Source of the DNA: Candidatus Nomurabacteria bacterium
Lineage (GTDB): Bacteria > Patescibacteriota > Saccharimonadia > Saccharimonadales > Saccharimonadaceae
DNA: 55,854 nt
NCBI GenBank assembly: GCA_031275815.1
Contig: JAISOF010000005.1
Location: forward strand, 1-55,854
Reading direction: 5' to 3'
Below are positions 1-55,854 of the stretch, piece by piece. The notes beneath the pieces were generated by a model. The model searched no databases. It was not told the origin of the DNA and saw only the letters and a list, made by a program, of their open reading frames with translations. The number at the start of each line of letters is the position of its first letter. Positions within the stretch are counted from its first letter, which is position 1. Made by a program: the position numbers and the translations under genes.

Positions 1-23
1 TTTGCTGTTCGCCGAGTGCAGCC

Positions 24-72
24 AAATCGGTTAAGGCTGAAGGGTGTGGGGTGCCCACACCTTAACCGATTT
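24..72. other. Bulged inverted-repeat hairpin upstream of the GT35 gene
   Basis: Positions 24-34 pair perfectly with 62-72 (11 bp). Positions 43-50 pair with 54-61 (8 bp) around a 3-nt loop at 51-53, leaving an 8-nt one-sided bulge at 35-42. There is no T-run on either side, so it is not an obvious intrinsic terminator. It may be a leader structure, an operator or the end of an element outside the window. Another repeat-like motif (RC of TTGTTGCATAATT) lies at about 105-117. Confidence 0.5.
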
Positions 73-191
73 GACGCGAAACGTACTCTTTGACGGGGTG
101 ATAATTATGCAACAATACCGTCCGGCAATTCGCAATTATTTTCAAAAAACTAGTTTTCTTTTTGCGCAGACCATGATAGACTTGATGTAAT

Positions 192-1943
192 ATGGTGGGA
201 AAAGATATCACAATCAACGAACGAGGCGACTCGGCAAAAATCGAAAATGAAGAGCGGTTTTATGAGGCAATCAAGCGGCAGAACCTGTCGGAAAAGTTGT
301 CGCCGGAACGCCCTTATGTTTATTTCACGATGGAAGTTTATGACAAAAAAAACGGCATCAAAGGTGGCGGAGGCTTGGGCGTGCTGGCGGCGGACACGCG
401 GCGGGTGGCGGAGCGGTTCAACGTGCCGTTTGTGCTCGTCACACCGTTTTATCCTTGGGAAAGCCATCAGGAATTGGCGGGCGGCGCGGTCAAAGACGTG
501 CACGTCAACGTCCACCCAGAGGAGTTTGGGTTTGAGCTGGTCGATACGGTTTCAATCAAAACAGTTTATTCCTCTCACGTCCCTTTGAGCATTTATCAAA
601 AACTTTTGGGCTCAACGCGCTTTTTGTGCATGACGGAGCCGGATTTTGGCGAATTGTATTCCGGTGATGGCTCTGGTGACCACCGGTTATATCAAGAAGT
701 GGCACTGGGTTTTGGCGGCTACAAGGCCATGAAAGCGGTGGGTGTCAAGCCCGCCATCATCCAACTCAACGAAACTGCCACCTTTTTCGCAGCGCTGGCC
801 CGTCTTGACGAATTGGTATACAACGGTATGGATTTGTATGAGGCAATTGTTTATGTGCGCAAACACACTCTGTATACCAACCACACCTTGGTGCAAGCGG
901 CGGAATCGGAGTTTTCGTTTGGACAATTTCAACGCTTTGTGTTCCCAAATCTGCGCACCAAATCTCTGAAACGTTGGATTGCCAACCAATTTCAAGACGG
1001 GCGGCTCAAACTTTCTAGCATTACGATTGAGCTGGCGGAATTGCGCAGTGGCGTGTCAAAATTGCACGCGCGGGTGGCGAACTACAAGGATCTAAACGGC
1101 GAGCGTATCAAGTTTGTGCCAATCACCAACGGCATTGACATCCACGAATGGGTCAACCCGAAAATCGTGCAAATGTATCACGACAAAGGTATTTTGAACC
1201 GTTTTGACATCCCGACGCCGGATTACCAGACCAAAATTGAACAACTTTCCATCATTGAACTGCGCGATTTGAAATTGGAAGGGCGACGCGAGCTGAACAA
1301 AGTGCTTGAGGGGCGCAAAAACCAACATGGCGGCACGGTGCAAGTCCCCGAAGACGCGACTTTGTTCAACTTCAAGCGACGGTTTGTGGATTACAAGCGC
1401 CCATGGCTGCCGTTCACTGACGTGGCGCGCCTGAGAGAGATTTTGGAAAACCACAACGCCTATTATATCTTGTCAGGCAAGGTGCACGCGGGGGATTTTG
1501 CGATGGCAAACCGGCTGAAAGAGATTTTGACAAAAGTGGAAAAGGACAAGATTTTGAAAGGAAGAGTGTTTTATATTGAAGATTACGACGAGCAATTGGC
1601 GCTCGCGCTGAGTTTGGGCGCGGACGTTTCGATTAACAACCCGATTGTCGGATTGGAGGCGTGTGGCACGAGCTGGGAGAAAGACATTGCCAATTTGCAA
1701 CTTTTGATTTCGACGGCGGACGGGGGCGTGGCGGATGAAACGCCGGCGGTGTATTTGGAGATTACGGGGCGCAGTGAAACGGACGAAGTGACTTCGTTGT
1801 ATAATAATATGCGGTTTGCGGGCGAGGTGATGAAAAACAACGAAGAATGGTCGCGGATTATCAAGGATCAGTTGGCGGCGTACTTGCCTGTGATTTCCGG
1901 CGCCAGAATGTTGAAAGATTATCTTAACCTTTTGTTCAAATAG
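192..1943 (+). CDS. glgP: Alpha-glucan (glycogen/maltodextrin) phosphorylase, short GT35 form
   Basis: Predicted to phosphorolyse alpha-1,4-glucan to glucose 1-phosphate in the cytoplasm, using pyridoxal phosphate. The 583-aa protein keeps the order of short bacterial/archaeal phosphorylases: GGGLGVLAAD at 58-67, TNHT at 230-233, a VSKLHARVA block at 288-296, TNGIDIHEW at 312-320, the KRRFVDYKRP block at 395-404, GKVHAGD at 429-435, and NNPIVGLEACGTSWEK at 482-497. The family PLP-lysine block is usually EASGTSGMK; here it is EACGTSWEK, with the lysine (K497) at the right spacing but altered neighbours. No clear Shine-Dalgarno precedes the ATG at 192, and a GTG follows at once, so the start is uncertain by one codon. 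The PIN-TRAM gene follows after 17 nt. The GH57/GT4 genes at 37.5-40 kb would make its substrate. Family call is firm; exact glucan preference is inference. Confidence 0.85.
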   Translation: MVGKDITINERGDSAKIENEERFYEAIKRQNLSEKLSPERPYVYFTMEVYDKKNGIKGGGGLGVLAADTRRVAERFNVPFVLVTPFYPWESHQELAGGAVKDVHVNVHPEEFGFELVDTVSIKTVYSSHVPLSIYQKLLGSTRFLCMTEPDFGELYSGDGSGDHRLYQEVALGFGGYKAMKAVGVKPAIIQLNETATFFAALARLDELVYNGMDLYEAIVYVRKHTLYTNHTLVQAAESEFSFGQFQRFVFPNLRTKSLKRWIANQFQDGRLKLSSITIELAELRSGVSKLHARVANYKDLNGERIKFVPITNGIDIHEWVNPKIVQMYHDKGILNRFDIPTPDYQTKIEQLSIIELRDLKLEGRRELNKVLEGRKNQHGGTVQVPEDATLFNFKRRFVDYKRPWLPFTDVARLREILENHNAYYILSGKVHAGDFAMANRLKEILTKVEKDKILKGRVFYIEDYDEQLALALSLGADVSINNPIVGLEACGTSWEKDIANLQLLISTADGGVADETPAVYLEITGRSETDEVTSLYNNMRFAGEVMKNNEEWSRIIKDQLAAYLPVISGARMLKDYLNLLFK

Positions 1944-1960
1944 TGATAAAATAGGCAGAT

Positions 1961-2650
1961 ATGGAAAATATAATTATTATAATTTTGGGATTGATTTTGG
2001 TTGAAACATCGGTGATTTTGTGGCGGGTGTTCGGGAAAAAGCCGCGCGAGATTGGCGGGCGGCGCAAAGTGTTCGTGGACACGTCGGTGTTGATGGACGG
2101 ACGGATTTTGGCGGTGGCGCTTTCGGGGTTTATCGGCGACGAACTATTGATTCCAAAGGGTGTGGTGCGCGAAATGCAGTTGCTCGCGGACGGTAAAGAC
2201 AGCGAAAAGCGGGCGCGGGCGCGCTTTGGCATGGATATCACCAGCCAATTGTTGAAAATTGACGATTTGCAGGTGTCGATTTTCGATGACGCAGAGGTTT
2301 TGAAAGAGGGAGTTGACGAAAGGTTGTTGACGCTCGCCAAAGAACATGGCGCGCTGATTTTGACTAATGACTTCAATCTTGGCAAAGTGGCAGCAACCGA
2401 AAATATCACAGTGCTGAATGTCAACGATTTGGCGCAAGGACTGAAAAGCGAGTTCCAAGCCGGCGACCAGCTGGAAGTGGAAATTGCCCAAAAAGGCTCC
2501 GGTCGCGGGCAAGGCGTGGGGTATCTGCCCGACGGCACAATGGTCGTCGTCGACCGCGCCTCACGCGACGTCGGGAAAAAAGTCAAAATCCAAATCTCCC
2601 GCCACCACCAAACTGGCGCCGGCCGCATGGCTTTTGCGCGGAAGGTTTGA
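1961..2650 (+). CDS. Membrane-anchored PIN-TRAM domain protein (YacL-like)
   Basis: This 229-aa protein has one N-terminal membrane span (about residues 3-22), a PIN nuclease-like domain starting at FVDTSVLMDGR (Asp40) with further acidic positions in GVVRE, GVDE and LTNDFN, and a C-terminal TRAM domain (roughly 150-225, GVGYLPDGTMVVVD onward). TRAM domains bind RNA and PIN domains are Mg-dependent RNases, so an RNA-processing or RNA-binding role at the membrane is likely. The layout matches YacL-type proteins, although those have more membrane spans. It follows the phosphorylase by 17 nt on the same strand and is probably cotranscribed, with no functional link evident. The substrate cannot be told from sequence. 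Confidence 0.85.
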   Translation: MENIIIIILGLILVETSVILWRVFGKKPREIGGRRKVFVDTSVLMDGRILAVALSGFIGDELLIPKGVVREMQLLADGKDSEKRARARFGMDITSQLLKIDDLQVSIFDDAEVLKEGVDERLLTLAKEHGALILTNDFNLGKVAATENITVLNVNDLAQGLKSEFQAGDQLEVEIAQKGSGRGQGVGYLPDGTMVVVDRASRDVGKKVKIQISRHHQTGAGRMAFARKV

Positions 2651-2676
2651 GGTTCACGAATCGCTTTTCGTCACCC

Positions 2677-2695
2677 CTGTGGAGGGACAGCCCCT
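2677..2695 (+). repeat. REP-like palindrome CTGTGG-AGGG-N5-CCCT
   Basis: CTGTGG is followed by AGGG (2683-2686), loop ACAGC and CCCT (2692-2695). The RAYT element ends at 5702-5720 and 6444-6462 have the same foot and stem with a different loop. REP sequences recognised by RAYT transposases typically have a conserved tetranucleotide beside a short hairpin. Assignment to this RAYT is inference. Confidence 0.5.
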
Positions 2696-2866
2696 AACCC
2701 ACCTACACATTCAAAAATAACGGAAGTAAAATTAAATAAAAAACCTTTATCGATTATTCTTTAATGTGCTACTGTACTGTGCACTATCGATAAAATTAAG
2801 CACGAAAGAGGATTTAGCTCATGACTATTTAACGGGGTGAAAATACAATGTGTAGGTGGGTTAGGG
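2692..2866. mobile_element. MITE/BIME-like element with 20-bp perfect inverted repeats
   Basis: Positions 2692-2711 are the exact reverse complement of 2847-2866 (20 bp), enclosing 135 bp of AT-rich non-coding DNA. That interior has a nested inverted TTTATCGAT motif around the middle. Both arms start inside a short hairpin of the form AGGG-N5-CCCT: left 2683-2695, preceded by CTGTGG; right 2863-2875 in mirror orientation. The same hairpin occurs at both ends of the RAYT element at 5701-6463, so this may be a REP doublet. The gap between neighbouring genes (2651-2946) holds nothing else that I can recognise. Confidence 0.6.
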
Positions 2867-2946
2867 TTGGACCCTCGCGCAGACAAACGCCGAACAAAAA
2901 TAGAAAAAATAGAAAATGGAAGTGACTCATTCTATGTGGTTGGTTT

Positions 2947-3252
2947 TTATTTGCTACCAGATTTTCGCAATTCTTCTAGGGTTATCATAACTCGGTCGGT
3001 TGTGATTTCATCCAGGTCGATAACGTGTTGTTTTAGCCAATTTTGCACTTGGTCAGAGGTAAAATCAAATTTTTTTAGTAATTTTTTGTATTCTCGCAGA
3101 GTTTTAGCGGTCATTCCCATTCGTGCCTCTTTATCAATACCAACTGCCACTTCTTGGTTGGCTTTAGCTAGAATGGGCAAGAAAATATCATCGGTTTGGG
3201 TGTAGCCTAGTTCACGTAGGTCACGGCGGTTGATGTAGTTTTGGCTATTCAT
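2947..3252 (-). CDS. Small conserved-looking hypothetical protein, partner of the LRR-like gene
   Basis: The 101-aa soluble protein is alpha-helical and charged, with no membrane segment and no recognised motif. The ATG at 3252 is chosen because AGGAGG lies 10 nt upstream; the reading frame stays open another 36 codons upstream but without a ribosome site. It overlaps the 3' end of the upstream 644-aa gene by 8 nt, so the two are translationally coupled and probably act together. A toxin-antitoxin or effector-chaperone pair is conceivable, but nothing in the residues proves it. Confidence 0.65.
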   Translation of the reverse strand: MNSQNYINRRDLRELGYTQTDDIFLPILAKANQEVAVGIDKEARMGMTAKTLREYKKLLKKFDFTSDQVQNWLKQHVIDLDEITTDRVMITLEELRKSGSK

Positions 3253-5179
3253 CAGTGGTAGACCTCCTGTTTTTAGCAAGAAGCATCTTGCGCTTAAAGA
3301 AGTTCTTAATTTGCTGCACCAGCGAATTATGTCGTTTAGTATCAAAATGTATGTGTTCAAGTTGCGGGTTGTTGATCATAGCCGGTATCAAATTAAAATA
3401 CCCCGTAAAATCGTATATAGAAACTAAAGCTGGATTGTCGTCAATACGTTCAATTTTAGCTCCTTCGTCGATCAATATAGAGTTCAGTGCTTGGTTATTG
3501 AAAACTCCGCTAATAGTTGTTCCCTTTTCGGCTGCTATCCAAGTCAGAGATGGGTTATGGCTAATATAGCTGATATCCACACCTTTAAGATTCGGCAACG
3601 AAATTAAGTTCGGATTATTAGAAATACTGCTAATATGTGCTAGTTCACCAATTGACGATATAGAAGTTAAAGCTGGATTATGTGAAATATGGCCTAATCG
3701 CGAAGAATTGGCAATGGATATTGAGGTTAAGGCTGAGTTAAACGAAATGTCATCAACCCCGTTTCCCTCAACTGATAGTGAAGTCAAAACCGGATTATCC
3801 GAAATATTACCGACCTTTGCCGCCTGTGTAACTGATAGCTTCAAATTCTCTAGCTTCTGGCCCTGTTCATCTACACTATAAGTATAAGCCCTCGTTAACT
3901 CACCAAACTTATAACAAGCCAATTTATGCCCGTTTTTATCCTCCGTAAGCTCAAATTTATCTAAGTCGTACATATTTTTATCCAGACTGACTACTTCATC
4001 ACCACTTTTTTTAACGTAAAGCTCTGGGCTTAAATAGAAATACTCGTTTTCAGGCAAAGAAGTCACCTCGCCGTTTTTGATCATCTCATACCAGCCATAG
4101 TAGGTATTATCGGCCTCGTAATAGTACCTATGCAGTCCACCGGCATTGTCGGCGATATAACCCGCAGCAACACCGATGCCTTCATGCCCTCGCAAATCCT
4201 CTCGCCCGACTTTAGCGTAAACAGCGTACCTTAATCCATCGACTAGTCTATCTAGGTTATTACCCAGTGTAGAATCGGGGTTTCCTACCGTATGGTTGTA
4301 GCGGTTTTTGATCGAAACGTGCGTGCCCTGCCGAGCAATTTGCACCGACATAGAAGAGGTGCCGTAAGGATCTTCTCGCTTCGGGCTTAAATTGGTTAGA
4401 TTGTACGTGTCTGTTGCCTGATCGTAGCGATTGATTTCTTTTAGGTATTGTTTCCACTCATCTGTTAGATTATTGGCAGTTAATTCGTCGGCGGCCGGGA
4501 TATCATCGGCGTTTTTATGACGCAACCATAGAATGTGATAGGTGCTCATTCGCCCCTCCACGTCATTGAAAGTGCAAAGTTTTTCGTTTTTGCGGAAGTC
4601 CGAGGCATATTGACGGATTTGCTTAGCATCATCAAATGGGCCAGCCAGTTCATAGCCAGCTCTTTTAGCTAGCTCGTAAGGGTTTTTTGGCGCCTCTTGT
4701 TGTATGGCGCCTTCTTTCTCATAAAATTCTCGGATGGTGACGTTGATATAGTCGAAATTATCCTGCAAAGTAGCTACGGCTTCGTGCTTATTTGGTATCA
4801 ACTGCAAAACTTTTTCGGCGAAGTCCGGCTGGTCGGCGAAAGTACTCAGGGTGCCACGGACGGCTTTAGCAAAAGCTTCGCCTCGCCGTTTTTTGAGGCG
4901 TTTGTAATTTTCGGCTATGTGCTTTTGCGGGGTTGGCGTTTCTCTCTCTATTTCGGCGGTGGTGATAAGTGGCATATGCGTTTCGGTAAGCTGTTTGTCT
5001 GGCGTTTCAGTGGGTTGTTCGTCCAGCGTTTCTGGGGTTGGGGCCGAAACTAAGCTGTTCTCAAGCTCAACCAAGCCCTCGCCCTGCGGCGGGTTTTGCT
5101 CTATTTGGGTCAAAACATTCCAGCGTTCGGCATCACTTTCGGCTGGTGGGTTTTGAAGTGTTTCGTGATGACTAGCCAT
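3245..5179 (-). CDS. Large hypothetical protein with C-terminal LRR-like repeats
   Basis: This 644-aa protein has no signal peptide or membrane span. Residues 1-90 are acidic, Pro/Thr-rich and probably disordered. A mixed central region contains an NRYNHTVGNPDS block. Residues about 455-615 hold eight repeats of roughly 20-22 aa whose core reads I-S-x-N-P-x-L-T-S-[IL] (NISDNPVLTSL, HISHNPALTSI, SISNNPNLISL, RIDDNPALVSI and others). This resembles a leucine-rich-repeat solenoid and suggests a binding surface. The C-terminus is Lys/Arg-rich. It lies beside transposon-like DNA and a truncated tsf and is coupled to a 101-aa gene, which suggests an accessory cassette. The function is not recognised. 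Confidence 0.75.
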   Translation of the reverse strand: MASHHETLQNPPAESDAERWNVLTQIEQNPPQGEGLVELENSLVSAPTPETLDEQPTETPDKQLTETHMPLITTAEIERETPTPQKHIAENYKRLKKRRGEAFAKAVRGTLSTFADQPDFAEKVLQLIPNKHEAVATLQDNFDYINVTIREFYEKEGAIQQEAPKNPYELAKRAGYELAGPFDDAKQIRQYASDFRKNEKLCTFNDVEGRMSTYHILWLRHKNADDIPAADELTANNLTDEWKQYLKEINRYDQATDTYNLTNLSPKREDPYGTSSMSVQIARQGTHVSIKNRYNHTVGNPDSTLGNNLDRLVDGLRYAVYAKVGREDLRGHEGIGVAAGYIADNAGGLHRYYYEADNTYYGWYEMIKNGEVTSLPENEYFYLSPELYVKKSGDEVVSLDKNMYDLDKFELTEDKNGHKLACYKFGELTRAYTYSVDEQGQKLENLKLSVTQAAKVGNISDNPVLTSLSVEGNGVDDISFNSALTSISIANSSRLGHISHNPALTSISSIGELAHISSISNNPNLISLPNLKGVDISYISHNPSLTWIAAEKGTTISGVFNNQALNSILIDEGAKIERIDDNPALVSIYDFTGYFNLIPAMINNPQLEHIHFDTKRHNSLVQQIKNFFKRKMLLAKNRRSTTDE

Positions 5180-5240
5180 AGGTTTTATTTTAGCACAATT
5201 ATAATTTGGCGCAAGGTGCGGGAGGCGCAGGAGGCCTGTG

Positions 5241-5335
5241 CTTAAGAATCTGGGGCTAAAGATCTACTCATTCACCTTTGATTAAAAGGAAGAAGTCCAC
5301 TTAAGAATCTAAGCTTAAAAATCTACTCGTTCACC
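5241..5335. repeat. 36-nt imperfect direct repeat of the tsf 3' end
   Basis: Positions 5241-5276 and 5300-5335 match at about 30 of 36 bases. The second copy spans the last codons and stop of the tsf remnant (V-N-E-stop on the minus strand). The first copy also reads V-N-E-stop, so the gene's tail plus its 3' flank was duplicated. It may be a recombination or integration scar. Confidence 0.6.
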
Positions 5336-5700
5336 CCCAGCTCAATGCGGCGGAATTTGTTGACCGAGATGTTTTCGCCGGTTTTAGCGATGTAGCTTTT
5401 GATGAAGTCGGCCACCGTGAGCTTGTCGTCTAGGATGTATTTTTGGCTCAAGAGGACTTGGTCTTCGAAGTGTTTTTCCACCTGGCCGGCGATGATTTTT
5501 TGTTTGACGCTGGCTGGTTTTTTGTCGTCTTTTAGCTTGGCGGCGTATTCTTTTTCGACACGCTTTTTTTCGCTGGCGGGGATGTCGCTGGCCGCTACAT
5601 AGAGCGGGTTCATAGAGGCAATTTGCATCGCCAGGTAGTGTGCTAGCTGCTTAAAATCGTCGGTTTTGGCTACAAAATCAGTCTCGCAGTTTAGAAACGC
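5323..5700 (-). pseudogene. tsf: Elongation factor Ts, 5'-truncated remnant
   Basis: The minus-strand frame ending at 5323 carries the EF-Ts hallmark NCETDFVAKTDDF followed by the C-terminal dimerisation region (ending RIELGVNE). EF-Ts recycles EF-Tu GDP. The N-terminal UBA-like domain and first part of the core, about 75 residues in the family, are absent. Homology stops within a codon or two of position 5701, exactly where the perfect 37-bp end of the RAYT element begins, and the missing part is not on its far side. The open frame continues into the element to 5808 but reads unrelated residues. Since tsf is normally essential and single-copy, either an intact copy exists elsewhere or this is a 3' fragment left by rearrangement. 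Assembly error is also possible. Confidence 0.7.
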
Positions 5701-6463
5701 AAGGGACGCACCCTCCACAGATGTACAAAACGTGATTTTTGCTAGTTGGCAATCAAGGCGGTTAAAAACAAAACTCCACACCGTCCTGATGTTTAGTTTT
5801 TCTATCATACTCGGTCAAAAACATTTTATAATTAACCAATGACATCCCGCTAAGAGACACATCTAGCCAGCTTGGGCTAGACTTGCGTTTGCCCAAATAA
5901 TATTTCACGCTTGACCACTCGTAGTTCAAAAAGTATCTGGGATTGCAATGAATATATCTGGTTAAGTGCTTATTTTGTTCATCTGTTTTCACTCTTACGG
6001 TTTTAAACCTCCCCTCGAATATAGCGCCTCGCCAAGCATAATGTTTTCTCAAATACTGAGAATATTCAGCCCCTATAATCTTCATTAATTCACTTATACC
6101 CCCATCCGCGGAAAACTCTTGAAGTTGAAGATGAAAATGATTTTCCATTAGGCAGTACGACACAACTTTTACTTGAAGTTTTTTGTACGGCACTCCTTTG
6201 ATATTCGTTTCGTTAGGGTTATTATTCAAATGACGGTCAATCAGCCCCATAAAAAACCGAAAATCCCGCTCACAATTAAACAGTTTTCTATCACTGATTG
6301 CGTGATTGAAAACGTGATAAATCCCTCCAGCTTCAAACGCCCTGCGGGAATATTTTGATGACATTGTCTGGCTCCAATCTCCCACCCATCTCAAATATGA
6401 ATTACCACTATCTATTATACGCCAATAATCACGTTTTGTACATCTGTGGAGGGTGCGTCCCTT
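5701..6463 (-). mobile_element. RAYT (Y1/HUH transposase) element with 37-bp perfect inverted ends
   Basis: Positions 5701-5737 are the exact reverse complement of 6427-6463. Each end contains the palindrome CTGTGG-AGGG-TGCGT-CCCT, with the CTGTGG foot pointing inward. The only gene inside is a REP-associated tyrosine transposase. RAYT genes are classically flanked by inverted REP palindromes, and this matches. The left end abuts the truncated tsf; the right end abuts the promoter of the 6521 gene. No target-site duplication is seen, as expected for HUH transposases. Confidence 0.75.
5762..6364 (-). CDS. REP-associated tyrosine transposase (Y1_Tnp / RAYT)
   Basis: This is an HUH-superfamily single-strand DNA transposase. 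It carries the ENHFHLQL metal-binding HxH motif (His76 and His78 with the start used here), the N-terminal strand GGIYHVFNHAI, and the downstream helix with YSQYL followed by GAIFEGRFK, which in this family holds the catalytic tyrosine. The 200-aa length fits RAYTs rather than the shorter IS200 TnpA. The start is placed at MSSKYSRRAF (6364); the frame extends 10 codons further without a ribosome site. It sits alone between perfect inverted ends. All visible motifs are present, so it may be active. Confidence 0.85.
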   Translation of the reverse strand: MSSKYSRRAFEAGGIYHVFNHAISDRKLFNCERDFRFFMGLIDRHLNNNPNETNIKGVPYKKLQVKVVSYCLMENHFHLQLQEFSADGGISELMKIIGAEYSQYLRKHYAWRGAIFEGRFKTVRVKTDEQNKHLTRYIHCNPRYFLNYEWSSVKYYLGKRKSSPSWLDVSLSGMSLVNYKMFLTEYDRKTKHQDGVEFCF

Positions 6464-6475
6464 CTTGCCTCCTTT

Positions 6476-6504
6476 TTGCGTTTTTGCACGCTTTTTGCTA
6501 TTAT
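6476..6504 (+). promoter_or_regulatory. Sigma70-type promoter for the 6521 gene
   Basis: TTGCGT (6476-6481), a 17-nt spacer and TATTAT (6499-6504), with TGC directly before the -10 box (extended -10). The predicted transcript starts near 6511. It begins 13 bp outside the RAYT right end, so the element may have landed next to, or supplied, upstream promoter context. Confidence 0.6.
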
Positions 6505-6520
6505 GGTTCCAGGGGCTTTG

Positions 6521-7528
6521 ATGGATTCATCAAGCTCATCAATAGAAGATAATCGAAAGGAGATGGAAGTGGCAAATATCGAACTAGAAGGAGAGGGCGC
6601 ACCAAACCCAAATGCGTCGGATTGGCAGATAGACCAACCAAACGTCGTCGAACAGAAATCAGAGCAGACCCCACAGCAGTTATATCTTGATCTCAACTAT
6701 CGCGAGTCATCAGGCAAGGGCGACACTTATGAACAAAACAAAGACTTGATTGTTGGGGTGTTGGCGTCGCGGTTTCACGACAACTGGCGAGAAGGTCGCT
6801 TGCAAGAAGACGGCGCTTATGCACCGCGCGTGAAAGTCGAAGTGTCCCGCGATGGCAAAACAAAATGGGTGAACGAAGACCAAGTCGGGGAAACTGACGA
6901 GGTTATCAAGCGGATTGACATCGCTAATACTGATTACGAAGACTTGCCACCGCATTGGCAAGCCGACAACAAGGCGGCTGCTGAGACGGTATCGCAATAT
7001 TTGGCCGAAAAGGGCGTTTATGATTATAGACGAGGCGCTGATTATCTGCACGATTATCATTTTATGGGCAAAGGTTTTGATTTTACTGATGTTTTGGTTC
7101 AAGCTGAGGCAGGGAAGGCAATTCACGATGCTTGGCTGGACCGCAATGAATGGGCGCGTGGCGACGTCATCAAAGATGACAACGGCAATCCAAAACTCAA
7201 CCAACGCACGGGCGAGCCGGCAAAATATGGCGACCCGTTTGAGGAGTTGCCCGAAGATGAAAAAGCCAAAGATCTGGACCAAGTCAGGGTGGCTCTGGTT
7301 TTGGAAAACCAATACCGCGAGTTGGGCGCACAGAAAGACACCTCCCACAGCGGAGTTGTGGAACAAATGGTGGTTGGCAATGAGCGCACCGCGCCATCAT
7401 ATGACGATATTCAGAAAGCCAACGCCGAGCGAACCAAGCAAGAAAAGAGAGAGGAAAGAGAAAAAAGTGCGGGCGGGCGAGCCATAAACCGCCTGTTCAA
7501 CAAAATCGACCAGCCACGCGACCAATAA
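6521..7528 (+). CDS. Hypothetical acidic soluble protein
   Basis: No family recognised. The protein is about 335 aa, strongly charged, without membrane span or signal peptide, and ends in a Lys/Glu/Arg-rich probable coiled coil (EKREEREKSAGGRAINRLF region). The start is uncertain. The promoter at 6476-6504 rules out starts upstream of about 6511. ATG 6521 has AGGGG five bases before it. GTG 6569 has a better AAAGGAG with a 6-nt gap and would shorten the product by 16 residues. The gene stands alone between the transposon and a convergent membrane-protein gene. Nothing supports a function. Confidence 0.65.
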   Translation: MDSSSSSIEDNRKEMEVANIELEGEGAPNPNASDWQIDQPNVVEQKSEQTPQQLYLDLNYRESSGKGDTYEQNKDLIVGVLASRFHDNWREGRLQEDGAYAPRVKVEVSRDGKTKWVNEDQVGETDEVIKRIDIANTDYEDLPPHWQADNKAAAETVSQYLAEKGVYDYRRGADYLHDYHFMGKGFDFTDVLVQAEAGKAIHDAWLDRNEWARGDVIKDDNGNPKLNQRTGEPAKYGDPFEELPEDEKAKDLDQVRVALVLENQYRELGAQKDTSHSGVVEQMVVGNERTAPSYDDIQKANAERTKQEKREEREKSAGGRAINRLFNKIDQPRDQ

Positions 7529-7548
7529 AGGCGCTCATTTTGGGAGCA

Positions 7549-7561
7549 AGGGACACGCCCT
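7549..7561. repeat. Possible REP-like hairpin AGGG-N5-CCCT
   Basis: AGGG (7549-7552), ACACG, CCCT (7558-7561). Read on the minus strand, the loop and 3' flank (CGTGT, then CCCTTGCTCCC) resemble the RAYT right end (TGCGT, then CCCTTCTTGCC). The CTGTGG foot is missing. The match is weak. Confidence 0.3.
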
Positions 7562-7593
7562 GACCCGGCTAATCTTAAGCCTGATTTGGCTCG

Positions 7594-7631
7594 CTTGCAA
7601 AAAAAGCAACTCGGGTAAATTAACCCGAGTT
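7594..7631 (-). terminator. Rho-independent terminator of the small membrane protein gene
   Basis: Stem AACTCGGGT (7608-7616) pairs with ACCCGAGTT (7623-7631). On the minus strand it is followed by GC and a run of seven T. Confidence 0.75.
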
Positions 7632-7647
7632 ATGTCGAAAGAGGTAT

Positions 7648-7968
7648 TCAGGTCAGCCATATCAGCTTCAGGTAAACGTACCCCAAAACTAAGAACGACA
7701 AAACATTAATTAGGAAAAAGATTAAATCTTTGTCCTCATTCCCGTACTCGTGCTTGTGCTGTAAGTATGACCAGCCTGTGGCGGCGATGCCTGTCACAAT
7801 GAGAAAGGCAACGCATACGTGTCTTCCGGTGGCACCAAACACCGCCGTTGCCACTTCGTTCATGCCGATGACTATGAGCCAACACGCAAAAATCGCGGAG
7901 AGGCCCCCAACCAAGGGCATGATAAAAAACTTGATTCTACTGTTGCTGTTCCTAGCTTCTTCTTTCAT
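7648..7968 (-). CDS. Small integral membrane protein, three spans
   Basis: The 106-aa protein has three predicted membrane helices: FFIMPLVGGLSAIFACWLIV, then HVCVAFLIVTGIAATGWSYL, then FLINVLSFLVLGYVYLKLIW. A short charged segment lies between the last two. The start at 7968 is set by GGAGGTGG five bases upstream; the frame continues 19 codons upstream without support. A strong terminator follows. It is a single-gene unit with no functional clue. Confidence 0.7.
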   Translation of the reverse strand: MKEEARNSNSRIKFFIMPLVGGLSAIFACWLIVIGMNEVATAVFGATGRHVCVAFLIVTGIAATGWSYLQHKHEYGNEDKDLIFFLINVLSFLVLGYVYLKLIWLT

Positions 7969-8165
7969 TTTTTCCACCTCCGTTGACCGCTGACAACTTT
8001 TTATTACGCAAAAGACACAAGCCACCTCGTTCTAGTTCTGGTTGAAGACTCTGCCCGACCATCAATACCTTTAGATTTTCAAGGAGCTCCTAAAAGCAGA
8101 TTTAGGCTCTGTGTGTGATTGTAACATACATTTTGGTTAGTAGCAAAGATAAGCGTTTTCTTGGC

Positions 8166-8303
8166 TTTGTTGCATAATTTCCCTTTGATTTGCGGAGGAG
8201 TGGTTGTTGGGTTTTTCGCGGGCGAAAAATAATTCTTGGGTATGCCAGCTTCCCGGCAGGGGAATTACACCAACAAAGGCTGCAAGGTGGTTGTGCAACA
8301 AGA
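8166..8303 (+). repeat. Short composite structured repeat, A-type module with tail
   Basis: Starts with TTGTTGCATAAT (8167-8178), then a GGAGGAG-containing stretch and a hairpin TTTTTCG-CGGG-CGAAAAA. It ends with the tail motif shared with the large copies (GGAATTACACCAACAA, then TTGTGCAACAAG at 8291-8302). The two ends are inverted versions of each other (TTGTTGCATAA against the reverse of TTGTGCAACAA). The structured core of the longer copies is missing, so this looks like an internally deleted member. The rest of the gene-free stretch 7969-8165 shows nothing recognisable. Confidence 0.65.
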
Positions 8304-8322
8304 CCCCAAAAAGACATAAGTC

Positions 8323-8350
8323 TTGTAAAATAAAAATATTTTAGTATAAT
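8323..8350 (+). promoter_or_regulatory. Promoter of the rpmF-nusB-nudix-rnc operon
   Basis: TTGTAA (8323-8328), 16-nt spacer, TATAAT (8345-8350), followed by an AAAAGGAG ribosome site before ATG 8373. Confidence 0.7.
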
Positions 8351-8372
8351 AAGAGGTAGAAAAAGGAGAAAT

Positions 8373-8579
8373 ATGCCTGAACCGAAAAAACAAAGCAGCC
8401 CGCGCAAAACTGGCCTCAGGAGAAGCCATTTGCGGCTTGACCTCGCCAAGCGGGTGAATAAGAAGTCGCCGGTCAAAGTTTTTGAAACGGCAAAACGGAC
8501 ACCAAATCTGAAAGTTTGCACACCAAGTTGCAGTTGCAAAAAGTGCAAAAAGGTGGACGGAAATAAGAAAAATAAGTAA
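8373..8579 (+). CDS. rpmF: Probable 50S ribosomal protein L32
   Basis: The 68-aa, very basic protein has an N-terminus MPEPKKQSSPRKTGLRRSHL that fits the L32 pattern (P-K-x-K-x-S-x-S-R-x-x-x-R-R-x-H). The C-terminus has four clustered cysteines (C-x3-C-x-C-x2-C), a tighter zinc-ligand spacing than the usual two CxxC pairs of L32 and therefore odd. It heads a run with nusB, a nudix gene and rnc; L32 is commonly near rnc. A good promoter and AAAAGGAG precede it. It could instead be an unrelated small basic zinc protein. Confidence 0.65.
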   Translation: MPEPKKQSSPRKTGLRRSHLRLDLAKRVNKKSPVKVFETAKRTPNLKVCTPSCSCKKCKKVDGNKKNK

Positions 8580-8604
8580 TTTAATAAATCAGAAAGAATC
8601 GAAC

Positions 8605-9141
8605 ATGGGTGCAAACCGACATCTTGGAAGAATTATCGTAATCCAAACGTTATACGAATATGAAATGCGTAAGGCGTCAAAAGATCCAATGGCTGACGTG
8701 GATAAGATTATGGCGAAAAATATTGTGCCATACAAAGAGGCCGTGACGGACGCGAAGTTTGTGCGCGAGTTGGTGGAGGGCGTGGATAGTCACACGGCGG
8801 AATTGGATGAGATTTTGCAACCGATTGCGCCGGAGTGGCCGATTAGCTCCATTTCGCCGATTGACCGCAACGTGCTCCGATTGGGTTTGTTTGAGATGTT
8901 GCATCGCCAAGATGACGTGCCGGCGAAAGTCGCCATCAATGAGGCAGTGGAGCTTGCAAAAATGTTCGGTTCTGATAATTCTAGCAGATTTGTGAACGGC
9001 GTGTTGGGCACGGCTTATCGAACGTTGATAGATCCGGCTGGACAGGGGGAAAGTGGAGAAAAAACATCAAAATCAGAACCAGAATCCAAAGCAGGAGAGG
9101 GAGCAAAACCCGAACAAACCGAAGAGCAACCGCTTCAGTAA
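8605..9141 (+). CDS. nusB: Transcription antitermination factor NusB
   Basis: NusB binds boxA RNA with ribosomal protein S10 in rRNA antitermination complexes. The 178-aa protein has the all-helical NusB fold signatures: GRIIVIQTLYEYE near the N-terminus, IDRNVLRLGLFEML in the middle, and VAINEAVELAKMFGSDNSS with FVNGVLG at about residues 112-135. The last 35 residues are a Ser/Glu/Pro-rich tail not found in typical NusB, and this stretch overlaps the next gene in another frame. It lies 25 nt after rpmF and shares 89 nt with the nudix gene, so the operon is tightly packed. Confidence 0.9.
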   Translation: MGANRHLGRIIVIQTLYEYEMRKASKDPMADVDKIMAKNIVPYKEAVTDAKFVRELVEGVDSHTAELDEILQPIAPEWPISSISPIDRNVLRLGLFEMLHRQDDVPAKVAINEAVELAKMFGSDNSSRFVNGVLGTAYRTLIDPAGQGESGEKTSKSEPESKAGEGAKPEQTEEQPLQ

Positions 9142-9607
9142 GTTTCGGAAGTTTTTACCCAGAAACCCCTTGATCAAAAAGATTGTGCGCGAGCCAACCG
9201 CTGGCGGGATAATCTTTCGGATTAAGGGCGGAGAAACGGAGTTTTTGCTGATTCAGGACGCCAAATATCGTTGGACGATACCAAAAGGACACATTGAATC
9301 CGGCGAAAGCCCCAAAGAAACGGCGGTGCGCGAGATTGCGGAGGAAACTGGGTTGAAAAATGTACAGATTCTGTCGTGGTTGGGCAAAGTGGAGTTCAAA
9401 TATCGGCGACAGGACAGGTTGGTGCTGATGACCACGCAAGTTTATCTGATGAAAGCTTTGGATAGTCATGAGGGGCTGCAAAAGGAGGGATGGATGAATG
9501 GGATTCGGTGGTTTGGGTTCAAGGAAGCACTTGACAAAATTGAATATGATGATATTAGCAAGCTTTTGCTGTTGGCAAAGAGCAGAATTAAGAAAGGAAA
9601 CAGATGA
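9053..9607 (+). CDS. Nudix hydrolase
   Basis: The 184-aa protein has a canonical Nudix box at residues 79-101: GHIESGESPKETAVREIAEE then TGL, with all box acids present. Nudix enzymes hydrolyse nucleoside diphosphate-linked compounds; specificity is not readable here. The first 40 residues are Asn/Gln/Lys-rich and unstructured and are encoded where the gene overlaps nusB by 89 nt. The GTG at 9053 is chosen because AGGGGGA lies just upstream and no other start precedes the domain. Its stop overlaps the rnc start (ATGA). Confidence 0.88.
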   Translation: MEKKHQNQNQNPKQEREQNPNKPKSNRFSKFRKFLPRNPLIKKIVREPTAGGIIFRIKGGETEFLLIQDAKYRWTIPKGHIESGESPKETAVREIAEETGLKNVQILSWLGKVEFKYRRQDRLVLMTTQVYLMKALDSHEGLQKEGWMNGIRWFGFKEALDKIEYDDISKLLLLAKSRIKKGNR

Positions 9608-10371
9608 ATAAGGATCAATTGGACGGGTTTTTGGATTTTGCAAAAGAAAAGCTGGGGTTCGCGTTTTCGGACATCAATTTGTTGGTGACAGCGCTCACCC
9701 ACCGCAGTTATGTCAACGAGCACAAGGCGTCGGCAGGAGAACATAACGAACGGTTGGAGTTTTTGGGCGACGCGGTTTTGGAACTGGCGGTGACCGATTT
9801 TTTGTTCAGGAACTACAAGAACCCAGAGGGGGTGTTGACAGCGTGGCGGGCAGCGTTGGTGCGCACCGAGTCGATTGGCGAGGCGGGCGAGAAGTTGGGT
9901 TATCCGCCACTGATTCGCATGAGCAAAGGCGAGCGCAACGGTTCGGAGCGGGCGCGCCAGACCATTATTGCGGATGCTTTTGAGGCGCTGATTGGCGCGA
10001 TTTATTTGGATCAGGGCTATGAAGCGGCGCGCAAGTTTATTGAGGAGAATATCCTAGTGAAGTTTCAGGCTATTTTGGACTCTGAAAGTTGGCGCGACCC
10101 CAAGTCGCATTTGCAAGAGCTGTCGCAAAAGCTTGATGGTCAAACGCCAAATTACAAGGTGTTGAAAGAAGAGGGCCCTGACCACGACAAATTGTTCACG
10201 GTCGGCGCATTCGTCGGCAACAAAATCGTGGGTAGCGGGCAAGGTTCCAGCAAGCAGATTGCCGAGCAGATGGCGGCAACGCAAGGCGTGAAGTTGTATA
10301 AAAAGCAGTTGGGGGAACGAAAAGCCATAGAAAAGACCGGAAGTAAAAATCACGACGGCGCTAAAAACTAA
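9604..10371 (+). CDS. rnc: Ribonuclease III
   Basis: Double-strand-specific endoribonuclease for rRNA and mRNA processing. The 255-aa protein has the RNase III signature NERLEFLGDAVLEL (residues 48-61) with its catalytic acidic residues, the second acidic site in IIADAFEALIGAIYLD, and a C-terminal double-stranded RNA-binding domain at about 162-235 (DPKSHLQEL to KQIAEQMAA). A basic tail follows. It is coupled to the nudix gene by a 4-nt ATGA overlap. No clear terminator is seen in the 86 nt before the convergent ABC permease gene. Confidence 0.95.
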   Translation: MNKDQLDGFLDFAKEKLGFAFSDINLLVTALTHRSYVNEHKASAGEHNERLEFLGDAVLELAVTDFLFRNYKNPEGVLTAWRAALVRTESIGEAGEKLGYPPLIRMSKGERNGSERARQTIIADAFEALIGAIYLDQGYEAARKFIEENILVKFQAILDSESWRDPKSHLQELSQKLDGQTPNYKVLKEEGPDHDKLFTVGAFVGNKIVGSGQGSSKQIAEQMAATQGVKLYKKQLGERKAIEKTGSKNHDGAKN

Positions 10372-10457
10372 TCAAAGAGCTACTCAAAGAACTTAAGAGC
10401 CCCTTCATCTCGAAAACAACCCCGTGACCGAACCTTGAAAAATGAAACTGACCCCCG

Positions 10458-11666
10458 CTATTTCCGGAAGAAAGCGTCCTTCAGATTGATTTTGGAAGTC
10501 AGCTCCACTGCGCCAAATTGGAAGACCCTGATGGCTTGGCGGATGATTAGGGCGGCGAAAACGGCAACAATCAGTAGCCCCAGCGCCATTTCCCACCATT
10601 GCAAAGTGCCAAAAGCGAAACGTAAAAACAGCGAAATGGGTGCTGAAGTGGGGAAGAATGTCAGAACATAAGTGACAGTGGTGGGGGTGGTGGAGAGGAA
10701 TGAGCTTATGAAAAACATCGGCATGATGACCAAAATCATCATGACGCTAACATAACTGCTGGCCTCTTTGGCGGTCGGCACCAGAGTGCCAACGAAGACG
10801 CCCAGCCCCACAAACAGCAAATAGCTAAGGAGCAAGAGTAAAATACTGACAATCACAACCAGTGGGTTCAGTTCAACATTTGGTATGAGCGTTGACAAAT
10901 CAATTCCGGCGATACTGTGCCCGCGCGCGAACAGGAAAATCAGGAGGATGGGGACGACCAGAATCATCACCTGCAAAAAGCCCAGCAAAATCAACGAAAC
11001 TATCTTGCCGATAATCAGCGTCTTGGCGGAAATGGAGGTCAACAGCATTTCCGTGATACGATTTTCTTTTTCTTCAACGGTCGATGTGGTCAAGCGATTG
11101 CCAAAAATACAAATTAAAACATAAAACACCACCAACCCCACAAGTGGCGCAATCATCTGGCTCAGTTCGTCACTTTCGGCGCCACTGTCGTTGAACTTGA
11201 TATCGTTCACTTGGTAACTACCGACCATCACCGCCGCCTGCTCCTCTGTCAACTCGCCCAACACCGACACTTTCAGCCACTCATCAACCTTGCTCTTGTA
11301 ATCCGTCAAAATCGACCCCGCACCATCACGGCTGTAAACCTCAATTGGCTGTTTCAAATCACTTGGCACAAAATAAAACACATCCATTGTGCCGGTTTTC
11401 ACATTTTCCACACCTTGCGCCTTGTCCTCAATCGTTGCCACATTTTCCAAAACACTAGCGCTAATCAGCTTGCTTTCGTCCATCAAGCTCACCTGCTTGT
11501 CATCAAGATTACTATTTTGCGATAGCATTTCCTCTGCGTTCATGCCTGAAAACCCCGCAAAGAGAATATAACCAATCAAAAGCACCGGCAACAAAATCGC
11601 CGCCACCCAAAACGATGGTTTCTTCAAACTGCGCACTACTTCAAATCTTATAACTTCCTTAAGCAT
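10458..11666 (-). CDS. ABC-2 type transporter permease (NatB-like)
   Basis: The roughly 400-aa permease has one N-terminal span (FWVAAILLPVLLIGYILFAG), a large extracytoplasmic loop of about 150 residues, then five or six spans in the C-terminal half including the VEEKENRITEMLL segment typical of the NatB/ABC-2 exporter family. It pairs with the ATPase upstream. Start ATG 11666 overlaps the ATPase stop and has GGGAGTG before it; the frame stays open 32 codons upstream inside the ATPase gene and those are not used. Substrate unknown; NatAB members export Na+, drugs or peptides. Confidence 0.85.
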   Translation of the reverse strand: MLKEVIRFEVVRSLKKPSFWVAAILLPVLLIGYILFAGFSGMNAEEMLSQNSNLDDKQVSLMDESKLISASVLENVATIEDKAQGVENVKTGTMDVFYFVPSDLKQPIEVYSRDGAGSILTDYKSKVDEWLKVSVLGELTEEQAAVMVGSYQVNDIKFNDSGAESDELSQMIAPLVGLVVFYVLICIFGNRLTTSTVEEKENRITEMLLTSISAKTLIIGKIVSLILLGFLQVMILVVPILLIFLFARGHSIAGIDLSTLIPNVELNPLVVIVSILLLLLSYLLFVGLGVFVGTLVPTAKEASSYVSVMMILVIMPMFFISSFLSTTPTTVTYVLTFFPTSAPISLFLRFAFGTLQWWEMALGLLIVAVFAALIIRQAIRVFQFGAVELTSKINLKDAFFRK

Positions 11667-12375
11667 CTTCACTCCCATAAATCTTAACAAAAATCTCATC
11701 CAGTGACTGCCCGCCAAACTGCTTTTTGATGGCGGCAATTGTGCCATACACCTTCGCCACACCGTCTTTCAAAAGCAGCGCGCGATCGCACAGCCGTTCC
11801 ACCTCGTCCATGTAATGCGTAATCAAAATAATCGTGGCGCCAGCGCGGTGCCGCTCGTCAATAATATCCATCAACAGTTTGCGGTTCACCGGATCAAAGC
11901 CTTTGGTCGGCTCATCCAAAATCAGCAACTCCGGATTGTTCATAATCGTAATGCCAAGCTGCACCTTTTGTTGTTGTCCGGAAGACAAATGGTCAATTCT
12001 CTCCTTCGGCTTGTCCGACAGCCCCACGCGGTTCAAGTAGTCCAGCGACCATTTCAGCGGGTTATCCATCCCTTTCAGCCGCCCAAAATACACCATCACA
12101 TCCAGCACTGTTTCCTTTTTATACAGCCCCCGCTCCTCCGGCAGATACCCCACCGGCTCCGCTCCCGCCGCAAAAATCTTGCCGTTAATCAAAATACTAC
12201 CCCTGCTTGGCTGATATAACCCCAACAGCGCCCGAATAGTGGTGGTTTTGCCCGAACCATTCGAGCCCAGAAACCCGAAGATTTCGCCTTTTCTCACCTC
12301 AAACGATAAATCCTCAATGACGTTTTTGTCGCCAAAACTGATGCCGAGATGTTTTGCCTCAATAATATTTTTCAT
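11659..12375 (-). CDS. ABC transporter ATP-binding protein (NatA-like)
   Basis: The 238-aa nucleotide-binding subunit has Walker A GSNGSGKTT, a Q-loop region followed by GYLPEERGLYKKETV, signature LSSGQQQKVQLG, Walker B LLILDEP and the switch histidine in ILITHYMDE. The GLYKKETV segment is typical of the NatA/CcmA-type exporters that drive ABC-2 permeases. The ATG at 12375 is preferred to the TTG three codons earlier, since the promoter at 12385-12412 would start RNA near 12378, giving an almost leaderless message. It overlaps the permease gene. Confidence 0.9.
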   Translation of the reverse strand: MKNIIEAKHLGISFGDKNVIEDLSFEVRKGEIFGFLGSNGSGKTTTIRALLGLYQPSRGSILINGKIFAAGAEPVGYLPEERGLYKKETVLDVMVYFGRLKGMDNPLKWSLDYLNRVGLSDKPKERIDHLSSGQQQKVQLGITIMNNPELLILDEPTKGFDPVNRKLLMDIIDERHRAGATIILITHYMDEVERLCDRALLLKDGVAKVYGTIAAIKKQFGGQSLDEIFVKIYGSEDA

Positions 12376-12384
12376 GTTCTTCAA

Positions 12385-12412
12385 ATTATATCACACCTTC
12401 TTTAAGAAACAA
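12385..12412 (-). promoter_or_regulatory. Promoter of the ABC transporter operon
   Basis: On the minus strand: TTGTTT (12412-12407), 16-nt spacer, TATAAT (12390-12385). It overlaps the 3' end of enolase. The predicted RNA start is within a few bases of the ABC ATPase start codon. Confidence 0.55.
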
Positions 12413-13691
12413 ACGGCCGCGCCAATTTCAATTTTGGATCCGCTTCCGCAATGCGCAACAACTCGTTATATTTAGCGATTCTGTCCGAACGCGACAGCGA
12501 CCCCGTCTTGATTTCGCCAGAGCCCAGCCCCACCGCAAGATGTGCAATTGTGGTGTCTTCAGTTTCGCCGGAGCGGTGGCTGATTACCGTGCGGAAATTG
12601 TTTTGCTTCGCCAACCGCACTGCGTCAATCGTTTCGCTCAAAGTGCCAATCTGGTTAGGCTTGATCAAAATCGCATTGCAAGCCTTTTCATCAATCGCCT
12701 TTTGCAACAGTTGCACATTCGTCACCAACAAGTCATCCCCCACCAGCTGCAATTTGTCGCCCAGTCGCGCGTTGAGGTTTTGCCACCCCCACCAATCATT
12801 TTCCGCCAGTCCGTCCTCAATCGACACCACCGGAAAATTATCCAGTATCCACTGATACCAATTTATCATATCATCCGAGCTTTTGACCTCGCCGTTGGTC
12901 TTCAAAGTATATTTTTCACCATCAAAAAACTCGCTGGCTGCCACGTCCATCGCAAGGGAAACATCTTTTCCGAGCTGATACCCCGCCGCCAAAATCGCCT
13001 GCTTAATCCGCTCCAAAGGCTCGTTGTTGCCGCCCTTGACTTTTGGCGCATAACCGCCCTCGTCCCCCACCGTCGTAGCATAACCTTGCTCTTGCAACAC
13101 CTTTTTCAATGCGTGAAACACCTCCGCCCCCATGCGCACCGCGTCCGACATAGTTTCCGCAGACAAAGGCATAATCATATATTCCTGAAAATCCGTCGCC
13201 CAATCCGCGTGCTCACCCCCGTTCATCACATTCATCATCGGCATCGGCAAACTCATTTCGTGCGGCGCCGTGCCGGATATTTCTTGGATGTATTTATAAA
13301 ACGGGATTTTTTTGACACTCGCCACTGCTTTGGCACTCGCCAACGACACTGCCAAAATCGCGTTCGCCCCCAAATTAGATTTGTTCTCAGTGCCGTCCAA
13401 CTGGAGCATGGCCTTGTCAACACCAGCTTGGTCGTGGGCATCCGCGCCCACCAAAAATTGAGCAATCTTGGAATTGGCGTTGTCCACCGCCAACAACACA
13501 CCCTTCCCGCCATAAGCCGCACCACCGTCACGCAACTCCAAAGCCTCACCCGAACCAGTCGACGCGCCGCTCGGCACCACCGCCCGCCCAAAACCACCGC
13601 CCGCCAAAATGACGTCCGCCTCCACCGTCGGGTTGCCCCGTGAATCCAATATTTGTCTTGCCCTGATTGATTTAATTTTAAAGTTATCCAT
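12402..13691 (-). CDS. eno: Enolase (phosphopyruvate hydratase)
   Basis: Converts 2-phosphoglycerate to phosphoenolpyruvate in glycolysis. The 429-aa length is normal. Signatures in order: [14 protein letters not shown] at the N-terminus, the SGASTG loop, GDEGGYAPK with a catalytic glutamate, the metal ligands in MDVAASEFF and [21 protein letters not shown] with the catalytic lysine, and [10 protein letters not shown]. The start at MDNFKIKSI (13691) is favoured; a TACAAT -10-like box lies 8-14 nt upstream, so the message may be leaderless. The ABC operon promoter overlaps its 3' end. Confidence 0.97.
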
Positions 13692-13740
13692 GAGCTTATT
13701 GTAGCACAATTATGGCTTTTGTGGGAGATTTTTCACATTT

Positions 13741-15027
13741 TTACTCCACGCCCCCAGACGACCTAACACTGGTGCGCCCCAATCCTTTGGCGACCTTTTG
13801 TCGGCGCGCCACGCCCGACCACTGCGACAATTTCATCGGTGACAGCATAGCCAACACCTGTTTTGTGGTGTAGCCCAATCCCTCAAGTTGCTCAACTACT
13901 TCAAACGCCTTGTCAACGCCCTTTTGCCAGTTTTCAGTTATAGTTTTTGCGTCATTATCATCAGCGCCAAAAAGATGCTTGGGTAAATATCTCTTCTCCA
14001 AAGTATTTTTAATCTGCTGTCTGTCGTAACCGTTCAACAAAAATGCCACCACCTCCGTCTTCATATCTTCCAGCGCTCTGTTTAAAATCCGTTTTGTATT
14101 CTCTGTGTCAACTTTTTGCCAAAAGCTTTCTGGCACTTCCTGCAAACTGCCAATGTCTTCCATCCCGCTGATTGTCTGGATACGCTGCAACAACCTTTTA
14201 TCTTCATTTTCAAGGATAATATTCGGCGCACCGAACTCCGCCAGCCGCCGTCTTCTTTTTGCATAGCTCGAAATGGTGGCATATATATCGGTTGAATCGG
14301 AGTCTTGACGTAAAAGATGCTCCACAAAAGCGTCAATTTGGTGCCGGTTCTCATGCTCAACGGTTTTCTGTGCTTCTGGAGTCAGCTGTAGTCGCTCGCC
14401 AAATACTGCCCGCAATAATAAACTTTCTGTTGAGTGCCTCTCTTCTCCTCCGTTAAAAATCAGTGAACACGGAAAGCCCCAACTGATTGACGATTGTCCA
14501 CTGATGCCCCGCCAATCATTAGCGTTCTCCTCAGGTGGAACCAACTTTTCTGCATCCTTTGGAGTAATAAAAATGTTATAATTCACAGGACCAATTTCAA
14601 TATCCGCGTGTTTTGCAACCTCTTTCAACACGTCATCAATCCTCGTCATTGTATCGTCATCCGGCGGATCTGCCAGATAATCGACAGCAATTTCTTTCAA
14701 CACGCCTTTCTTGCCCACCTTTGCCAAATGGGTCTTCAAACTCCGACGGACATTCATATATTCCGCAATGCCTTCATAAAACAACATTTCTGTATCTTTA
14801 TCCATGCTCTTAGCATATTTTTCAACAATTTCCAAAAGCTCTTTGCGCGATACTTGGTCATCGTTCGAAATCACGTCCGTAATCTCATTGAAAGCGTCCG
14901 CAAAAACCTCGCGACTGACTGCAATATTCTGTTTCAACTCATCAAGCCGCTCGTGCGCATCAAAACCAGCCTCTGTTCGCCGCGCTTTAATTTCTGCCAA
15001 ATCATTTTTTGCTGAGAACTCACTCAT
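13741..15027 (-). CDS. Hypothetical protein with a gluzincin-like HExxH motif
   Basis: This soluble 428-aa protein is helical and charged, with no signal peptide. It contains EHENRHQIDAF at about residues 224-234, an exact HExxH zinc-peptidase motif. About 95 residues downstream is MKTEVVAFLLNGY, which could give the third zinc ligand (Glu). Together they suggest a cytoplasmic gluzincin-type metallopeptidase, although no overall family is recognised and HExxH alone can arise by chance. The second Met (15027) is used; neither start has a clear ribosome site. The tail is basic. It is separate from enolase (49-nt gap) and followed upstream by the RRM gene's terminator. Confidence 0.6.
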   Translation of the reverse strand: MSEFSAKNDLAEIKARRTEAGFDAHERLDELKQNIAVSREVFADAFNEITDVISNDDQVSRKELLEIVEKYAKSMDKDTEMLFYEGIAEYMNVRRSLKTHLAKVGKKGVLKEIAVDYLADPPDDDTMTRIDDVLKEVAKHADIEIGPVNYNIFITPKDAEKLVPPEENANDWRGISGQSSISWGFPCSLIFNGGEERHSTESLLLRAVFGERLQLTPEAQKTVEHENRHQIDAFVEHLLRQDSDSTDIYATISSYAKRRRRLAEFGAPNIILENEDKRLLQRIQTISGMEDIGSLQEVPESFWQKVDTENTKRILNRALEDMKTEVVAFLLNGYDRQQIKNTLEKRYLPKHLFGADDNDAKTITENWQKGVDKAFEVVEQLEGLGYTTKQVLAMLSPMKLSQWSGVARRQKVAKGLGRTSVRSSGGVE

Positions 15028-15056
15028 CGTGTACAATTATCGAATAAAAACCAACA

Positions 15057-15090
15057 AAAAACAAGCCCCTCATGACGAAAAGCCTGTTTT
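15057..15090. terminator. Bidirectional terminator below the RRM gene
   Basis: AAAACAAGC (15058-15066) pairs with GCCTGTTTT (15082-15090) with one G-U pair. A T-run follows on each strand. It serves the minus-strand RRM gene. Confidence 0.55.
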
Positions 15091-15100
15091 TCTTGTCAGC

Positions 15101-15373
15101 CTATGCCGCTTTCGGGCGCGCCACTTTCGGGCGCGCCAAAGATACAGTGATGGTGCGACCATCAAGTTCTTTGCCGTTCAGCTCGTCAATGGCTTTTTGG
15201 TTGTTGGCTTCGTCTTCGAATTCCACAAAACCAAAGCCCTTGCTTTTGCGAGTGTCGCGGTCGGTAATGACCCGCGCGCTTTTGACAGCGCCAATACTCT
15301 CAAAAAAAGCCTTAAGACTGTCATCAGTAGTGTCCCAAGAGAGACTACCGACAAAAAGATTTGTTGCTTCCAT
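15101..15373 (-). CDS. RRM-type RNA-binding protein
   Basis: A single RNA-recognition motif fills the 90-aa protein: RNP2 LFVGSL near the N-terminus, RNP1 KGFGFVEF at about residues 48-55, then a short basic tail with a repeated PKVARP motif. Such glycine-poor single-RRM proteins occur in cyanobacteria and many CPR genomes and are often linked to cold or RNA stability, though the target RNA cannot be told. Start 15373 is set by AAGGAA before the ATG. The promoter 80 nt upstream leaves a leader that could be regulatory. Confidence 0.92.
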   Translation of the reverse strand: MEATNLFVGSLSWDTTDDSLKAFFESIGAVKSARVITDRDTRKSKGFGFVEFEDEANNQKAIDELNGKELDGRTITVSLARPKVARPKAA

Positions 15374-15460
15374 ATTTTTCCTTATATACTTTCTTTCAGA
15401 TCGACCTTTTGTGCATATACGGAAAAACCCTTTTATGAACACAACCTCTGAACACTCCCT

Positions 15461-15488
15461 ATTATATCACACTTTTTCAAAAATGTAA
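15461..15488 (-). promoter_or_regulatory. Promoter of the RRM gene with ~80-nt leader
   Basis: On the minus strand: TTACAT (15488-15483), 16-nt spacer, TATAAT (15466-15461). The transcript would start near 15453, about 80 nt before the ATG. That is long compared with the near-leaderless genes nearby. Confidence 0.55.
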
Positions 15489-15645
15489 CCAAAAAAAGCA
15501 ATATTTTTGTAACAATGATGTTTTTCACATATTGGCAGCTTTTATCGCATAAAGATTTCAGCGGTATTTGAAGTATGTTATGGTCTTAACCAGCCAAAAG
15601 TATGGTTTTATTTTTTTGGTACTAATAAAAATGCATAAAACATCC

Positions 15646-15676
15646 TTGACATTTATATAAGCTTTAATGGTATAAT
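15646..15676 (+). promoter_or_regulatory. Promoter for a leaderless transcript of the 15684 gene
   Basis: TTGACA (15646-15651), a long 19-nt spacer, TATAAT (15671-15676). The start codon is 8 nt after the -10 box, so RNA would begin at or next to the ATG. The AT-rich DNA at 15489-15645 shows nothing else. Confidence 0.6.
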
Positions 15677-15683
15677 AATCCAT

Positions 15684-16442
15684 ATGGAAGTAATAGTTAA
15701 ACTGGCAGTTATTATGTCTATTATAGGAACAGCCCTTACGTACACAAAGGACGCTCTCGCTTATGATTGCGCATTAGACGCAAGCTATCAGTGCCAATAT
15801 GAGGCACCAAATCTCAACTCACAAATAAGTGTCGTCCAAAAATATAATGTAACTGCTTCTGAGTATATATGGACTTATATTGCGCCAGATTTAAGTTCAC
15901 ATGGGGGCGGGATAGAACATTATCGGGTTACTATTGAGCCATACATTAGCTCTTTTGGCACCTACCACCCAATGGTGCTGGCGGGCACTAGTTGGCAGAA
16001 ATACGCAATTCATGTTTCAACCTATTTTGCATTAGAGCTGTTGTCTGATAATGTCGAAATCCCCGCTCAGGTGGGGCGGCTCAACTTCGACTACGTTACC
16101 GCAAGAGTGAGCCATCCCAGTTCGGGCTACAATTTGGCATTATCAACAGATGAAACAAATCTTATCTGCAAAGACAACCCCAGCAAGTTTATAGCTACTC
16201 TAAGTAGTAGCGGAGATATGGAGAGTGGGAGATGGGGGGTAGGCGCAAATTTTTCAGCCGGAACACCACCAGAAACGTGGAGTCCAATTTCGGGAGTTCA
16301 GGGGCAAAACGTTGCCAACAGTGGGATAGCGAGCAGCACCCCGACAGACAACTATATCTATGTCGGTGTGTTTCCGAGCATGGAAAATAGTGCTTGTGAA
16401 TATGGAGGAAATATAGTAATTACGTTAACACCTAATTTATAA
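15684..16442 (+). CDS. Secreted hypothetical protein paired with the FISUMP protein
   Basis: The 252-aa protein has an N-terminal signal peptide (IVKLAVIMSIIGTALTYTKDALA) and a beta-rich, Ser/Tyr/Asn-rich mature part with four or five cysteines, consistent with an exported disulfide-containing surface protein. No family recognised. Its promoter places the RNA start at the ATG, so translation is probably leaderless. The FISUMP gene follows 31 nt downstream on the same strand. Composition is visibly more AT-rich than the metabolic genes around it. Confidence 0.7.
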   Translation: MEVIVKLAVIMSIIGTALTYTKDALAYDCALDASYQCQYEAPNLNSQISVVQKYNVTASEYIWTYIAPDLSSHGGGIEHYRVTIEPYISSFGTYHPMVLAGTSWQKYAIHVSTYFALELLSDNVEIPAQVGRLNFDYVTARVSHPSSGYNLALSTDETNLICKDNPSKFIATLSSSGDMESGRWGVGANFSAGTPPETWSPISGVQGQNVANSGIASSTPTDNYIYVGVFPSMENSACEYGGNIVITLTPNL

Positions 16443-16473
16443 GTAAACAATTAAATAATAATGGGAGAGATAT

Positions 16474-17709
16474 ATGAAAATAATTAGCAATAGGAAAAAG
16501 GTTATTGAAGTAGCAGGAGCTAGTTTAGGATTATTGGTGCTATCTTTCGGAGTGGCATTTATCGCTGGATATATAAATCAGTTGCAAGGTGAGAAAAGCT
16601 GGGCACAGGAAGGAGACGTAATCCACATCACAGAAGAAATAATAAATGTGGAACGGATGCAAGATTACAACAAACAGTACGTTCATCAAACTTCAGAGCT
16701 GACCATAACCGACCCTGGCGTGACTGACGGCTATTTTATTACAGCAAAATTAGCAAGCTTGGGGGTGGGCGAAGCTCCACTAGCGACGGATTATGTGAGG
16801 ATGTATTCAGACGACTCAGCAAGATGTCCAAGTGAAACTTCATGCCCACTACTCACTAATGGGGATGAACTGCCGATTTATGATGATACAAGCGGAGTGG
16901 CACCGGATGGAAAAAAGCTGACTTTTTATGTAGATTTTACGATACCACCTGAAGTAGTGGTCGATACCTACCACATAAAGATAGAATACAATATGTATAG
17001 GATAAACCAAGAAGCGTTAATGCAGAATTTTACGAAAAATGATTGCGCTTTTGGGTTGCAAGACAAAGAGATGATTGTGATGGTGGACGGAAGGGATTGG
17101 AAGAAGTATCATGTGCGGAAGTTTATTGTTGATGGGGCAAGCCAATGCTGGATGGTGGATAATCTTGCAATTGCAAACATAACTTTAGAAAGGACTATGA
17201 CAGACATGGGCAGTGGAACTAACGATACTTATGCGCTCGGAGCACCAGCCGGAGATCCGAACAGTCAAGGTTATTGTGCCAATTTGGACGTTAGTGTTTA
17301 TTTCAATCGGTGCGGCTATCATTATAGGTGGGGTATAGCTACGCTCGGATCGGGGAATTTTAACACCGGAAATGCCCCGAATTCAATTTGCCCCAAGGGA
17401 TGGAAACTACCCACTCATATATTGTCTGGCGTGACGGAGTATAGTCACTTGCATAGTGCGCTTGGATGGGGCAAGGGAGATGATGTGAACAATATCGATG
17501 AGTGGAGAGGCCTTTACGTTGGATATACTTATATTGGCTCTTCTGGCCCTACATTAAACGGTGTAGGCTCCTATGCTTACTACTTATCTTCTAATATACA
17601 CAATGGCACCCACAGTCGTAGCCTATACTATACGACGGGCAGCGTCAACCCCGTTAGCGACGTCGCTATCGCATCAGCCGCTATGGCGGTTCGCTGCATG
17701 TTGCGGTAG
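16474..17709 (+). CDS. Surface protein with FISUMP domain
   Basis: This 411-aa envelope protein has a membrane span at about residues 9-32 (signal anchor), a beta-rich extracytoplasmic region (about 45-190), and a C-terminal FISUMP domain (Fibrobacter succinogenes major paralogous domain) from about residue 215. The hallmarks are SQCWMVDNLA, TMTDMGSG, ICPKGWKLPTH and YYLSS, ending in AMAVRCMLR. Such proteins are numerous in Fibrobacter and in several CPR lineages, where they are thought to act at the cell surface, perhaps in host contact (inference). A GGGAGAG ribosome site precedes the ATG. It probably shares a transcript with the 15684 gene and is followed by a terminator. Confidence 0.8.
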   Translation: MKIISNRKKVIEVAGASLGLLVLSFGVAFIAGYINQLQGEKSWAQEGDVIHITEEIINVERMQDYNKQYVHQTSELTITDPGVTDGYFITAKLASLGVGEAPLATDYVRMYSDDSARCPSETSCPLLTNGDELPIYDDTSGVAPDGKKLTFYVDFTIPPEVVVDTYHIKIEYNMYRINQEALMQNFTKNDCAFGLQDKEMIVMVDGRDWKKYHVRKFIVDGASQCWMVDNLAIANITLERTMTDMGSGTNDTYALGAPAGDPNSQGYCANLDVSVYFNRCGYHYRWGIATLGSGNFNTGNAPNSICPKGWKLPTHILSGVTEYSHLHSALGWGKGDDVNNIDEWRGLYVGYTYIGSSGPTLNGVGSYAYYLSSNIHNGTHSRSLYYTTGSVNPVSDVAIASAAMAVRCMLR

Positions 17710-17712
17710 CCA

Positions 17713-17744
17713 AAAAAGCCAGCGTGAAAAACGCTAGCTTTTAG
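17713..17744. terminator. Bidirectional terminator between FISUMP and HEAR genes
   Basis: AAAGC-C-AGCGT pairs with ACGCT-A-GCTTT around GAAAA, flanked by A- and T-runs. It serves the two convergent genes. Confidence 0.7.
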
Positions 17745-17751
17745 TGGTTGC

Positions 17752-18306
17752 CTAACGACGCTTGGTCTTGTTGGGTTTGAGTCCAGCCGCCGCCAACGCT
17801 TGGTTGTGGGAGCCAAAATATCTGGCGAATGTGTTAACGCGCGGCATCGCCCTATCGCGGTTTATATCAACCGTTGTCGGGGTTTTTCCAATGGCAATGG
17901 CCTTCTTTTGGAGCATTTCAATCAACTCCTTCTTTGACCACCGCTGGTATTTTGGACATTCGTCCTCACCTATGGACTTCAAGGCCTCAGCAATGGAGCC
18001 AAAACGATGCTCAAAAACGTGCGGGCCGACCATGTTCGCATCATTTCTGATATCGCGACGCCGCGGCGGCCTGCCGAGCTCTTGACATTTCTTCCTTAAT
18101 TGCTCTTGCAACTCAGGAATAGTTTTGTGGTGCGGCACAAGTCCCGCTGCCCGGAGCGCCGCACCATAAGTACCAAAATAGTCCACGTACGTCTGTTGAG
18201 CCGCCACTCCTTGACCCAAATCTTTTCTTGTCGGAGTCCGACCCAACTCCTCAGCCTTCTTGCGTAGCTGCTCAATTAAGATTTCTTTCGTGTATTTCTT
18301 GAACAT
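17752..18306 (-). CDS. Protein made of three homing-endonuclease-associated (HEAR) repeats
   Basis: The 184-aa protein consists almost wholly of three copies of a roughly 55-60-residue DNA-binding repeat. Each has a helix E-L-x-x-x-x-x-K-A-x-E-L-G-R-T-P-T, a short D-[IL] turn and a second helix ending in x-Y-F-G-[ST]-x-x-x-A-L-x-A-A-G-L. This matches the HNH-associated repeat normally found beside homing endonucleases. No HNH or other nuclease motif is present, so it may be a stand-alone DNA-binding protein. The start at 18306 has GGAGG seven bases upstream. It is transcribed alone, with a terminator downstream. Confidence 0.8.
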   Translation of the reverse strand: MFKKYTKEILIEQLRKKAEELGRTPTRKDLGQGVAAQQTYVDYFGTYGAALRAAGLVPHHKTIPELQEQLRKKCQELGRPPRRRDIRNDANMVGPHVFEHRFGSIAEALKSIGEDECPKYQRWSKKELIEMLQKKAIAIGKTPTTVDINRDRAMPRVNTFARYFGSHNQALAAAGLKPNKTKRR

Positions 18307-18507
18307 TTTTCCGCCTCCCCTCATCATCAGCAACCATTTAAATGTACAATGTGTCCCGCCTCACAGTCAGCTGTTCATATTCTACCATAAAGCTTAATTA
18401 ATGTCTAGTTTAGGTTTGGAATTGTTGTAAAAATTACAACAATTCCGCAACTAAAGCCGGTTTTTCGATAAACAGAGGAGATCAATGTAGCGTGACCGGG
18501 TTGCAAA
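18307..18507. other. Gene-free stretch with a 13-bp perfect hairpin
   Basis: The only feature I see is a perfect inverted repeat, GGAATTGTTGTAA (18418-18430), loop AAA, TTACAACAATTCC (18434-18446). No T-run follows directly, so it could be an operator or a weak terminator. The rest appears non-coding. Confidence 0.45.
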
Positions 18508-18750
18508 GGTTTTGTTGGATAATCACCTTTGTTGGGTTTATTCTATTTGCCGGTCTTGTTGGTGTAGTTCTCCTGCCGGTTTTATTACTCTAATGCTCTT
18601 GTTGGTGTGCTTCCCTTGTCGGTCTTGTTGCACAACCACCCACCTTCACAGGTACAGAACCGTGCCATCCGGTCCAACCTGTGGCAGTCGGTTCTTCGCT
18701 TCAATCTGTCGTCACAGATTGAAGAGCCCTGTGAAGTGGGGGTTGGTAGC
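18508..18750 (-). repeat. Structured interspersed repeat, copy B1 (core on the minus strand)
   Basis: Read on the minus strand this is the core plus tail: outer stem arm CCCCCACTTCACAGG, hairpin TTCAATCTGT-GACG-ACAGATTGAA, hairpin GAACCG...CGGTTC with tip GGT-TGG-ACC, and closing arm CCTGTGAAGGTGGG. A tail of CAACAA-rich units then reaches 18508. It belongs to the same tip subfamily as the copy at 19811 and is inverted relative to it, across the ZIP gene. Confidence 0.8.
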
Positions 18751-18843
18751 TCTTCATTAACATCACTCCCCCGCAGTCATTCCAAGTTCGCCCCAGAAGT
18801 TAAATGATTGGATGTTGGAACCAGTCCGGAATGACGCTAGTGG

Positions 18844-19710
18844 TCATTCTGGGTCTATCCCAGAACCCAATCCACTTTCGTCATGCTCGTGGTTATGTTC
18901 GCCATCGCAGACTTCGCTTTCGATATGACGGTGTCCGCCGTGCTTATGCGCTACGTCATGCAAAGTCACCACCGCCACCCCCACCAATAGCACCCCCGTC
19001 AAGAGCACCAAAGATTTTTTGAAAGCCACCAATTTGTTTTTTTCGCGGTGGATGGTGGGGATGATGTCGCTCAGGGCAATATAAATGAAAAATCCCGCAA
19101 CCAGTCCGAGCAACGGCGCAAAAGAAATCTCCGCCGCCTCGCCAATCATATAAAACACCACCGCTGAAACTGTGGTCGCCAGTGCGCTTGCGGCGTTCAC
19201 CATAATCACCTTGCGGCGTTTCATGCCGCTGTTTAACATCACGCCAAAATCGCCAATTTCTTGCGGCACCTCGTGCGCCGTGACCGCCAGCGTCACCACA
19301 ATACCGCTGAGCGGAGAAATCAAAAACCCCGACGCAATTGCCACGCCGTCAATAAAATTATGAATCGTATCACCGATAATAATCATTGGAACCATCGGAG
19401 CAACACCTTTCGCGGGCTTACGGGTGCTGGTTTTGTGGCTATGGAACCATTTGAGCGCGCCCTCCAATATGAAAAAGAGTATCAACCCCAGAAACGCGCT
19501 CATCAAAACCAGCCGCACATCCGCCTCCTTCTCAAGAGCCTCTGGCAGCAAATCCAAAAACGCCGCTGTGAGCAGAGCCCCCGCCGCAAACGCTGTGGCA
19601 TATTCCGCTAGCCGCGCGCGGTGATTGCTCATCGCAAGCACCAACCCTCCGACCAAAGACAACACACCTCCGACCAACGAACAAATTACAACTTGCGCAA
19701 TAACTGGCAT
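18844..19710 (-). CDS. ZIP-family metal transporter
   Basis: Predicted to move zinc or other divalent metals into the cytoplasm. The 288-aa membrane protein has about eight spans. The family metal-site helices are clear: HNFIDGVAIASG (span 4) and HEVPQEIGDFGVML (span 5). The C-terminal 35 residues are His/Glu-rich (HDVAHKHGGHRH, then DGEHNHEHDE), a likely metal sensor or scavenging tail. ATG 19710 has GGAGGGAAC just before it. The open frame continues 101 codons upstream, but that part is translated repeat DNA and is rejected. Inverted repeat copies lie on both sides. A small hairpin overlaps the stop codon. Confidence 0.9.
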   Translation of the reverse strand: MPVIAQVVICSLVGGVLSLVGGLVLAMSNHRARLAEYATAFAAGALLTAAFLDLLPEALEKEADVRLVLMSAFLGLILFFILEGALKWFHSHKTSTRKPAKGVAPMVPMIIIGDTIHNFIDGVAIASGFLISPLSGIVVTLAVTAHEVPQEIGDFGVMLNSGMKRRKVIMVNAASALATTVSAVVFYMIGEAAEISFAPLLGLVAGFFIYIALSDIIPTIHREKNKLVAFKKSLVLLTGVLLVGVAVVTLHDVAHKHGGHRHIESEVCDGEHNHEHDESGLGSGIDPE

Positions 19711-19810
19711 GTTCCCTCCAACTTTTCTGATATCAAGCATAGCAAAGAATCTGGTTAAATACAAGTTGTTGTTCTGCTGCAAGGTTTTTAATTTCAGTGG
19801 TTTTTGTTGC

Positions 19811-19985
19811 GTACTCCCCACTTCACAAGGCTCTTCAATCTGTGACGACAGATTGAAGCGAAGAGCCGACCTGCTGCAGGTTGGACCGGATGGCACGGTT
19901 TTGCACCTGTGAATGTGGGCGGTTGTGCAACAAGTCCGGCAAGAAGAACATGCCAACAAGAGTATTACGCCAACCAGAATGACGG
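19811..19985 (+). repeat. Structured interspersed repeat, copy B2
   Basis: Same core as the other copies: CCCCACTTCACA, hairpin TTCAATCTGT-GACG-ACAGATTGAA, then GAGCCG...CGGTTT (paired through G-U), tip GGT-TGG-ACC as in B1, CCTGTGAATGTGGG, then a decayed tail. It fills most of the 328-nt gap between the ZIP gene and the next gene. Nothing else is seen at 19711-19810. Confidence 0.8.
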
Positions 19986-20038
19986 CGAACCGCCACCAAT
20001 GGCGGTCAAACACGCGCTACTTGTGGAAAAGTCACGAT

Positions 20039-20935
20039 TTATCTGCGAAACTTGTCCCAGAAATCGTTCAAATCCATTACCTCGCCGGTGTCAGTCGTGC
20101 AATAGGCGCCACTTTCTTTGGCGCTTATCACCCACATCTTGTCAAAAAACGCTCTCCCATTCGGCGGGCAGTTAATCAGGTTCTTGACACGACTGGTGTC
20201 GGACAGCACGAACTCCCAGTTGCCACCCCGCGCGAAAAAGACTTGATAATCGTTGCCGTTGTTGTATAAAATGGCGTTTTCGTAAACTCGATTGTCGGTT
20301 TGAACGCTGGTGGTTTCCAGTTTTTGGTAGATTTTGGCCGGTTGGAGTTCATGGAACAGTTTCAACTGCGTGGAAGCTTCCGCCAGTCCGGCTTTTTCGG
20401 CGCAGTCGATGGTGTAATAGCCGTCTTCTTTCGCCCAATAGTCGCAGACCGTGTCGCCTGACGCAAAATTAACCAATTCTTCGCCGGAGGGGTATTCTTC
20501 GGCAGTGTATCTGGTGACGGCAAAACCTTCGTCTTTGAACGCTTGCTCAATTTGACCGCTGACGCCCTCAGTTTGGGCAGCGCGTAAAGTGTAGGCGCTG
20601 GGGATGGTCACAAAAAAGCCGTATTCGGGCAGTTGATAGCGCAGTTCTCCATCCGGAATGACATCTTCATAACACGCCCCAAACCGGAGTATTACTTTGC
20701 GGAAAGTTTGGGCAAGGGCGGTAGGGGCGAGGTCTGGGTTGAAACAGAGTTTTTCTTGGTCGGCTTTGGACATTTCGGTGGCGGGGGTGGGTTTCAGATT
20801 CGCGACCAGCACCCACGCCGCCAGAACGCCAATCGCAAGCAGGCACAAACCGGCGCCGATGATTAGCCCAAGCGTCAGGGGCTTAGCACGCTTCCGGTTG
20901 TCGTTGGTTACCATGCCAAAATTGTCTTGCCCCAT
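20039..20935 (-). CDS. Membrane-anchored hypothetical protein
   Basis: The 298-aa protein has a short basic cytoplasmic N-terminus, one span at about residues 20-46 (LTLGLIIGAGLCLLAIGVLA and on), and an extracytoplasmic domain with five or six cysteines spread over it. No family recognised. GGAGGG precedes the ATG at 20935. It follows the Pro-rich anchored protein by 13 nt, so both form one operon of envelope proteins with the same architecture (N-terminal single span, outside domain). Confidence 0.7.
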   Translation of the reverse strand: MGQDNFGMVTNDNRKRAKPLTLGLIIGAGLCLLAIGVLAAWVLVANLKPTPATEMSKADQEKLCFNPDLAPTALAQTFRKVILRFGACYEDVIPDGELRYQLPEYGFFVTIPSAYTLRAAQTEGVSGQIEQAFKDEGFAVTRYTAEEYPSGEELVNFASGDTVCDYWAKEDGYYTIDCAEKAGLAEASTQLKLFHELQPAKIYQKLETTSVQTDNRVYENAILYNNGNDYQVFFARGGNWEFVLSDTSRVKNLINCPPNGRAFFDKMWVISAKESGAYCTTDTGEVMDLNDFWDKFRR

Positions 20936-20948
20936 CTGCCCTCCTTAA

Positions 20949-22073
20949 TTAGCTTTTCTCGCCCAAAATCTCAATGTTTTTCGGTAGTTCAATGGTGTCG
21001 TCAGCAGAGAAGCGGCTGTAGAGTTCGGTGGTGAAGTCAAGGGTGGCGGCGTCAAACTCTTCCAGCTCTGCCTCTGTGATACCCATCAATGTTTCGACAG
21101 TGAACATGCTGGCTAGTTTTGCAGTATAGGTCATAATATCACTGTTTAAGGTTATAATCTCGGTTTGAAGTTGGTCTTGCGCGATAGTTCCGTTGTTATA
21201 ACCGTCTATCAGCCTAGCCATTTCTTTGAGAAATGCATGCATGTCTTCAGCGAATTGCTTAATGGCGGGACTGCTGGAACCAATGATGGGGGAAAATGTC
21301 TCATCAAGCAATTTTTCAGTGAGCGCACCGCTCATCAGCGTTTCTTCGTCAATCAACATTGGCGCCAAGTTGGAGCTAAATGCTTTATAAAACTGCATAA
21401 AGTTACTGAGTTCTGGCATAAAGCTCTCAAAAGCCGGCAAAACCTTATCGGAAATGGTTTTCAGTCTGTCATATTTCTCTTTCAACACCTCGTCTTCCAA
21501 GACTCCAGTAGCCTCAATGTTATTCATCATCGTGCGGAAATTGGACACATACAAACTGAACTGCTCGGAATATTCGTCAACACTGGTGGGGTCTTCGGTG
21601 TATTCAACTTCGCTGATAGCGTCAAGGGAGAGTTTTTCCAAGTTGGCTTGCTTTTTCGAGAAGTCCACAACGGTGGTGTAAGCTTTGCGGTAATCATCCT
21701 CTTTGGGTCCTTTGTCGTTCAAAAGCAACACGCAAGCCGTCACGCCTCCACCAATCAAGACTACAGCACCGATGATTAAGCCGATAATTAAGCCTTTTTT
21801 GGATTTTTTGGGTTGGTCGGCGGGCACCGTCGCAACTGGGACGGATTGAGGGGCTGGCTGAGTTGCGGGTTGTTGCACGACTTGGGTCGGCACTCCAACC
21901 GGCACCTCTGGAGCGGGTGTCGGTGCGACAGGATTAATAGTGCCAGACGGCGTTGCCGCGTTGGGTGGAGTAGCGGGCGGGGCTGCCGCCGGAGCGACTG
22001 GAGTGCTCGGAGCATTTGGGTCGGCACCTGTTGCCGGCGTAGGTGATGGTTGGTTTAAAGAATCTTTATTCAT
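20949..22073 (-). CDS. Pro/Ala-rich N-terminus, single-span envelope protein
   Basis: Of 374 aa, residues 1-90 are a Pro/Ala/Thr/Val-rich cytoplasmic linker. A KKSKK stop-transfer motif and one span follow (GLIIGLIIGAVVLIGGGVTA, about 94-118). The rest is an alpha-helical acidic extracytoplasmic domain without cysteine. This layout is common in Saccharibacteria-like genomes. No enzyme motif is visible. An AGGAAAA site lies before the ATG. It is the first gene of a two-gene unit with the anchored protein below, and divergent from the G5-domain gene. Confidence 0.7.
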   Translation of the reverse strand: MNKDSLNQPSPTPATGADPNAPSTPVAPAAAPPATPPNAATPSGTINPVAPTPAPEVPVGVPTQVVQQPATQPAPQSVPVATVPADQPKKSKKGLIIGLIIGAVVLIGGGVTACVLLLNDKGPKEDDYRKAYTTVVDFSKKQANLEKLSLDAISEVEYTEDPTSVDEYSEQFSLYVSNFRTMMNNIEATGVLEDEVLKEKYDRLKTISDKVLPAFESFMPELSNFMQFYKAFSSNLAPMLIDEETLMSGALTEKLLDETFSPIIGSSSPAIKQFAEDMHAFLKEMARLIDGYNNGTIAQDQLQTEIITLNSDIMTYTAKLASMFTVETLMGITEAELEEFDAATLDFTTELYSRFSADDTIELPKNIEILGEKS

Positions 22074-22172
22074 TGGTTTTCCTCGCTTTACTAATTATAT
22101 TAATCATAACATAACGATTATGTTTTTTGCAAAAAATGTAATTTTTACATCATTTTTTATAAATATTTCTGC

Positions 22173-22178
22173 TATAAT
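22173..22178 (+). promoter_or_regulatory. -10 box of the G5-domain gene
   Basis: TATAAT lies 7 nt before ATG 22186, so the mRNA would start at the start codon. No good -35 box is visible in the AT-rich DNA upstream. Confidence 0.5.
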
Positions 22179-22185
22179 ACAGCTT

Positions 22186-23364
22186 ATGCGAGTAAGAAGA
22201 GGTGGAGAACTTTGGTTTGGCGTCGGTATCTTGGCGTTGTTCGTGTTGGCGATAGCTTCAAGGAGCAGTTTTGCCCAAGCGGAGATTACCGGCGGAGCCA
22301 GTGCGGGCGAAAGTTTAATCACGATTTTTGACAGAGGCGAGAAACGGATTATCCGCTCGTCGGCGGGCACGGTGGGCGAGGCGTTGAGCTTGGCGGGCAT
22401 TGATTTGGACAGCAGCGACAGTGTAGAGCCGAGCCTTGCCGAAAAAATTGAGGCTGGGCAGTTTTATATCAATATTTATCGCGCTCGACCGGTGATTATC
22501 TCCGACGGTGGCGAAAGAATCAAAATCATGTCCGCTAGCAGCTCAGCAACGGAGATTATCAAAGACGCGGGACTGACATTGTCAGAGCGGGACATCGTGG
22601 CGTTTATGCACTCCGACGATGTAGCGCAAAATGGCGGGTCGCTGGAGCTGTCCATCACGCGCGCCAAAAATATTCAATTTTCGTATTATGGCGCTAAACT
22701 CACCCTCCAAACTCAAGCTCGAACGGTAAACGATTTGTTTGAGGAACAGGGAGTGGAGCTCGCGGATGCCGACTCGATTATTTTTCGCGATGACCTCTTG
22801 AGCGATGGTGACACGGTGGAGATTTGGCGCAACGGCACAGAAGTCGTAACTGAAACTGAAACGATTGAGTTTAAAGTTGAGAAAATCTTGGATTACGATC
22901 GCGACAAGGGTTATGAAGAAGTGCAAGAGCTGGGTGAAAACGGCGCCAAAACAGTTTCTTATGAAGTCGAAATGGTCAACGGCAAAGAAGTGGGGCGGCG
23001 CAAAATCAACGAAATTGTGACGAGGCAGCCGAAAAGCCAAAAAGTGGTAGTGGGCATGAAAAGTTTGGGGCCGAAATACGCCAGCTCTGCCGAAAAAACC
23101 AACTGGCTGAAAGCCGCCGGCATTCCGGAGGAAGATTGGGGCTATGTGGACTACATCGTGACCAAAGAAAGTACGTGGCGGCCGGACGCCGTGAACAAAA
23201 CCAGCGGTGCCTGTGGCTTGGTGCAAGCCCTGCCTTGTTCGAAATTGGGCGCCAACTGGAGCGATCCGGTGGTGGCTTTGAAGTGGCAATATCAATACGT
23301 CAGCGACCGCTATGGCGGCTATCGACAGGCGTACGAGTTTTGGGTGAAGCATAAGTGGTATTAG
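22186..23364 (+). CDS. Secreted DUF348-G5 domain protein with lysozyme-like C-terminus (Rpf/YabE-like)
   Basis: A predicted cell-wall lytic or resuscitation-promoting-type protein. The 392-aa product has a signal peptide (LWFGVGILALFVLAIASRSS), three DUF348 repeats (about residues 45-215), a G5 domain (about 220-290, ending TRQPKSQKVVVG) and a C-terminal transglycosylase-like domain. In that last domain YIVTKESTWRP carries the likely catalytic glutamate and SGACGLVQALPCSKLG matches the SLT/Rpf fold core. G5 domains bind peptidoglycan sugars, so it probably cleaves wall glycan outside the cell. The start is set by the -10 box 7 nt upstream; the open frame further upstream is antisense to the neighbouring gene. 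A terminator follows. Confidence 0.88.
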   Translation: MRVRRGGELWFGVGILALFVLAIASRSSFAQAEITGGASAGESLITIFDRGEKRIIRSSAGTVGEALSLAGIDLDSSDSVEPSLAEKIEAGQFYINIYRARPVIISDGGERIKIMSASSSATEIIKDAGLTLSERDIVAFMHSDDVAQNGGSLELSITRAKNIQFSYYGAKLTLQTQARTVNDLFEEQGVELADADSIIFRDDLLSDGDTVEIWRNGTEVVTETETIEFKVEKILDYDRDKGYEEVQELGENGAKTVSYEVEMVNGKEVGRRKINEIVTRQPKSQKVVVGMKSLGPKYASSAEKTNWLKAAGIPEEDWGYVDYIVTKESTWRPDAVNKTSGACGLVQALPCSKLGANWSDPVVALKWQYQYVSDRYGGYRQAYEFWVKHKWY

Positions 23365-23433
23365 TCAGGCGAGCTCGCTGTCCGCGCCCGCGCTGAAAAA
23401 CAGGGGTCGAGTGGAGAACCAGTGACACGGAAA

Positions 23434-23462
23434 AGACCCCGACGTTGTGTCGGAGCCTTTTT
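23434..23462. terminator. Bidirectional terminator after the G5-domain gene
   Basis: CCGAC (23439-23443), loop GTTGT, GTCGG (23449-23453), then CCTTTTT on the plus strand; on the minus strand GGTCTTTTCC follows. It separates two convergent genes. Confidence 0.7.
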
Positions 23463-23480
23463 AAGCTACGCGTCCTTTTC

Positions 23481-23921
23481 TTATCTGCCGTCTCCGAGTT
23501 GTTCTTCAAGTTGGAGCGCGTCGTTGAGCCGCCTAATAATTTCTTTAAAGTTCTCTTTTTCGCATTGGTCGAACTCCTTTTTGACAAGCAGTTCGAACAT
23601 GGCAATCCGTCTCCTTAAATAGTCAACTCTCTCAATATATTTGAGAGGTGACAAAATGGCGTACTCTGTTTGGAGGCACCTGTCCGGCTGTTCCTCACAG
23701 CTCGGAGCATAGAAATCCTGATGCAAGTGCCCCATACAGATTTCCTCGTGCAACGCCGCCAATTCTTTGTAGCGTTGCGGCGCCTCCCTGTCGACCGTGA
23801 CAACGTTGTTTTTTGCGTCATACGCCACAAAGAACTTCGACGCGGAGTCGTTAATTATGCGTGAAAAGTCGAACTCTTGATATTCAACCTCCACACCATT
23901 GAAAGGGGTTGCTTTTTTCAT
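23481..23921 (-). CDS. Hypothetical protein, 146 aa
   Basis: A soluble small protein with four cysteines and a His-rich centre (ALHEEICMGHLHQ, about residues 56-68), followed by a long helical C-terminus. The HE-x5-H spacing does not match a known peptidase motif, so metal binding is only a possibility. The ATG at 23921 has GGGAGGAAA upstream. The gene is single, convergent with the G5-domain gene and divergent from the lipid-kinase gene. Not recognised. Confidence 0.6.
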   Translation of the reverse strand: MKKATPFNGVEVEYQEFDFSRIINDSASKFFVAYDAKNNVVTVDREAPQRYKELAALHEEICMGHLHQDFYAPSCEEQPDRCLQTEYAILSPLKYIERVDYLRRRIAMFELLVKKEFDQCEKENFKEIIRRLNDALQLEEQLGDGR

Positions 23922-24067
23922 GGATGTTTCCTCCCAAGTCTTTAAAAAACGTAAAAACCTCTCCGGACAAATAAAAAATAAAAGGACAATACCCTATCTC
24001 CTAATTATATCACAAAGTAATTTAAAAGTCAATGAAGAGCACGTAATTTTTGTGTTATAGTTGAAAG

Positions 24068-24937
24068 ATGAAACGAGTTTTAGTGGTTTATAACCCCAAA
24101 AGTTCAAAATCTAAAGACGTGGAGCGGGTGGTGCTTGGACCACTCAGAAAAAAATATGCCGATTTGGTGGAATATCAGATTTTGCCCACTAATTTTGATG
24201 ACAATGTGGCGAAAATTGCGCGGTTGCTCCGCGAGGATGATGTGGTAATTTCTGCCGGAGGTGACGGAACGGCGGCGATTGCCTCCAACGCGATTTTGGC
24301 TTCCAAAAAACCGCAGATTGTCATCGGCTATCTGGGGTTTGGCAATTTCAATGATTTGGCGAGGAGCTTCACGGGCAAAAAGACCAGCGCACTACAACTG
24401 TCGCGCGCCACGAAAACGGTCAAGCTTTATCCTTTGGATATTATTGCCGACCAACAGCATTTTCGGTTCGCAATTTTGTATGCCACGCTGGGGCTACTTG
24501 CCAAATCCACTTTGGAGTTTGAAAAACCTCACGTGCGCCACCACGTCAAAAACAGCAAAATCAACTTGATTTATAGCCTGTTGATATTGATCAAGTTTTA
24601 TTTCCAAAAACGCCGCTTCTTCAAAAATCAATCGGACATCATCGTGATGAACGGGCGACGCGCCGGTGGCATTTTGCGCACCAAGTGCGATTATTATGCC
24701 AGCGAAACTTTCAAAATCACGACCCAAAACTTGTCCAAGTTGCCCCGCCTGATTTTATTTGTGACGAAATCCTTTTTCGGACAAATGTCGGGAAAAACCA
24801 CCACCAGCAAGATATTTGAGTTCAAAAGAGGCGCCAACTTGGATTTTCAATCCGAAGGTGAATATTTTGCCCTGAAAAACATCAAAGAACTAAAAATCCA
24901 AAAATCCACACAGTTTCTTAATGTGATTACGGTTTAG
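24068..24937 (+). CDS. Diacylglycerol/sphingosine-kinase-like lipid kinase
   Basis: The 289-aa protein has the DAGK catalytic domain: an N-terminal VVYNPKSSKSK strand-loop, the nucleotide-binding GGDGT motif at residues 64-68, and YLGFGNFNDLARSF where the family usually has GTANDFAR. The basic C-terminal half fits the lipid-binding beta domain. The probable reaction is phosphorylation of a lipid alcohol at the inner membrane face, possibly to reuse diacylglycerol. A TATAGT box 6-12 nt upstream suggests another nearly leaderless message. The altered second motif leaves the lipid acceptor open. Confidence 0.8.
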   Translation: MKRVLVVYNPKSSKSKDVERVVLGPLRKKYADLVEYQILPTNFDDNVAKIARLLREDDVVISAGGDGTAAIASNAILASKKPQIVIGYLGFGNFNDLARSFTGKKTSALQLSRATKTVKLYPLDIIADQQHFRFAILYATLGLLAKSTLEFEKPHVRHHVKNSKINLIYSLLILIKFYFQKRRFFKNQSDIIVMNGRRAGGILRTKCDYYASETFKITTQNLSKLPRLILFVTKSFFGQMSGKTTTSKIFEFKRGANLDFQSEGEYFALKNIKELKIQKSTQFLNVITV

Positions 24938-24946
24938 GTTTTTTGT

Positions 24947-24990
24947 TGCGGGTGAAAGGCTTTGTTGTTATGCTTGGCGTGCCACTTGGA
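24947..24990 (+). repeat. Fragment of the A-type repeat module
   Basis: TTTTTTGTTGCGGGTGAAAGG resembles the CACGGGTGAAAGG hairpin region of the A-type copies at 31467 and 34895, followed by TTTGTTG. It is short and degraded. Confidence 0.35.
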
Positions 24991-25080
24991 GTGTGGTTTA
25001 ATGATGCGTAAAGGATAAAGGGCACGCACATTAAAAATTAGGCTTAATTTTTTGTTCGTTTGTCGAAAGGAGATAGAAAA

Positions 25081-26547
25081 ATGGCCAAGACGACCAGGAC
25101 GACCGGCACGACCAAACGCCCCAAAAGCGGCAGAGACTTTGAAAAGCTACTGCAAGAAATCACCGCAAAGGATGACCCCCAGTTTGAGGACATCATCGCA
25201 TCGGCGTATACTCCTCAGTTCAAAGAGGAGAACAAGGATGACACACTGCTCCAGAAGTTCCTTGATGAAGCGCTGCTAAAAAAAGCGCAAACTTTTCAAC
25301 ATTACCGCATCGCCCATAATCACACTCTGTTTTGCGATGATAATAAAGCTGCAGCGTTGCGAGAAATGATGGAGAGGGCGGAGCAGTTCAGCGATCTCTT
25401 GGAAACTCTCCCGTGCACCATAACGCTGGAAGATGCGCATTTCGTGTTGGGAAAAATAATGGAGGCGGTAAATGACAATGGTTATCTGGGTCTCGAAGCT
25501 TATCGAACTATTAAACAACGCTTTAAGCCAGCAGTGACCTTTTTTGAAAATGACGTGCTCAAAACGCCAAGCTACCACGCAAAACAGCCGGAAGATAATG
25601 AGTCAAATAGTTTTTCAATGGCAGAATACCGAGAGCTACTTCCCACACTGAGACTACTCGTCAGCAAAATCGGGCAGCTCGATTTCGAAACAGCAGGTTC
25701 CGATGATCACCTCAGCTATGGCGATATTATCGACTCCGACTGGCTTGGTGCTTTCGCATGGACTAAATTTGCCATGAGCGGTAAATGCACATTCAAGGGA
25801 TACGCCTATGCTTGCAGATATATGCCGCCTATGCTTGCCTACGGTCAGTATGACAGCCAGTGTGTAAGAGCCAAGATCGTGAAGGATATGCACGCTAAGG
25901 CCAAGACAGAGGATGATTTGGGCGAACTTATCAAAGCAAGCAATATGATTCTCGGCGCTGGCATTCCGCTTGACTTAAAACGCAAAATCATCAAGGACGT
26001 CTTGGAAGACAGAGTTCAGTCAATTGATGTTTTGCTCGAGGCGTATGCTCTGTCCATAAATATTCCGATTGACGAGGAGTCGGTCGCTGAGACTAAGGCG
26101 ATATCCGACAAAATAGGTAAGCGATGGCTTAAGTTGCAAACCAGCGAGCTGCTTAAAATATTCAGATATGCCACCCGCTTTCACTTTGAGCGCTCAAGCC
26201 TTGATTACGCTGATGCGATATACCAAGCGATTCATCAGGCCAACTTTGGCGACTTTAGCCAGATTTATGTTGAAATCCGCAATGCCAGCGAGGGTTCCTA
26301 CATAACGACTGAGGAAGCCGAAAAGTTTCTAAAAGCCCTCTTCGAAAAAATAGAGTCCACGACCAAAGAAGCTTTCGATGAGTGCCTAAGCATTCATGGC
26401 ATGGTGGATTATAACCATGAAAACTCGCCCCAAGCACCAGGCATGAAAGAACTCAGCCATGCAACCCTCCAGCGCATATCCGAACTTGGAGAGATGTTCT
26501 CGGCGCAGCTCGGCAAGCTTGAAAGTGGCGACGGTGGTTCTGATTAA
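25081..26547 (+). CDS. Hypothetical protein, 488 aa
   Basis: No family recognised. Soluble and mostly alpha-helical, with a basic Thr/Lys-rich N-terminus of about 20 residues and an acidic body. There are a few cysteines and no membrane span, signal or catalytic motif that I can identify. The ATG at 25081 has AAAGGAG eight bases upstream; seven upstream codons stay open but lack support. It is a single-gene unit: a repeat fragment lies upstream and a strong terminator downstream. Confidence 0.7.
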   Translation: MAKTTRTTGTTKRPKSGRDFEKLLQEITAKDDPQFEDIIASAYTPQFKEENKDDTLLQKFLDEALLKKAQTFQHYRIAHNHTLFCDDNKAAALREMMERAEQFSDLLETLPCTITLEDAHFVLGKIMEAVNDNGYLGLEAYRTIKQRFKPAVTFFENDVLKTPSYHAKQPEDNESNSFSMAEYRELLPTLRLLVSKIGQLDFETAGSDDHLSYGDIIDSDWLGAFAWTKFAMSGKCTFKGYAYACRYMPPMLAYGQYDSQCVRAKIVKDMHAKAKTEDDLGELIKASNMILGAGIPLDLKRKIIKDVLEDRVQSIDVLLEAYALSINIPIDEESVAETKAISDKIGKRWLKLQTSELLKIFRYATRFHFERSSLDYADAIYQAIHQANFGDFSQIYVEIRNASEGSYITTEEAEKFLKALFEKIESTTKEAFDECLSIHGMVDYNHENSPQAPGMKELSHATLQRISELGEMFSAQLGKLESGDGGSD

Positions 26548-26562
26548 GCCAAATTACACACT

Positions 26563-26599
26563 CACCCCTGTCTTTATTTTTTAAACAGGGGTGTTTTTT
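26563..26599 (+). terminator. Rho-independent terminator
   Basis: CACCCCTGT (26563-26571) pairs with ACAGGGGTG (26585-26593), then TTTTTT. It ends the 25081 gene. Confidence 0.9.
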
Positions 26600-26667
26600 C
26601 AATTTTTAACAAATCCGCAAAAAAACTTCGGCAAGGCTCATTCCCACTCCACAAGAGTCAGACGAAA

Positions 26668-27306
26668 TTATTTTTTCAACCTAGCCAACCAACGGAAGCC
26701 GCCATACACCGCCGCGACATAGCCCGCAAAGAGCAGAGTCATGACCAGTCCGAACCAGTTGCAGCTGGCGGCAACGCGCTCCCACAGTTTGAGCGGTGAG
26801 AAAATGTCCCAAGAGTTGAGCCGAAGGAAACGCCCGATGTACATTGCATAGCCGATGAGGAGGAATATTATAAGAACGACGGAGTGGTGTTTGGCAAGGA
26901 ACTTTTGGTGGATGTTCTTGAAGGAGGTTAGCCCCATTGCGAGTGCGAGCAAATAGCCGATGGTGATGTTGATGAGCTCCAGATAGACCACCGCGTCTTT
27001 GGCGTAGTCTACGTTTTTGAAATCGTAATAGCCCCCCACGTAATATGACAAATCGGAGATATGGATGAAATCAGTAAGAACATAAAAAGCGTTTGGTATG
27101 AATAAAAGCCACAGTACCATCAGGGCGATTCTGGCGACTTTGTGGAGCTTGCAACCCAGCAAGCTGGAGAATATTAGCGGCAAAAACGCCAAAAACAGGT
27201 TCCAAATCATGCTGATGTGAATTAGGTGCCCGCTGGCATAAAACGTCAGACAACTGAGGAGCGCGTATGCCAAAAAGCCCCACGCAAACGGCACCAGCTT
27301 ATCCAT
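26668..27306 (-). CDS. DUF1361 family membrane protein
   Basis: The roughly 212-aa protein has about seven membrane spans and the DUF1361 signature WLLFIPNAFYVLTDFIHIS in the middle plus GRFLRLNSWDI near the end. Function unknown in the family. ATG 27306 overlaps the stop region of the upstream LOG-like gene by 8 nt and is favoured by coupling; ATG 27330 would add a basic 8-residue N-terminus and is nearly as good. It is the last gene of the gap-rpiB-rpe operon. Confidence 0.8.
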   Translation of the reverse strand: MDKLVPFAWGFLAYALLSCLTFYASGHLIHISMIWNLFLAFLPLIFSSLLGCKLHKVARIALMVLWLLFIPNAFYVLTDFIHISDLSYYVGGYYDFKNVDYAKDAVVYLELINITIGYLLALAMGLTSFKNIHQKFLAKHHSVVLIIFLLIGYAMYIGRFLRLNSWDIFSPLKLWERVAASCNWFGLVMTLLFAGYVAAVYGGFRWLARLKK

Positions 27307-27907
27307 TACCGAAGCGTTTTTGCGCCACATGCGAGTCCGTTCCATCATCTTCAAAATCTTTATATATTTCATCCAATCGGGCAATCACTTTTTTCACCAA
27401 TTTTTCGGGGCTGGCGTCATACACAATGTTTTCCATGTTTGGCGCGACCACGTTTTGCAACAACACCGGAATGTAATCCGCCAGTCCGCCGGAGCCGAGG
27501 AGCACGCCACAAACCTTGCGGCTTTCCAGCGCGGTGGAGAACTCGTGCAGACTGCCCATGCGCCCGCCAATCGTAATCACGGCGTCGCTGCTTCTGACCA
27601 AATGCACGTCGCGCCCGACATACGCCATGCCGGTGAAATTGATGTAGTCAAACTCCAACGTCGGCAGGCGATACGCCAAAATATGCTCTTTGAACGTCGC
27701 GGCAGGTGAGAATCCGACCGACACGCCTTTGGCATTCGGCACGCTTTTGAAACCCGCCGCCGCAAACATCGGCAGTCCGACCGTCGCGCCGGTGGTCAAA
27801 GTTTTGCCGGCTTTGGCAATCGCCACGCCCACCGCAAACGCCAATTCTTTGGACTTCATCACCGTTTCGCCGCTTGCTGCGCCCGACACGCAAATCTGGT
27901 ATTTCAT
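27299..27907 (-). CDS. LOG-family / SLOG-domain nucleotide-binding protein
   Basis: The 202-aa Rossmann-like protein has the N-terminal CVSGAASGE strand-turn, TTGATVGLP, and GGRMGSLHEFSTALE, equivalent to the PGGxGTxxE motif of LOG/TIGR00725 proteins (here Gly-Arg-Met-Gly-Ser). LOG enzymes release free bases such as cytokinins from nucleoside 5'-monophosphates; SLOG relatives bind nucleotide-derived ligands. The loop change means the reaction is uncertain. A GGAGG precedes the ATG. It overlaps the preceding gene by ATGA and the DUF1361 gene by 8 nt, inside the sugar-phosphate operon, so a nucleotide- or ribose-phosphate-related role is plausible. Confidence 0.75.
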   Translation of the reverse strand: MKYQICVSGAASGETVMKSKELAFAVGVAIAKAGKTLTTGATVGLPMFAAAGFKSVPNAKGVSVGFSPAATFKEHILAYRLPTLEFDYINFTGMAYVGRDVHLVRSSDAVITIGGRMGSLHEFSTALESRKVCGVLLGSGGLADYIPVLLQNVVAPNMENIVYDASPEKLVKKVIARLDEIYKDFEDDGTDSHVAQKRFGNG

Positions 27908-28317
27908 GACTTGCCTCCATATAAATCGTTAATTTTTTTGTACAACAGTCGCCGGAAATAGACGATGCTACGGTGTTCAAACGGCAACTTTTTCTCAAAG
28001 TTGTCCCGAACGTCAAAATAATTGCCGGAAACCAGCTCGCGACCAACCAACAAGAACCCCAACTGATTTTCCACCCAAAACTGGTCGCTGGAATTGGGGT
28101 TGATGGCATAAAAACCGTTTAGTGCCGCAAACAATTCCTGCAAAGTCGTGTCGTGCGGGTCGAGTCCCAACTGTTTCAACATCAACCGCGACCGTTTGCG
28201 CAAAGTGCTGACCAACTCCAAATCCGCCTTTGGCTTCAAGCTTTTTTTCGCCAAATATTCCAAATCTACCGAAAACTTCGGCTCTTTTTCTCCCAATAGC
28301 TCCGCCAAAAAGCTCAT
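27904..28317 (-). CDS. Hypothetical protein within the sugar-phosphate operon
   Basis: This 137-aa soluble helical protein has no recognised domain. Its start follows the pfkB stop directly (TAA-C-ATG) and its stop overlaps the LOG-like start (ATGA), so it is fully embedded in a translationally coupled operon with gap, rpiB, rpe and the kinase. That position suggests a role tied to pentose or triose phosphate metabolism, by inference only. Confidence 0.7.
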   Translation of the reverse strand: MSFLAELLGEKEPKFSVDLEYLAKKSLKPKADLELVSTLRKRSRLMLKQLGLDPHDTTLQELFAALNGFYAINPNSSDQFWVENQLGFLLVGRELVSGNYFDVRDNFEKKLPFEHRSIVYFRRLLYKKINDLYGGKS

Positions 28318-28318
28318 G

Positions 28319-29281
28319 TTATAACTCCATTTCGTGAATTGGCATTTCGTGCAGACGGACGCCGGAACTGATAATGCCGGCTTTGGAGCCCACCGCTTGA
28401 ACTACGCTGGAGGCGTTGGCGGATCCAAAAATCACCGACTCGCGCAAACTTCTGCCGCGCGCAAAGCGCACCAAAAAGCCGGAACCCAGAGCGTCGCCCG
28501 CACCGGTTTGATCGAGAGGTCTCAAATCTTCGTATAACCTTGCGCGCAGCTTGGTTTTGCCATCGGTTGCCACCAAACCATTTTCTCCGTCGCTAATCAA
28601 GCAAACGGGCACCAAATCTTTCACTTTCATCAATAACTCGTCCAGACTGTCGCCATCCACCAGCTGTTTCGCCTCTTCTTTGTTCAGCGACAACACCTCC
28701 ACCATTGGCAAAAGCCGTTTCAATTTCCCCCTGTTTGCCAACTCCTTTTTGCCCGCGTTCATCATAACCTTGACACCGAGCTCTTGGCACTTCACCAACA
28801 CCTCCGCCAACTTGTCCATATCCCCAGAAAGTGTTGTGATATAAATCCAATCGGGGTTCATGCGCTCCAAATCTTTCACTTTCAACGTCCAAAACTGCCG
28901 GCTCGCCCCGCGATAAGTCAAAATGGTGCGCGCCCCGCTTGGCGCGAGCAGCACCGCCGAACAACCCGTGCGCTGGTTCTCCAAATAATCGATATAGCTG
29001 ACATCCACGCCCTCGTCGTTCAAGGTGTCCACCACCGCCTGTCCGGAAATGTCGTTGCCGATGCACCCCCAAAAAATCGTCTCAAACCGGCTGCGCGCAA
29101 AAGTTACACTGGCGTTGGTCGCTCCGCCACCAACCGAAAACACCACATCATCCACGTCGACTTTTGTGCCCAACTCCAAGCGGTCAAAATAGCTCTGCCC
29201 CGCGATGCTCACCGTGTGAAAGCCTCTCTTATCCAAGAAGAAGATATCTTGCAATGCCGCACCCAAACAAACAATCCGCAC
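28319..29281 (-). CDS. PfkB-family carbohydrate kinase
   Basis: A 320-aa ribokinase-fold sugar or nucleoside kinase. Signatures: GGGATNASVTFAR near the N-terminus, the central VSYIDYL and SGARTILTYRG segments, and the C-terminal motif DQTGAGDALGSG with the catalytic Asp. The substrate could be ribose, ribulose, adenosine or fructose 6-phosphate; the neighbours rpe and rpiB favour a pentose-linked substrate, but the sequence does not decide. The start is GTG directly after the rpe stop (TAA-GTG), a fully coupled junction. Confidence 0.88.
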   Translation of the reverse strand: MRIVCLGAALQDIFFLDKRGFHTVSIAGQSYFDRLELGTKVDVDDVVFSVGGGATNASVTFARSRFETIFWGCIGNDISGQAVVDTLNDEGVDVSYIDYLENQRTGCSAVLLAPSGARTILTYRGASRQFWTLKVKDLERMNPDWIYITTLSGDMDKLAEVLVKCQELGVKVMMNAGKKELANRGKLKRLLPMVEVLSLNKEEAKQLVDGDSLDELLMKVKDLVPVCLISDGENGLVATDGKTKLRARLYEDLRPLDQTGAGDALGSGFLVRFARGRSLRESVIFGSANASSVVQAVGSKAGIISSGVRLHEMPIHEMEL

Positions 29282-29926
29282 TTAAATCGCACCCTCTCTG
29301 GTGGCCTCGTTCACCAACACGTCATAAATCGCTTTGGGGTCGTCCGTCGCTGTCAAAGCGCCACCCACGTTGACCACGTCCACGCCGGCTTTGGTAATCA
29401 TAAACACGTTCTCTTCATTGGCGCCACCGTCCCAGCCAATCTCAATGGTCGGCTTCATCTCGCGAATGATGTGCGCTTTTTCCGCCTGCAACAAATCCGC
29501 CGCCCCGCCATACGAGCCAAGATCGCCCGAAAAAATCAAGGCGTGGTCGACAATGTCAATATATTCTTTGTATTTGCCCGGAAAGCTCGGTTTCAAAAAC
29601 GCCACACCGGTCTTGATTCCGGCTTGTTTCAAAAAGTTCAGCGCCGGCACCAAATCTTCATCCGCCTCCGCGTGAAAAATTACCAAATTGGGGTGTAATT
29701 TGAGCAACTGCTCCACATATTCGCTGGGACGCTTCACCATCATGTGGATGTCCACCGTCCAGTCCTCTGGCCACCAGACCTGATCCAATGTTACGGTTTT
29801 GTTGGTCGTGAACTCGCCATCCGTGATGTCGATTTGCACCCGCGACGCGAAGGGGTGGAACTTCGCCACCATAGCCTTGAAACTGTCGGGGGTTTCGGTT
29901 AATATTGTTGGGACTATTGTACTCAT
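29282..29926 (-). CDS. rpe: Ribulose-phosphate 3-epimerase
   Basis: Interconverts ribulose 5-phosphate and xylulose 5-phosphate in the pentose phosphate pathway. The 214-aa TIM-barrel protein has VQIDITDGEF (metal/catalytic Asp), DIHMMVKRP, IFHAEA, and the C-terminal IGWDGGANEEN phosphate-binding segment. These deviate slightly from classical Rpe (family HxMxDGxF becomes QIDITDGEF), so it is a divergent member. GAGGT precedes the ATG, just after the rpiB stop. Confidence 0.85.
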   Translation of the reverse strand: MSTIVPTILTETPDSFKAMVAKFHPFASRVQIDITDGEFTTNKTVTLDQVWWPEDWTVDIHMMVKRPSEYVEQLLKLHPNLVIFHAEADEDLVPALNFLKQAGIKTGVAFLKPSFPGKYKEYIDIVDHALIFSGDLGSYGGAADLLQAEKAHIIREMKPTIEIGWDGGANEENVFMITKAGVDVVNVGGALTATDDPKAIYDVLVNEATREGAI

Positions 29927-29927
29927 T

Positions 29928-30401
29928 TTATACCTCGTCTAATTCATTATTTCTTTTAATATATCTTGGCGCTTTTGCAAACGGTGTCAGCAAAAACGTA
30001 TCAATAATATCTCTCCATTTGGCGTCGTCCTCTTCCAGTACGCGCGCCGGCAAGCATAGCACGTTGGCGTCATTGTCGTTACGTGCCATTTCCGCCTCCG
30101 TTGAATCCCAGACCACCACCGCGCGGATGCCACGATAGCGGTTGGCTTGAATCGCCATGCCCTGCCCCCCACCGCACACCAAAATCGCGCGCGGGTCGCG
30201 ATCTTTGCTCGAGAGCAACTCCAAGACTGCCAGTTTGGCATATTTATTGAAATCGTCTTTCGGGTCAAACTTTTTGTCGCCCACGTCCACGAAATCCATG
30301 CCTTTGTCAAACAAATAAACCATGATTTTCTCACGTAATCTGAATCCTCGATGGTCGGCTGCCACAAATATTTTCACTTTATGCTTGCCCCTTTTTGCCA
30401 A
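29928..30401 (-). CDS. rpiB: Ribose 5-phosphate isomerase B
   Basis: Interconverts ribose 5-phosphate and ribulose 5-phosphate. The 157-aa protein has AADHRGF near the N-terminus, the active-site loop VCGGGQGMAIQANRYRGIRA with the catalytic Cys at about 76, and RNDNDANVLCLPAR in the C-terminal half, all standard for the RpiB/LacAB family. It overlaps the 3' end of gap by 23 nt. With rpe and the PfkB kinase it forms the non-oxidative pentose phosphate block of the operon. Confidence 0.95.
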   Translation of the reverse strand: MAKRGKHKVKIFVAADHRGFRLREKIMVYLFDKGMDFVDVGDKKFDPKDDFNKYAKLAVLELLSSKDRDPRAILVCGGGQGMAIQANRYRGIRAVVVWDSTEAEMARNDNDANVLCLPARVLEEDDAKWRDIIDTFLLTPFAKAPRYIKRNNELDEV

Positions 30402-31392
30402 AATCGGCGGTCAGTTCCACAAGGCGGTTGGAATATCCCCATTCGTTGTCATACCACGCCACGACTTTGATCAGGTTGCCGCCCACCACGTCGGTCAGGG
30501 GCAAGTCCACGATGGCGCTGAATGAGTTGCCACGAAAATCAATACTGACCAGCTCTTCTTCCGCCACTGCCAAAATCCCTTGCAGATACGGTTCTTTGGC
30601 AGCTTGCTTGAATACGTCGTTAATTTCTTCTTTGGTCACGCTGGCTTTTTTCACCAAAACCGCAAAGTCCGCCAAGCTGACCACCGGGGTCGGCACCCGC
30701 ACCGACAACCCCGCAAAGCGATTTTCCAGTGCTGGCAAAGCTTTCGCCGCCGCGATGGACGCTCCGGTGGTGGTTGGCACAATGTTTTCCGCCGCCGCGC
30801 GCGCTTCGCGCAGGTCTTTGGCGGGCGCGTCCAGTAATCGCTGTGAGGCGGTGTAACTGTGCACGGTCGTCATCATGGCTTTGTCAATGCCAAAGTTCTT
30901 TTCCAGCACCGCCATCACCGGTGTAATACAGTTGGTAGTGCAAGAGGCGTTGCTCAAAATCTCGTCTTGTTCGTCAATTGTGTCTTCGTTTACGCCAATT
31001 ACGATGGTCTTCGCGCCCTCACCTTTGGCGGGCGCCGAAATTATCACCTTCTTCGCCCCTGCCGCAATATGCGCGCGCGCCTTGGCGGGATCAGTGAACA
31101 GCCCCGTGCTCTCAATCACCACATCCACCTGATTGTCTTTCCATGGCAGTCCGGCGGGGTCCTTCTCCGCAAACACCTTGATGTGCTTGCCATCCACAAT
31201 AATTTCATCGTCATCAAAACCGACCTCTCGCCCATAAGTGCCATAAGAAGAATCATGTTTCAAGAGGTGCGCGAGAGTCTTGGTGTCCGTCAAATCATTC
31301 ACCGCCACCACCTCGATATCGCCCCGCTCAAAAGCAATCTTAAAAGCGTTCCGCCCAATTCGTCCGAATCCGTTTATTCCTACTCGCACCAT
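30379..31392 (-). CDS. gap: Glyceraldehyde-3-phosphate dehydrogenase, NAD-type
   Basis: Glycolytic oxidation of glyceraldehyde 3-phosphate to 1,3-bisphosphoglycerate. The 337-aa protein has the Rossmann GINGFGRIGR, VNDL with Asp33 favouring NAD over NADP, the active-site SNASCTTNC with Cys151, TTVHSYTASQ with the catalytic His, and WYDNEWGYSNR near the end. ATG 31392 has GGAGG seven bases upstream; four extra upstream codons are not used. First gene of a seven-gene minus-strand operon (gap, rpiB, rpe, pfkB, hypothetical, LOG-like, DUF1361). Confidence 0.97.
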   Translation of the reverse strand: MVRVGINGFGRIGRNAFKIAFERGDIEVVAVNDLTDTKTLAHLLKHDSSYGTYGREVGFDDDEIIVDGKHIKVFAEKDPAGLPWKDNQVDVVIESTGLFTDPAKARAHIAAGAKKVIISAPAKGEGAKTIVIGVNEDTIDEQDEILSNASCTTNCITPVMAVLEKNFGIDKAMMTTVHSYTASQRLLDAPAKDLREARAAAENIVPTTTGASIAAAKALPALENRFAGLSVRVPTPVVSLADFAVLVKKASVTKEEINDVFKQAAKEPYLQGILAVAEEELVSIDFRGNSFSAIVDLPLTDVVGGNLIKVVAWYDNEWGYSNRLVELTADFGKKGQA

Positions 31393-31466
31393 ACAAACCT
31401 CCAATATACTTATGATTAGTTTAAATTATAAAGCCTTTGTTTGTCAAAAGCAATATCAAAACGCAG

Positions 31467-31580
31467 TTTTGTTGCATAATTCCCCTTTGTTTTGCGGAGG
31501 AGGAGTTGTTGGGTTTTTTCACGGGTGAAAGGTTTTGTTGAGTTTTGAAGTTTTTGGTGGTAGTCTTTCTGTCATCTATC
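31467..31580 (+). repeat. A-type repeat module, copy A2
   Basis: TTGTTGCATAATTCCCC (from 31469), GGAGGAG, TTGTTGGG and hairpin TTTCA-CGGG-TGAAA. A stretch shared with the copy at 34895 follows (GAGTTTTGAAGTTT, then GGTAGT and CTGTCATCTA). The hairpin stem differs from the 8166 copy (TTTCG/CGAAA) by a compensatory pair change with the same CGGG loop. Confidence 0.65.
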
Positions 31581-31585
31581 TCACG

Positions 31586-32029
31586 CTTACCGGCGGTGTT
31601 GATCAGTTTTTGTTTAATTCAAGCGGAACGTTTTGGCGCGAGACATTGGTGGCTTTCAGGGAAGTTGGATTGGATGCGGAATATGATTATTTGTCGGACG
31701 AGGCCAAACATATACCAGAAATACAGCGTGAATTAGCAGAAAATGCCGCTAAAAACACGAAGCTTGGCGAATTCTTTAAGCACGAAGACCTGCTTGGAGA
31801 CATCAAAACTGACAAAAAAGTATCGTCGGCGACAGGTTGCATTGGTATTCGAAAATCGATGCATATATACTCAGCAATATTCAACAGTTTGTGGGACGTG
31901 GGCAAAAAAATTAATGGATTTTGGGCGCTGGTCAGAAAATTCGCAAGAACACTGGTGGGCTCAGATCATCCGAGTTCGAGGCAACATCCTTCAGCGACCA
32001 CCTCTCAAGTACCGTGGAGGTTTCTTTAA
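31586..32029 (+). pseudogene. Possible degenerate hypothetical gene after repeat A2
   Basis: An open frame (continuous from the A-type repeat at 31535) encodes about 145 residues after the repeat. They look protein-like (REVGLDAEYDYLSDEAKH, then ELAENAAKNTKLGEFF). No start codon with a ribosome site and no family are found. Near the end, another frame (to 32114) looks at least as protein-like, suggesting a frameshift around 31950-31990. I read it as a decayed coding fragment; it could be a real orphan gene. Confidence 0.3.
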
Positions 32030-32120
32030 TGCTATAGCGATACAGCTTGGCGGACGTTGCGGTAATATACCTCACCAGTTCCGACCTGAGATTTTGTGTT
32101 GCCACATAACTTGACACAAA

Positions 32121-32777
32121 TCAGGCCGACGGCTCCAACCCCCGTCGCTCGCCGTCCACCACGAAAACGTCGGCGTCGGTCATCACAACGGGTTTGATAT
32201 TGGCTTGGTTGAACGCCAGCCGGATTTCGCTGGCGCTGTCATCAAACCATTTAGCGTCGGCGTGTGGCAACAAGTATTCGTCAATCAGTCCCATGCCTTG
32301 CCAGATGGTGTCGGCTTGGTATTTCTTTTTCGGCACGACTTCCGGCATGTCTTCTTTATTGACAAAATATTTCAGCTCCTTGGACATGATGACACTGCCA
32401 GCGGAGCCGCCGCCATAAACGTATTTGTCGGAGGCAAGGTCGGAGGCAAGTACATCGTCAAAACTGCTGTAGCGAAAGGCGCGGCGCAAGATGAAGACAT
32501 TGCCACCAAAGGCATAAATCAGCCCGGGATTGACGGATTTGATATACATTTCCAAATCGTATCTTCGCCCAAAAAACACTTTGAGGTCCAACTCAAGCAC
32601 GTCAAAACCGGCATTTTTGAACATTTGTTTCTTGCGCCACTTTTTCCACACTCTGGTCAAGGCGTTTTTTTCGTCAGTGGCATTGAAGATGAGCAGCGCC
32701 ATTTTATTCACACCCACCATGTCGTGCAATCTCTCCAAATGATCGCCAAAGCCCTTTGATGCCAAAAATAATCTCAT
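32121..32777 (-). CDS. Peptidase S51-like protein (dipeptidase E / cyanophycinase fold)
   Basis: The 218-aa class-I glutamine-amidotransferase-like fold protein has a nucleophile elbow GGGSAGSVIMS with Ser125, the hallmark of S51 serine peptidases. It also shows the LFLASKGF start strand, a YAFGGN strand and HADAKWFDDS, where a His of the triad may lie. Predicted to cleave small peptides such as Asp-X or another gamma-type bond. The start codon directly follows the GT2 gene's stop (TAA-ATG), so expression is coupled, though no pathway link is evident. Confidence 0.82.
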   Translation of the reverse strand: MRLFLASKGFGDHLERLHDMVGVNKMALLIFNATDEKNALTRVWKKWRKKQMFKNAGFDVLELDLKVFFGRRYDLEMYIKSVNPGLIYAFGGNVFILRRAFRYSSFDDVLASDLASDKYVYGGGSAGSVIMSKELKYFVNKEDMPEVVPKKKYQADTIWQGMGLIDEYLLPHADAKWFDDSASEIRLAFNQANIKPVVMTDADVFVVDGERRGLEPSA

Positions 32778-34424
32778 TTATCCCCCTTTTGTTTCCATTT
32801 TATCATACTTCGTCGCTTTGTCGGTGACATCAAACTTGTTCATATACAGCCCTAGCGCCAAGCGGGTTTGGGCATAAAAGGCGGAGGCGGAGTTGTAAAC
32901 AATGGAGGTGACGGGCATTAGCACCCATTGGATGACCATCAAAACGGTTTTACCTTTTTTGTATCTTTTGGGGCGTTTGGGCAGCATTCTGATTGACATG
33001 ATGATGGTGACAAACAGTCCAATCATCGCCACAGTTTGGATGAGGGAAACGATACGGGGGAGCTCTTGAGCGGCGATATTGGTGCGGGCGCTGGGGCTGA
33101 ACAACACCGGTATGAACCCGCCAAACATCACGATTAAAGCAGTGTATGCCCACGTCACGTGGCTGTCGATGAGTCGCCACAATTTCATGAGACAATCGCC
33201 AAACGGCACGTTGCGCCGCCGCGAAAACAATCTGGTAGCAACGTATGCAATGTCGGCTGCACCGTATGCCCAGCGCCGAAGTTGCACGAACTGACCTTTC
33301 AGAGTTTTCCAAAAGGTGAATGACAGCACTGCGTCCTGCCCCATCGGTAAATGGATGGGGAGTACTGAATAATTTCCGTCGAAATAAAAATAACTGCGCC
33401 AATACTGGTGCCCGTCCTCTGTGATACTTCTCGTGCTCCAAAAATCCATTTCGGACAGCGCGTCCAAACTTTGCGAATGGGAGGCAAAATTGCGCAAAAT
33501 GTGCGGGCGCATAGAGGAAACCACCGTCCAAAATGAATTGCCGGTGGCAATGACGCGCATCATCGCCGGCGCGTCCCAGATATTGTTGGTAAACAGCGAA
33601 ACCGGTTGATATGACCGGCGTTTGCGGTCGGGGCAACAGATGTATTCATATGCCACCGCGTCGAAATAGTACTTGTGCGGGCGGTTGTCGGAGTCCAAAG
33701 TTGTGACAATCACGTCGCTAAACCGCACTTTTTGTTTGCGAAAATATTTCGCCAAAAACCGTCCGGCGTTGGTGATATTACCGCCTTTACCCACCACTTC
33801 GTTTTTTATTCCCTCTTTGTGCAGGGCGGGGAACATGTCCAAAAAAACGCCTTTGTATTCCTTTTGCAAGGTTTCCACTGTTTCTTTGGTGGCTGCCCCG
33901 CCACGCTCTTCATACGCCAACACCATGACAATCTGCTTGTTGGGATAAGCGGTGTTTTTCACGGCGTCGATGGTCGGGCGCAAAACGTCCAAACTTTCGT
34001 TATAAATCGCCACAATCACCGCGTGGATGATTTGGTCGGGGTCGGGATAATCGCCAGTTTCCGCCGCTGAGATGAAACGTAAGTTTTCCAGATGTTTTTG
34101 ATAGCCAAAGCTGGTGTGTTTTTCGCTTTTTAATTCGTCATAATATTTTCGGGGATTTTTCAGTTGCACTAGCCGTTCACGCCAATCAACTTTCAAAGCT
34201 CGGTGCATAATACTGTATCCGTTCAAGGTACGGAACGCTACACCAATCGCTTTCACAAACACCACTACTACTATCAATAGGACATATCCCACACCCCACA
34301 CCGGATTGAGATACGACAACAAAAACAGCAACAACACCGCCGCATAACTGATGAGAGCCGGGAATATTTCAAAAAAACGATACAGCGGCTTGCGTTTTCC
34401 CATCGGCAATTCCAGACTGCGCAT
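32778..34424 (-). CDS. Membrane glycosyltransferase, GT2 family
   Basis: A processive-type inner-membrane GT2 enzyme of 548 aa. Two N-terminal spans (about residues 17-62) precede a cytosolic GT-A domain with AVIVAIYNES, the TTLDSDNRP nucleotide-metal (DxD-like) motif, the TEDGHQYWR acceptor/catalytic TED motif and QLRRWAYG (the QxxRW signature of cellulose/hyaluronan-type synthases). Three or four C-terminal spans follow. It probably polymerises or adds sugars to an envelope glycan. It overlaps the upstream small membrane-protein gene by one base (TGATG). Confidence 0.88.
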   Translation of the reverse strand: MRSLELPMGKRKPLYRFFEIFPALISYAAVLLLFLLSYLNPVWGVGYVLLIVVVVFVKAIGVAFRTLNGYSIMHRALKVDWRERLVQLKNPRKYYDELKSEKHTSFGYQKHLENLRFISAAETGDYPDPDQIIHAVIVAIYNESLDVLRPTIDAVKNTAYPNKQIVMVLAYEERGGAATKETVETLQKEYKGVFLDMFPALHKEGIKNEVVGKGGNITNAGRFLAKYFRKQKVRFSDVIVTTLDSDNRPHKYYFDAVAYEYICCPDRKRRSYQPVSLFTNNIWDAPAMMRVIATGNSFWTVVSSMRPHILRNFASHSQSLDALSEMDFWSTRSITEDGHQYWRSYFYFDGNYSVLPIHLPMGQDAVLSFTFWKTLKGQFVQLRRWAYGAADIAYVATRLFSRRRNVPFGDCLMKLWRLIDSHVTWAYTALIVMFGGFIPVLFSPSARTNIAAQELPRIVSLIQTVAMIGLFVTIIMSIRMLPKRPKRYKKGKTVLMVIQWVLMPVTSIVYNSASAFYAQTRLALGLYMNKFDVTDKATKYDKMETKGG

Positions 34425-34807
34425 CAGCCAAGCATCCTGTTTGTGTCAATCACTCGGAGCATCACTAGCAGCAGAATGAAGAGTATCACGACGCTGGCGC
34501 TGATAAACAGCCGCGCGAACGCTCCGCCACTTTTGATGAAAATGCGCGGCACAAGGACGCTGTGCAAAACCCCAATCAACAGCGCCATCACTGGAAACAC
34601 AAACTGAAACTGCCATTTGCTGTCGCTGTAATTGTTGACTTTGCCGAGATCAGTATAATGAGAAAGGACTTGTAATTGTTTCGGCTCAATCATCACAAAC
34701 CCCACCGTCGCCACGATTGCGCCCAACACAAACAGCAAGACAACCCGCCAAATCAGTTTGCGGTCGGCTTGCCAGATTTCTTTGAAGTTATATATTAATT
34801 CTTTCAT
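34424..34807 (-). CDS. Small membrane protein coupled to the GT2 enzyme
   Basis: The 127-aa protein has three predicted spans: near residues 20-40 (VVLLFVLGAIVATVGFVMI), 70-88 and 100-120. No family recognised. Its stop overlaps the GT2 start by one base, so it may be a subunit or partner of the glycosyltransferase. AAAGAG before the ATG is a weak ribosome site. Confidence 0.7.
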   Translation of the reverse strand: MKELIYNFKEIWQADRKLIWRVVLLFVLGAIVATVGFVMIEPKQLQVLSHYTDLGKVNNYSDSKWQFQFVFPVMALLIGVLHSVLVPRIFIKSGGAFARLFISASVVILFILLLVMLRVIDTNRMLG

Positions 34808-34894
34808 ATTTGCTCTTTAAAAAGCGTTGGTTGATGGATATAATGTTCATTTTAGCACAAAAACTTAAAAATCGAAACTTTAGTTTTGGCGGGG

Positions 34895-35100
34895 GTCTTG
34901 TTGCATAATTCCCCCGTTGTTTTTACGGAGGAGCGGTTGTTGGGTTTTTCACGGGCGAAAAGCTGCTTGATGTTAGGGTTGCCTGTTGTTGGTTTTTGTC
35001 ACGGACGAAAAGCTACTAATAGATAATTCTTGGTCATACCAGCGTTGGGGTTTCTTGAGGATGAGTTTTGAAGTTTGTGGTGATAGTACTCCTGCCATCT
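34895..35100 (+). repeat. A-type repeat module, copy A3 with internal duplication
   Basis: CTTGTTGCATAATTCCCCC, GGAGGAG and GTTGTTGGG, then two successive TTTTT-CACGG-GAAAAGCT hairpin blocks (near 34946-34963 and 34991-35013). The GAGTTTTGAAGTTTGTGG stretch shared with the 31467 copy follows. It opens an 832-nt gene-free region (34808-35639) that holds this module, a tandem 27-mer, the B3 copy and the rpmG promoter. Confidence 0.7.
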
Positions 35101-35209
35101 ACCCCCACCCCCTCAAGGGGACAATGCCCAAGTAATTACTATTAGCTAGCTTTTCTGTTGGGATAGATGGGAGGTTTTTAGTCGCACAACACAGATTGCA
35201 AACTTTTTT

Positions 35210-35262
35210 CTCTGTTGCGGGTCAGACCTTGCTTTTCTCTGTTGCGGGTCAGACCTTGCTTT
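35210..35262. repeat. Two tandem copies of a 27-nt unit
   Basis: CTCTGTTGCGGGTCAGACCT plus TGCTTTT occurs at 35210-35236 and again at 35237-35262, essentially identical. It lies between the A3 and B3 modules. The near identity indicates a recent duplication. Confidence 0.85.
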
Positions 35263-35304
35263 GTTGCAAATTGCAAAACACTGAAAAAACTTGAGTAACC
35301 CCCA

Positions 35305-35563
35305 TCAAGGTCTTGTTGACACCAACCCCCACTTCACAGGACTCTTCAATCTGTGACGACAGATTGAAGCGAGGAACCGACTTCCACCGGTAACGACCGG
35401 ATGGCACGGTTTGAGTACCTGTGAATGTGGGTGGTTGTGCAACAAGAGCGGCAGGAAGAACATACTAACAAAAGAACTATACCAAGAAAACCGGCAAGGG
35501 AATTACACCAACAAGAGCGGCAAGCAGAATAAACCCAACAAAGGTGATTATGCAACAAAACCA
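35305..35563 (+). repeat. Structured interspersed repeat, copy B3, with full-length tail
   Basis: Outer stem 35326-35340 against 35418-35431; hairpin TTCAATCTGT-GACG-ACAGATTGAA; second hairpin with tip CCGGT-AACG-ACCGG (35387-35400), where other copies have CCAAT-AACG-ATTGG. The tail 35432-35563 is a string of imperfect 26-29-nt units (CAACAA...CGGCA) ending ATTATGCAACAAAACC, the inverse of the A-module start at 34898. Confidence 0.85.
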
Positions 35564-35579
35564 GTTGTAAGAATAGAGG

Positions 35580-35608
35580 TTGCGCGAAAAACAAAGATGT
35601 GATAGTAT
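35580..35608 (+). promoter_or_regulatory. rpmG promoter
   Basis: TTGCGC (35580-35585), 17-nt spacer, TAGTAT (35603-35608). AAGGAA precedes ATG 35640. The promoter lies 17 nt past the end of repeat B3. Confidence 0.6.
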
Positions 35609-35639
35609 TTAACAAGTTAGAAAATCATCAAGGAATGTT

Positions 35640-35849
35640 ATGGCAAAAAAGAACAATACAAAGCGAAAATTAGTTGGTTTAGTCAGCGAGGAGAGCGGCA
35701 ACCGCACTTATTACACGAAGAAAAACACGATGAACACGCCGGACAAGTTGACTTTGCGCAAATATGACCCCGTGTTGAAAAAACATGTTCAGTACGTGGA
35801 AACCAAGAAAAATCTTGGTCGCAACGAAGTCAAGAAGAAAAAGAACTAA
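35640..35849 (+). CDS. rpmG: 50S ribosomal protein L33
   Basis: This 69-aa basic protein fits L33: an N-terminal RKLVGLVSEESGNRTYYTKK strand region, then NTPDKLTLRKYDPVLKKHVQY, the conserved NTP-x-[KR]-L-x-x-x-K-[FY]-x-P core, and a KKKN tail. It has none of the zinc-binding cysteines, so it is the zinc-free (C-minus) form. It is monocistronic, with its own promoter and a terminator. Confidence 0.92.
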   Translation: MAKKNNTKRKLVGLVSEESGNRTYYTKKNTMNTPDKLTLRKYDPVLKKHVQYVETKKNLGRNEVKKKKN

Positions 35850-35880
35850 CCCCCGCTTTGCGCAAGCGGAGGTTGGTTTT
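35848..35880 (+). terminator. rpmG terminator
   Basis: AACC-C-CCGCTT (35848-35858) pairs with AAGCGG-A-GGTT (35864-35874) around TGCGC, then GGTTTT. It overlaps the stop codon. Confidence 0.65.
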
Positions 35881-35943
35881 GGAAATAGCTCCGCGCGGTC
35901 GAGCGAGGTGGGCGCTCTTTGAAATCACGGCTCGCATGGGACT

Positions 35944-36639
35944 TTACACGCTCGGAAAGTCAGGATGGGCTTTCAAAAACTCGTCATTGTGCGCCACGCC
36001 GCGCCGCATGGGGACGCGCTGTGCGCAGAGCGGACAGACATCCTCTTCGTAAGTGTCGATGCTCTCTGTCAACTCGCTTGCCGCAAGCACGACGGGCACG
36101 CCACAATCGCTTTCTTGCACCCCTTTGCTGCGCTTAACTGCCACCACCCCAGCCAAAACTTCGGCGCCTTGACTCTGCAAAAACTCGGAGACTTTCCGCA
36201 TGCTACTGCCGGTGGTCAAGAGGTCGTCGACAATGATGACTTTGGCGCCGTCGACCAGTTGAGCAAACGGCATTTTCGGTGGAAACTTGAAAGTTTCACC
36301 ATCCGACACGCACCAGATGCTTTTGAGGTGCTCATACCTGCCGTCATTGTTGTTTCGCAGGTATTCAGTGGTGACATACGCCAACAAAGGCCCAGCGTTA
36401 CCCAAACCCACGAGCAAGTCCGGCACCCGCGTCGTACCTTGATGATAGTAATAGTGGAACTCCACAATCGCGTAGCGCAATGCCCAACTCAGGGTCTTCA
36501 CGAATTTTGGATAAGGCAACCCCACGCGTAAATCAATATACGCGTTGGAATGTTTTCCACTCGCGAGTTTGTAATGCCCCTCCAAATCAACGGCATCAAG
36601 TTCTTTCAGCGCGTTGATGATGCTTTTGCCCCACATCAT
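35944..36639 (-). CDS. pyrE: Orotate phosphoribosyltransferase
   Basis: Makes orotidine 5'-monophosphate from orotate and PRPP. The 231-aa type I phosphoribosyltransferase has GHYKLASGKHSNAYIDLRV near the N-terminus (orotate-specific), the hood region, and the PRPP loop VIIVDDLLTTGSS in the middle. The C-terminus has a CPLCAQRVP cysteine pair plus another Cys, beyond the usual domain. ATG 36639 has GGGGAGGTG upstream, which overlaps the pyrF stop. The two genes form a pyrF-pyrE unit; no other pyr genes are in the window. Confidence 0.88.
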   Translation of the reverse strand: MMWGKSIINALKELDAVDLEGHYKLASGKHSNAYIDLRVGLPYPKFVKTLSWALRYAIVEFHYYYHQGTTRVPDLLVGLGNAGPLLAYVTTEYLRNNNDGRYEHLKSIWCVSDGETFKFPPKMPFAQLVDGAKVIIVDDLLTTGSSMRKVSEFLQSQGAEVLAGVVAVKRSKGVQESDCGVPVVLAASELTESIDTYEEDVCPLCAQRVPMRRGVAHNDEFLKAHPDFPSV

Positions 36640-36643
36640 GCTA

Positions 36644-37408
36644 TTACACCTCCCCAAAATGGGCAACTAGCCGTTGCCAGTTGCGATGAACCCTTTCAAC
36701 GATATCTTGTTCAGCGCCATCAGTCAGATTGCTGCCGATGATTAGCCGGTCGGCGCCCGACCCAAAAGCTTTGCTGGGGGTCATTACGCGCGCTTGGTCG
36801 CGCACGTCCGTTTCAGGCAGGCGAACCCCCGGCGTGTTCAGGTTGAGATGGTCGAACTCGCGGTGTTTGCGGATGACGGTCGCTTCTTTCGGAGCGCACA
36901 CCACATCCGTAAATCCCGCTCTGCTCAGCAAGCTGACATAAAATAACACTTGCTTATCCGCCGAACGACGGAACTCTTGAAAGACCATGCCGCGATTTTT
37001 GGCGTTGGTTTTCGACGTCAGCACTGTCACTCCACAGGGATTGACACTGTTTTCGAGGCAAGTGCTGGCAAAGCGTTTCAGCCCGTCAAGTTGCTTGTGG
37101 TCGCTACCGGCAAAAACACCGTTAGAGCAGATGCCAGCCATGCAGTCCAACATAAACGGCTGGTACTGTCCATAGTGTCTGGCGATTTGCGCCACCTTTT
37201 CCGGAATCTCGACAATTTTTGCATCGGCAAAAACTTGGTATCCCAAGCTTTCCACGACGTTAATCGTGTGGATACCGAACTGTTCAAAGAATAGTCGGTC
37301 CAGCTTGATGATGATACCCGCCGGAAGGACGCCGGACTTCAAAACCCGGCATAAATCATCGAGCGGCAGGTCAGCGCTCCAGATGATTTTGTTTGGATAG
37401 AGTTTCAT
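36644..37408 (-). CDS. pyrF: Orotidine 5'-phosphate decarboxylase with variant DxKxxE motif
   Basis: Final step of UMP synthesis. The TIM-barrel of 254 aa has IIIKLDRLFFEQFG, then VFADAKIVEIPEKV (Asp62, Lys64, Glu67), and the C-terminal TPGVRLPETDVRDQARVMTP then GADRLIIGSNLTDG phosphate-binding region. The family catalytic motif is DxKxxD; here the last Asp is Glu. That is a conservative change at a charged catalytic residue, so reduced or altered activity is possible. AAGGAGG precedes the ATG. It is followed by pyrE four bases later. Confidence 0.82.
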   Translation of the reverse strand: MKLYPNKIIWSADLPLDDLCRVLKSGVLPAGIIIKLDRLFFEQFGIHTINVVESLGYQVFADAKIVEIPEKVAQIARHYGQYQPFMLDCMAGICSNGVFAGSDHKQLDGLKRFASTCLENSVNPCGVTVLTSKTNAKNRGMVFQEFRRSADKQVLFYVSLLSRAGFTDVVCAPKEATVIRKHREFDHLNLNTPGVRLPETDVRDQARVMTPSKAFGSGADRLIIGSNLTDGAEQDIVERVHRNWQRLVAHFGEV

Positions 37409-37552
37409 TTTCTCCTCCTTTCAGGTTGGGGGTGATTGAGCTATTTCCAATTTAAAGGTCCAGTTTGGAACATGTAACCATCTTGCGCCAAAAGGCGTAG
37501 TTTTGCAAGCTTGAACGTGATGAGGCGGGGTTGTGCAATAAAGTTTATAAAC

Positions 37553-38737
37553 TTATAAACTGCGAAAATCTACATCGCGCAAAGTGTTCATGAAGTACAA
37601 AAAAGCGTCATACGGCGAATCGTACGCCGAGAAATACGCATGTACGTCGCCGTCGCTCCAGTACTTTGTGCACATATAATACAAATGATCGGAAGTTTGC
37701 AAGTTGCGCCAATCGGCAATCAACTGCGCATTTTCGGTTTTCAAAACCGCCTCTTCCAGCGCATAAAGGTTTTTCGCCGCCTCGTGTTGCATGGCATTGC
37801 CCAGCCACGCTGAAAGGTCGCGCTCGGTGTCCGCCCACGTCACAGTTTCCGGCATGGACACTTCGTCAATCGCCTCGTATTGTTCGGAAGCGCCCGAAAC
37901 AGTCAAGAAATTGTTCTCCGGACTCTCTAAAAAGCGCCCCACAAACTGCTCAAAGAACTGGAACACTCCCGTGTCCGCCCACTGATGTTCACCAAAAGTC
38001 TCAAAATCCATAAACAAATTGATGAGCGGCCCGTTCAAAGTGGAGTTTTCCACCCAAGTCAGATATTTTTCCGCCGACAGGGGGTGTTCCGTCCAGTTTT
38101 TGTCCGAAAAACGAAACGCAATATCATCACTCAAGCGGTAATTTTTCAACAACAACTTGATTTTATTGGTGCCGGTCGGGCGATACACAAAATTAGGGGA
38201 GCGCTCGCGAAGAATCCTGTCCCAGCCCTCCGCCAAAACAGTCTCAAAACCAAACTCCTCCGCCCAGCTTGCCAAATCGTCGTTATACGCCAACTCGGTA
38301 TTACGGAATGCCTTGCTCTTCACGCCAAACAAATCCTGAATCTTGGCTTGGTGCTGTTTCACTTGCCGCTCAAACTCGGATTTTGAGAAGAAAAACGCCA
38401 AAGAATGGTGGTAAGTTTCCGCCACAATCTCCACGCGACCGGTGGCGACCAAACGTTTCAAGGTGTCGATGATGTCCCCACCCCACATTTCAGCTTGCTC
38501 CAAAAAGGTGCCAGTGACAGAAAGCGAAAACTGGAAGTTGGGATGAGCACCAAGCAACTTTTCCAACAGAGTCAACATTGGGCGATAAGACTTTTCCGCG
38601 ACCTTATCAAAAACCAGCTGGTTGTTGATGTGGGCGCTGTCTGAAAAATAGTCCGCGCGATTACCCACGTCAAAAATACTGTATTCGCGTACGCGAAACG
38701 GCTGGTGCATGTGTAGATATAATACACAGGAGCGCAT
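37553..38737 (-). CDS. Glycoside hydrolase family 57 (alpha-amylase or branching type)
   Basis: A cytoplasmic 394-aa (beta/alpha)7-barrel enzyme acting on alpha-glucans. It shows the five-region pattern: LYLHMHQPFRV (region 1), LSVTGTFLEQ, FRNTELAYND with the nucleophile Glu148, MDFETFGEHQW with the acid Asp244, and a helical C-terminus. GH57 members are amylases, 4-alpha-glucanotransferases or branching enzymes; which one cannot be decided. ATG 38737 overlaps the GT4 stop (TAATG) and has GGAGG upstream, so the pair is coupled, as commonly seen for GH57-GT4 alpha-glucan loci. Confidence 0.88.
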   Translation of the reverse strand: MRSCVLYLHMHQPFRVREYSIFDVGNRADYFSDSAHINNQLVFDKVAEKSYRPMLTLLEKLLGAHPNFQFSLSVTGTFLEQAEMWGGDIIDTLKRLVATGRVEIVAETYHHSLAFFFSKSEFERQVKQHQAKIQDLFGVKSKAFRNTELAYNDDLASWAEEFGFETVLAEGWDRILRERSPNFVYRPTGTNKIKLLLKNYRLSDDIAFRFSDKNWTEHPLSAEKYLTWVENSTLNGPLINLFMDFETFGEHQWADTGVFQFFEQFVGRFLESPENNFLTVSGASEQYEAIDEVSMPETVTWADTERDLSAWLGNAMQHEAAKNLYALEEAVLKTENAQLIADWRNLQTSDHLYYMCTKYWSDGDVHAYFSAYDSPYDAFLYFMNTLRDVDFRSL

Positions 38738-39957
38738 TAATAGTTCCTCCGACATTTCATAGTTCTATTATAAATATGCATAACCTTTTTTGCAATACCA
38801 TTCCACGAAATTTTAAGAAACTCTTTTGTAACATTTTGCCGCATCTCTGTTGTCAGAGCATTGGAACTAGAAGTTGCCACAAGCAGTTCCGCCAAGCGGC
38901 GCTCATCCCAGTAATCATACTTCAACACGCTGTGCAAAACTTCGCTGACGCCGGATTGCTTGGTCAGAATAACGGCGTTGTCACTGCTTGCCGCCTCCAA
39001 AGCCGTAATGCCAAAAGGTTCCGAGCGCGAACTCATGACAAATATATCAGATATGGTATAAACATCGCGAAGTTCCTTGCCGCGCACAAACCCTGTGAAA
39101 GCCACATTCTGCGCCACGCCAAGATTGGCAGACAGCTCCAACAACTCATCGCGAAGCTCACCGTCGCCCGCAATCAGCAACATAATCTTTGGGTTGAACT
39201 GAGTCGCCAGCGCCAACGCTCGGATGAGGTGGCTCAGCCCTTTCTGGATGGTCAAGCGGGCAATCACTGACACCACTGTCCACCCCTCTTGCTTTTTCTT
39301 CTCCAAAAACTGATAACTACTTTTTTCAAACATATACTCGTCGTCTATCTGGTTCGGACCGTTGTGCGCCACCTCAATCTTGTCCGCCAAAATGCCATAT
39401 CTGGCGACAATCAGATCTTTGGTCATCTGCGACACCGCGATAATCCGATCCGCCAACATCAATCCATCACGCTCAATATCGTGAATAATCGGGTTGCCGC
39501 CGTATTCGTCACCCCTGTCAAACTCTGTGGCGTGCACATGCGCAATCAAAGGTATACCCAACTTATGCTTGACCTTCACCCCCGCCTCCAAAGTCAACCA
39601 ATCGTGCGAGTGTACCACGTCAAATTCTTTGCCCTCCACGTGCTTGTCAACAAAATCTCCATAAAACTGCTGGATGTCGCGCAAAGACAAATGCTCGCCC
39701 AACTCTTTGCCGTCAATTATGCACGTGGTGATATTTTTGGAGTCATACGCCGAAGCTCCGAAGCGGTGAATTGGGTCGAGATTTGTGGCGTGCACAATCT
39801 CCATAAAGTCCACGTCATGTTTGGCGGTGTAAGGCAACACAAAACTAATTTTTGCTCCCTCGCCGGCCAAAGATTTCGCCAAATGATAACAAGCCACGCC
39901 AAGCCCCCCGCTGTTGTGCGGTGGTAGTTCCCAACCAAGCATCAAAATCTTCAACAC
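38737..39957 (-). CDS. GT4-family glycosyltransferase, glucan synthase-like
   Basis: The 406-aa GT-B fold enzyme begins MLGWELPPHNSGGLGVACYH, the sugar-donor glycine loop of glycogen/sucrose-synthase-like GT4. It has HSHDWLT at about residue 116, the IARLTIQKGL linker and the C-terminal donor motif SRSEPFGITALEA with the conserved Glu pair. It probably elongates an alpha-glucan from a nucleotide sugar. It starts with GTG 39957, or TTG one codon later, which is better spaced from AGGAGGT. It is coupled to GH57. The phosphorylase at 192 would degrade the product. Confidence 0.87.
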   Translation of the reverse strand: MLKILMLGWELPPHNSGGLGVACYHLAKSLAGEGAKISFVLPYTAKHDVDFMEIVHATNLDPIHRFGASAYDSKNITTCIIDGKELGEHLSLRDIQQFYGDFVDKHVEGKEFDVVHSHDWLTLEAGVKVKHKLGIPLIAHVHATEFDRGDEYGGNPIIHDIERDGLMLADRIIAVSQMTKDLIVARYGILADKIEVAHNGPNQIDDEYMFEKSSYQFLEKKKQEGWTVVSVIARLTIQKGLSHLIRALALATQFNPKIMLLIAGDGELRDELLELSANLGVAQNVAFTGFVRGKELRDVYTISDIFVMSSRSEPFGITALEAASSDNAVILTKQSGVSEVLHSVLKYDYWDERRLAELLVATSSSNALTTEMRQNVTKEFLKISWNGIAKKVMHIYNRTMKCRRNY

Positions 39958-40062
39958 GTACCTCCTATCCCACCATTGTACTGGATGATTCCGCTTTTGT
40001 CTAGATTTTTTGCGGATTTTGTTCGGAACTTACATATAACCAAGCTTTTTCCACAAAACAAG

Positions 40063-40091
40063 TTGACTTTTTGGTAACCGCCTCGTATTAT
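40063..40091 (+). promoter_or_regulatory. Strong promoter of the 40111 gene
   Basis: TTGACT (40063-40068), 17-nt spacer, TATTAT (40086-40091); AGGAGG follows before ATG 40111. Confidence 0.75.
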
Positions 40092-40110
40092 TTTAAGCAT
40101 AGGAGGTATC

Positions 40111-41229
40111 ATGGATTCTAATCAAGTTCCGGCACCAAGCACAGAGGGTGAAGTTGCCGCAAACAGCGCGCCAGTCGCGAACCATATCAGTGACAATGGG
40201 GTGGCGCACGTCAACGCGTCTGGGCAAAAACCACACGTTGCGGCGTTCAGCAAGCTGTTCAGTTTCAAATATATATTAAGTTTGACGACGGGCTGGCTGA
40301 CGGTCGGATTTCTGATTGCGATTTTGTCCATCTCCATTCATTTTATGTTCAACCAAGACGACACTCATTCCGCTTATAGCGCGTCCATTTTTGGCGCGTT
40401 GTACAGCACACTGCTAGCATCCGCAGTGGTGTTTGCGGTGGCGCACATTTTCCTTTATGCCATGACCATCAAAAACGCCGAAGCCCGCCACTCCAAAATC
40501 ACAAGAGCAGCCGGACTAATCTTCTCCGGCGGCTTGGCGTTATCAGCGCTGGGTTTTGTGTCCAGTTTGTTTTATGTTTTATTCGGTCCGGCGCTAGGGC
40601 TACTCAACATCAGTGGCGAAGAAATTGGCGAAAATGTTTTGGTTTCACTGGTTGGCGTGGTAGTCGCCAGCGGTGTGATGGTCGCGCATCTGATTGCCAA
40701 GTCGCAAAAATCTGGTCTTATATATGCCTCATCGTTGGGCGTCGTATTGCTCACTGGCACAATTTTATTGATTGTGTTGCCGATAGCGGACGTGCGCGGC
40801 TTTGTCAGCGATGACAAAAAGACTAGCGATTTGTCGCTGATTGAATCCGCCATCAACAGTTATGTCAACGAGCATAGCAGCTCGCCAAAAGCCTTAACAG
40901 ATTTGCCAAAAGACCAAGTCAAGGATTTGAAAGGCAGGTTGTCAGATTATGATTACACCGTCAAGTCAACCACGACGCGCACCATAACATACGAGCTGTG
41001 CGCCGGCGGTTTTACGAAAGACACGCTTGAGGACGCCGGCGGCTATTATTACGATTCCAGCGACAGTTCCACATCTTCTTCGTTTTATGAGCATGGAAAA
41101 GGCAAGCAATGTTGGACTCGCCAGAAAACAATTTATAGCAGTATCTATTACTCCGACGACGAGGACGACTATTATGATTATGACGGTTATGAGGGGGTTG
41201 AGAGTTATCATAATTATTATGATTTGTGA
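40111..41229 (+). CDS. Multi-span membrane protein with acidic Tyr/Asp-rich tail
   Basis: Of 372 aa, about 45 cytoplasmic residues precede five predicted spans (about 57-230). A soluble domain follows (SLIESAINSYVNEHSSSPKA region, resembling the helix-loop start of pseudopilin-type domains) with two cysteines. The last 40 residues are extremely rich in Tyr, Asp, Ser and Glu. No family is assigned with confidence. It has a strong promoter and an AGGAGG site. The next gene has its own promoter, so this is probably a single-gene unit. Confidence 0.7.
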   Translation: MDSNQVPAPSTEGEVAANSAPVANHISDNGVAHVNASGQKPHVAAFSKLFSFKYILSLTTGWLTVGFLIAILSISIHFMFNQDDTHSAYSASIFGALYSTLLASAVVFAVAHIFLYAMTIKNAEARHSKITRAAGLIFSGGLALSALGFVSSLFYVLFGPALGLLNISGEEIGENVLVSLVGVVVASGVMVAHLIAKSQKSGLIYASSLGVVLLTGTILLIVLPIADVRGFVSDDKKTSDLSLIESAINSYVNEHSSSPKALTDLPKDQVKDLKGRLSDYDYTVKSTTTRTITYELCAGGFTKDTLEDAGGYYYDSSDSSTSSSFYEHGKGKQCWTRQKTIYSSIYYSDDEDDYYDYDGYEGVESYHNYYDL

Positions 41230-41284
41230 TTTTTGGGGAGGTTCTCGTGCTAACAAAAACCAAACTAATTCTGCAACAAGGCTA

Positions 41285-41313
41285 TTTACATCACAAAAAG
41301 TCTATGCTAAAAT
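41285..41313 (+). promoter_or_regulatory. Promoter of the 41337 gene
   Basis: TTTACA (41285-41290), 17-nt spacer, TAAAAT (41308-41313), then AAGGAGG before GTG 41337. Confidence 0.6.
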
Positions 41314-41336
41314 ACATTCAATAAGGAGGAAAAAAA

Positions 41337-42260
41337 GTGAAAATACTACATGTCATGGCGTTGTCAGCATTTGCGGTTTTGGGGCTGGGTGCTAGCGCGC
41401 AGGTTTACGCAGATGAAAGACCATTAAACGGAGTGTCCATCTCGCCGACTTCGGCGGAGCTCAGATTGGACGCTGGGGAAAAATACACGGGGAGCTTAAA
41501 AGTGTGGAATCCGGGCACAGAGGGCATTACGGTGCAAATGAGCGTTTCGCCATATTCGGTGACCGACGAAACTTATAATTCCGATTTTGAAACCGAAACT
41601 TCGCGCACGGCAATTTCCAAGTGGATTTCCATACCAGACGATCGCTTCCAACTGGACGGCGGCGAAAGCAAAGAGGTGACATATGTGGTTTGGGTGCCGA
41701 AAGACGCGCCGGGTGGCGGTCAATACGCCAGCATTTTTGCCAGTATGTTGCCATATGACGCTATCGACATCCAAGACGGTACCGGCGCACAGGTGGTGAG
41801 TCGTATCAGTTACAAAGTCTATGCGCAAGTCAGCGGCGACACCATCCTGAGCGGAAAAATTTCAAAAATATCCATCCCGACCTTTTATTTCAACCCGCCC
41901 ATTGCCAGCAATGACATTGTGGAAAACAACGGCAACGTCGACTTCAAAGCCAAACACACCATCACCGTCAAATCATTCTTTGGCGACAAAGTGGTCTATA
42001 CGAACGCGAACGAACTTGAAAACATCATCCTGCCCGAAAAAGCTCGCAAGACGGAACTGAAGTGGGAGGGCGCACCGGCGCTGGGCATCTTCAAGGTGAC
42101 ACACGAAGTGACAGCAACCATCGGCGACAATATTGACACCGAAACTCTGACCAAGACCGTGATCATCATCCCGCTGTTCTTGGTGGTAATTATCCTGATT
42201 GTGTTGGCGCTGATTGTGCTGAAAATTGTGCTGGTTGTCAAAAAGCGCACTGCCAGATAG
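41337..42260 (+). CDS. Exported Ig-like protein with C-terminal anchor (DUF916/WxL-interacting-like)
   Basis: The 307-aa surface protein has a signal peptide (ILHVMALSAFAVLGLGASAQ), an Ig-like beta domain with the pattern ISPTSAELRLDAGEKYTGSL and later VWVPKDAPGGGQYASIF, a second beta domain, then one C-terminal span (LFLVVIILIVLALIVLKIVL) and a basic KKRTAR stop. This topology resembles the DUF916 proteins that bind peptidoglycan or WxL proteins in Gram-positives. The GTG start has AAGGAGG upstream. Its end is 5 nt from the convergent rluB gene. Confidence 0.72.
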   Translation: MKILHVMALSAFAVLGLGASAQVYADERPLNGVSISPTSAELRLDAGEKYTGSLKVWNPGTEGITVQMSVSPYSVTDETYNSDFETETSRTAISKWISIPDDRFQLDGGESKEVTYVVWVPKDAPGGGQYASIFASMLPYDAIDIQDGTGAQVVSRISYKVYAQVSGDTILSGKISKISIPTFYFNPPIASNDIVENNGNVDFKAKHTITVKSFFGDKVVYTNANELENIILPEKARKTELKWEGAPALGIFKVTHEVTATIGDNIDTETLTKTVIIIPLFLVVIILIVLALIVLKIVLVVKKRTAR

Positions 42261-42265
42261 TACTT

Positions 42266-42949
42266 TCAAACACTGAGGGTGCGGTATTTGCCGGACGGCA
42301 AATCACCGAGTTGATATGACCCAAATTGGGTGCGGTGGAGTTTCGTGACGGTTATCCCGAGCGAGCCAAAACTGCGCCTGATTTGGCGGTTGCGCCCCTC
42401 ACTCAGCGCGACCTGCCAGTTGCGGCGCGAATCGTCCAGACTGGTCAGCCCCAGCTGAGATTTGCCATCGGTGAGTTCTACGCCAAAATCTGCCAACATC
42501 TGTTGGTGCAGGGGTTGCAGGGGCTGATCCAAAGACACTTCATACAACTTGACTTTGCGAAACTTGGGGTGCGTCATCTGGAAAGCAAAATCACCATCAT
42601 TGGTCAGAATTATCAGACCTGAGCTGTTTTTGTCCAACCTGCCCACCGTTTTCAGTGAGCGATATTTTTCAGGCAAAAGTTCATACAGCGTGGGCGCATC
42701 ACCTTGAGCGCGTCGCGAGGAAACATATCCAACGGGTTTGTTGAGCGCCAGATAAACCAGCCCCTTCTGTTCAAGAGGCGGCACTATCTTCTCGTTGTAC
42801 CACACTTTTGTGTTATTGTCAATATCTGGCGCTTGTTCACCCAGTTTTGCCACCCTTTCGCCCACTTTCACTTTTCCGCCAACAATCAACTCATCCGCCT
42901 CGCGTCGACTGACGCCCAGAGCACGTGCCAAATATTTGTTCAATCTCAT
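42266..42949 (-). CDS. RsuA/RluB-type rRNA pseudouridine synthase
   Basis: Converts uridine to pseudouridine in rRNA. The 227-aa protein has an N-terminal S4 RNA-binding domain (RLNKYLARALGVSRREADEL), the synthase core LALNKPVGYVSS, the catalytic GRLDKNSSGLIILTNDG with Asp106, and EGRNRQIRRSFGSLG near the end. The RluB/E/F versus RsuA subtype is not separable by eye. It overlaps the response-regulator stop by 4 nt (ATGA), an unusual neighbour for a two-component pair. Confidence 0.9.
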   Translation of the reverse strand: MRLNKYLARALGVSRREADELIVGGKVKVGERVAKLGEQAPDIDNNTKVWYNEKIVPPLEQKGLVYLALNKPVGYVSSRRAQGDAPTLYELLPEKYRSLKTVGRLDKNSSGLIILTNDGDFAFQMTHPKFRKVKLYEVSLDQPLQPLHQQMLADFGVELTDGKSQLGLTSLDDSRRNWQVALSEGRNRQIRRSFGSLGITVTKLHRTQFGSYQLGDLPSGKYRTLSV

Positions 42950-43995
42950 TTGCCGGAAAGTTCTTGCGCGATTTGCGTTTCCATGTCGCTTTGGCTGGGC
43001 GTGGTGTCAACCGGCACCACCGTTTCAGAGCGCTCAGAACCCTCTATGTTGGGCGCAATGTTGGGGTCAGGCAAGGTGGGGAAAGGAAAAGCTGGTTCTT
43101 CGGCAACGACCGGCGCGGCGTCCAAAACGGGCGCCACCGGAGTTGGTGCTGGTTCGGGTGTAGCCACTGGCGCTGGCGTTTCAGCAACAGCTTGGCTGGC
43201 ATCTGCCACTGGCTCCGGATAACTTACGGGTGCCACCTCTTGCGGCGTGTCCACTACTGGAGCCGGCTCAGCAACCACTGGAATCTGTTCACTGCCCGCT
43301 GGGGTTGGCGCCACAACTGCTGGCGCCTCCACTGCCGCTGACGGCATGGGTGTAATCGGGGCATTCAAAATACTGGCCGCAGTCGGCGACAATGGCTCTT
43401 CTTCCGGCGTTGTGACCACTTCACTCGGCACCGGAATTGAGGGGGTGGGTTCCAATTGTGGCAAAGGCGTTTCCACCACTGGTTCCAGAGGTGGCAAAGG
43501 CTCTGCCGCCGGCACAGCCGGAGTCGCTGCCGGCACCGCTGTGGGTTCAAACGCTGGCAAAGTCGGCTCGGTGCCACTCGCAATACTGTTGACCACCGCG
43601 ATATTTGCCGCCCCACCGCTGTTCGGCGTGTCGTTCAAAACTTCGTGCACGGCGCGCACCACATCCTCAATTCCCACTTGGGACTTGACGAGATACCGGT
43701 CGGCACCCAGTTTTTCGCCACGCTCTTTCTGATCCACGCCAGAAAGCGCGGTCATCATAATCACTTTAATATCTTTAGTCTCAGGGGTGGAGCGCAAAAT
43801 ATCCAACATGTCGAAGCCGCTAATTTTCGGCATCATCACGTCGGAAATTATCAGGTCAGGCTTCTCGCGAATCACCACCCCCAGTGCCTCTTCGCCGTCT
43901 CCGGCGGACACAATGGAGTAGCCTTCGGCTGCCAGCCGCACGCTATAAATCTCCCTTAAGCTTCTGTCATCTTCCACAATCATTATTTTTATCAT
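42946..43995 (-). CDS. Response regulator, single receiver domain with long Pro/Ala tail
   Basis: Residues 1-122 form a receiver domain: acidic pair EDD at 8-10, phosphoacceptor Asp52 in ISDVMMP, Thr in MMTALSG and Lys in YLVKSQ. The remaining roughly 225 residues are a Pro/Ala/Val/Glu-rich disordered tail with no DNA-binding or enzymatic output domain. It probably acts by protein interaction. It lies 44 nt downstream of the histidine kinase, which has a similar low-complexity C-terminus, and overlaps rluB. Confidence 0.88.
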   Translation of the reverse strand: MIKIMIVEDDRSLREIYSVRLAAEGYSIVSAGDGEEALGVVIREKPDLIISDVMMPKISGFDMLDILRSTPETKDIKVIMMTALSGVDQKERGEKLGADRYLVKSQVGIEDVVRAVHEVLNDTPNSGGAANIAVVNSIASGTEPTLPAFEPTAVPAATPAVPAAEPLPPLEPVVETPLPQLEPTPSIPVPSEVVTTPEEEPLSPTAASILNAPITPMPSAAVEAPAVVAPTPAGSEQIPVVAEPAPVVDTPQEVAPVSYPEPVADASQAVAETPAPVATPEPAPTPVAPVLDAAPVVAEEPAFPFPTLPDPNIAPNIEGSERSETVVPVDTTPSQSDMETQIAQELSGK

Positions 43996-44039
43996 ATCTT
44001 TCTCCTGTATTATATTTTACATCAACTTTTTTTAAAATG

Positions 44040-45587
44040 CTAGTGGTTAGTTAGATTATTTTGAAAAACTGCTTTTAAATCGGCTAACTTATCTGGTGAA
44101 AGAGGGGCGGCGTTGCCGGAAAATGTGGTTGCGGGTGCAGCGGGAGGGGGCGCAGGTGAGACTTGAGGCGCGGGAGGAGCTGGAATGGTTGGAGGCAACG
44201 GAGTTGCAGGTGCTGGAGTTGTTGGAGTGGGTGTCGGAGGGACAGGCGTGGGCGTGGGCGTGGGCGTGGGCGTGGGCGCGGGAGCGGGAACACCAACCGG
44301 CGCAACCGGTGGCGTCATATTCACCGCCGGCGCGAACTCCACTGGAGCCGGCACCAAATCTGTATCCGAAATCGTGCTGGCGGACACCGCCTTTTCACGC
44401 GCAAAATCCTCATCGCTCAGGCGCGGTAACTTCAAGAAAAAGGTTGAACCTTGTCCCAGCTCACTTTCCGCCGACAAAGTACCGCCCAATTCTTCGGCGC
44501 GTTGCTTGGAGATATACAACCCCAACCCCGTGCCGCCAATCTCCCTCGTGTCGGAATTATCAGCGCGATAAAACTTCTGGAAAATATGCCCCAAATCCTC
44601 TTTGCTGATGCCAATGCCGGAATCTTTCACCGACACCACCACATAATCATGATCACCGGTCACTACAATCGTAATTTCGCCGCGCGGAGTGTATTTGATG
44701 GCGTTTTCAATCAAATTATCCATAATCTCCCGCACAAAATCCACATCCACCCGCGCATAAAACACCCGTGCAATCCGCCGCGCCGCTTTCGGGCCCTCGT
44801 TGATGGACTTGCCGACCAGATAAATGCCGTTGAACGACAAACTGAGCCCTTTGCTGATGACTTGGGGCGCCAGCTCTTGCGCAATGCTCTTGACCAGCTC
44901 CGTCACTTCCACTGGCACTGGATTGGTTTTCAACTTTTTTTCGCTGAGCCGCGTGGTGTCGAGTAAATCCTGAAACAGCTTGCCAAGATGTCGCGAAACT
45001 TCAACCGCCTTGCTGAGATAATTTTGTGCTCTCTGGTCAATGGTGGCAGTGGCGGGGTTAGCGGCCAGACTGAGATAGCCTTCAATGGAGGCAATCGGGG
45101 TGCGCATTTCGTGGCTGGCGGTGGAAATGAACTCCATCTGCTCATTCTCTTCCTCAATTTCACGCGCGATATTCTTGAACGACACCACCACCCCACCACC
45201 GGTAATCGGCGCAATTGTCAAAGAAATTGGCGTTTTTTGATCTTCAGACTGGTCTTTGATTTGAAAAGATCTGGAGGAGAACACCTGTCCGGATTTGATG
45301 GACGCCAGAATCGGGTTGTTGCTGTCGCTGACTTCTTCGCCATTTTTATCAAACAACGTAATCACCGTACCAAAGTTCAGTCCGACCGCGTCGCTAACAC
45401 TGCTGAACCCTGTCATGGTTACTGCCGGTTGGTTAATCAACTGGATATTGCCCTGCCCGTCAATCGCCATCACCCCGTCAGAAATAGAATTAACCACCAG
45501 CTCCGGCGAAATATTGGATGTCAAAACAGTGGTCGATATCCTTTTCGGCTCAGTATGATTGGTTTGTTTCTTCGTAAAAATACCCAT
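44040..45587 (-). CDS. Soluble PAS-type sensor histidine kinase with Pro/Thr-rich tail
   Basis: The 515-aa kinase has no membrane span. A PAS-like sensor domain (about 28-145) is followed by a HisKA dimerisation helix with SHEMRTP (phospho-His159) and a HATPase_c domain with NLIENAIKYTP (N box), DSGIGI (G1), FQKFYRA (F box) and GGTGLGLYI (G2). Residues from about 405 on form a Pro/Ala/Thr tail, including a PT repeat encoded by five tandem hexamers at 44245-44274. Start 45587 has AGGGG upstream; 34 further upstream codons are excluded because the promoter lies there. Its cognate partner is the adjacent regulator. Confidence 0.9.
   Translation of the reverse strand: MGIFTKKQTNHTEPKRISTTVLTSNISPELVVNSISDGVMAIDGQGNIQLINQPAVTMTGFSSVSDAVGLNFGTVITLFDKNGEEVSDSNNPILASIKSGQVFSSRSFQIKDQSEDQKTPISLTIAPITGGGVVVSFKNIAREIEEENEQMEFISTASHEMRTPIASIEGYLSLAANPATATIDQRAQNYLSKAVEVSRHLGKLFQDLLDTTRLSEKKLKTNPVPVEVTELVKSIAQELAPQVISKGLSLSFNGIYLVGKSINEGPKAARRIARVFYARVDVDFVREIMDNLIENAIKYTPRGEITIVVTGDHDYVVVSVKDSGIGISKEDLGHIFQKFYRADNSDTREIGGTGLGLYISKQRAEELGGTLSAESELGQGSTFFLKLPRLSDEDFAREKAVSASTISDTDLVPAPVEFAPAVNMTPPVAPVGVPAPAPTPTPTPTPTPVPPTPTPTTPAPATPLPPTIPAPPAPQVSPAPPPAAPATTFSGNAAPLSPDKLADLKAVFQNNLTNH
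44245..44280. repeat. Hexanucleotide tandem repeat inside the kinase tail
   Basis: GGCGTG repeats five times (44245-44274) followed by GGCGCG. It encodes the Pro-Thr run, is in frame and is likely length-variable. Confidence 0.85.
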
Positions 45588-45601
45588 TTTGTTTCCCCTA
45601 C

Positions 45602-45631
45602 TTGAAAATATTATCATACTTATGTTAATAT
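45602..45631 (+). promoter_or_regulatory. Promoter of the 45638 gene, overlapping the kinase promoter
   Basis: TTGAAA (45602-45607), 18-nt spacer, TAATAT (45626-45631); ATG 45638 is 7 nt after the -10 box, so the RNA is probably leaderless. Confidence 0.55.
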
Positions 45632-45636
45632 GTGAA
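45608..45636 (-). promoter_or_regulatory. Promoter of the histidine kinase operon
   Basis: On the minus strand: TTCACA (45636-45631), 17-nt spacer, TAATAT (45613-45608). It occupies the same 30 bp as the divergent promoter, so the two cannot be bound at once. Confidence 0.5.
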
Positions 45637-45637
45637 C

Positions 45638-46051
45638 ATGCCAAAACGAGCAAAATCCAAAAAGAAAGTTTTATTCCTAGTTGCCGCACTGATTATTGGG
45701 GTGGTTGGTGGTTTTCTGCTTTCATATTACAGCGGCTGGATTTTTCGCGAAGACTTTTTGATGCGGAAATTGGACAAGTTGGGCAAAGAATATTACGCGG
45801 ATTATGTCGACGAATTGGGGCGCACCATGAGCGCGGAGGGGGTGGAAGCAACACTGAATCAAATCTCCAATTTTGGCATGGATGTCAATCTGGACAACCT
45901 GCTGAAAGGCAACAACGCGAAGTTTGAGAACCAAATGCACCATTTTTCTGATTGCGACCGCAAGAACACCACCGTCCAACTTATCCCCAAGTCGCCATTT
46001 GACAAAAAGTCGGTGGAGATAGTGGTCAAATTGCGTTGTAGTGGTGTATGA
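45638..46051 (+). CDS. Single-span membrane protein upstream of murJ
   Basis: The 137-aa protein has a basic start PKRAKSKKK, one span (VLFLVAALIIGVVGGFLLSY, residues 11-30), then an extracytoplasmic helical domain with two cysteines (SDCD and RCSGV). No family recognised. ATG 45638 is used because of the promoter 7 nt upstream. The murJ start follows its stop by 7 nt, so the two are probably cotranscribed and it may serve the cell envelope. Confidence 0.68.
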   Translation: MPKRAKSKKKVLFLVAALIIGVVGGFLLSYYSGWIFREDFLMRKLDKLGKEYYADYVDELGRTMSAEGVEATLNQISNFGMDVNLDNLLKGNNAKFENQMHHFSDCDRKNTTVQLIPKSPFDKKSVEIVVKLRCSGV

Positions 46052-46058
46052 TTAAATA

Positions 46059-47687
46059 GTGAAAAAGTTCAGATTCAGTAGTATCGTAACTTTAGCCAAT
46101 AGCAAAATGCCCGTGCGAATGGTGGCGGTGATTTTGGCGGCGTCCACCTTGCTTTCGGCTTTGTTGGGCATTTTTCGCGACCGGCTTTTAAACAGCCAAT
46201 ACCTCGACACCTATCCCACAGGGATTGACGCTTATACGGCGGCGTTCACCATCCCAGACTTCATGTTTTTCATCTTGGTTTCGGGCGCGCTGTCGGTGAC
46301 ATTCATCCCAGTTTTCAACCAAAGGCTGGCGGCAGGCAACAAAAAATCCGCATGGGAGTTGTCTAGTTCGGTGCTGAACATGTTGGCGCTGGCAACCTTT
46401 GTGGCGAGCATTTTAATCGTGGTTTTCGCAGAACCGTTGGTGCGTTATGTGGTCGGACCTGGTCTCGACGAATCATCGCGCTCGTTGGCAGTTGCCATGA
46501 TGAGAATTATCGCTGTCAACCCGTTTCTGTTTGCCATTTCCACCGTGCTCACCAGTATTCAGCAATCTATCGGGCGTTTCGTGTATTACGCTTTGGCGCC
46601 GGTGTTTTACAACATCGGGATAATCATCGGCATCAAATACTTTGCCAACGGCGTCAACCTCTTTGGCTGGCAGATTTTTGAGGGCGGGATTATGGGCGTG
46701 GCGCTTGGCGTGGCGTTCGGCGCGATGTTGCAACTGATTGTCAGCGCGATTGGGCTGTTCGGGCTGGGTTTTAATTATGAGTTCAAGATTTATTGGAGAA
46801 ATCTGGGCTTCAAAAAGGTTTTGGGGCTGTTGCCGGCACGCTCACTGGATCAAGGCATTGATTATATCAACGGCATTGTGGAAATGAACTTGGCAAGCCG
46901 CATGCTGGCGGGAACTTTGCGCTCGTATCAACAAGCCCTGTCCATCCACCTGATGCCCATCAGCCTGATTGGTGTCGCCATCTCCACCGCTTTCTTCCCC
47001 AAGATGACGGAGGATCTGGGGCGCAATGATGAAGAGGGTTTTTGGCGCAGTTTTCGGCTGGCTTTGCGCATGGTGATTTGGATTGCCTTGCCGGTGTCGG
47101 TGATTGCCTTTTTTGGGCGGGGCTATGTCGTCAGTTTCATCAAAAACGGCGGCGACTCGCTGATTTCCGCGCTACTAGGCGCGCTGGTGATTTCCATCTT
47201 TTGCCGTTCGATTTTTCACGTCTTGGTGCGCGCGTTTTATGCCCGCCAAAACACGAAAACACCACTAATTGTGTCCATTTTTGCCATCGGCATCAATATT
47301 ATACTGGCAATTATTTTCACTTTTCAGTTTGATATGGGTGCGCATGGCTTGGCGTTTGCGCAGTCCATCGGCGCGATTTTGGAAATTATTATTTTGGTTG
47401 TCATATTGGCTCTCAAACACCGCAGTATTTTCACCAGCGGGTTCATGGGCGCGATTTTACGCATGTTTCTGGCGGGGCTAATTACCAGCATTGTGGCGTA
47501 CGCCATGGTCAAACTGTTTCCGCTGGGCATTACCGACCAAAGCTTCTTCTTGACTTTCCCGAAGTTCCTGATGATTACAGCGGTCAGCTTCACAGCGTAT
47601 ATGATTAGTTGCTATTTCCTGAACTTGAAAGAAATTACACCTTTGGTGCACCGGTTGAAGAAGATTTTGTTTCGCAACACAGGATAG
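46059..47687 (+). CDS. murJ: Lipid II flippase MurJ (MviN)
   Basis: Flips lipid-linked peptidoglycan precursor across the inner membrane. The 542-aa protein has about 14 spans of the MATE/MVF fold with typical sequences: LLSALLGIFRDRLL near the start, AAFTIPDFMFFILVSGALSV, FNQRLAAGNKKSAWELSSSV and the central VEMNLASRMLAGTLRSYQQA, then ISTAFFPKMTEDL. The start is GTG, 7 nt after the previous gene. A repeat cluster of about 440 nt follows. Confidence 0.92.
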   Translation: MKKFRFSSIVTLANSKMPVRMVAVILAASTLLSALLGIFRDRLLNSQYLDTYPTGIDAYTAAFTIPDFMFFILVSGALSVTFIPVFNQRLAAGNKKSAWELSSSVLNMLALATFVASILIVVFAEPLVRYVVGPGLDESSRSLAVAMMRIIAVNPFLFAISTVLTSIQQSIGRFVYYALAPVFYNIGIIIGIKYFANGVNLFGWQIFEGGIMGVALGVAFGAMLQLIVSAIGLFGLGFNYEFKIYWRNLGFKKVLGLLPARSLDQGIDYINGIVEMNLASRMLAGTLRSYQQALSIHLMPISLIGVAISTAFFPKMTEDLGRNDEEGFWRSFRLALRMVIWIALPVSVIAFFGRGYVVSFIKNGGDSLISALLGALVISIFCRSIFHVLVRAFYARQNTKTPLIVSIFAIGINIILAIIFTFQFDMGAHGLAFAQSIGAILEIIILVVILALKHRSIFTSGFMGAILRMFLAGLITSIVAYAMVKLFPLGITDQSFFLTFPKFLMITAVSFTAYMISCYFLNLKEITPLVHRLKKILFRNTG

Positions 47688-47723
47688 CCACGCGCGGTTT
47701 TGTCAAAGGTTGGTTCATTTTTG

Positions 47724-47778
47724 GGCGTTGTTGCATAATTCCCCGTTGTTTTATGGAGGAGTAGTTGTTGGGTTTTAA
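47724..47778 (+). repeat. A-type repeat module, copy A4 (short)
   Basis: TTGTTGCATAATTCCCCGTT, GGAGGAG and GTTGTTGGGTTTT, without the CGGG hairpin. It lies about 75 nt before B4 and, with the B4 tail end at 48080, makes a composite bounded by inverted TTGTTGCATAAT motifs. Confidence 0.65.
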
Positions 47779-47850
47779 GAGCATAAAGTTTTAAGACTAT
47801 GAGATTGCGAAAAGAAGTTGAGATAGAATGAACATCAAACTGGCTCCAAC

Positions 47851-48080
47851 GAGGTCTTGTTGGCACCAACCCCCACTTCACAGGGCTCTTCAATCTGTGA
47901 CGACAGATTGAAGCGAGGAACCGACTGCCACCAATAACGATTGGATGGCACGGTTCTGTACCTGTGAATGTGGGTGGTTGTGCAACAAGAGCGGCAGGAA
48001 ACTTGCACCAACAAAAGAACCATACCAACAAAACCGGCAAATAAAATAAGCCCAACAAAAGTGATTATGCAACAAAACCA
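47851..48080 (+). repeat. Structured interspersed repeat, copy B4 (reference copy)
   Basis: Outer stem 47870-47884 with 47961-47974. Hairpin 1: CTTCAATCTGT (47888-47898), loop GACG, ACAGATTGAAG (47903-47913). Hairpin 2: GAACCG (47918-47923) with CGGTTC (47951-47956), TGCCA with TGGCA, tip CCAAT-AACG-ATTGG (47931-47944). The tail of CAACAA/CGGCA units ends ATTATGCAACAAAACC. One tail unit present in B3 is missing here. Confidence 0.85.
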
Positions 48081-48132
48081 TACCAACCCCGCGGTATAGG
48101 AATATTTTGGCATAAATGGTACAATGGGATTT

Positions 48133-49188
48133 ATGGAGATATTTTTGATGGTTTTGGTTGGGGTTTTGGTGGGTGTTGTAATTTTTACAACATTTCGCAA
48201 GACTCCCGCGCCCCAAGATACCTCTGCCAATTTGTTGAAACAGGATCTGATAGCGCTCAGCCAAAGCGTGGAAAAACTGTCCGCACACATGAATGACCGG
48301 TTGGACAAAAACCACTCCGCCATGCAAAACGCGGTGGGTCGGCAACTCACGGAAAGTTCCAAATTGGTGGGCGACGTGTCGGAGCGGTTGGCGAAGTTGG
48401 AAGAAACCAATCAGCGCGTGGTAAGTGTAGCGGACGAGCTGAAAACTTTGCAAAATGTCTTGTCCAACCCCAAGCAGCGCGGCGTGTTCGGTGAATTTTA
48501 TCTGGAAACCGTATTGCAAAATGTGCTGGCGGCTGGGCAATACCAAACACAATACAAGTTCGCCGACGGCGAGGTGGTGGACGCGGTGATTTTTCTGGAC
48601 AAGGGGCGGATTTTGCCGGTGGATTCCAAGTTCAGCCTTGAGAATTATAACCGCATGATTGAAATCAACGACAAAGATGAGAAACGCAAAATGCTTGCAA
48701 AAGTCAAGCTGGATTTGAAAGGGCGGATTGACGAAACCAGCAAGTACATCCGGCCAAGCGAGAACACGATGGATTTTGCGTTTATGTTTATCCCTAGCGA
48801 GTCACTGTATTACGACCTTTTAATCAACAATGTGGGGGCGTCCGGCAGCTCGCGCGATTTGATTGAATATGCGTTTCGTGACAAAAAGGTGATTATTGTC
48901 AGTCCGACGTCGTTCATGGCATATCTGCAAACAGTTTTACAGGGGTTGCGGAGCTTGCAAATTGAAGAACAGGCGAAAGAAATCAAAGAACGGGTGGGCA
49001 AACTTGGCACACACATTGGTAATTTCGAAGAATATATGGTGAAGCTTGGCAATGCGCTCGGCACGACGGTCAATCATTACAACAACGCGCACAAAGAAAT
49101 TGAAAAAATCGACAAAGACGTGGTGAAAATTGCGGACGCCACGCCGCGCGTGGAGCCGAAACGGTTGGAAAAACCGCAGGACGTTTAG
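48133..49188 (+). CDS. rmuC: RmuC-family DNA recombination protein
   Basis: The 351-aa protein has an N-terminal membrane anchor (IFLMVLVGVLVGVVIFTT), a coiled coil to about residue 105, then the RmuC nuclease-like core: KQRGVFGEFYLETVLQ, VDAVIFLDKGRILPVDSKFS (PVDSKF signature), FMFIPSESLYYDLL and VIIVSPTSFMAYL. RmuC is thought to limit inversions between short inverted repeats, which is notable in a window full of them. ATG 48133 is used because TACAAT lies 8 nt upstream; ATG 48124 is the alternative. Repeat B4 ends about 50 nt upstream. Confidence 0.9.
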   Translation: MEIFLMVLVGVLVGVVIFTTFRKTPAPQDTSANLLKQDLIALSQSVEKLSAHMNDRLDKNHSAMQNAVGRQLTESSKLVGDVSERLAKLEETNQRVVSVADELKTLQNVLSNPKQRGVFGEFYLETVLQNVLAAGQYQTQYKFADGEVVDAVIFLDKGRILPVDSKFSLENYNRMIEINDKDEKRKMLAKVKLDLKGRIDETSKYIRPSENTMDFAFMFIPSESLYYDLLINNVGASGSSRDLIEYAFRDKKVIIVSPTSFMAYLQTVLQGLRSLQIEEQAKEIKERVGKLGTHIGNFEEYMVKLGNALGTTVNHYNNAHKEIEKIDKDVVKIADATPRVEPKRLEKPQDV

Positions 49189-49201
49189 GAGTTTCGCGCG
49201 C

Positions 49202-49510
49202 TCATTGCCACTCGCGCTTGGAGTTAATGTGGTGTTTTTCAAAATACACTTCCGCCAAATCAATCTCGAAACGATTGGCAAGCTCCATCAAATAATTCAA
49301 AACATCCGCAAACTCTTCCCGAATATTATCATGTTTTTCCGGCTTTTTCTCACCTTTGAACCCAGTTTCTTTACGGATGGCTTTTGCCAACTCTCCAACT
49401 TCCTCTGTGAACAACAAAAACACTTCCGTCACGCTATTTTTGTCCCAACCGTGCTCCTTGCAGGTCTGGTTCAGATGTTGTTGTAACTCCGTCAAACTTG
49501 CCTTGCTCAT
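49202..49510 (-). CDS. MazG-like nucleotide pyrophosphohydrolase
   Basis: This 102-aa all-alpha NTP-PPase domain has EEVGELAKAIR (about residues 36-46) and EEFADVLNYLMELAN (about 65-79), which supply the Mg-binding Glu/Asp residues of the MazG fold. It probably hydrolyses non-canonical or excess (d)NTPs to the monophosphate and pyrophosphate. Its start overlaps the upstream kinase-methyltransferase stop by 4 nt (ATGA), so the two are coupled. It is convergent with rmuC, with only 13 nt between stops and no visible terminator. Confidence 0.88.
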   Translation of the reverse strand: MSKASLTELQQHLNQTCKEHGWDKNSVTEVFLLFTEEVGELAKAIRKETGFKGEKKPEKHDNIREEFADVLNYLMELANRFEIDLAEVYFEKHHINSKREWQ

Positions 49511-50970
49511 GATTTACCCCTCTCTTTTGATTTGATATGCACATAGACTGTCGGTATCTCCGACCTCCCTCCCGACACGTCCTTGGTCAATTTTATCACA
49601 TCGCGGTCGTTTTGTTGGATTTTTGATTCATATTGTTCAGGTATCAGCATGATAACCCCCTCTTTCGAAACGCGCAACATTTCATCCAGATTTGACACAA
49701 CCAAGTCCAAGTTGTCATTTTCACTGGTCGCGCCGTAAGGAGGGTCGGTGACCACATAATCAATGCTTTTGTCCGGCAATGGAATATTGTGCGCCACGAC
49801 CCCGCTAATGTTTTCTATGGAGGACAAGTCTGGCCGATAAAAAGAGGGTAGCCCGTCAAAAGCCAGCTCCCAAGCTTTCCGATTCAACTCTGGGGCGGAC
49901 GCGCGCTTCGGGCTGTCGGCATTGCCGCAGTCTATGTCGGATATGTAGATTTTTTTAGTAATATTTTTGGCCGCCAGCGCATTTGTCAATATTCCAGAGC
50001 CTGCAAAGGGGTCAAGCACAATCTTGTCTTTCAAAGCGCTTTCCACGATGGGCCATATCGCGGCAAGCTTGTAATATTCCGGACTAAACTCTGGAGATTC
50101 CGTGTCAATCATGGCGTCGTTGTCGTGAACAAAAAATCGGGGAGTGCTTTTCATGGTCAAATTAGCCCACGAATCGATGAGAGCGTGTTTCAGGTTGAAC
50201 CTCACCAGCTCAATCGCTTTCTTGCCCAACATGGTGTCCAACTGGTCGGTGCGATACTTGACTCTTTCCAAATTATGTTTGAAATGATAAGCGCTAGCCT
50301 CGTGCAAATGCCTGTCCAAAGCCTGCCGGCACACAATCAAGTTGTTGATATTTTCATTCAAAGCCTCCATCTCCCAGTCTTTCACCGAACTCTGATAATC
50401 TTCGTTCGACAACACGGCATAAGCCTCAGGAATCGGCATATTGCCGGTGTCAATCAGATGAGTGTGCACGTGGCCCGACGGGCTATTTTGGATGCTTTGG
50501 CGCATGTCTTGGCTGTGCGCTGCACGTTCCAATACCATTTTATACATTTTGGCGAGAGCATGCTTGTGGTCATCCTCCGCAATAATTTCGCCAAAAGACA
50601 GTCCTGTTTCGCGTTGCATAACTCTTTTCGCGCTAATCAGTGGGTGAGAAGTGAGATCAATGGACGTGATGTCGCTAGCAGCGCAATCCAAATAATGCGG
50701 TCCAATCGCGGTTGCCATTTTCCCGTCCACCACATAATCGGTATCTTGCGAGAGCTCACGATAAAATTGCTCGTCGTGCCCCCCAGTGATTTTAGACAAA
50801 GCTTGGTTCAGCTCCTTTTCGCTATTCACATTCAAGTTTTTGCGGATATATTCACCGATTCTGACCACGCTAGCACCGGTTTTGCGTGATATTTCATTGC
50901 ACAGCGACGTGGAGCCACAACCGGGCATTTCGGCGGACACGAGATAGATTTTATTCTTGGCATTTTCCAT
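49507..50970 (-). CDS. Fusion: P-loop kinase-like domain plus DPPY-type methyltransferase
   Basis: The 487-aa protein joins two domains. Residues 7-200 look like a CMP-kinase-type P-loop NTPase: strand IYLVSAEMPGCGSTSLC with a loop PGCGSTS where the Walker lysine is replaced by Ser, then helix and VVRIGEYIRK, and a DYVVDGKM strand. Residues about 300-480 are a class I methyltransferase with LDPFAGSGILTNAL (320-333, SAM loop) and the catalytic VVTDPPYGAT (407-416), as in N-methylating RNA (TrmG10/TRMT11-like) or DNA enzymes. Between them lies a helical linker. It is coupled to a MazG-like gene. Substrate unknown; base modification combined with nucleotide sanitation is inferred. Confidence 0.78.
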   Translation of the reverse strand: MENAKNKIYLVSAEMPGCGSTSLCNEISRKTGASVVRIGEYIRKNLNVNSEKELNQALSKITGGHDEQFYRELSQDTDYVVDGKMATAIGPHYLDCAASDITSIDLTSHPLISAKRVMQRETGLSFGEIIAEDDHKHALAKMYKMVLERAAHSQDMRQSIQNSPSGHVHTHLIDTGNMPIPEAYAVLSNEDYQSSVKDWEMEALNENINNLIVCRQALDRHLHEASAYHFKHNLERVKYRTDQLDTMLGKKAIELVRFNLKHALIDSWANLTMKSTPRFFVHDNDAMIDTESPEFSPEYYKLAAIWPIVESALKDKIVLDPFAGSGILTNALAAKNITKKIYISDIDCGNADSPKRASAPELNRKAWELAFDGLPSFYRPDLSSIENISGVVAHNIPLPDKSIDYVVTDPPYGATSENDNLDLVVSNLDEMLRVSKEGVIMLIPEQYESKIQQNDRDVIKLTKDVSGGRSEIPTVYVHIKSKERGKS

Positions 50971-51062
50971 TCAATCACTCCCTTGTGCTACAAAAGCACG
51001 CATAGGTACCTTTACGTTATCATAAAATCTGCAAGAAGTCAATTTATTATAAAACAAAACCC

Positions 51063-52337
51063 TTATGGTAGCAACATCGCGCCCAATTCCTTGGTCAATG
51101 CGGCTCCGTCCTTGCCCACCACTCCGAAGATCGAAATGTTTTGCTCGACGAACTCTCTGGCGATTTTGATGATGGCGGCGCGGTTGACGGACTTAATGCG
51201 ACTTGGAATGCTGTTGAAATCCTCAATTTTGTCAAAATAACAAAACTGATCGGAATAGAAGTTGAGGATTGCGCCCACCGTCTGCAAGCGCATTTGATAC
51301 CGCCCCAAAGCATAACTCTTCGCTGCCTCAATGTCGCTTTCCGAGATGTCGCCCGCCAAAACTTTCCCAAGTTCCGTCCGGATGATTTGAAATAAATCCT
51401 TGGCGGTCTCCGCACTGACTTCGCCTTGAAACTCCCAACTGGAGCTTGCCAACCCACGCGCGGTGCCGGAAGACATGCCATAAATCAAGCCGCGACTCCG
51501 CGCCCCGCCCAAAATCCGGCTGCTCAAAGTTCCGGTCAAAATATGATCCAAGCAATCCATTGCGTCCGCCTCCTCGTCGCTTAATCGTCTGGGTAGCGCC
51601 AGCCAAAACATAAACATCAGGTTTGCCACATCTTTACGTCGCACAAACATTGGCGCAACTTTGTGTGGCACGTCACCACTCAACTCCAACTCTGTGCCCC
51701 GCCCAAACTCCGCCGCACTCAAAATCTGTCGGATTTTCGCTTTTTTCCCGCGCAAATTGCCCGCAATCATGAATCGCATATTGGGCGCCGTATGTGTTCG
51801 CCGGTAATGCTCTTTGATGTCTTCAAGTTTGATACCACCAAGCAACCTCACGCGCTCGGCATCCAGCAGACATGGCATGCCCGACGCTTTGGCCAACTTG
51901 CACCACAGCATGCGCGCATAATTATTCTGGTGGCCCATCAACTCGTTCTTGACATTCCCGCGCTCCGCGTTCAGCTCTTTCTGGTTGAAGCGTGGCGCAG
52001 TAATCGACAAAAGTTTCAATTCCAAAATCCGCTCCCACTCAAAATCCGCGCACTCCGCGTCATAGCCGACGAGATAATCCCCCGTCGTCGCGTTGTGGTA
52101 CGCGCCGTTTTTCGTGAACTCCGCCTCATAACTTAAGGCATCCTTGAACCGCGCATTCGCGCCGAACGCCATGTGCTCCATCAAGTGCGCTACCTCATAG
52201 ATTTTCTCATTTTTCACAAACCGGTTACCCGCCCGAAACTCAAAATCAAAATCCATCACAGTGGCGTCCGGCACATCAATCAACAGCCCTTTGGCGCCAT
52301 TCTCCAACTCCACCGCCTCTATGAAATGTTTCATCAT
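51063..52337 (-). CDS. M16-family zinc peptidase
   Basis: A 424-aa inverzincin. It has the HLMEH motif (HxxEH, residues 51-55) in AHLMEHMAFG and the downstream glutamate in ERGNVKNEL about 75 residues later, as in PqqL/insulinase/mitochondrial processing peptidase. A C-terminal inactive half-like domain begins near 215. The RGLIYGMSSG segment matches the family's conserved R-x-x-G-L-x-Y. It probably degrades peptides; a link to cleaved signal peptides is only suggested by its coupling to secA (4-nt overlap). ATG-ATG start at 52337. Confidence 0.9.
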   Translation of the reverse strand: MMKHFIEAVELENGAKGLLIDVPDATVMDFDFEFRAGNRFVKNEKIYEVAHLMEHMAFGANARFKDALSYEAEFTKNGAYHNATTGDYLVGYDAECADFEWERILELKLLSITAPRFNQKELNAERGNVKNELMGHQNNYARMLWCKLAKASGMPCLLDAERVRLLGGIKLEDIKEHYRRTHTAPNMRFMIAGNLRGKKAKIRQILSAAEFGRGTELELSGDVPHKVAPMFVRRKDVANLMFMFWLALPRRLSDEEADAMDCLDHILTGTLSSRILGGARSRGLIYGMSSGTARGLASSSWEFQGEVSAETAKDLFQIIRTELGKVLAGDISESDIEAAKSYALGRYQMRLQTVGAILNFYSDQFCYFDKIEDFNSIPSRIKSVNRAAIIKIAREFVEQNISIFGVVGKDGAALTKELGAMLLP

Positions 52338-55222
52338 CTTCGTCCGGATTTTTTATTCTTGCGCGCCTGTTTTTTCTTTCTGCGAGCGGTGTTGCGCTTG
52401 TGGTTGGCGTCCGTGTGGGTTTTCTTGGAGCTCTTGAACTCATCATCAAGATTTTTCTCGCCCGCCGAGATTTCATTCACGCCCTTTTCCGTCGTCGCCC
52501 CCGCCATCTTCGTCAATTCCGTGTCATATTCATCATCCGCCACCTGCCCCAAATCCTGTTTGGTCACCGACAACAACAACTTCACCACCTCTTCCATCAA
52601 AGTATTCTGCAAACTGTCAAATAATTTCTGCGACTCCGAACGATATTCCACCAAAGGGTCGCGTTGCCCCACACTGCGCCAATGAATCCCCTCGCGAAGG
52701 TGCTGCATGTTCTCCAAATGCTGCATCCACAACGTGTCCATCACCGACAGATACACCTCGCGCTCCACCTTGCGCATGGTCTCGCTACCCAATTCCTCCT
52801 CTTTGATTTCATATAGCTCTTCTGCCTTTTTCTTCGTGAGCTCCACGCGCAATTTGTCCTTTTTCTCCAAAGCAATCTCTTTGATGTCGTCATCCGACAG
52901 CTTGAAAACCGCTTTCAGCTCCTCTTTGAACTTCTTGTTGTATCGCGCTGGCACTTCCGTCAACCGCTCCGCGAGCTCAGCCACCAATTTCGCCACATCA
53001 TCTTTGATGGACGCCCCCTCCAAAATCCGCCGCCGCATCAGATAAACCACCTTGCGATGCCGGTTAATCACGTTGTCATATTGCACCACATTTTTCCGCG
53101 AATCAAAGTTAAAACCTTCCACACGCTTTTGCGCCGCCTCCAAAGTCTTGGAAATCGCACGGTTTTGAATCGGCGTATCCTCGTCAATGCCCATCCGCCC
53201 CATCAACGCCGCAATCCGTTCGCCCTGAAAAATCCGCATCAAATCATCTTCAGTCGACACGAAAAATTGCGTGGTGCCCGGATCGCCCTGCCGCCCGCCA
53301 CGACCACGCAACTGATTGTCAATCCGCCGGCTTTCGTGCCGCTCAGAGCCAATCACCACCAGCCCGCCAAGCTCCCGCACACCCTCGCCCAGCTTAATGT
53401 CGGTGCCACGCCCCGCCATGTTGGTCGCCAGCGTCACCGCGCCAGTTTCGCCGGCTTTGGCGATAATCGCCGCCTCGCGCTCGTTGTTCTTGGCATTCAA
53501 GATCTCAAAATCAATACCCTCTCTCGTCAAATGCTCAGCAATCAACTCGTTCTTCACAATCGACGCCGACCCCACCAACACCGGCTGTCCGTTGTCGTGA
53601 TACTTTTTGATTTCGTCGGCAATCGCTTTCAACTTCGCTTTTTCTGTCTTGAAAATCAAATCATCTTTGTCTACCCGAATAATTTCCTTGTTTGGCGGAA
53701 TCTGAATCACGTCCAACGAATAAATCTGTTGAAACTCCTCCGCCTCCGTGAACGCCGTGCCGGTCATACCCGAAAGCTTCTTATACAACCGGAAAAAGTT
53801 CTGAAACGAAATCGTCGCCAGCGTCATCGACTCCTGTTGCACCGCCACCGCTTCTTTGGCCTCAATGGCTTGGTGCAACCCCTCGTTATAGCGCCGCCCG
53901 TGCATCAACCGCCCCGTGTGTTCATCCACAATAATCACCTCGCCGGAATTAGTCACCACATAATCCTTGTCGCGCTTGAAAATCGTCTCCGCCCGCAAAG
54001 ATTGATCCATGTGATAAACCAGCCGAAAATGTTCTGGCGAATACAAATTGTCCACACCAAGCAACTTCTGCACCTTGTCCACGCCCTCGTCCGTCAAAAC
54101 CACACTGCGGCGCTTTTCGTCAATAATATAATCCTTGTCCTCCAATTTGCGCGCGATTTTCGCAAACTGATAATAACTTTCCGGATTTTCCATCGCCGGC
54201 GCCGAAATAATCAGCGGTGTGCGCGCCTCGTCAATCAAAATCGAGTCCACCTCATCCACAATCGCATAATTCAACTCGCGCTGGCGCAACATTTCCACCT
54301 CTTTCACCATGTTATCGCGCAAATAATCAAACCCAAACTCATTGTTCGTCCCATAAGTGATGTCCGCTGCGTACGCCTCCTTGCGCGTGGCGGGTCGCAA
54401 ATGGCGAAACCGCTCGTCAAAATGCTCCTCATTATTATATTCGCGGTCATACACAAACGAAGCGTCGTTGACAATCACCCCAACCGACAACCCCAAAAAA
54501 TCATACAACTCGCCCATCCAGCCCGCGTCGCGCTGCGCCAGATAATCGTTGACCGTCACAAGGTGCACGCCCTTGCCTTCCAAAGCATTCAGATACAGCG
54601 GCAAAGTCGCAACCAAAGTTTTGCCCTCGCCGGTCTTCATCTCCGCCACATTCCCCTCGTGGAGTGCCATGCCGCCGACCAACTGCACTGCAAAATGCCG
54701 CATGCCGAGCACTCGCGTGGACGCCTCGCGCACCAGAGCGAACGCCTCCGGCAAAATCGCATCCAAAGCCTCGCCGTCCTCCAATTTGTCTTTCAAGATT
54801 GCCGTCTGCTCCTGCAATTCCTCGTCGCTCATCTCTTCGTATTCCGGCGCCAAATCCTCAATTTTCGCCACCTTTTTCATCAAACGTTTCAGGATTTTTT
54901 TCTGCGCGTCGCCAAACACACCCTGCAAAATCCGCGTGAGCGGCGACCGATCCGCCAACTTGTCGCTGGGTTTCTTGGATTTTTTTCGGATTTTCGGATT
55001 TTTTGGCTTTTTGCTCGGACTTTTTTCGGACTTTTTGGTGATTTTGCGCAACTTCGGCGACTCTTGCGCCTGACTCTCTGTCTTAATCGTAATTTTTGTG
55101 CCACCATCCGTCTTTTGGGACTTCTTCGCCACACCGGTCTTGCCCCCAGTATTTTTTGTCACTTTTCTTGGCTGCGCCGTCTTTTTTACTGCTTTTCCGC
55201 CCTTTGTTATCTTTTCACTCAT
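52334..55222 (-). CDS. secA: SecA preprotein translocase ATPase, with Lys-rich N-terminal extension
   Basis: Drives Sec-dependent export with SecYEG. In the 962-aa protein the motor core starts near residue 98. Walker A is MKTGEGKTLVATLP (about 196-209), then VNDYLAQRD, the DEVDSILIDEARTPLIIS Walker B region, the preprotein-crosslinking domain, NMAGRGTDIKLG and QLRGRGGRQGDPG in NBD2, then the helical scaffold (LRVELTKKKAEELY) and WMQHLENMQHLREGIHWR. The first ~95 residues are an unusual Lys/Ser/Pro-rich, probably disordered extension. The C-terminus lacks the zinc/SecB-binding cysteine motif and ends KKKQARKNKKSGRR. GAGAGG precedes the ATG; TACAAT lies at 55264-55259 on the minus strand. Coupled to the M16 gene. 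Confidence 0.96.
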   Translation of the reverse strand: MSEKITKGGKAVKKTAQPRKVTKNTGGKTGVAKKSQKTDGGTKITIKTESQAQESPKLRKITKKSEKSPSKKPKNPKIRKKSKKPSDKLADRSPLTRILQGVFGDAQKKILKRLMKKVAKIEDLAPEYEEMSDEELQEQTAILKDKLEDGEALDAILPEAFALVREASTRVLGMRHFAVQLVGGMALHEGNVAEMKTGEGKTLVATLPLYLNALEGKGVHLVTVNDYLAQRDAGWMGELYDFLGLSVGVIVNDASFVYDREYNNEEHFDERFRHLRPATRKEAYAADITYGTNNEFGFDYLRDNMVKEVEMLRQRELNYAIVDEVDSILIDEARTPLIISAPAMENPESYYQFAKIARKLEDKDYIIDEKRRSVVLTDEGVDKVQKLLGVDNLYSPEHFRLVYHMDQSLRAETIFKRDKDYVVTNSGEVIIVDEHTGRLMHGRRYNEGLHQAIEAKEAVAVQQESMTLATISFQNFFRLYKKLSGMTGTAFTEAEEFQQIYSLDVIQIPPNKEIIRVDKDDLIFKTEKAKLKAIADEIKKYHDNGQPVLVGSASIVKNELIAEHLTREGIDFEILNAKNNEREAAIIAKAGETGAVTLATNMAGRGTDIKLGEGVRELGGLVVIGSERHESRRIDNQLRGRGGRQGDPGTTQFFVSTEDDLMRIFQGERIAALMGRMGIDEDTPIQNRAISKTLEAAQKRVEGFNFDSRKNVVQYDNVINRHRKVVYLMRRRILEGASIKDDVAKLVAELAERLTEVPARYNKKFKEELKAVFKLSDDDIKEIALEKKDKLRVELTKKKAEELYEIKEEELGSETMRKVEREVYLSVMDTLWMQHLENMQHLREGIHWRSVGQRDPLVEYRSESQKLFDSLQNTLMEEVVKLLLSVTKQDLGQVADDEYDTELTKMAGATTEKGVNEISAGEKNLDDEFKSSKKTHTDANHKRNTARRKKKQARKNKKSGRR

Positions 55223-55288
55223 ATTCAACAAACCTCTCTAAAACTCTTTTCTTTGAACATTGTACCACATCTCGGGTTGTAGGACATA

Positions 55289-55317
55289 TTGACTTTTTAC
55301 GAAAAGTATGGTAATAT
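55289..55317 (+). promoter_or_regulatory. Promoter of the 55361 gene
   Basis: TTGACT (55289-55294), 17-nt spacer, TAATAT (55312-55317); GCGGAGGTG precedes ATG 55361. It is divergent from secA. Confidence 0.7.
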
Positions 55318-55360
55318 GAAAAGATAGGGCGTTCTTTACTGTGAATAGCGGAGGTGTTTC

Positions 55361-55609
55361 ATGAAAATGAAAAAAATAACAGCTCTGATAATAGAGCTGG
55401 CAGTAGTAGTTTTGTTGGTGATATCGTTTTTTCTCGTTAAAGATATCATCAATGGGCTGCCTATTGCATTGAGATCAAATGACTTTGATCAATTGGAACA
55501 ATACCACACAAAAGCCATTCTTTTGGCAGTTGCCATTGGTGTTGTTATAACCTTTTTCGCTCTGAAAGTCGCCTTTTGGTCGAAAAGAAGAGCCAACCGC
55601 CAACCGTAA
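55361..55609 (+). CDS. Small two-span membrane protein
   Basis: The 82-aa protein has two predicted helices (IIELAVVVLLVISFFLVKDI and AILLAVAIGVVITFFALKVAF) joined by a polar 25-residue loop, with a basic C-terminus SKRRANRQP. It has a strong promoter, a GGAGG ribosome site and its own terminator, so it is a bona fide single gene. No family recognised. Confidence 0.72.
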   Translation: MKMKKITALIIELAVVVLLVISFFLVKDIINGLPIALRSNDFDQLEQYHTKAILLAVAIGVVITFFALKVAFWSKRRANRQP

Positions 55610-55621
55610 CCTCCACCCTTC

Positions 55622-55650
55622 GGGCTCCCCATTCTGCGGGAGCCCCTTTT
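55622..55650 (+). terminator. Rho-independent terminator
   Basis: GGGCTCCC (55622-55629) pairs with GGGAGCCC (55638-55645), then CTTTT. Confidence 0.8.
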
Positions 55651-55735
55651 CTTAGCTTTTTTCGTGACCACCCACCAAGCACGGTTTTGTTGGTAAACCT
55701 CCAACTCCAAAACACCTGACCCAAGTCTGTGCCAA

Positions 55736-55854
55736 CAAGGTCTTGTTGGCACCAACCCCCACTTCACAGGGCTCTTCAATCTGTGACGACAGATTGAAGC
55801 GAGGAACCGACTGCCACCAATAACGATTGGATGGCAACGGTTTTTAGTACCTGT
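55736..55854 (+). repeat. Structured interspersed repeat, copy B5, cut by the window end
   Basis: CCCCCACTTCACAGG, hairpin TTCAATCTGT-GACG-ACAGATTGAA, GAACCG, tip CCAAT-AACG-ATTGG, CGGTTT, and the start of CCTGT at the last base. The flank CAAGGTCTTGTTGGCACCAA is shared with B4. The closing arm and tail lie beyond the window. Confidence 0.85.

Follow-up and report, generated by a model that had tools for sequence, protein, structure and literature searches.

A two-hairpin repeat with IS5-type ends and its probable kinship with palindromic elements inside genes of other genera

A short element that folds into two hairpins is interspersed through a small bacterial genome from a family of the Patescibacteria, probably one of the Saccharibacteria. 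On the evidence of its sequence, the simplest reading of this unit in its own genus is a non-autonomous transposon of the IS5 type (IS903-like), that is, a MITE. The explanation that we favour for the whole, and in which we have reasonable confidence, is that this IS5-type MITE is also a branch of a wider family of palindromic elements, and that its fold is kept either by selection or by templated repair.

The two-hairpin element and its copies

The window, that is, the whole stretch of 55,854 nucleotides that was analysed, holds five copies of a two-hairpin unit of 136–141 nt. In the best copy (47851–47992, forward strand) the two hairpins lie between IS5-type ends, GGTCTTGTTGG... on the left and ...GTTGTGCAACAAGAGC on the right. 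As described in an earlier note on this DNA, an outer stem formed by CACTTCACAGG (47874–47884) and its partner CCTGTGAATGTG (47961–47972) closes both hairpin 1, CTTCAATCTGT-GACG-ACAGATTGAAG (47888–47913), and hairpin 2, GAACCG..CCAAT-AACG-ATTGG..CGGTTC (47918–47956), all on the forward strand. The compensatory change from CCAAT to CCGGT in the tip of hairpin 2 is likewise present, in the forward-strand copy at 35307–35448 with its CCGGT-AACG-ACCGG tip, as are the G-U pairs in the lower stem of the copy at 19798–19936 (forward strand, variant hairpin 2). The remaining copies are found at 18622–18754 on the reverse strand, with a variant hairpin 2 and a decayed left end, and at 55737–55854 on the forward strand, where the contig end truncates it. 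All five places that the note had listed were recovered (the best copy there as 47851–47991) and the two-hairpin core is common to them, except that the hairpin 2 tips at 18.6 and 19.8 kb differ and have no AACG loop. The five copies appear to be intergenic, so in-frame insertion into genes of the RPE type, known from Rickettsia, was not encountered in the window.

The count of five holds for the window only, as a BLAST search of the genome's own assembly (1.07 Mb, 43 contigs) found approximately 40 copies of the core. Many are at contig ends, which indicates that the assembly breaks in the core repeat and that the true copy number is probably above 40. A sister genome of the same genus (JAITKW01, Pcl387_bin78) carries nine copies with 80–84% identity over the core. 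No match to the core was found in Rfam, either at the gathering score or with E values up to 1, nor in phage, plasmid and viral collections; as far as the libraries searched show, the description of an undescribed interspersed element of no known family is supported.

Composite units and a second MITE

The extent first proposed for the element, 47851–48080, has to be shortened: the folding unit stops near 47992, and 47992–48079 consists of separate degenerate CCAACAA repeats that belong to a larger composite. In the window's genome the core is often nested in such a unit, which has ends of its own together with the degenerate repeats. The composite around the 47.9-kb core spans 47724–48079 (forward strand; ends GGCGTTGTTGCATAATTCCCC and GTGATTATGCAACAAAACC; degenerate CCAACAA/TTGTTGG repeats), that around the 35-kb core spans 34894–35562 (forward strand; ends GGTCTTGTTGCATAATTCCCC / GTGATTATGCAACAAAACC), and a short relative with ends of the same type and without the core is present at 8163–8303 (forward strand). 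Target duplications flanking the composites were looked for and none was found. The 35-kb composite also contains a short direct repeat, TCTCTGTTGCGGGTCAGACCTTGCTT (35205–35260), and similar units were seen in other copies.

Part of a second palindromic MITE is present at 1–119 on the reverse strand. It measures 157 nt when intact and has the same TTGTTGCATAAT end as the core MITE; an intact copy at another place in the genome (L091) is flanked by the 9-bp duplication ACTCATCGA. It was also observed that the end motif of this second MITE (window 1–119; L091; L034), with the end TTGTTGCATAATTATCGCCC, is repeated near the starts of many contigs.

Ends, target duplications and the resident IS5 element

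The assignment to the IS5 type is drawn from the ends of the element, its target sites and its co-occurrence with a transposase gene. Two copies in the sister genome are 136 nt long, have the ends GGTCTTGTTGCAYAAY / RTTRTGCAACAAGACC and are flanked by perfect target duplications of 9 bp (TTAAAATGT for one, GTTACAATA for the other), this being the length of duplication that IS903-type elements make. Such a duplication was seen in only two of the nine sister copies; in the window's own genome, a search around the core copies found none. A transposase of 338 aa (L087:665–1678) scores 255.9 bits against the NCBIfam IS5 model NF033579 (cut-off 140); approximately 60 bp from the end of its coding region lies the end GGTCTTGTTGCATAATCCCC, the MITE counterpart of which is GGTCTTGTTGCAYAAY, so that terminal inverted repeats are common to the MITE and the resident IS5 element. 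Further decayed and truncated copies of the transposase gene are present in the window's genome and, among 41 genomes searched, its relatives were found only in the two that bear the MITE, the sister genome having a remnant only. To judge from the observed ends and duplications, the resident transposase would integrate the MITE in trans, leaving the 9-bp duplications behind. In being bounded by terminal inverted repeats, non-coding, present in high copy number, associated with a 9-bp duplication and accompanied by an autonomous partner in the genome, the element resembles other IS5-family (IS903-like) MITEs; it differs in its interior, where a conserved two-hairpin module takes the place of the remnant of a deleted transposase gene.

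These features bear on the earlier suggestion that the fold is a single-stranded DNA hairpin substrate for a transposase. Tyrosine (Y1/RAYT) transposases use single-stranded DNA hairpins, whereas DDE transposases of the IS5 class act on double-stranded ends; the ends and 9-bp duplications are those of an IS5-type DDE transposon, for which the fold is not needed as a single-stranded substrate, and the suggestion is not borne out. That the unit is a REP-like element moved by a Y1 RAYT transposase through such a hairpin is accordingly most improbable. Two RAYT-like genes are present in the window's genome, and the copies in genus g2, the genus richest in them, are mostly on one strand per contig among the matches listed, both of which would suit a RAYT; yet the genus-g2 genomes, with as many as 19 copies, had no reported RAYT, and genus g36 has many RAYTs with no copies among the matches listed. 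On this co-occurrence a RAYT was rejected as the mobiliser, and for g2 it is largely refuted; in the sister genome no RAYT was found. REP/BIME elements with their RAYT are similar in being interspersed, imperfect and sometimes paired hairpins, and differ from the present case in the lack of a reported RAYT in the richest genus, in relatives that lie inside genes and in the DDE-type ends. As a separate observation, a Y1/RAYT-like transposase ORF lies at 5701–6463 of the window within 41-nt inverted arms, adjoining the EF-Ts gene (tsf, 5323–5808), the 5′ part of which was not seen just upstream. One of the 41-nt arms holds tsf codons (EGASL), so the flank seems to have been copied in inverted form there too.

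Conservation of the fold

Folding of the core at 47851–47992 gave −77.5 kcal/mol with z = −9.9, and copies from the sister genome reached z = −14.9; the fold is not due to chance. When 32 copies from the two genomes were aligned, 92.8% of cells were found to pair and two-sided changes were present in 15 of the 57 pairs. The number of cells with two-sided changes (70) exceeded that in shuffled versions (mean 20) and in slid versions (5 to 29); since shuffling keeps relatedness and a few independent events suffice, these figures speak for conservation of pairing and not for its cause. Selection on the fold had been put forward as the simplest reading, and of this the conserved pairing stands, both controls being far lower. 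Between species, C-G is replaced by T-A in hairpin 1, and CCG/CGG by TTG/CAA at the base of hairpin 2; hairpin 1 is invariant within the window, and its compensatory change is visible only against the sister genome.

On the element strand there are 52 G-U cells and 26 A-C cells, an excess that agrees, if weakly, with folding of that strand. Together with the conserved pairing, this twofold excess is what would be expected of a structured non-coding or cis-regulatory RNA domain selected for a function in transcripts, which we nonetheless regard as very unlikely: Rfam gives no match, the ends and duplications are those of a mobile element, and relatives occupy unrelated genes, some in sense and some in antisense. 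The non-coding RNA domain that had been proposed is not supported in that form: nothing points to a gene for a stand-alone non-coding RNA, and IS5-type ends and 9-bp duplications are found instead.

Under the favoured explanation there are two ways in which the fold could be kept: selection acting on the hairpin, as RNA or as DNA, and templated repair of a quasi-palindrome at replication. A serious possibility, to which we give somewhat less than even weight and which is compatible with a MITE, is that the pairing is kept with no selection at all, template switching at replication copying one arm onto the other and also building the arms specific to each locus (see below). Arms that differ between loci yet match each other agree with this, as do the arms in queA, which overlap native codons and are present only with the core; against it, copying alone would not preserve the loops and the internal G.A mismatches, yet both are conserved, and the same arms would be expected from selection on the stem.

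Relatives in other genera

A covariance model (R1) was built from the copies of the window's genus and used on other genomes, and a second model (R2) was made in the reverse direction from the genus-g2 elements, both with short calibration. With R1, 12 more genomes of the family gave matches, full-length in all but one (G020); for five other genera the E values were 1e-12 to 1e-16. These relatives have in common two hairpins with RACG-type tips. The matches include in-frame insertions in argS (L139) and in an ORF of 412 aa (L142), and R1 also matches many genus-g2 copies on the expected strand. Run against the reverse strand of the copies it was built from, the model still gives 34 bits, so that weak R1 matches could be driven by structure alone. 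In the reverse direction, R2 gave weak full-length matches at L142 (0.0012) and L139 (0.02) and reached the window's element at chance level only. Hairpin 1 recurs with all 24 nt identical in G020 (WRNW01, another genus), where it forms part of another two-hairpin palindrome that is inserted in frame into prmC. The tip CCNGTRACGACNGG is present in 93 of 245 genomes of the family, up to 19 times per genome, and a reversed control pattern had few matches.

It could be argued that the element is an IS5 MITE and nothing further, its hairpins being accidental leftovers and its likeness to palindromes inside genes a convergence of long hairpins. The ends, the 9-bp duplications and the co-occurring insertion sequence account fully for its spread, and the failure of R2 to reach it is in keeping with this; but both internal hairpins stay paired through two-sided changes between species, R1 matches of 55–70 bits exceed the reverse-strand score of that model, and the 24-nt hairpin 1 is shared exactly with the prmC palindrome, so we consider this account unlikely. 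By the models, homology between the window's element and the in-gene elements of genus g2 is probable, the link being an indirect one through the intermediate genera, and the MITE interior, with its two hairpins, T-RACG-A tips and common closing stem, is most likely one branch of a palindromic family of elements that occurs across this bacterial family. No paper on palindromic elements in combination with Saccharibacteria or Patescibacteria turned up in a search of the open-licence literature, which is not proof of novelty; the palindromic insertion family appears to be previously unreported.

Copies inside genes and their orientation

Of 93 copies fetched, 76 are contained in ORFs with a length of 230 aa or more, and the other 17 look intergenic by their flanks. 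According to NCBIfam, the host genes include valS, queA, argS, tsaD, obgE, lysS and prmC, along with those for a NifS/IscS-type cysteine desulfurase and a P-type ATPase. There are 56 sense and 20 antisense copies in ORFs; sense copies fall in the PVTTG frame (22) or the PRNDG frame (34) and never in the TAA frame, for which the chance is (2/3)^56 if frames are free, with the proviso, tempered by the intergenic look of the 17 others, that the ORF filter cannot reveal copies broken by TAA. The two frames give different peptides, and it therefore seems to be the DNA or RNA that is conserved, and not the peptide. Splicing or ribosome bypass of these copies is disfavoured, no sense copy being in the TAA frame. 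In other genera the relatives sit in frame inside housekeeping genes and, to judge from frame use, would be translated, with arms that seem rewritten to suit each site.

Among the matches listed, contigs that have two or more copies account for 81 copies, and 78 of these are on the majority strand of their contig. Part of this bias is explained by the dominant direction of ORFs, approximately 75–80% of ORF sequence running the same way in three contigs examined in large part. GC skew of the flanks, taken in the orientation of the element, is negative for 39 of 51 sense copies and for 17 of 20 antisense copies; that it is negative for the latter too favours an effect of the replication strand, but is suggestive only.

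Arms matched to the locus

Each copy has on either side a stretch of approximately 20 nt; the two stretches pair with one another, and their sequence varies between sites. Over 80 distinct loci, pairing gave −30.8 kcal/mol for own arms, −13.2 for swapped arms and −12.1 for control sequence taken 150 nt further out, and an arm's own partner was the best of all at 60 of the 80; these figures are for windows adjoining the core, windows farther out giving a weak difference. Even when the comparison was confined to a single site in orthologues of queA, the mean was −27.7 kcal/mol for own and −18.5 for swapped arms, with overlapping values. The distance between fixed markers in queA is 72–93 nt at empty and 162–201 nt at filled sites, and six filled sites fold at −27 to −35 kcal/mol as against −3 to −9 for four empty ones. 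Targeting of pre-existing inverted repeats is disfavoured, as no comparable stem is present at the empty queA sites. Given their overlap with native codons, the queA arms seem to be rewritten and not simply added, in what is a variable loop. The lower stem of hairpin 2 has A.G/G.A (57 and 55 of 84) and many boundaries of the core show CGAG..CGAG, patterns that fit tandem G.A mismatches.

Several individual sites were also noted. In queA of two genus-g2 genomes (L242 and L249) the core is in opposite orientations at the same site with similar arms, so the core can invert. A subfamily (L190, L199, L209, L212 and L241) keeps the same arms (REEYP...NDGYSR in sense) from one gene to another, which shows that the core can take its arms along. 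At one queA site of G313 (L258), two palindromic elements adjoin, each with its own arms.

As a tentative proposal, which we think may well be wrong, the element could be a self-extending palindrome: its mobile two-hairpin core would insert in frame into essential genes and afterwards render the flanks at every site mutually complementary, always with the same orientation relative to the replication strand. To our knowledge, such a mechanism of insertion or maturation has been described for no known mobile element.

Known palindromic elements and wider meaning

Palindromic repeats that code for protein are known mainly from Rickettsia and Wolbachia. The Rickettsia elements (RPE) are short palindromic repeats of 105–146 bp that are found both between genes and, in frame, within conserved protein genes (PMC2229807, PMC10969869). 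The relatives in other genera resemble these and the Wolbachia elements as short palindromes in frame inside protein genes; going by those descriptions, they are set apart by phylum and by two hairpins with RACG tips, and in the window's genus also by the IS5 ends and duplications. The site-specific complementary arms do not feature in the RPE descriptions drawn on here (PMC2229807, PMC10969869). ERIC, Correia/NEMIS and RUP are palindromic MITE-like repeats of 100–200 bp with RNA hairpins, and similar to that extent; they belong to other phyla and, as far as they are described in that source, have unlike ends (PMC2229807). Integron attC sites were considered for hairpin shape only, the right end GTTGTGC being by eye a misfit to the R/L box GTTRRRY.

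A system that is comparable, and abundant, is found in unrelated bacteria with small genomes, inside aminoacyl-tRNA synthetases and tRNA-modification enzymes, which suggests that such repeats arise repeatedly in reduced genomes. The form in the window, carried by an IS5-type element, illustrates the way in which an ordinary transposon can take up such a module: the transport, by an IS5-type MITE, is ordinary, while the module and its family are unusual and the building of arms could be new in kind. Arms matched to their locus make testable the long-standing question whether compensatory palindromes come about by selection for folding or by templated copying at replication.
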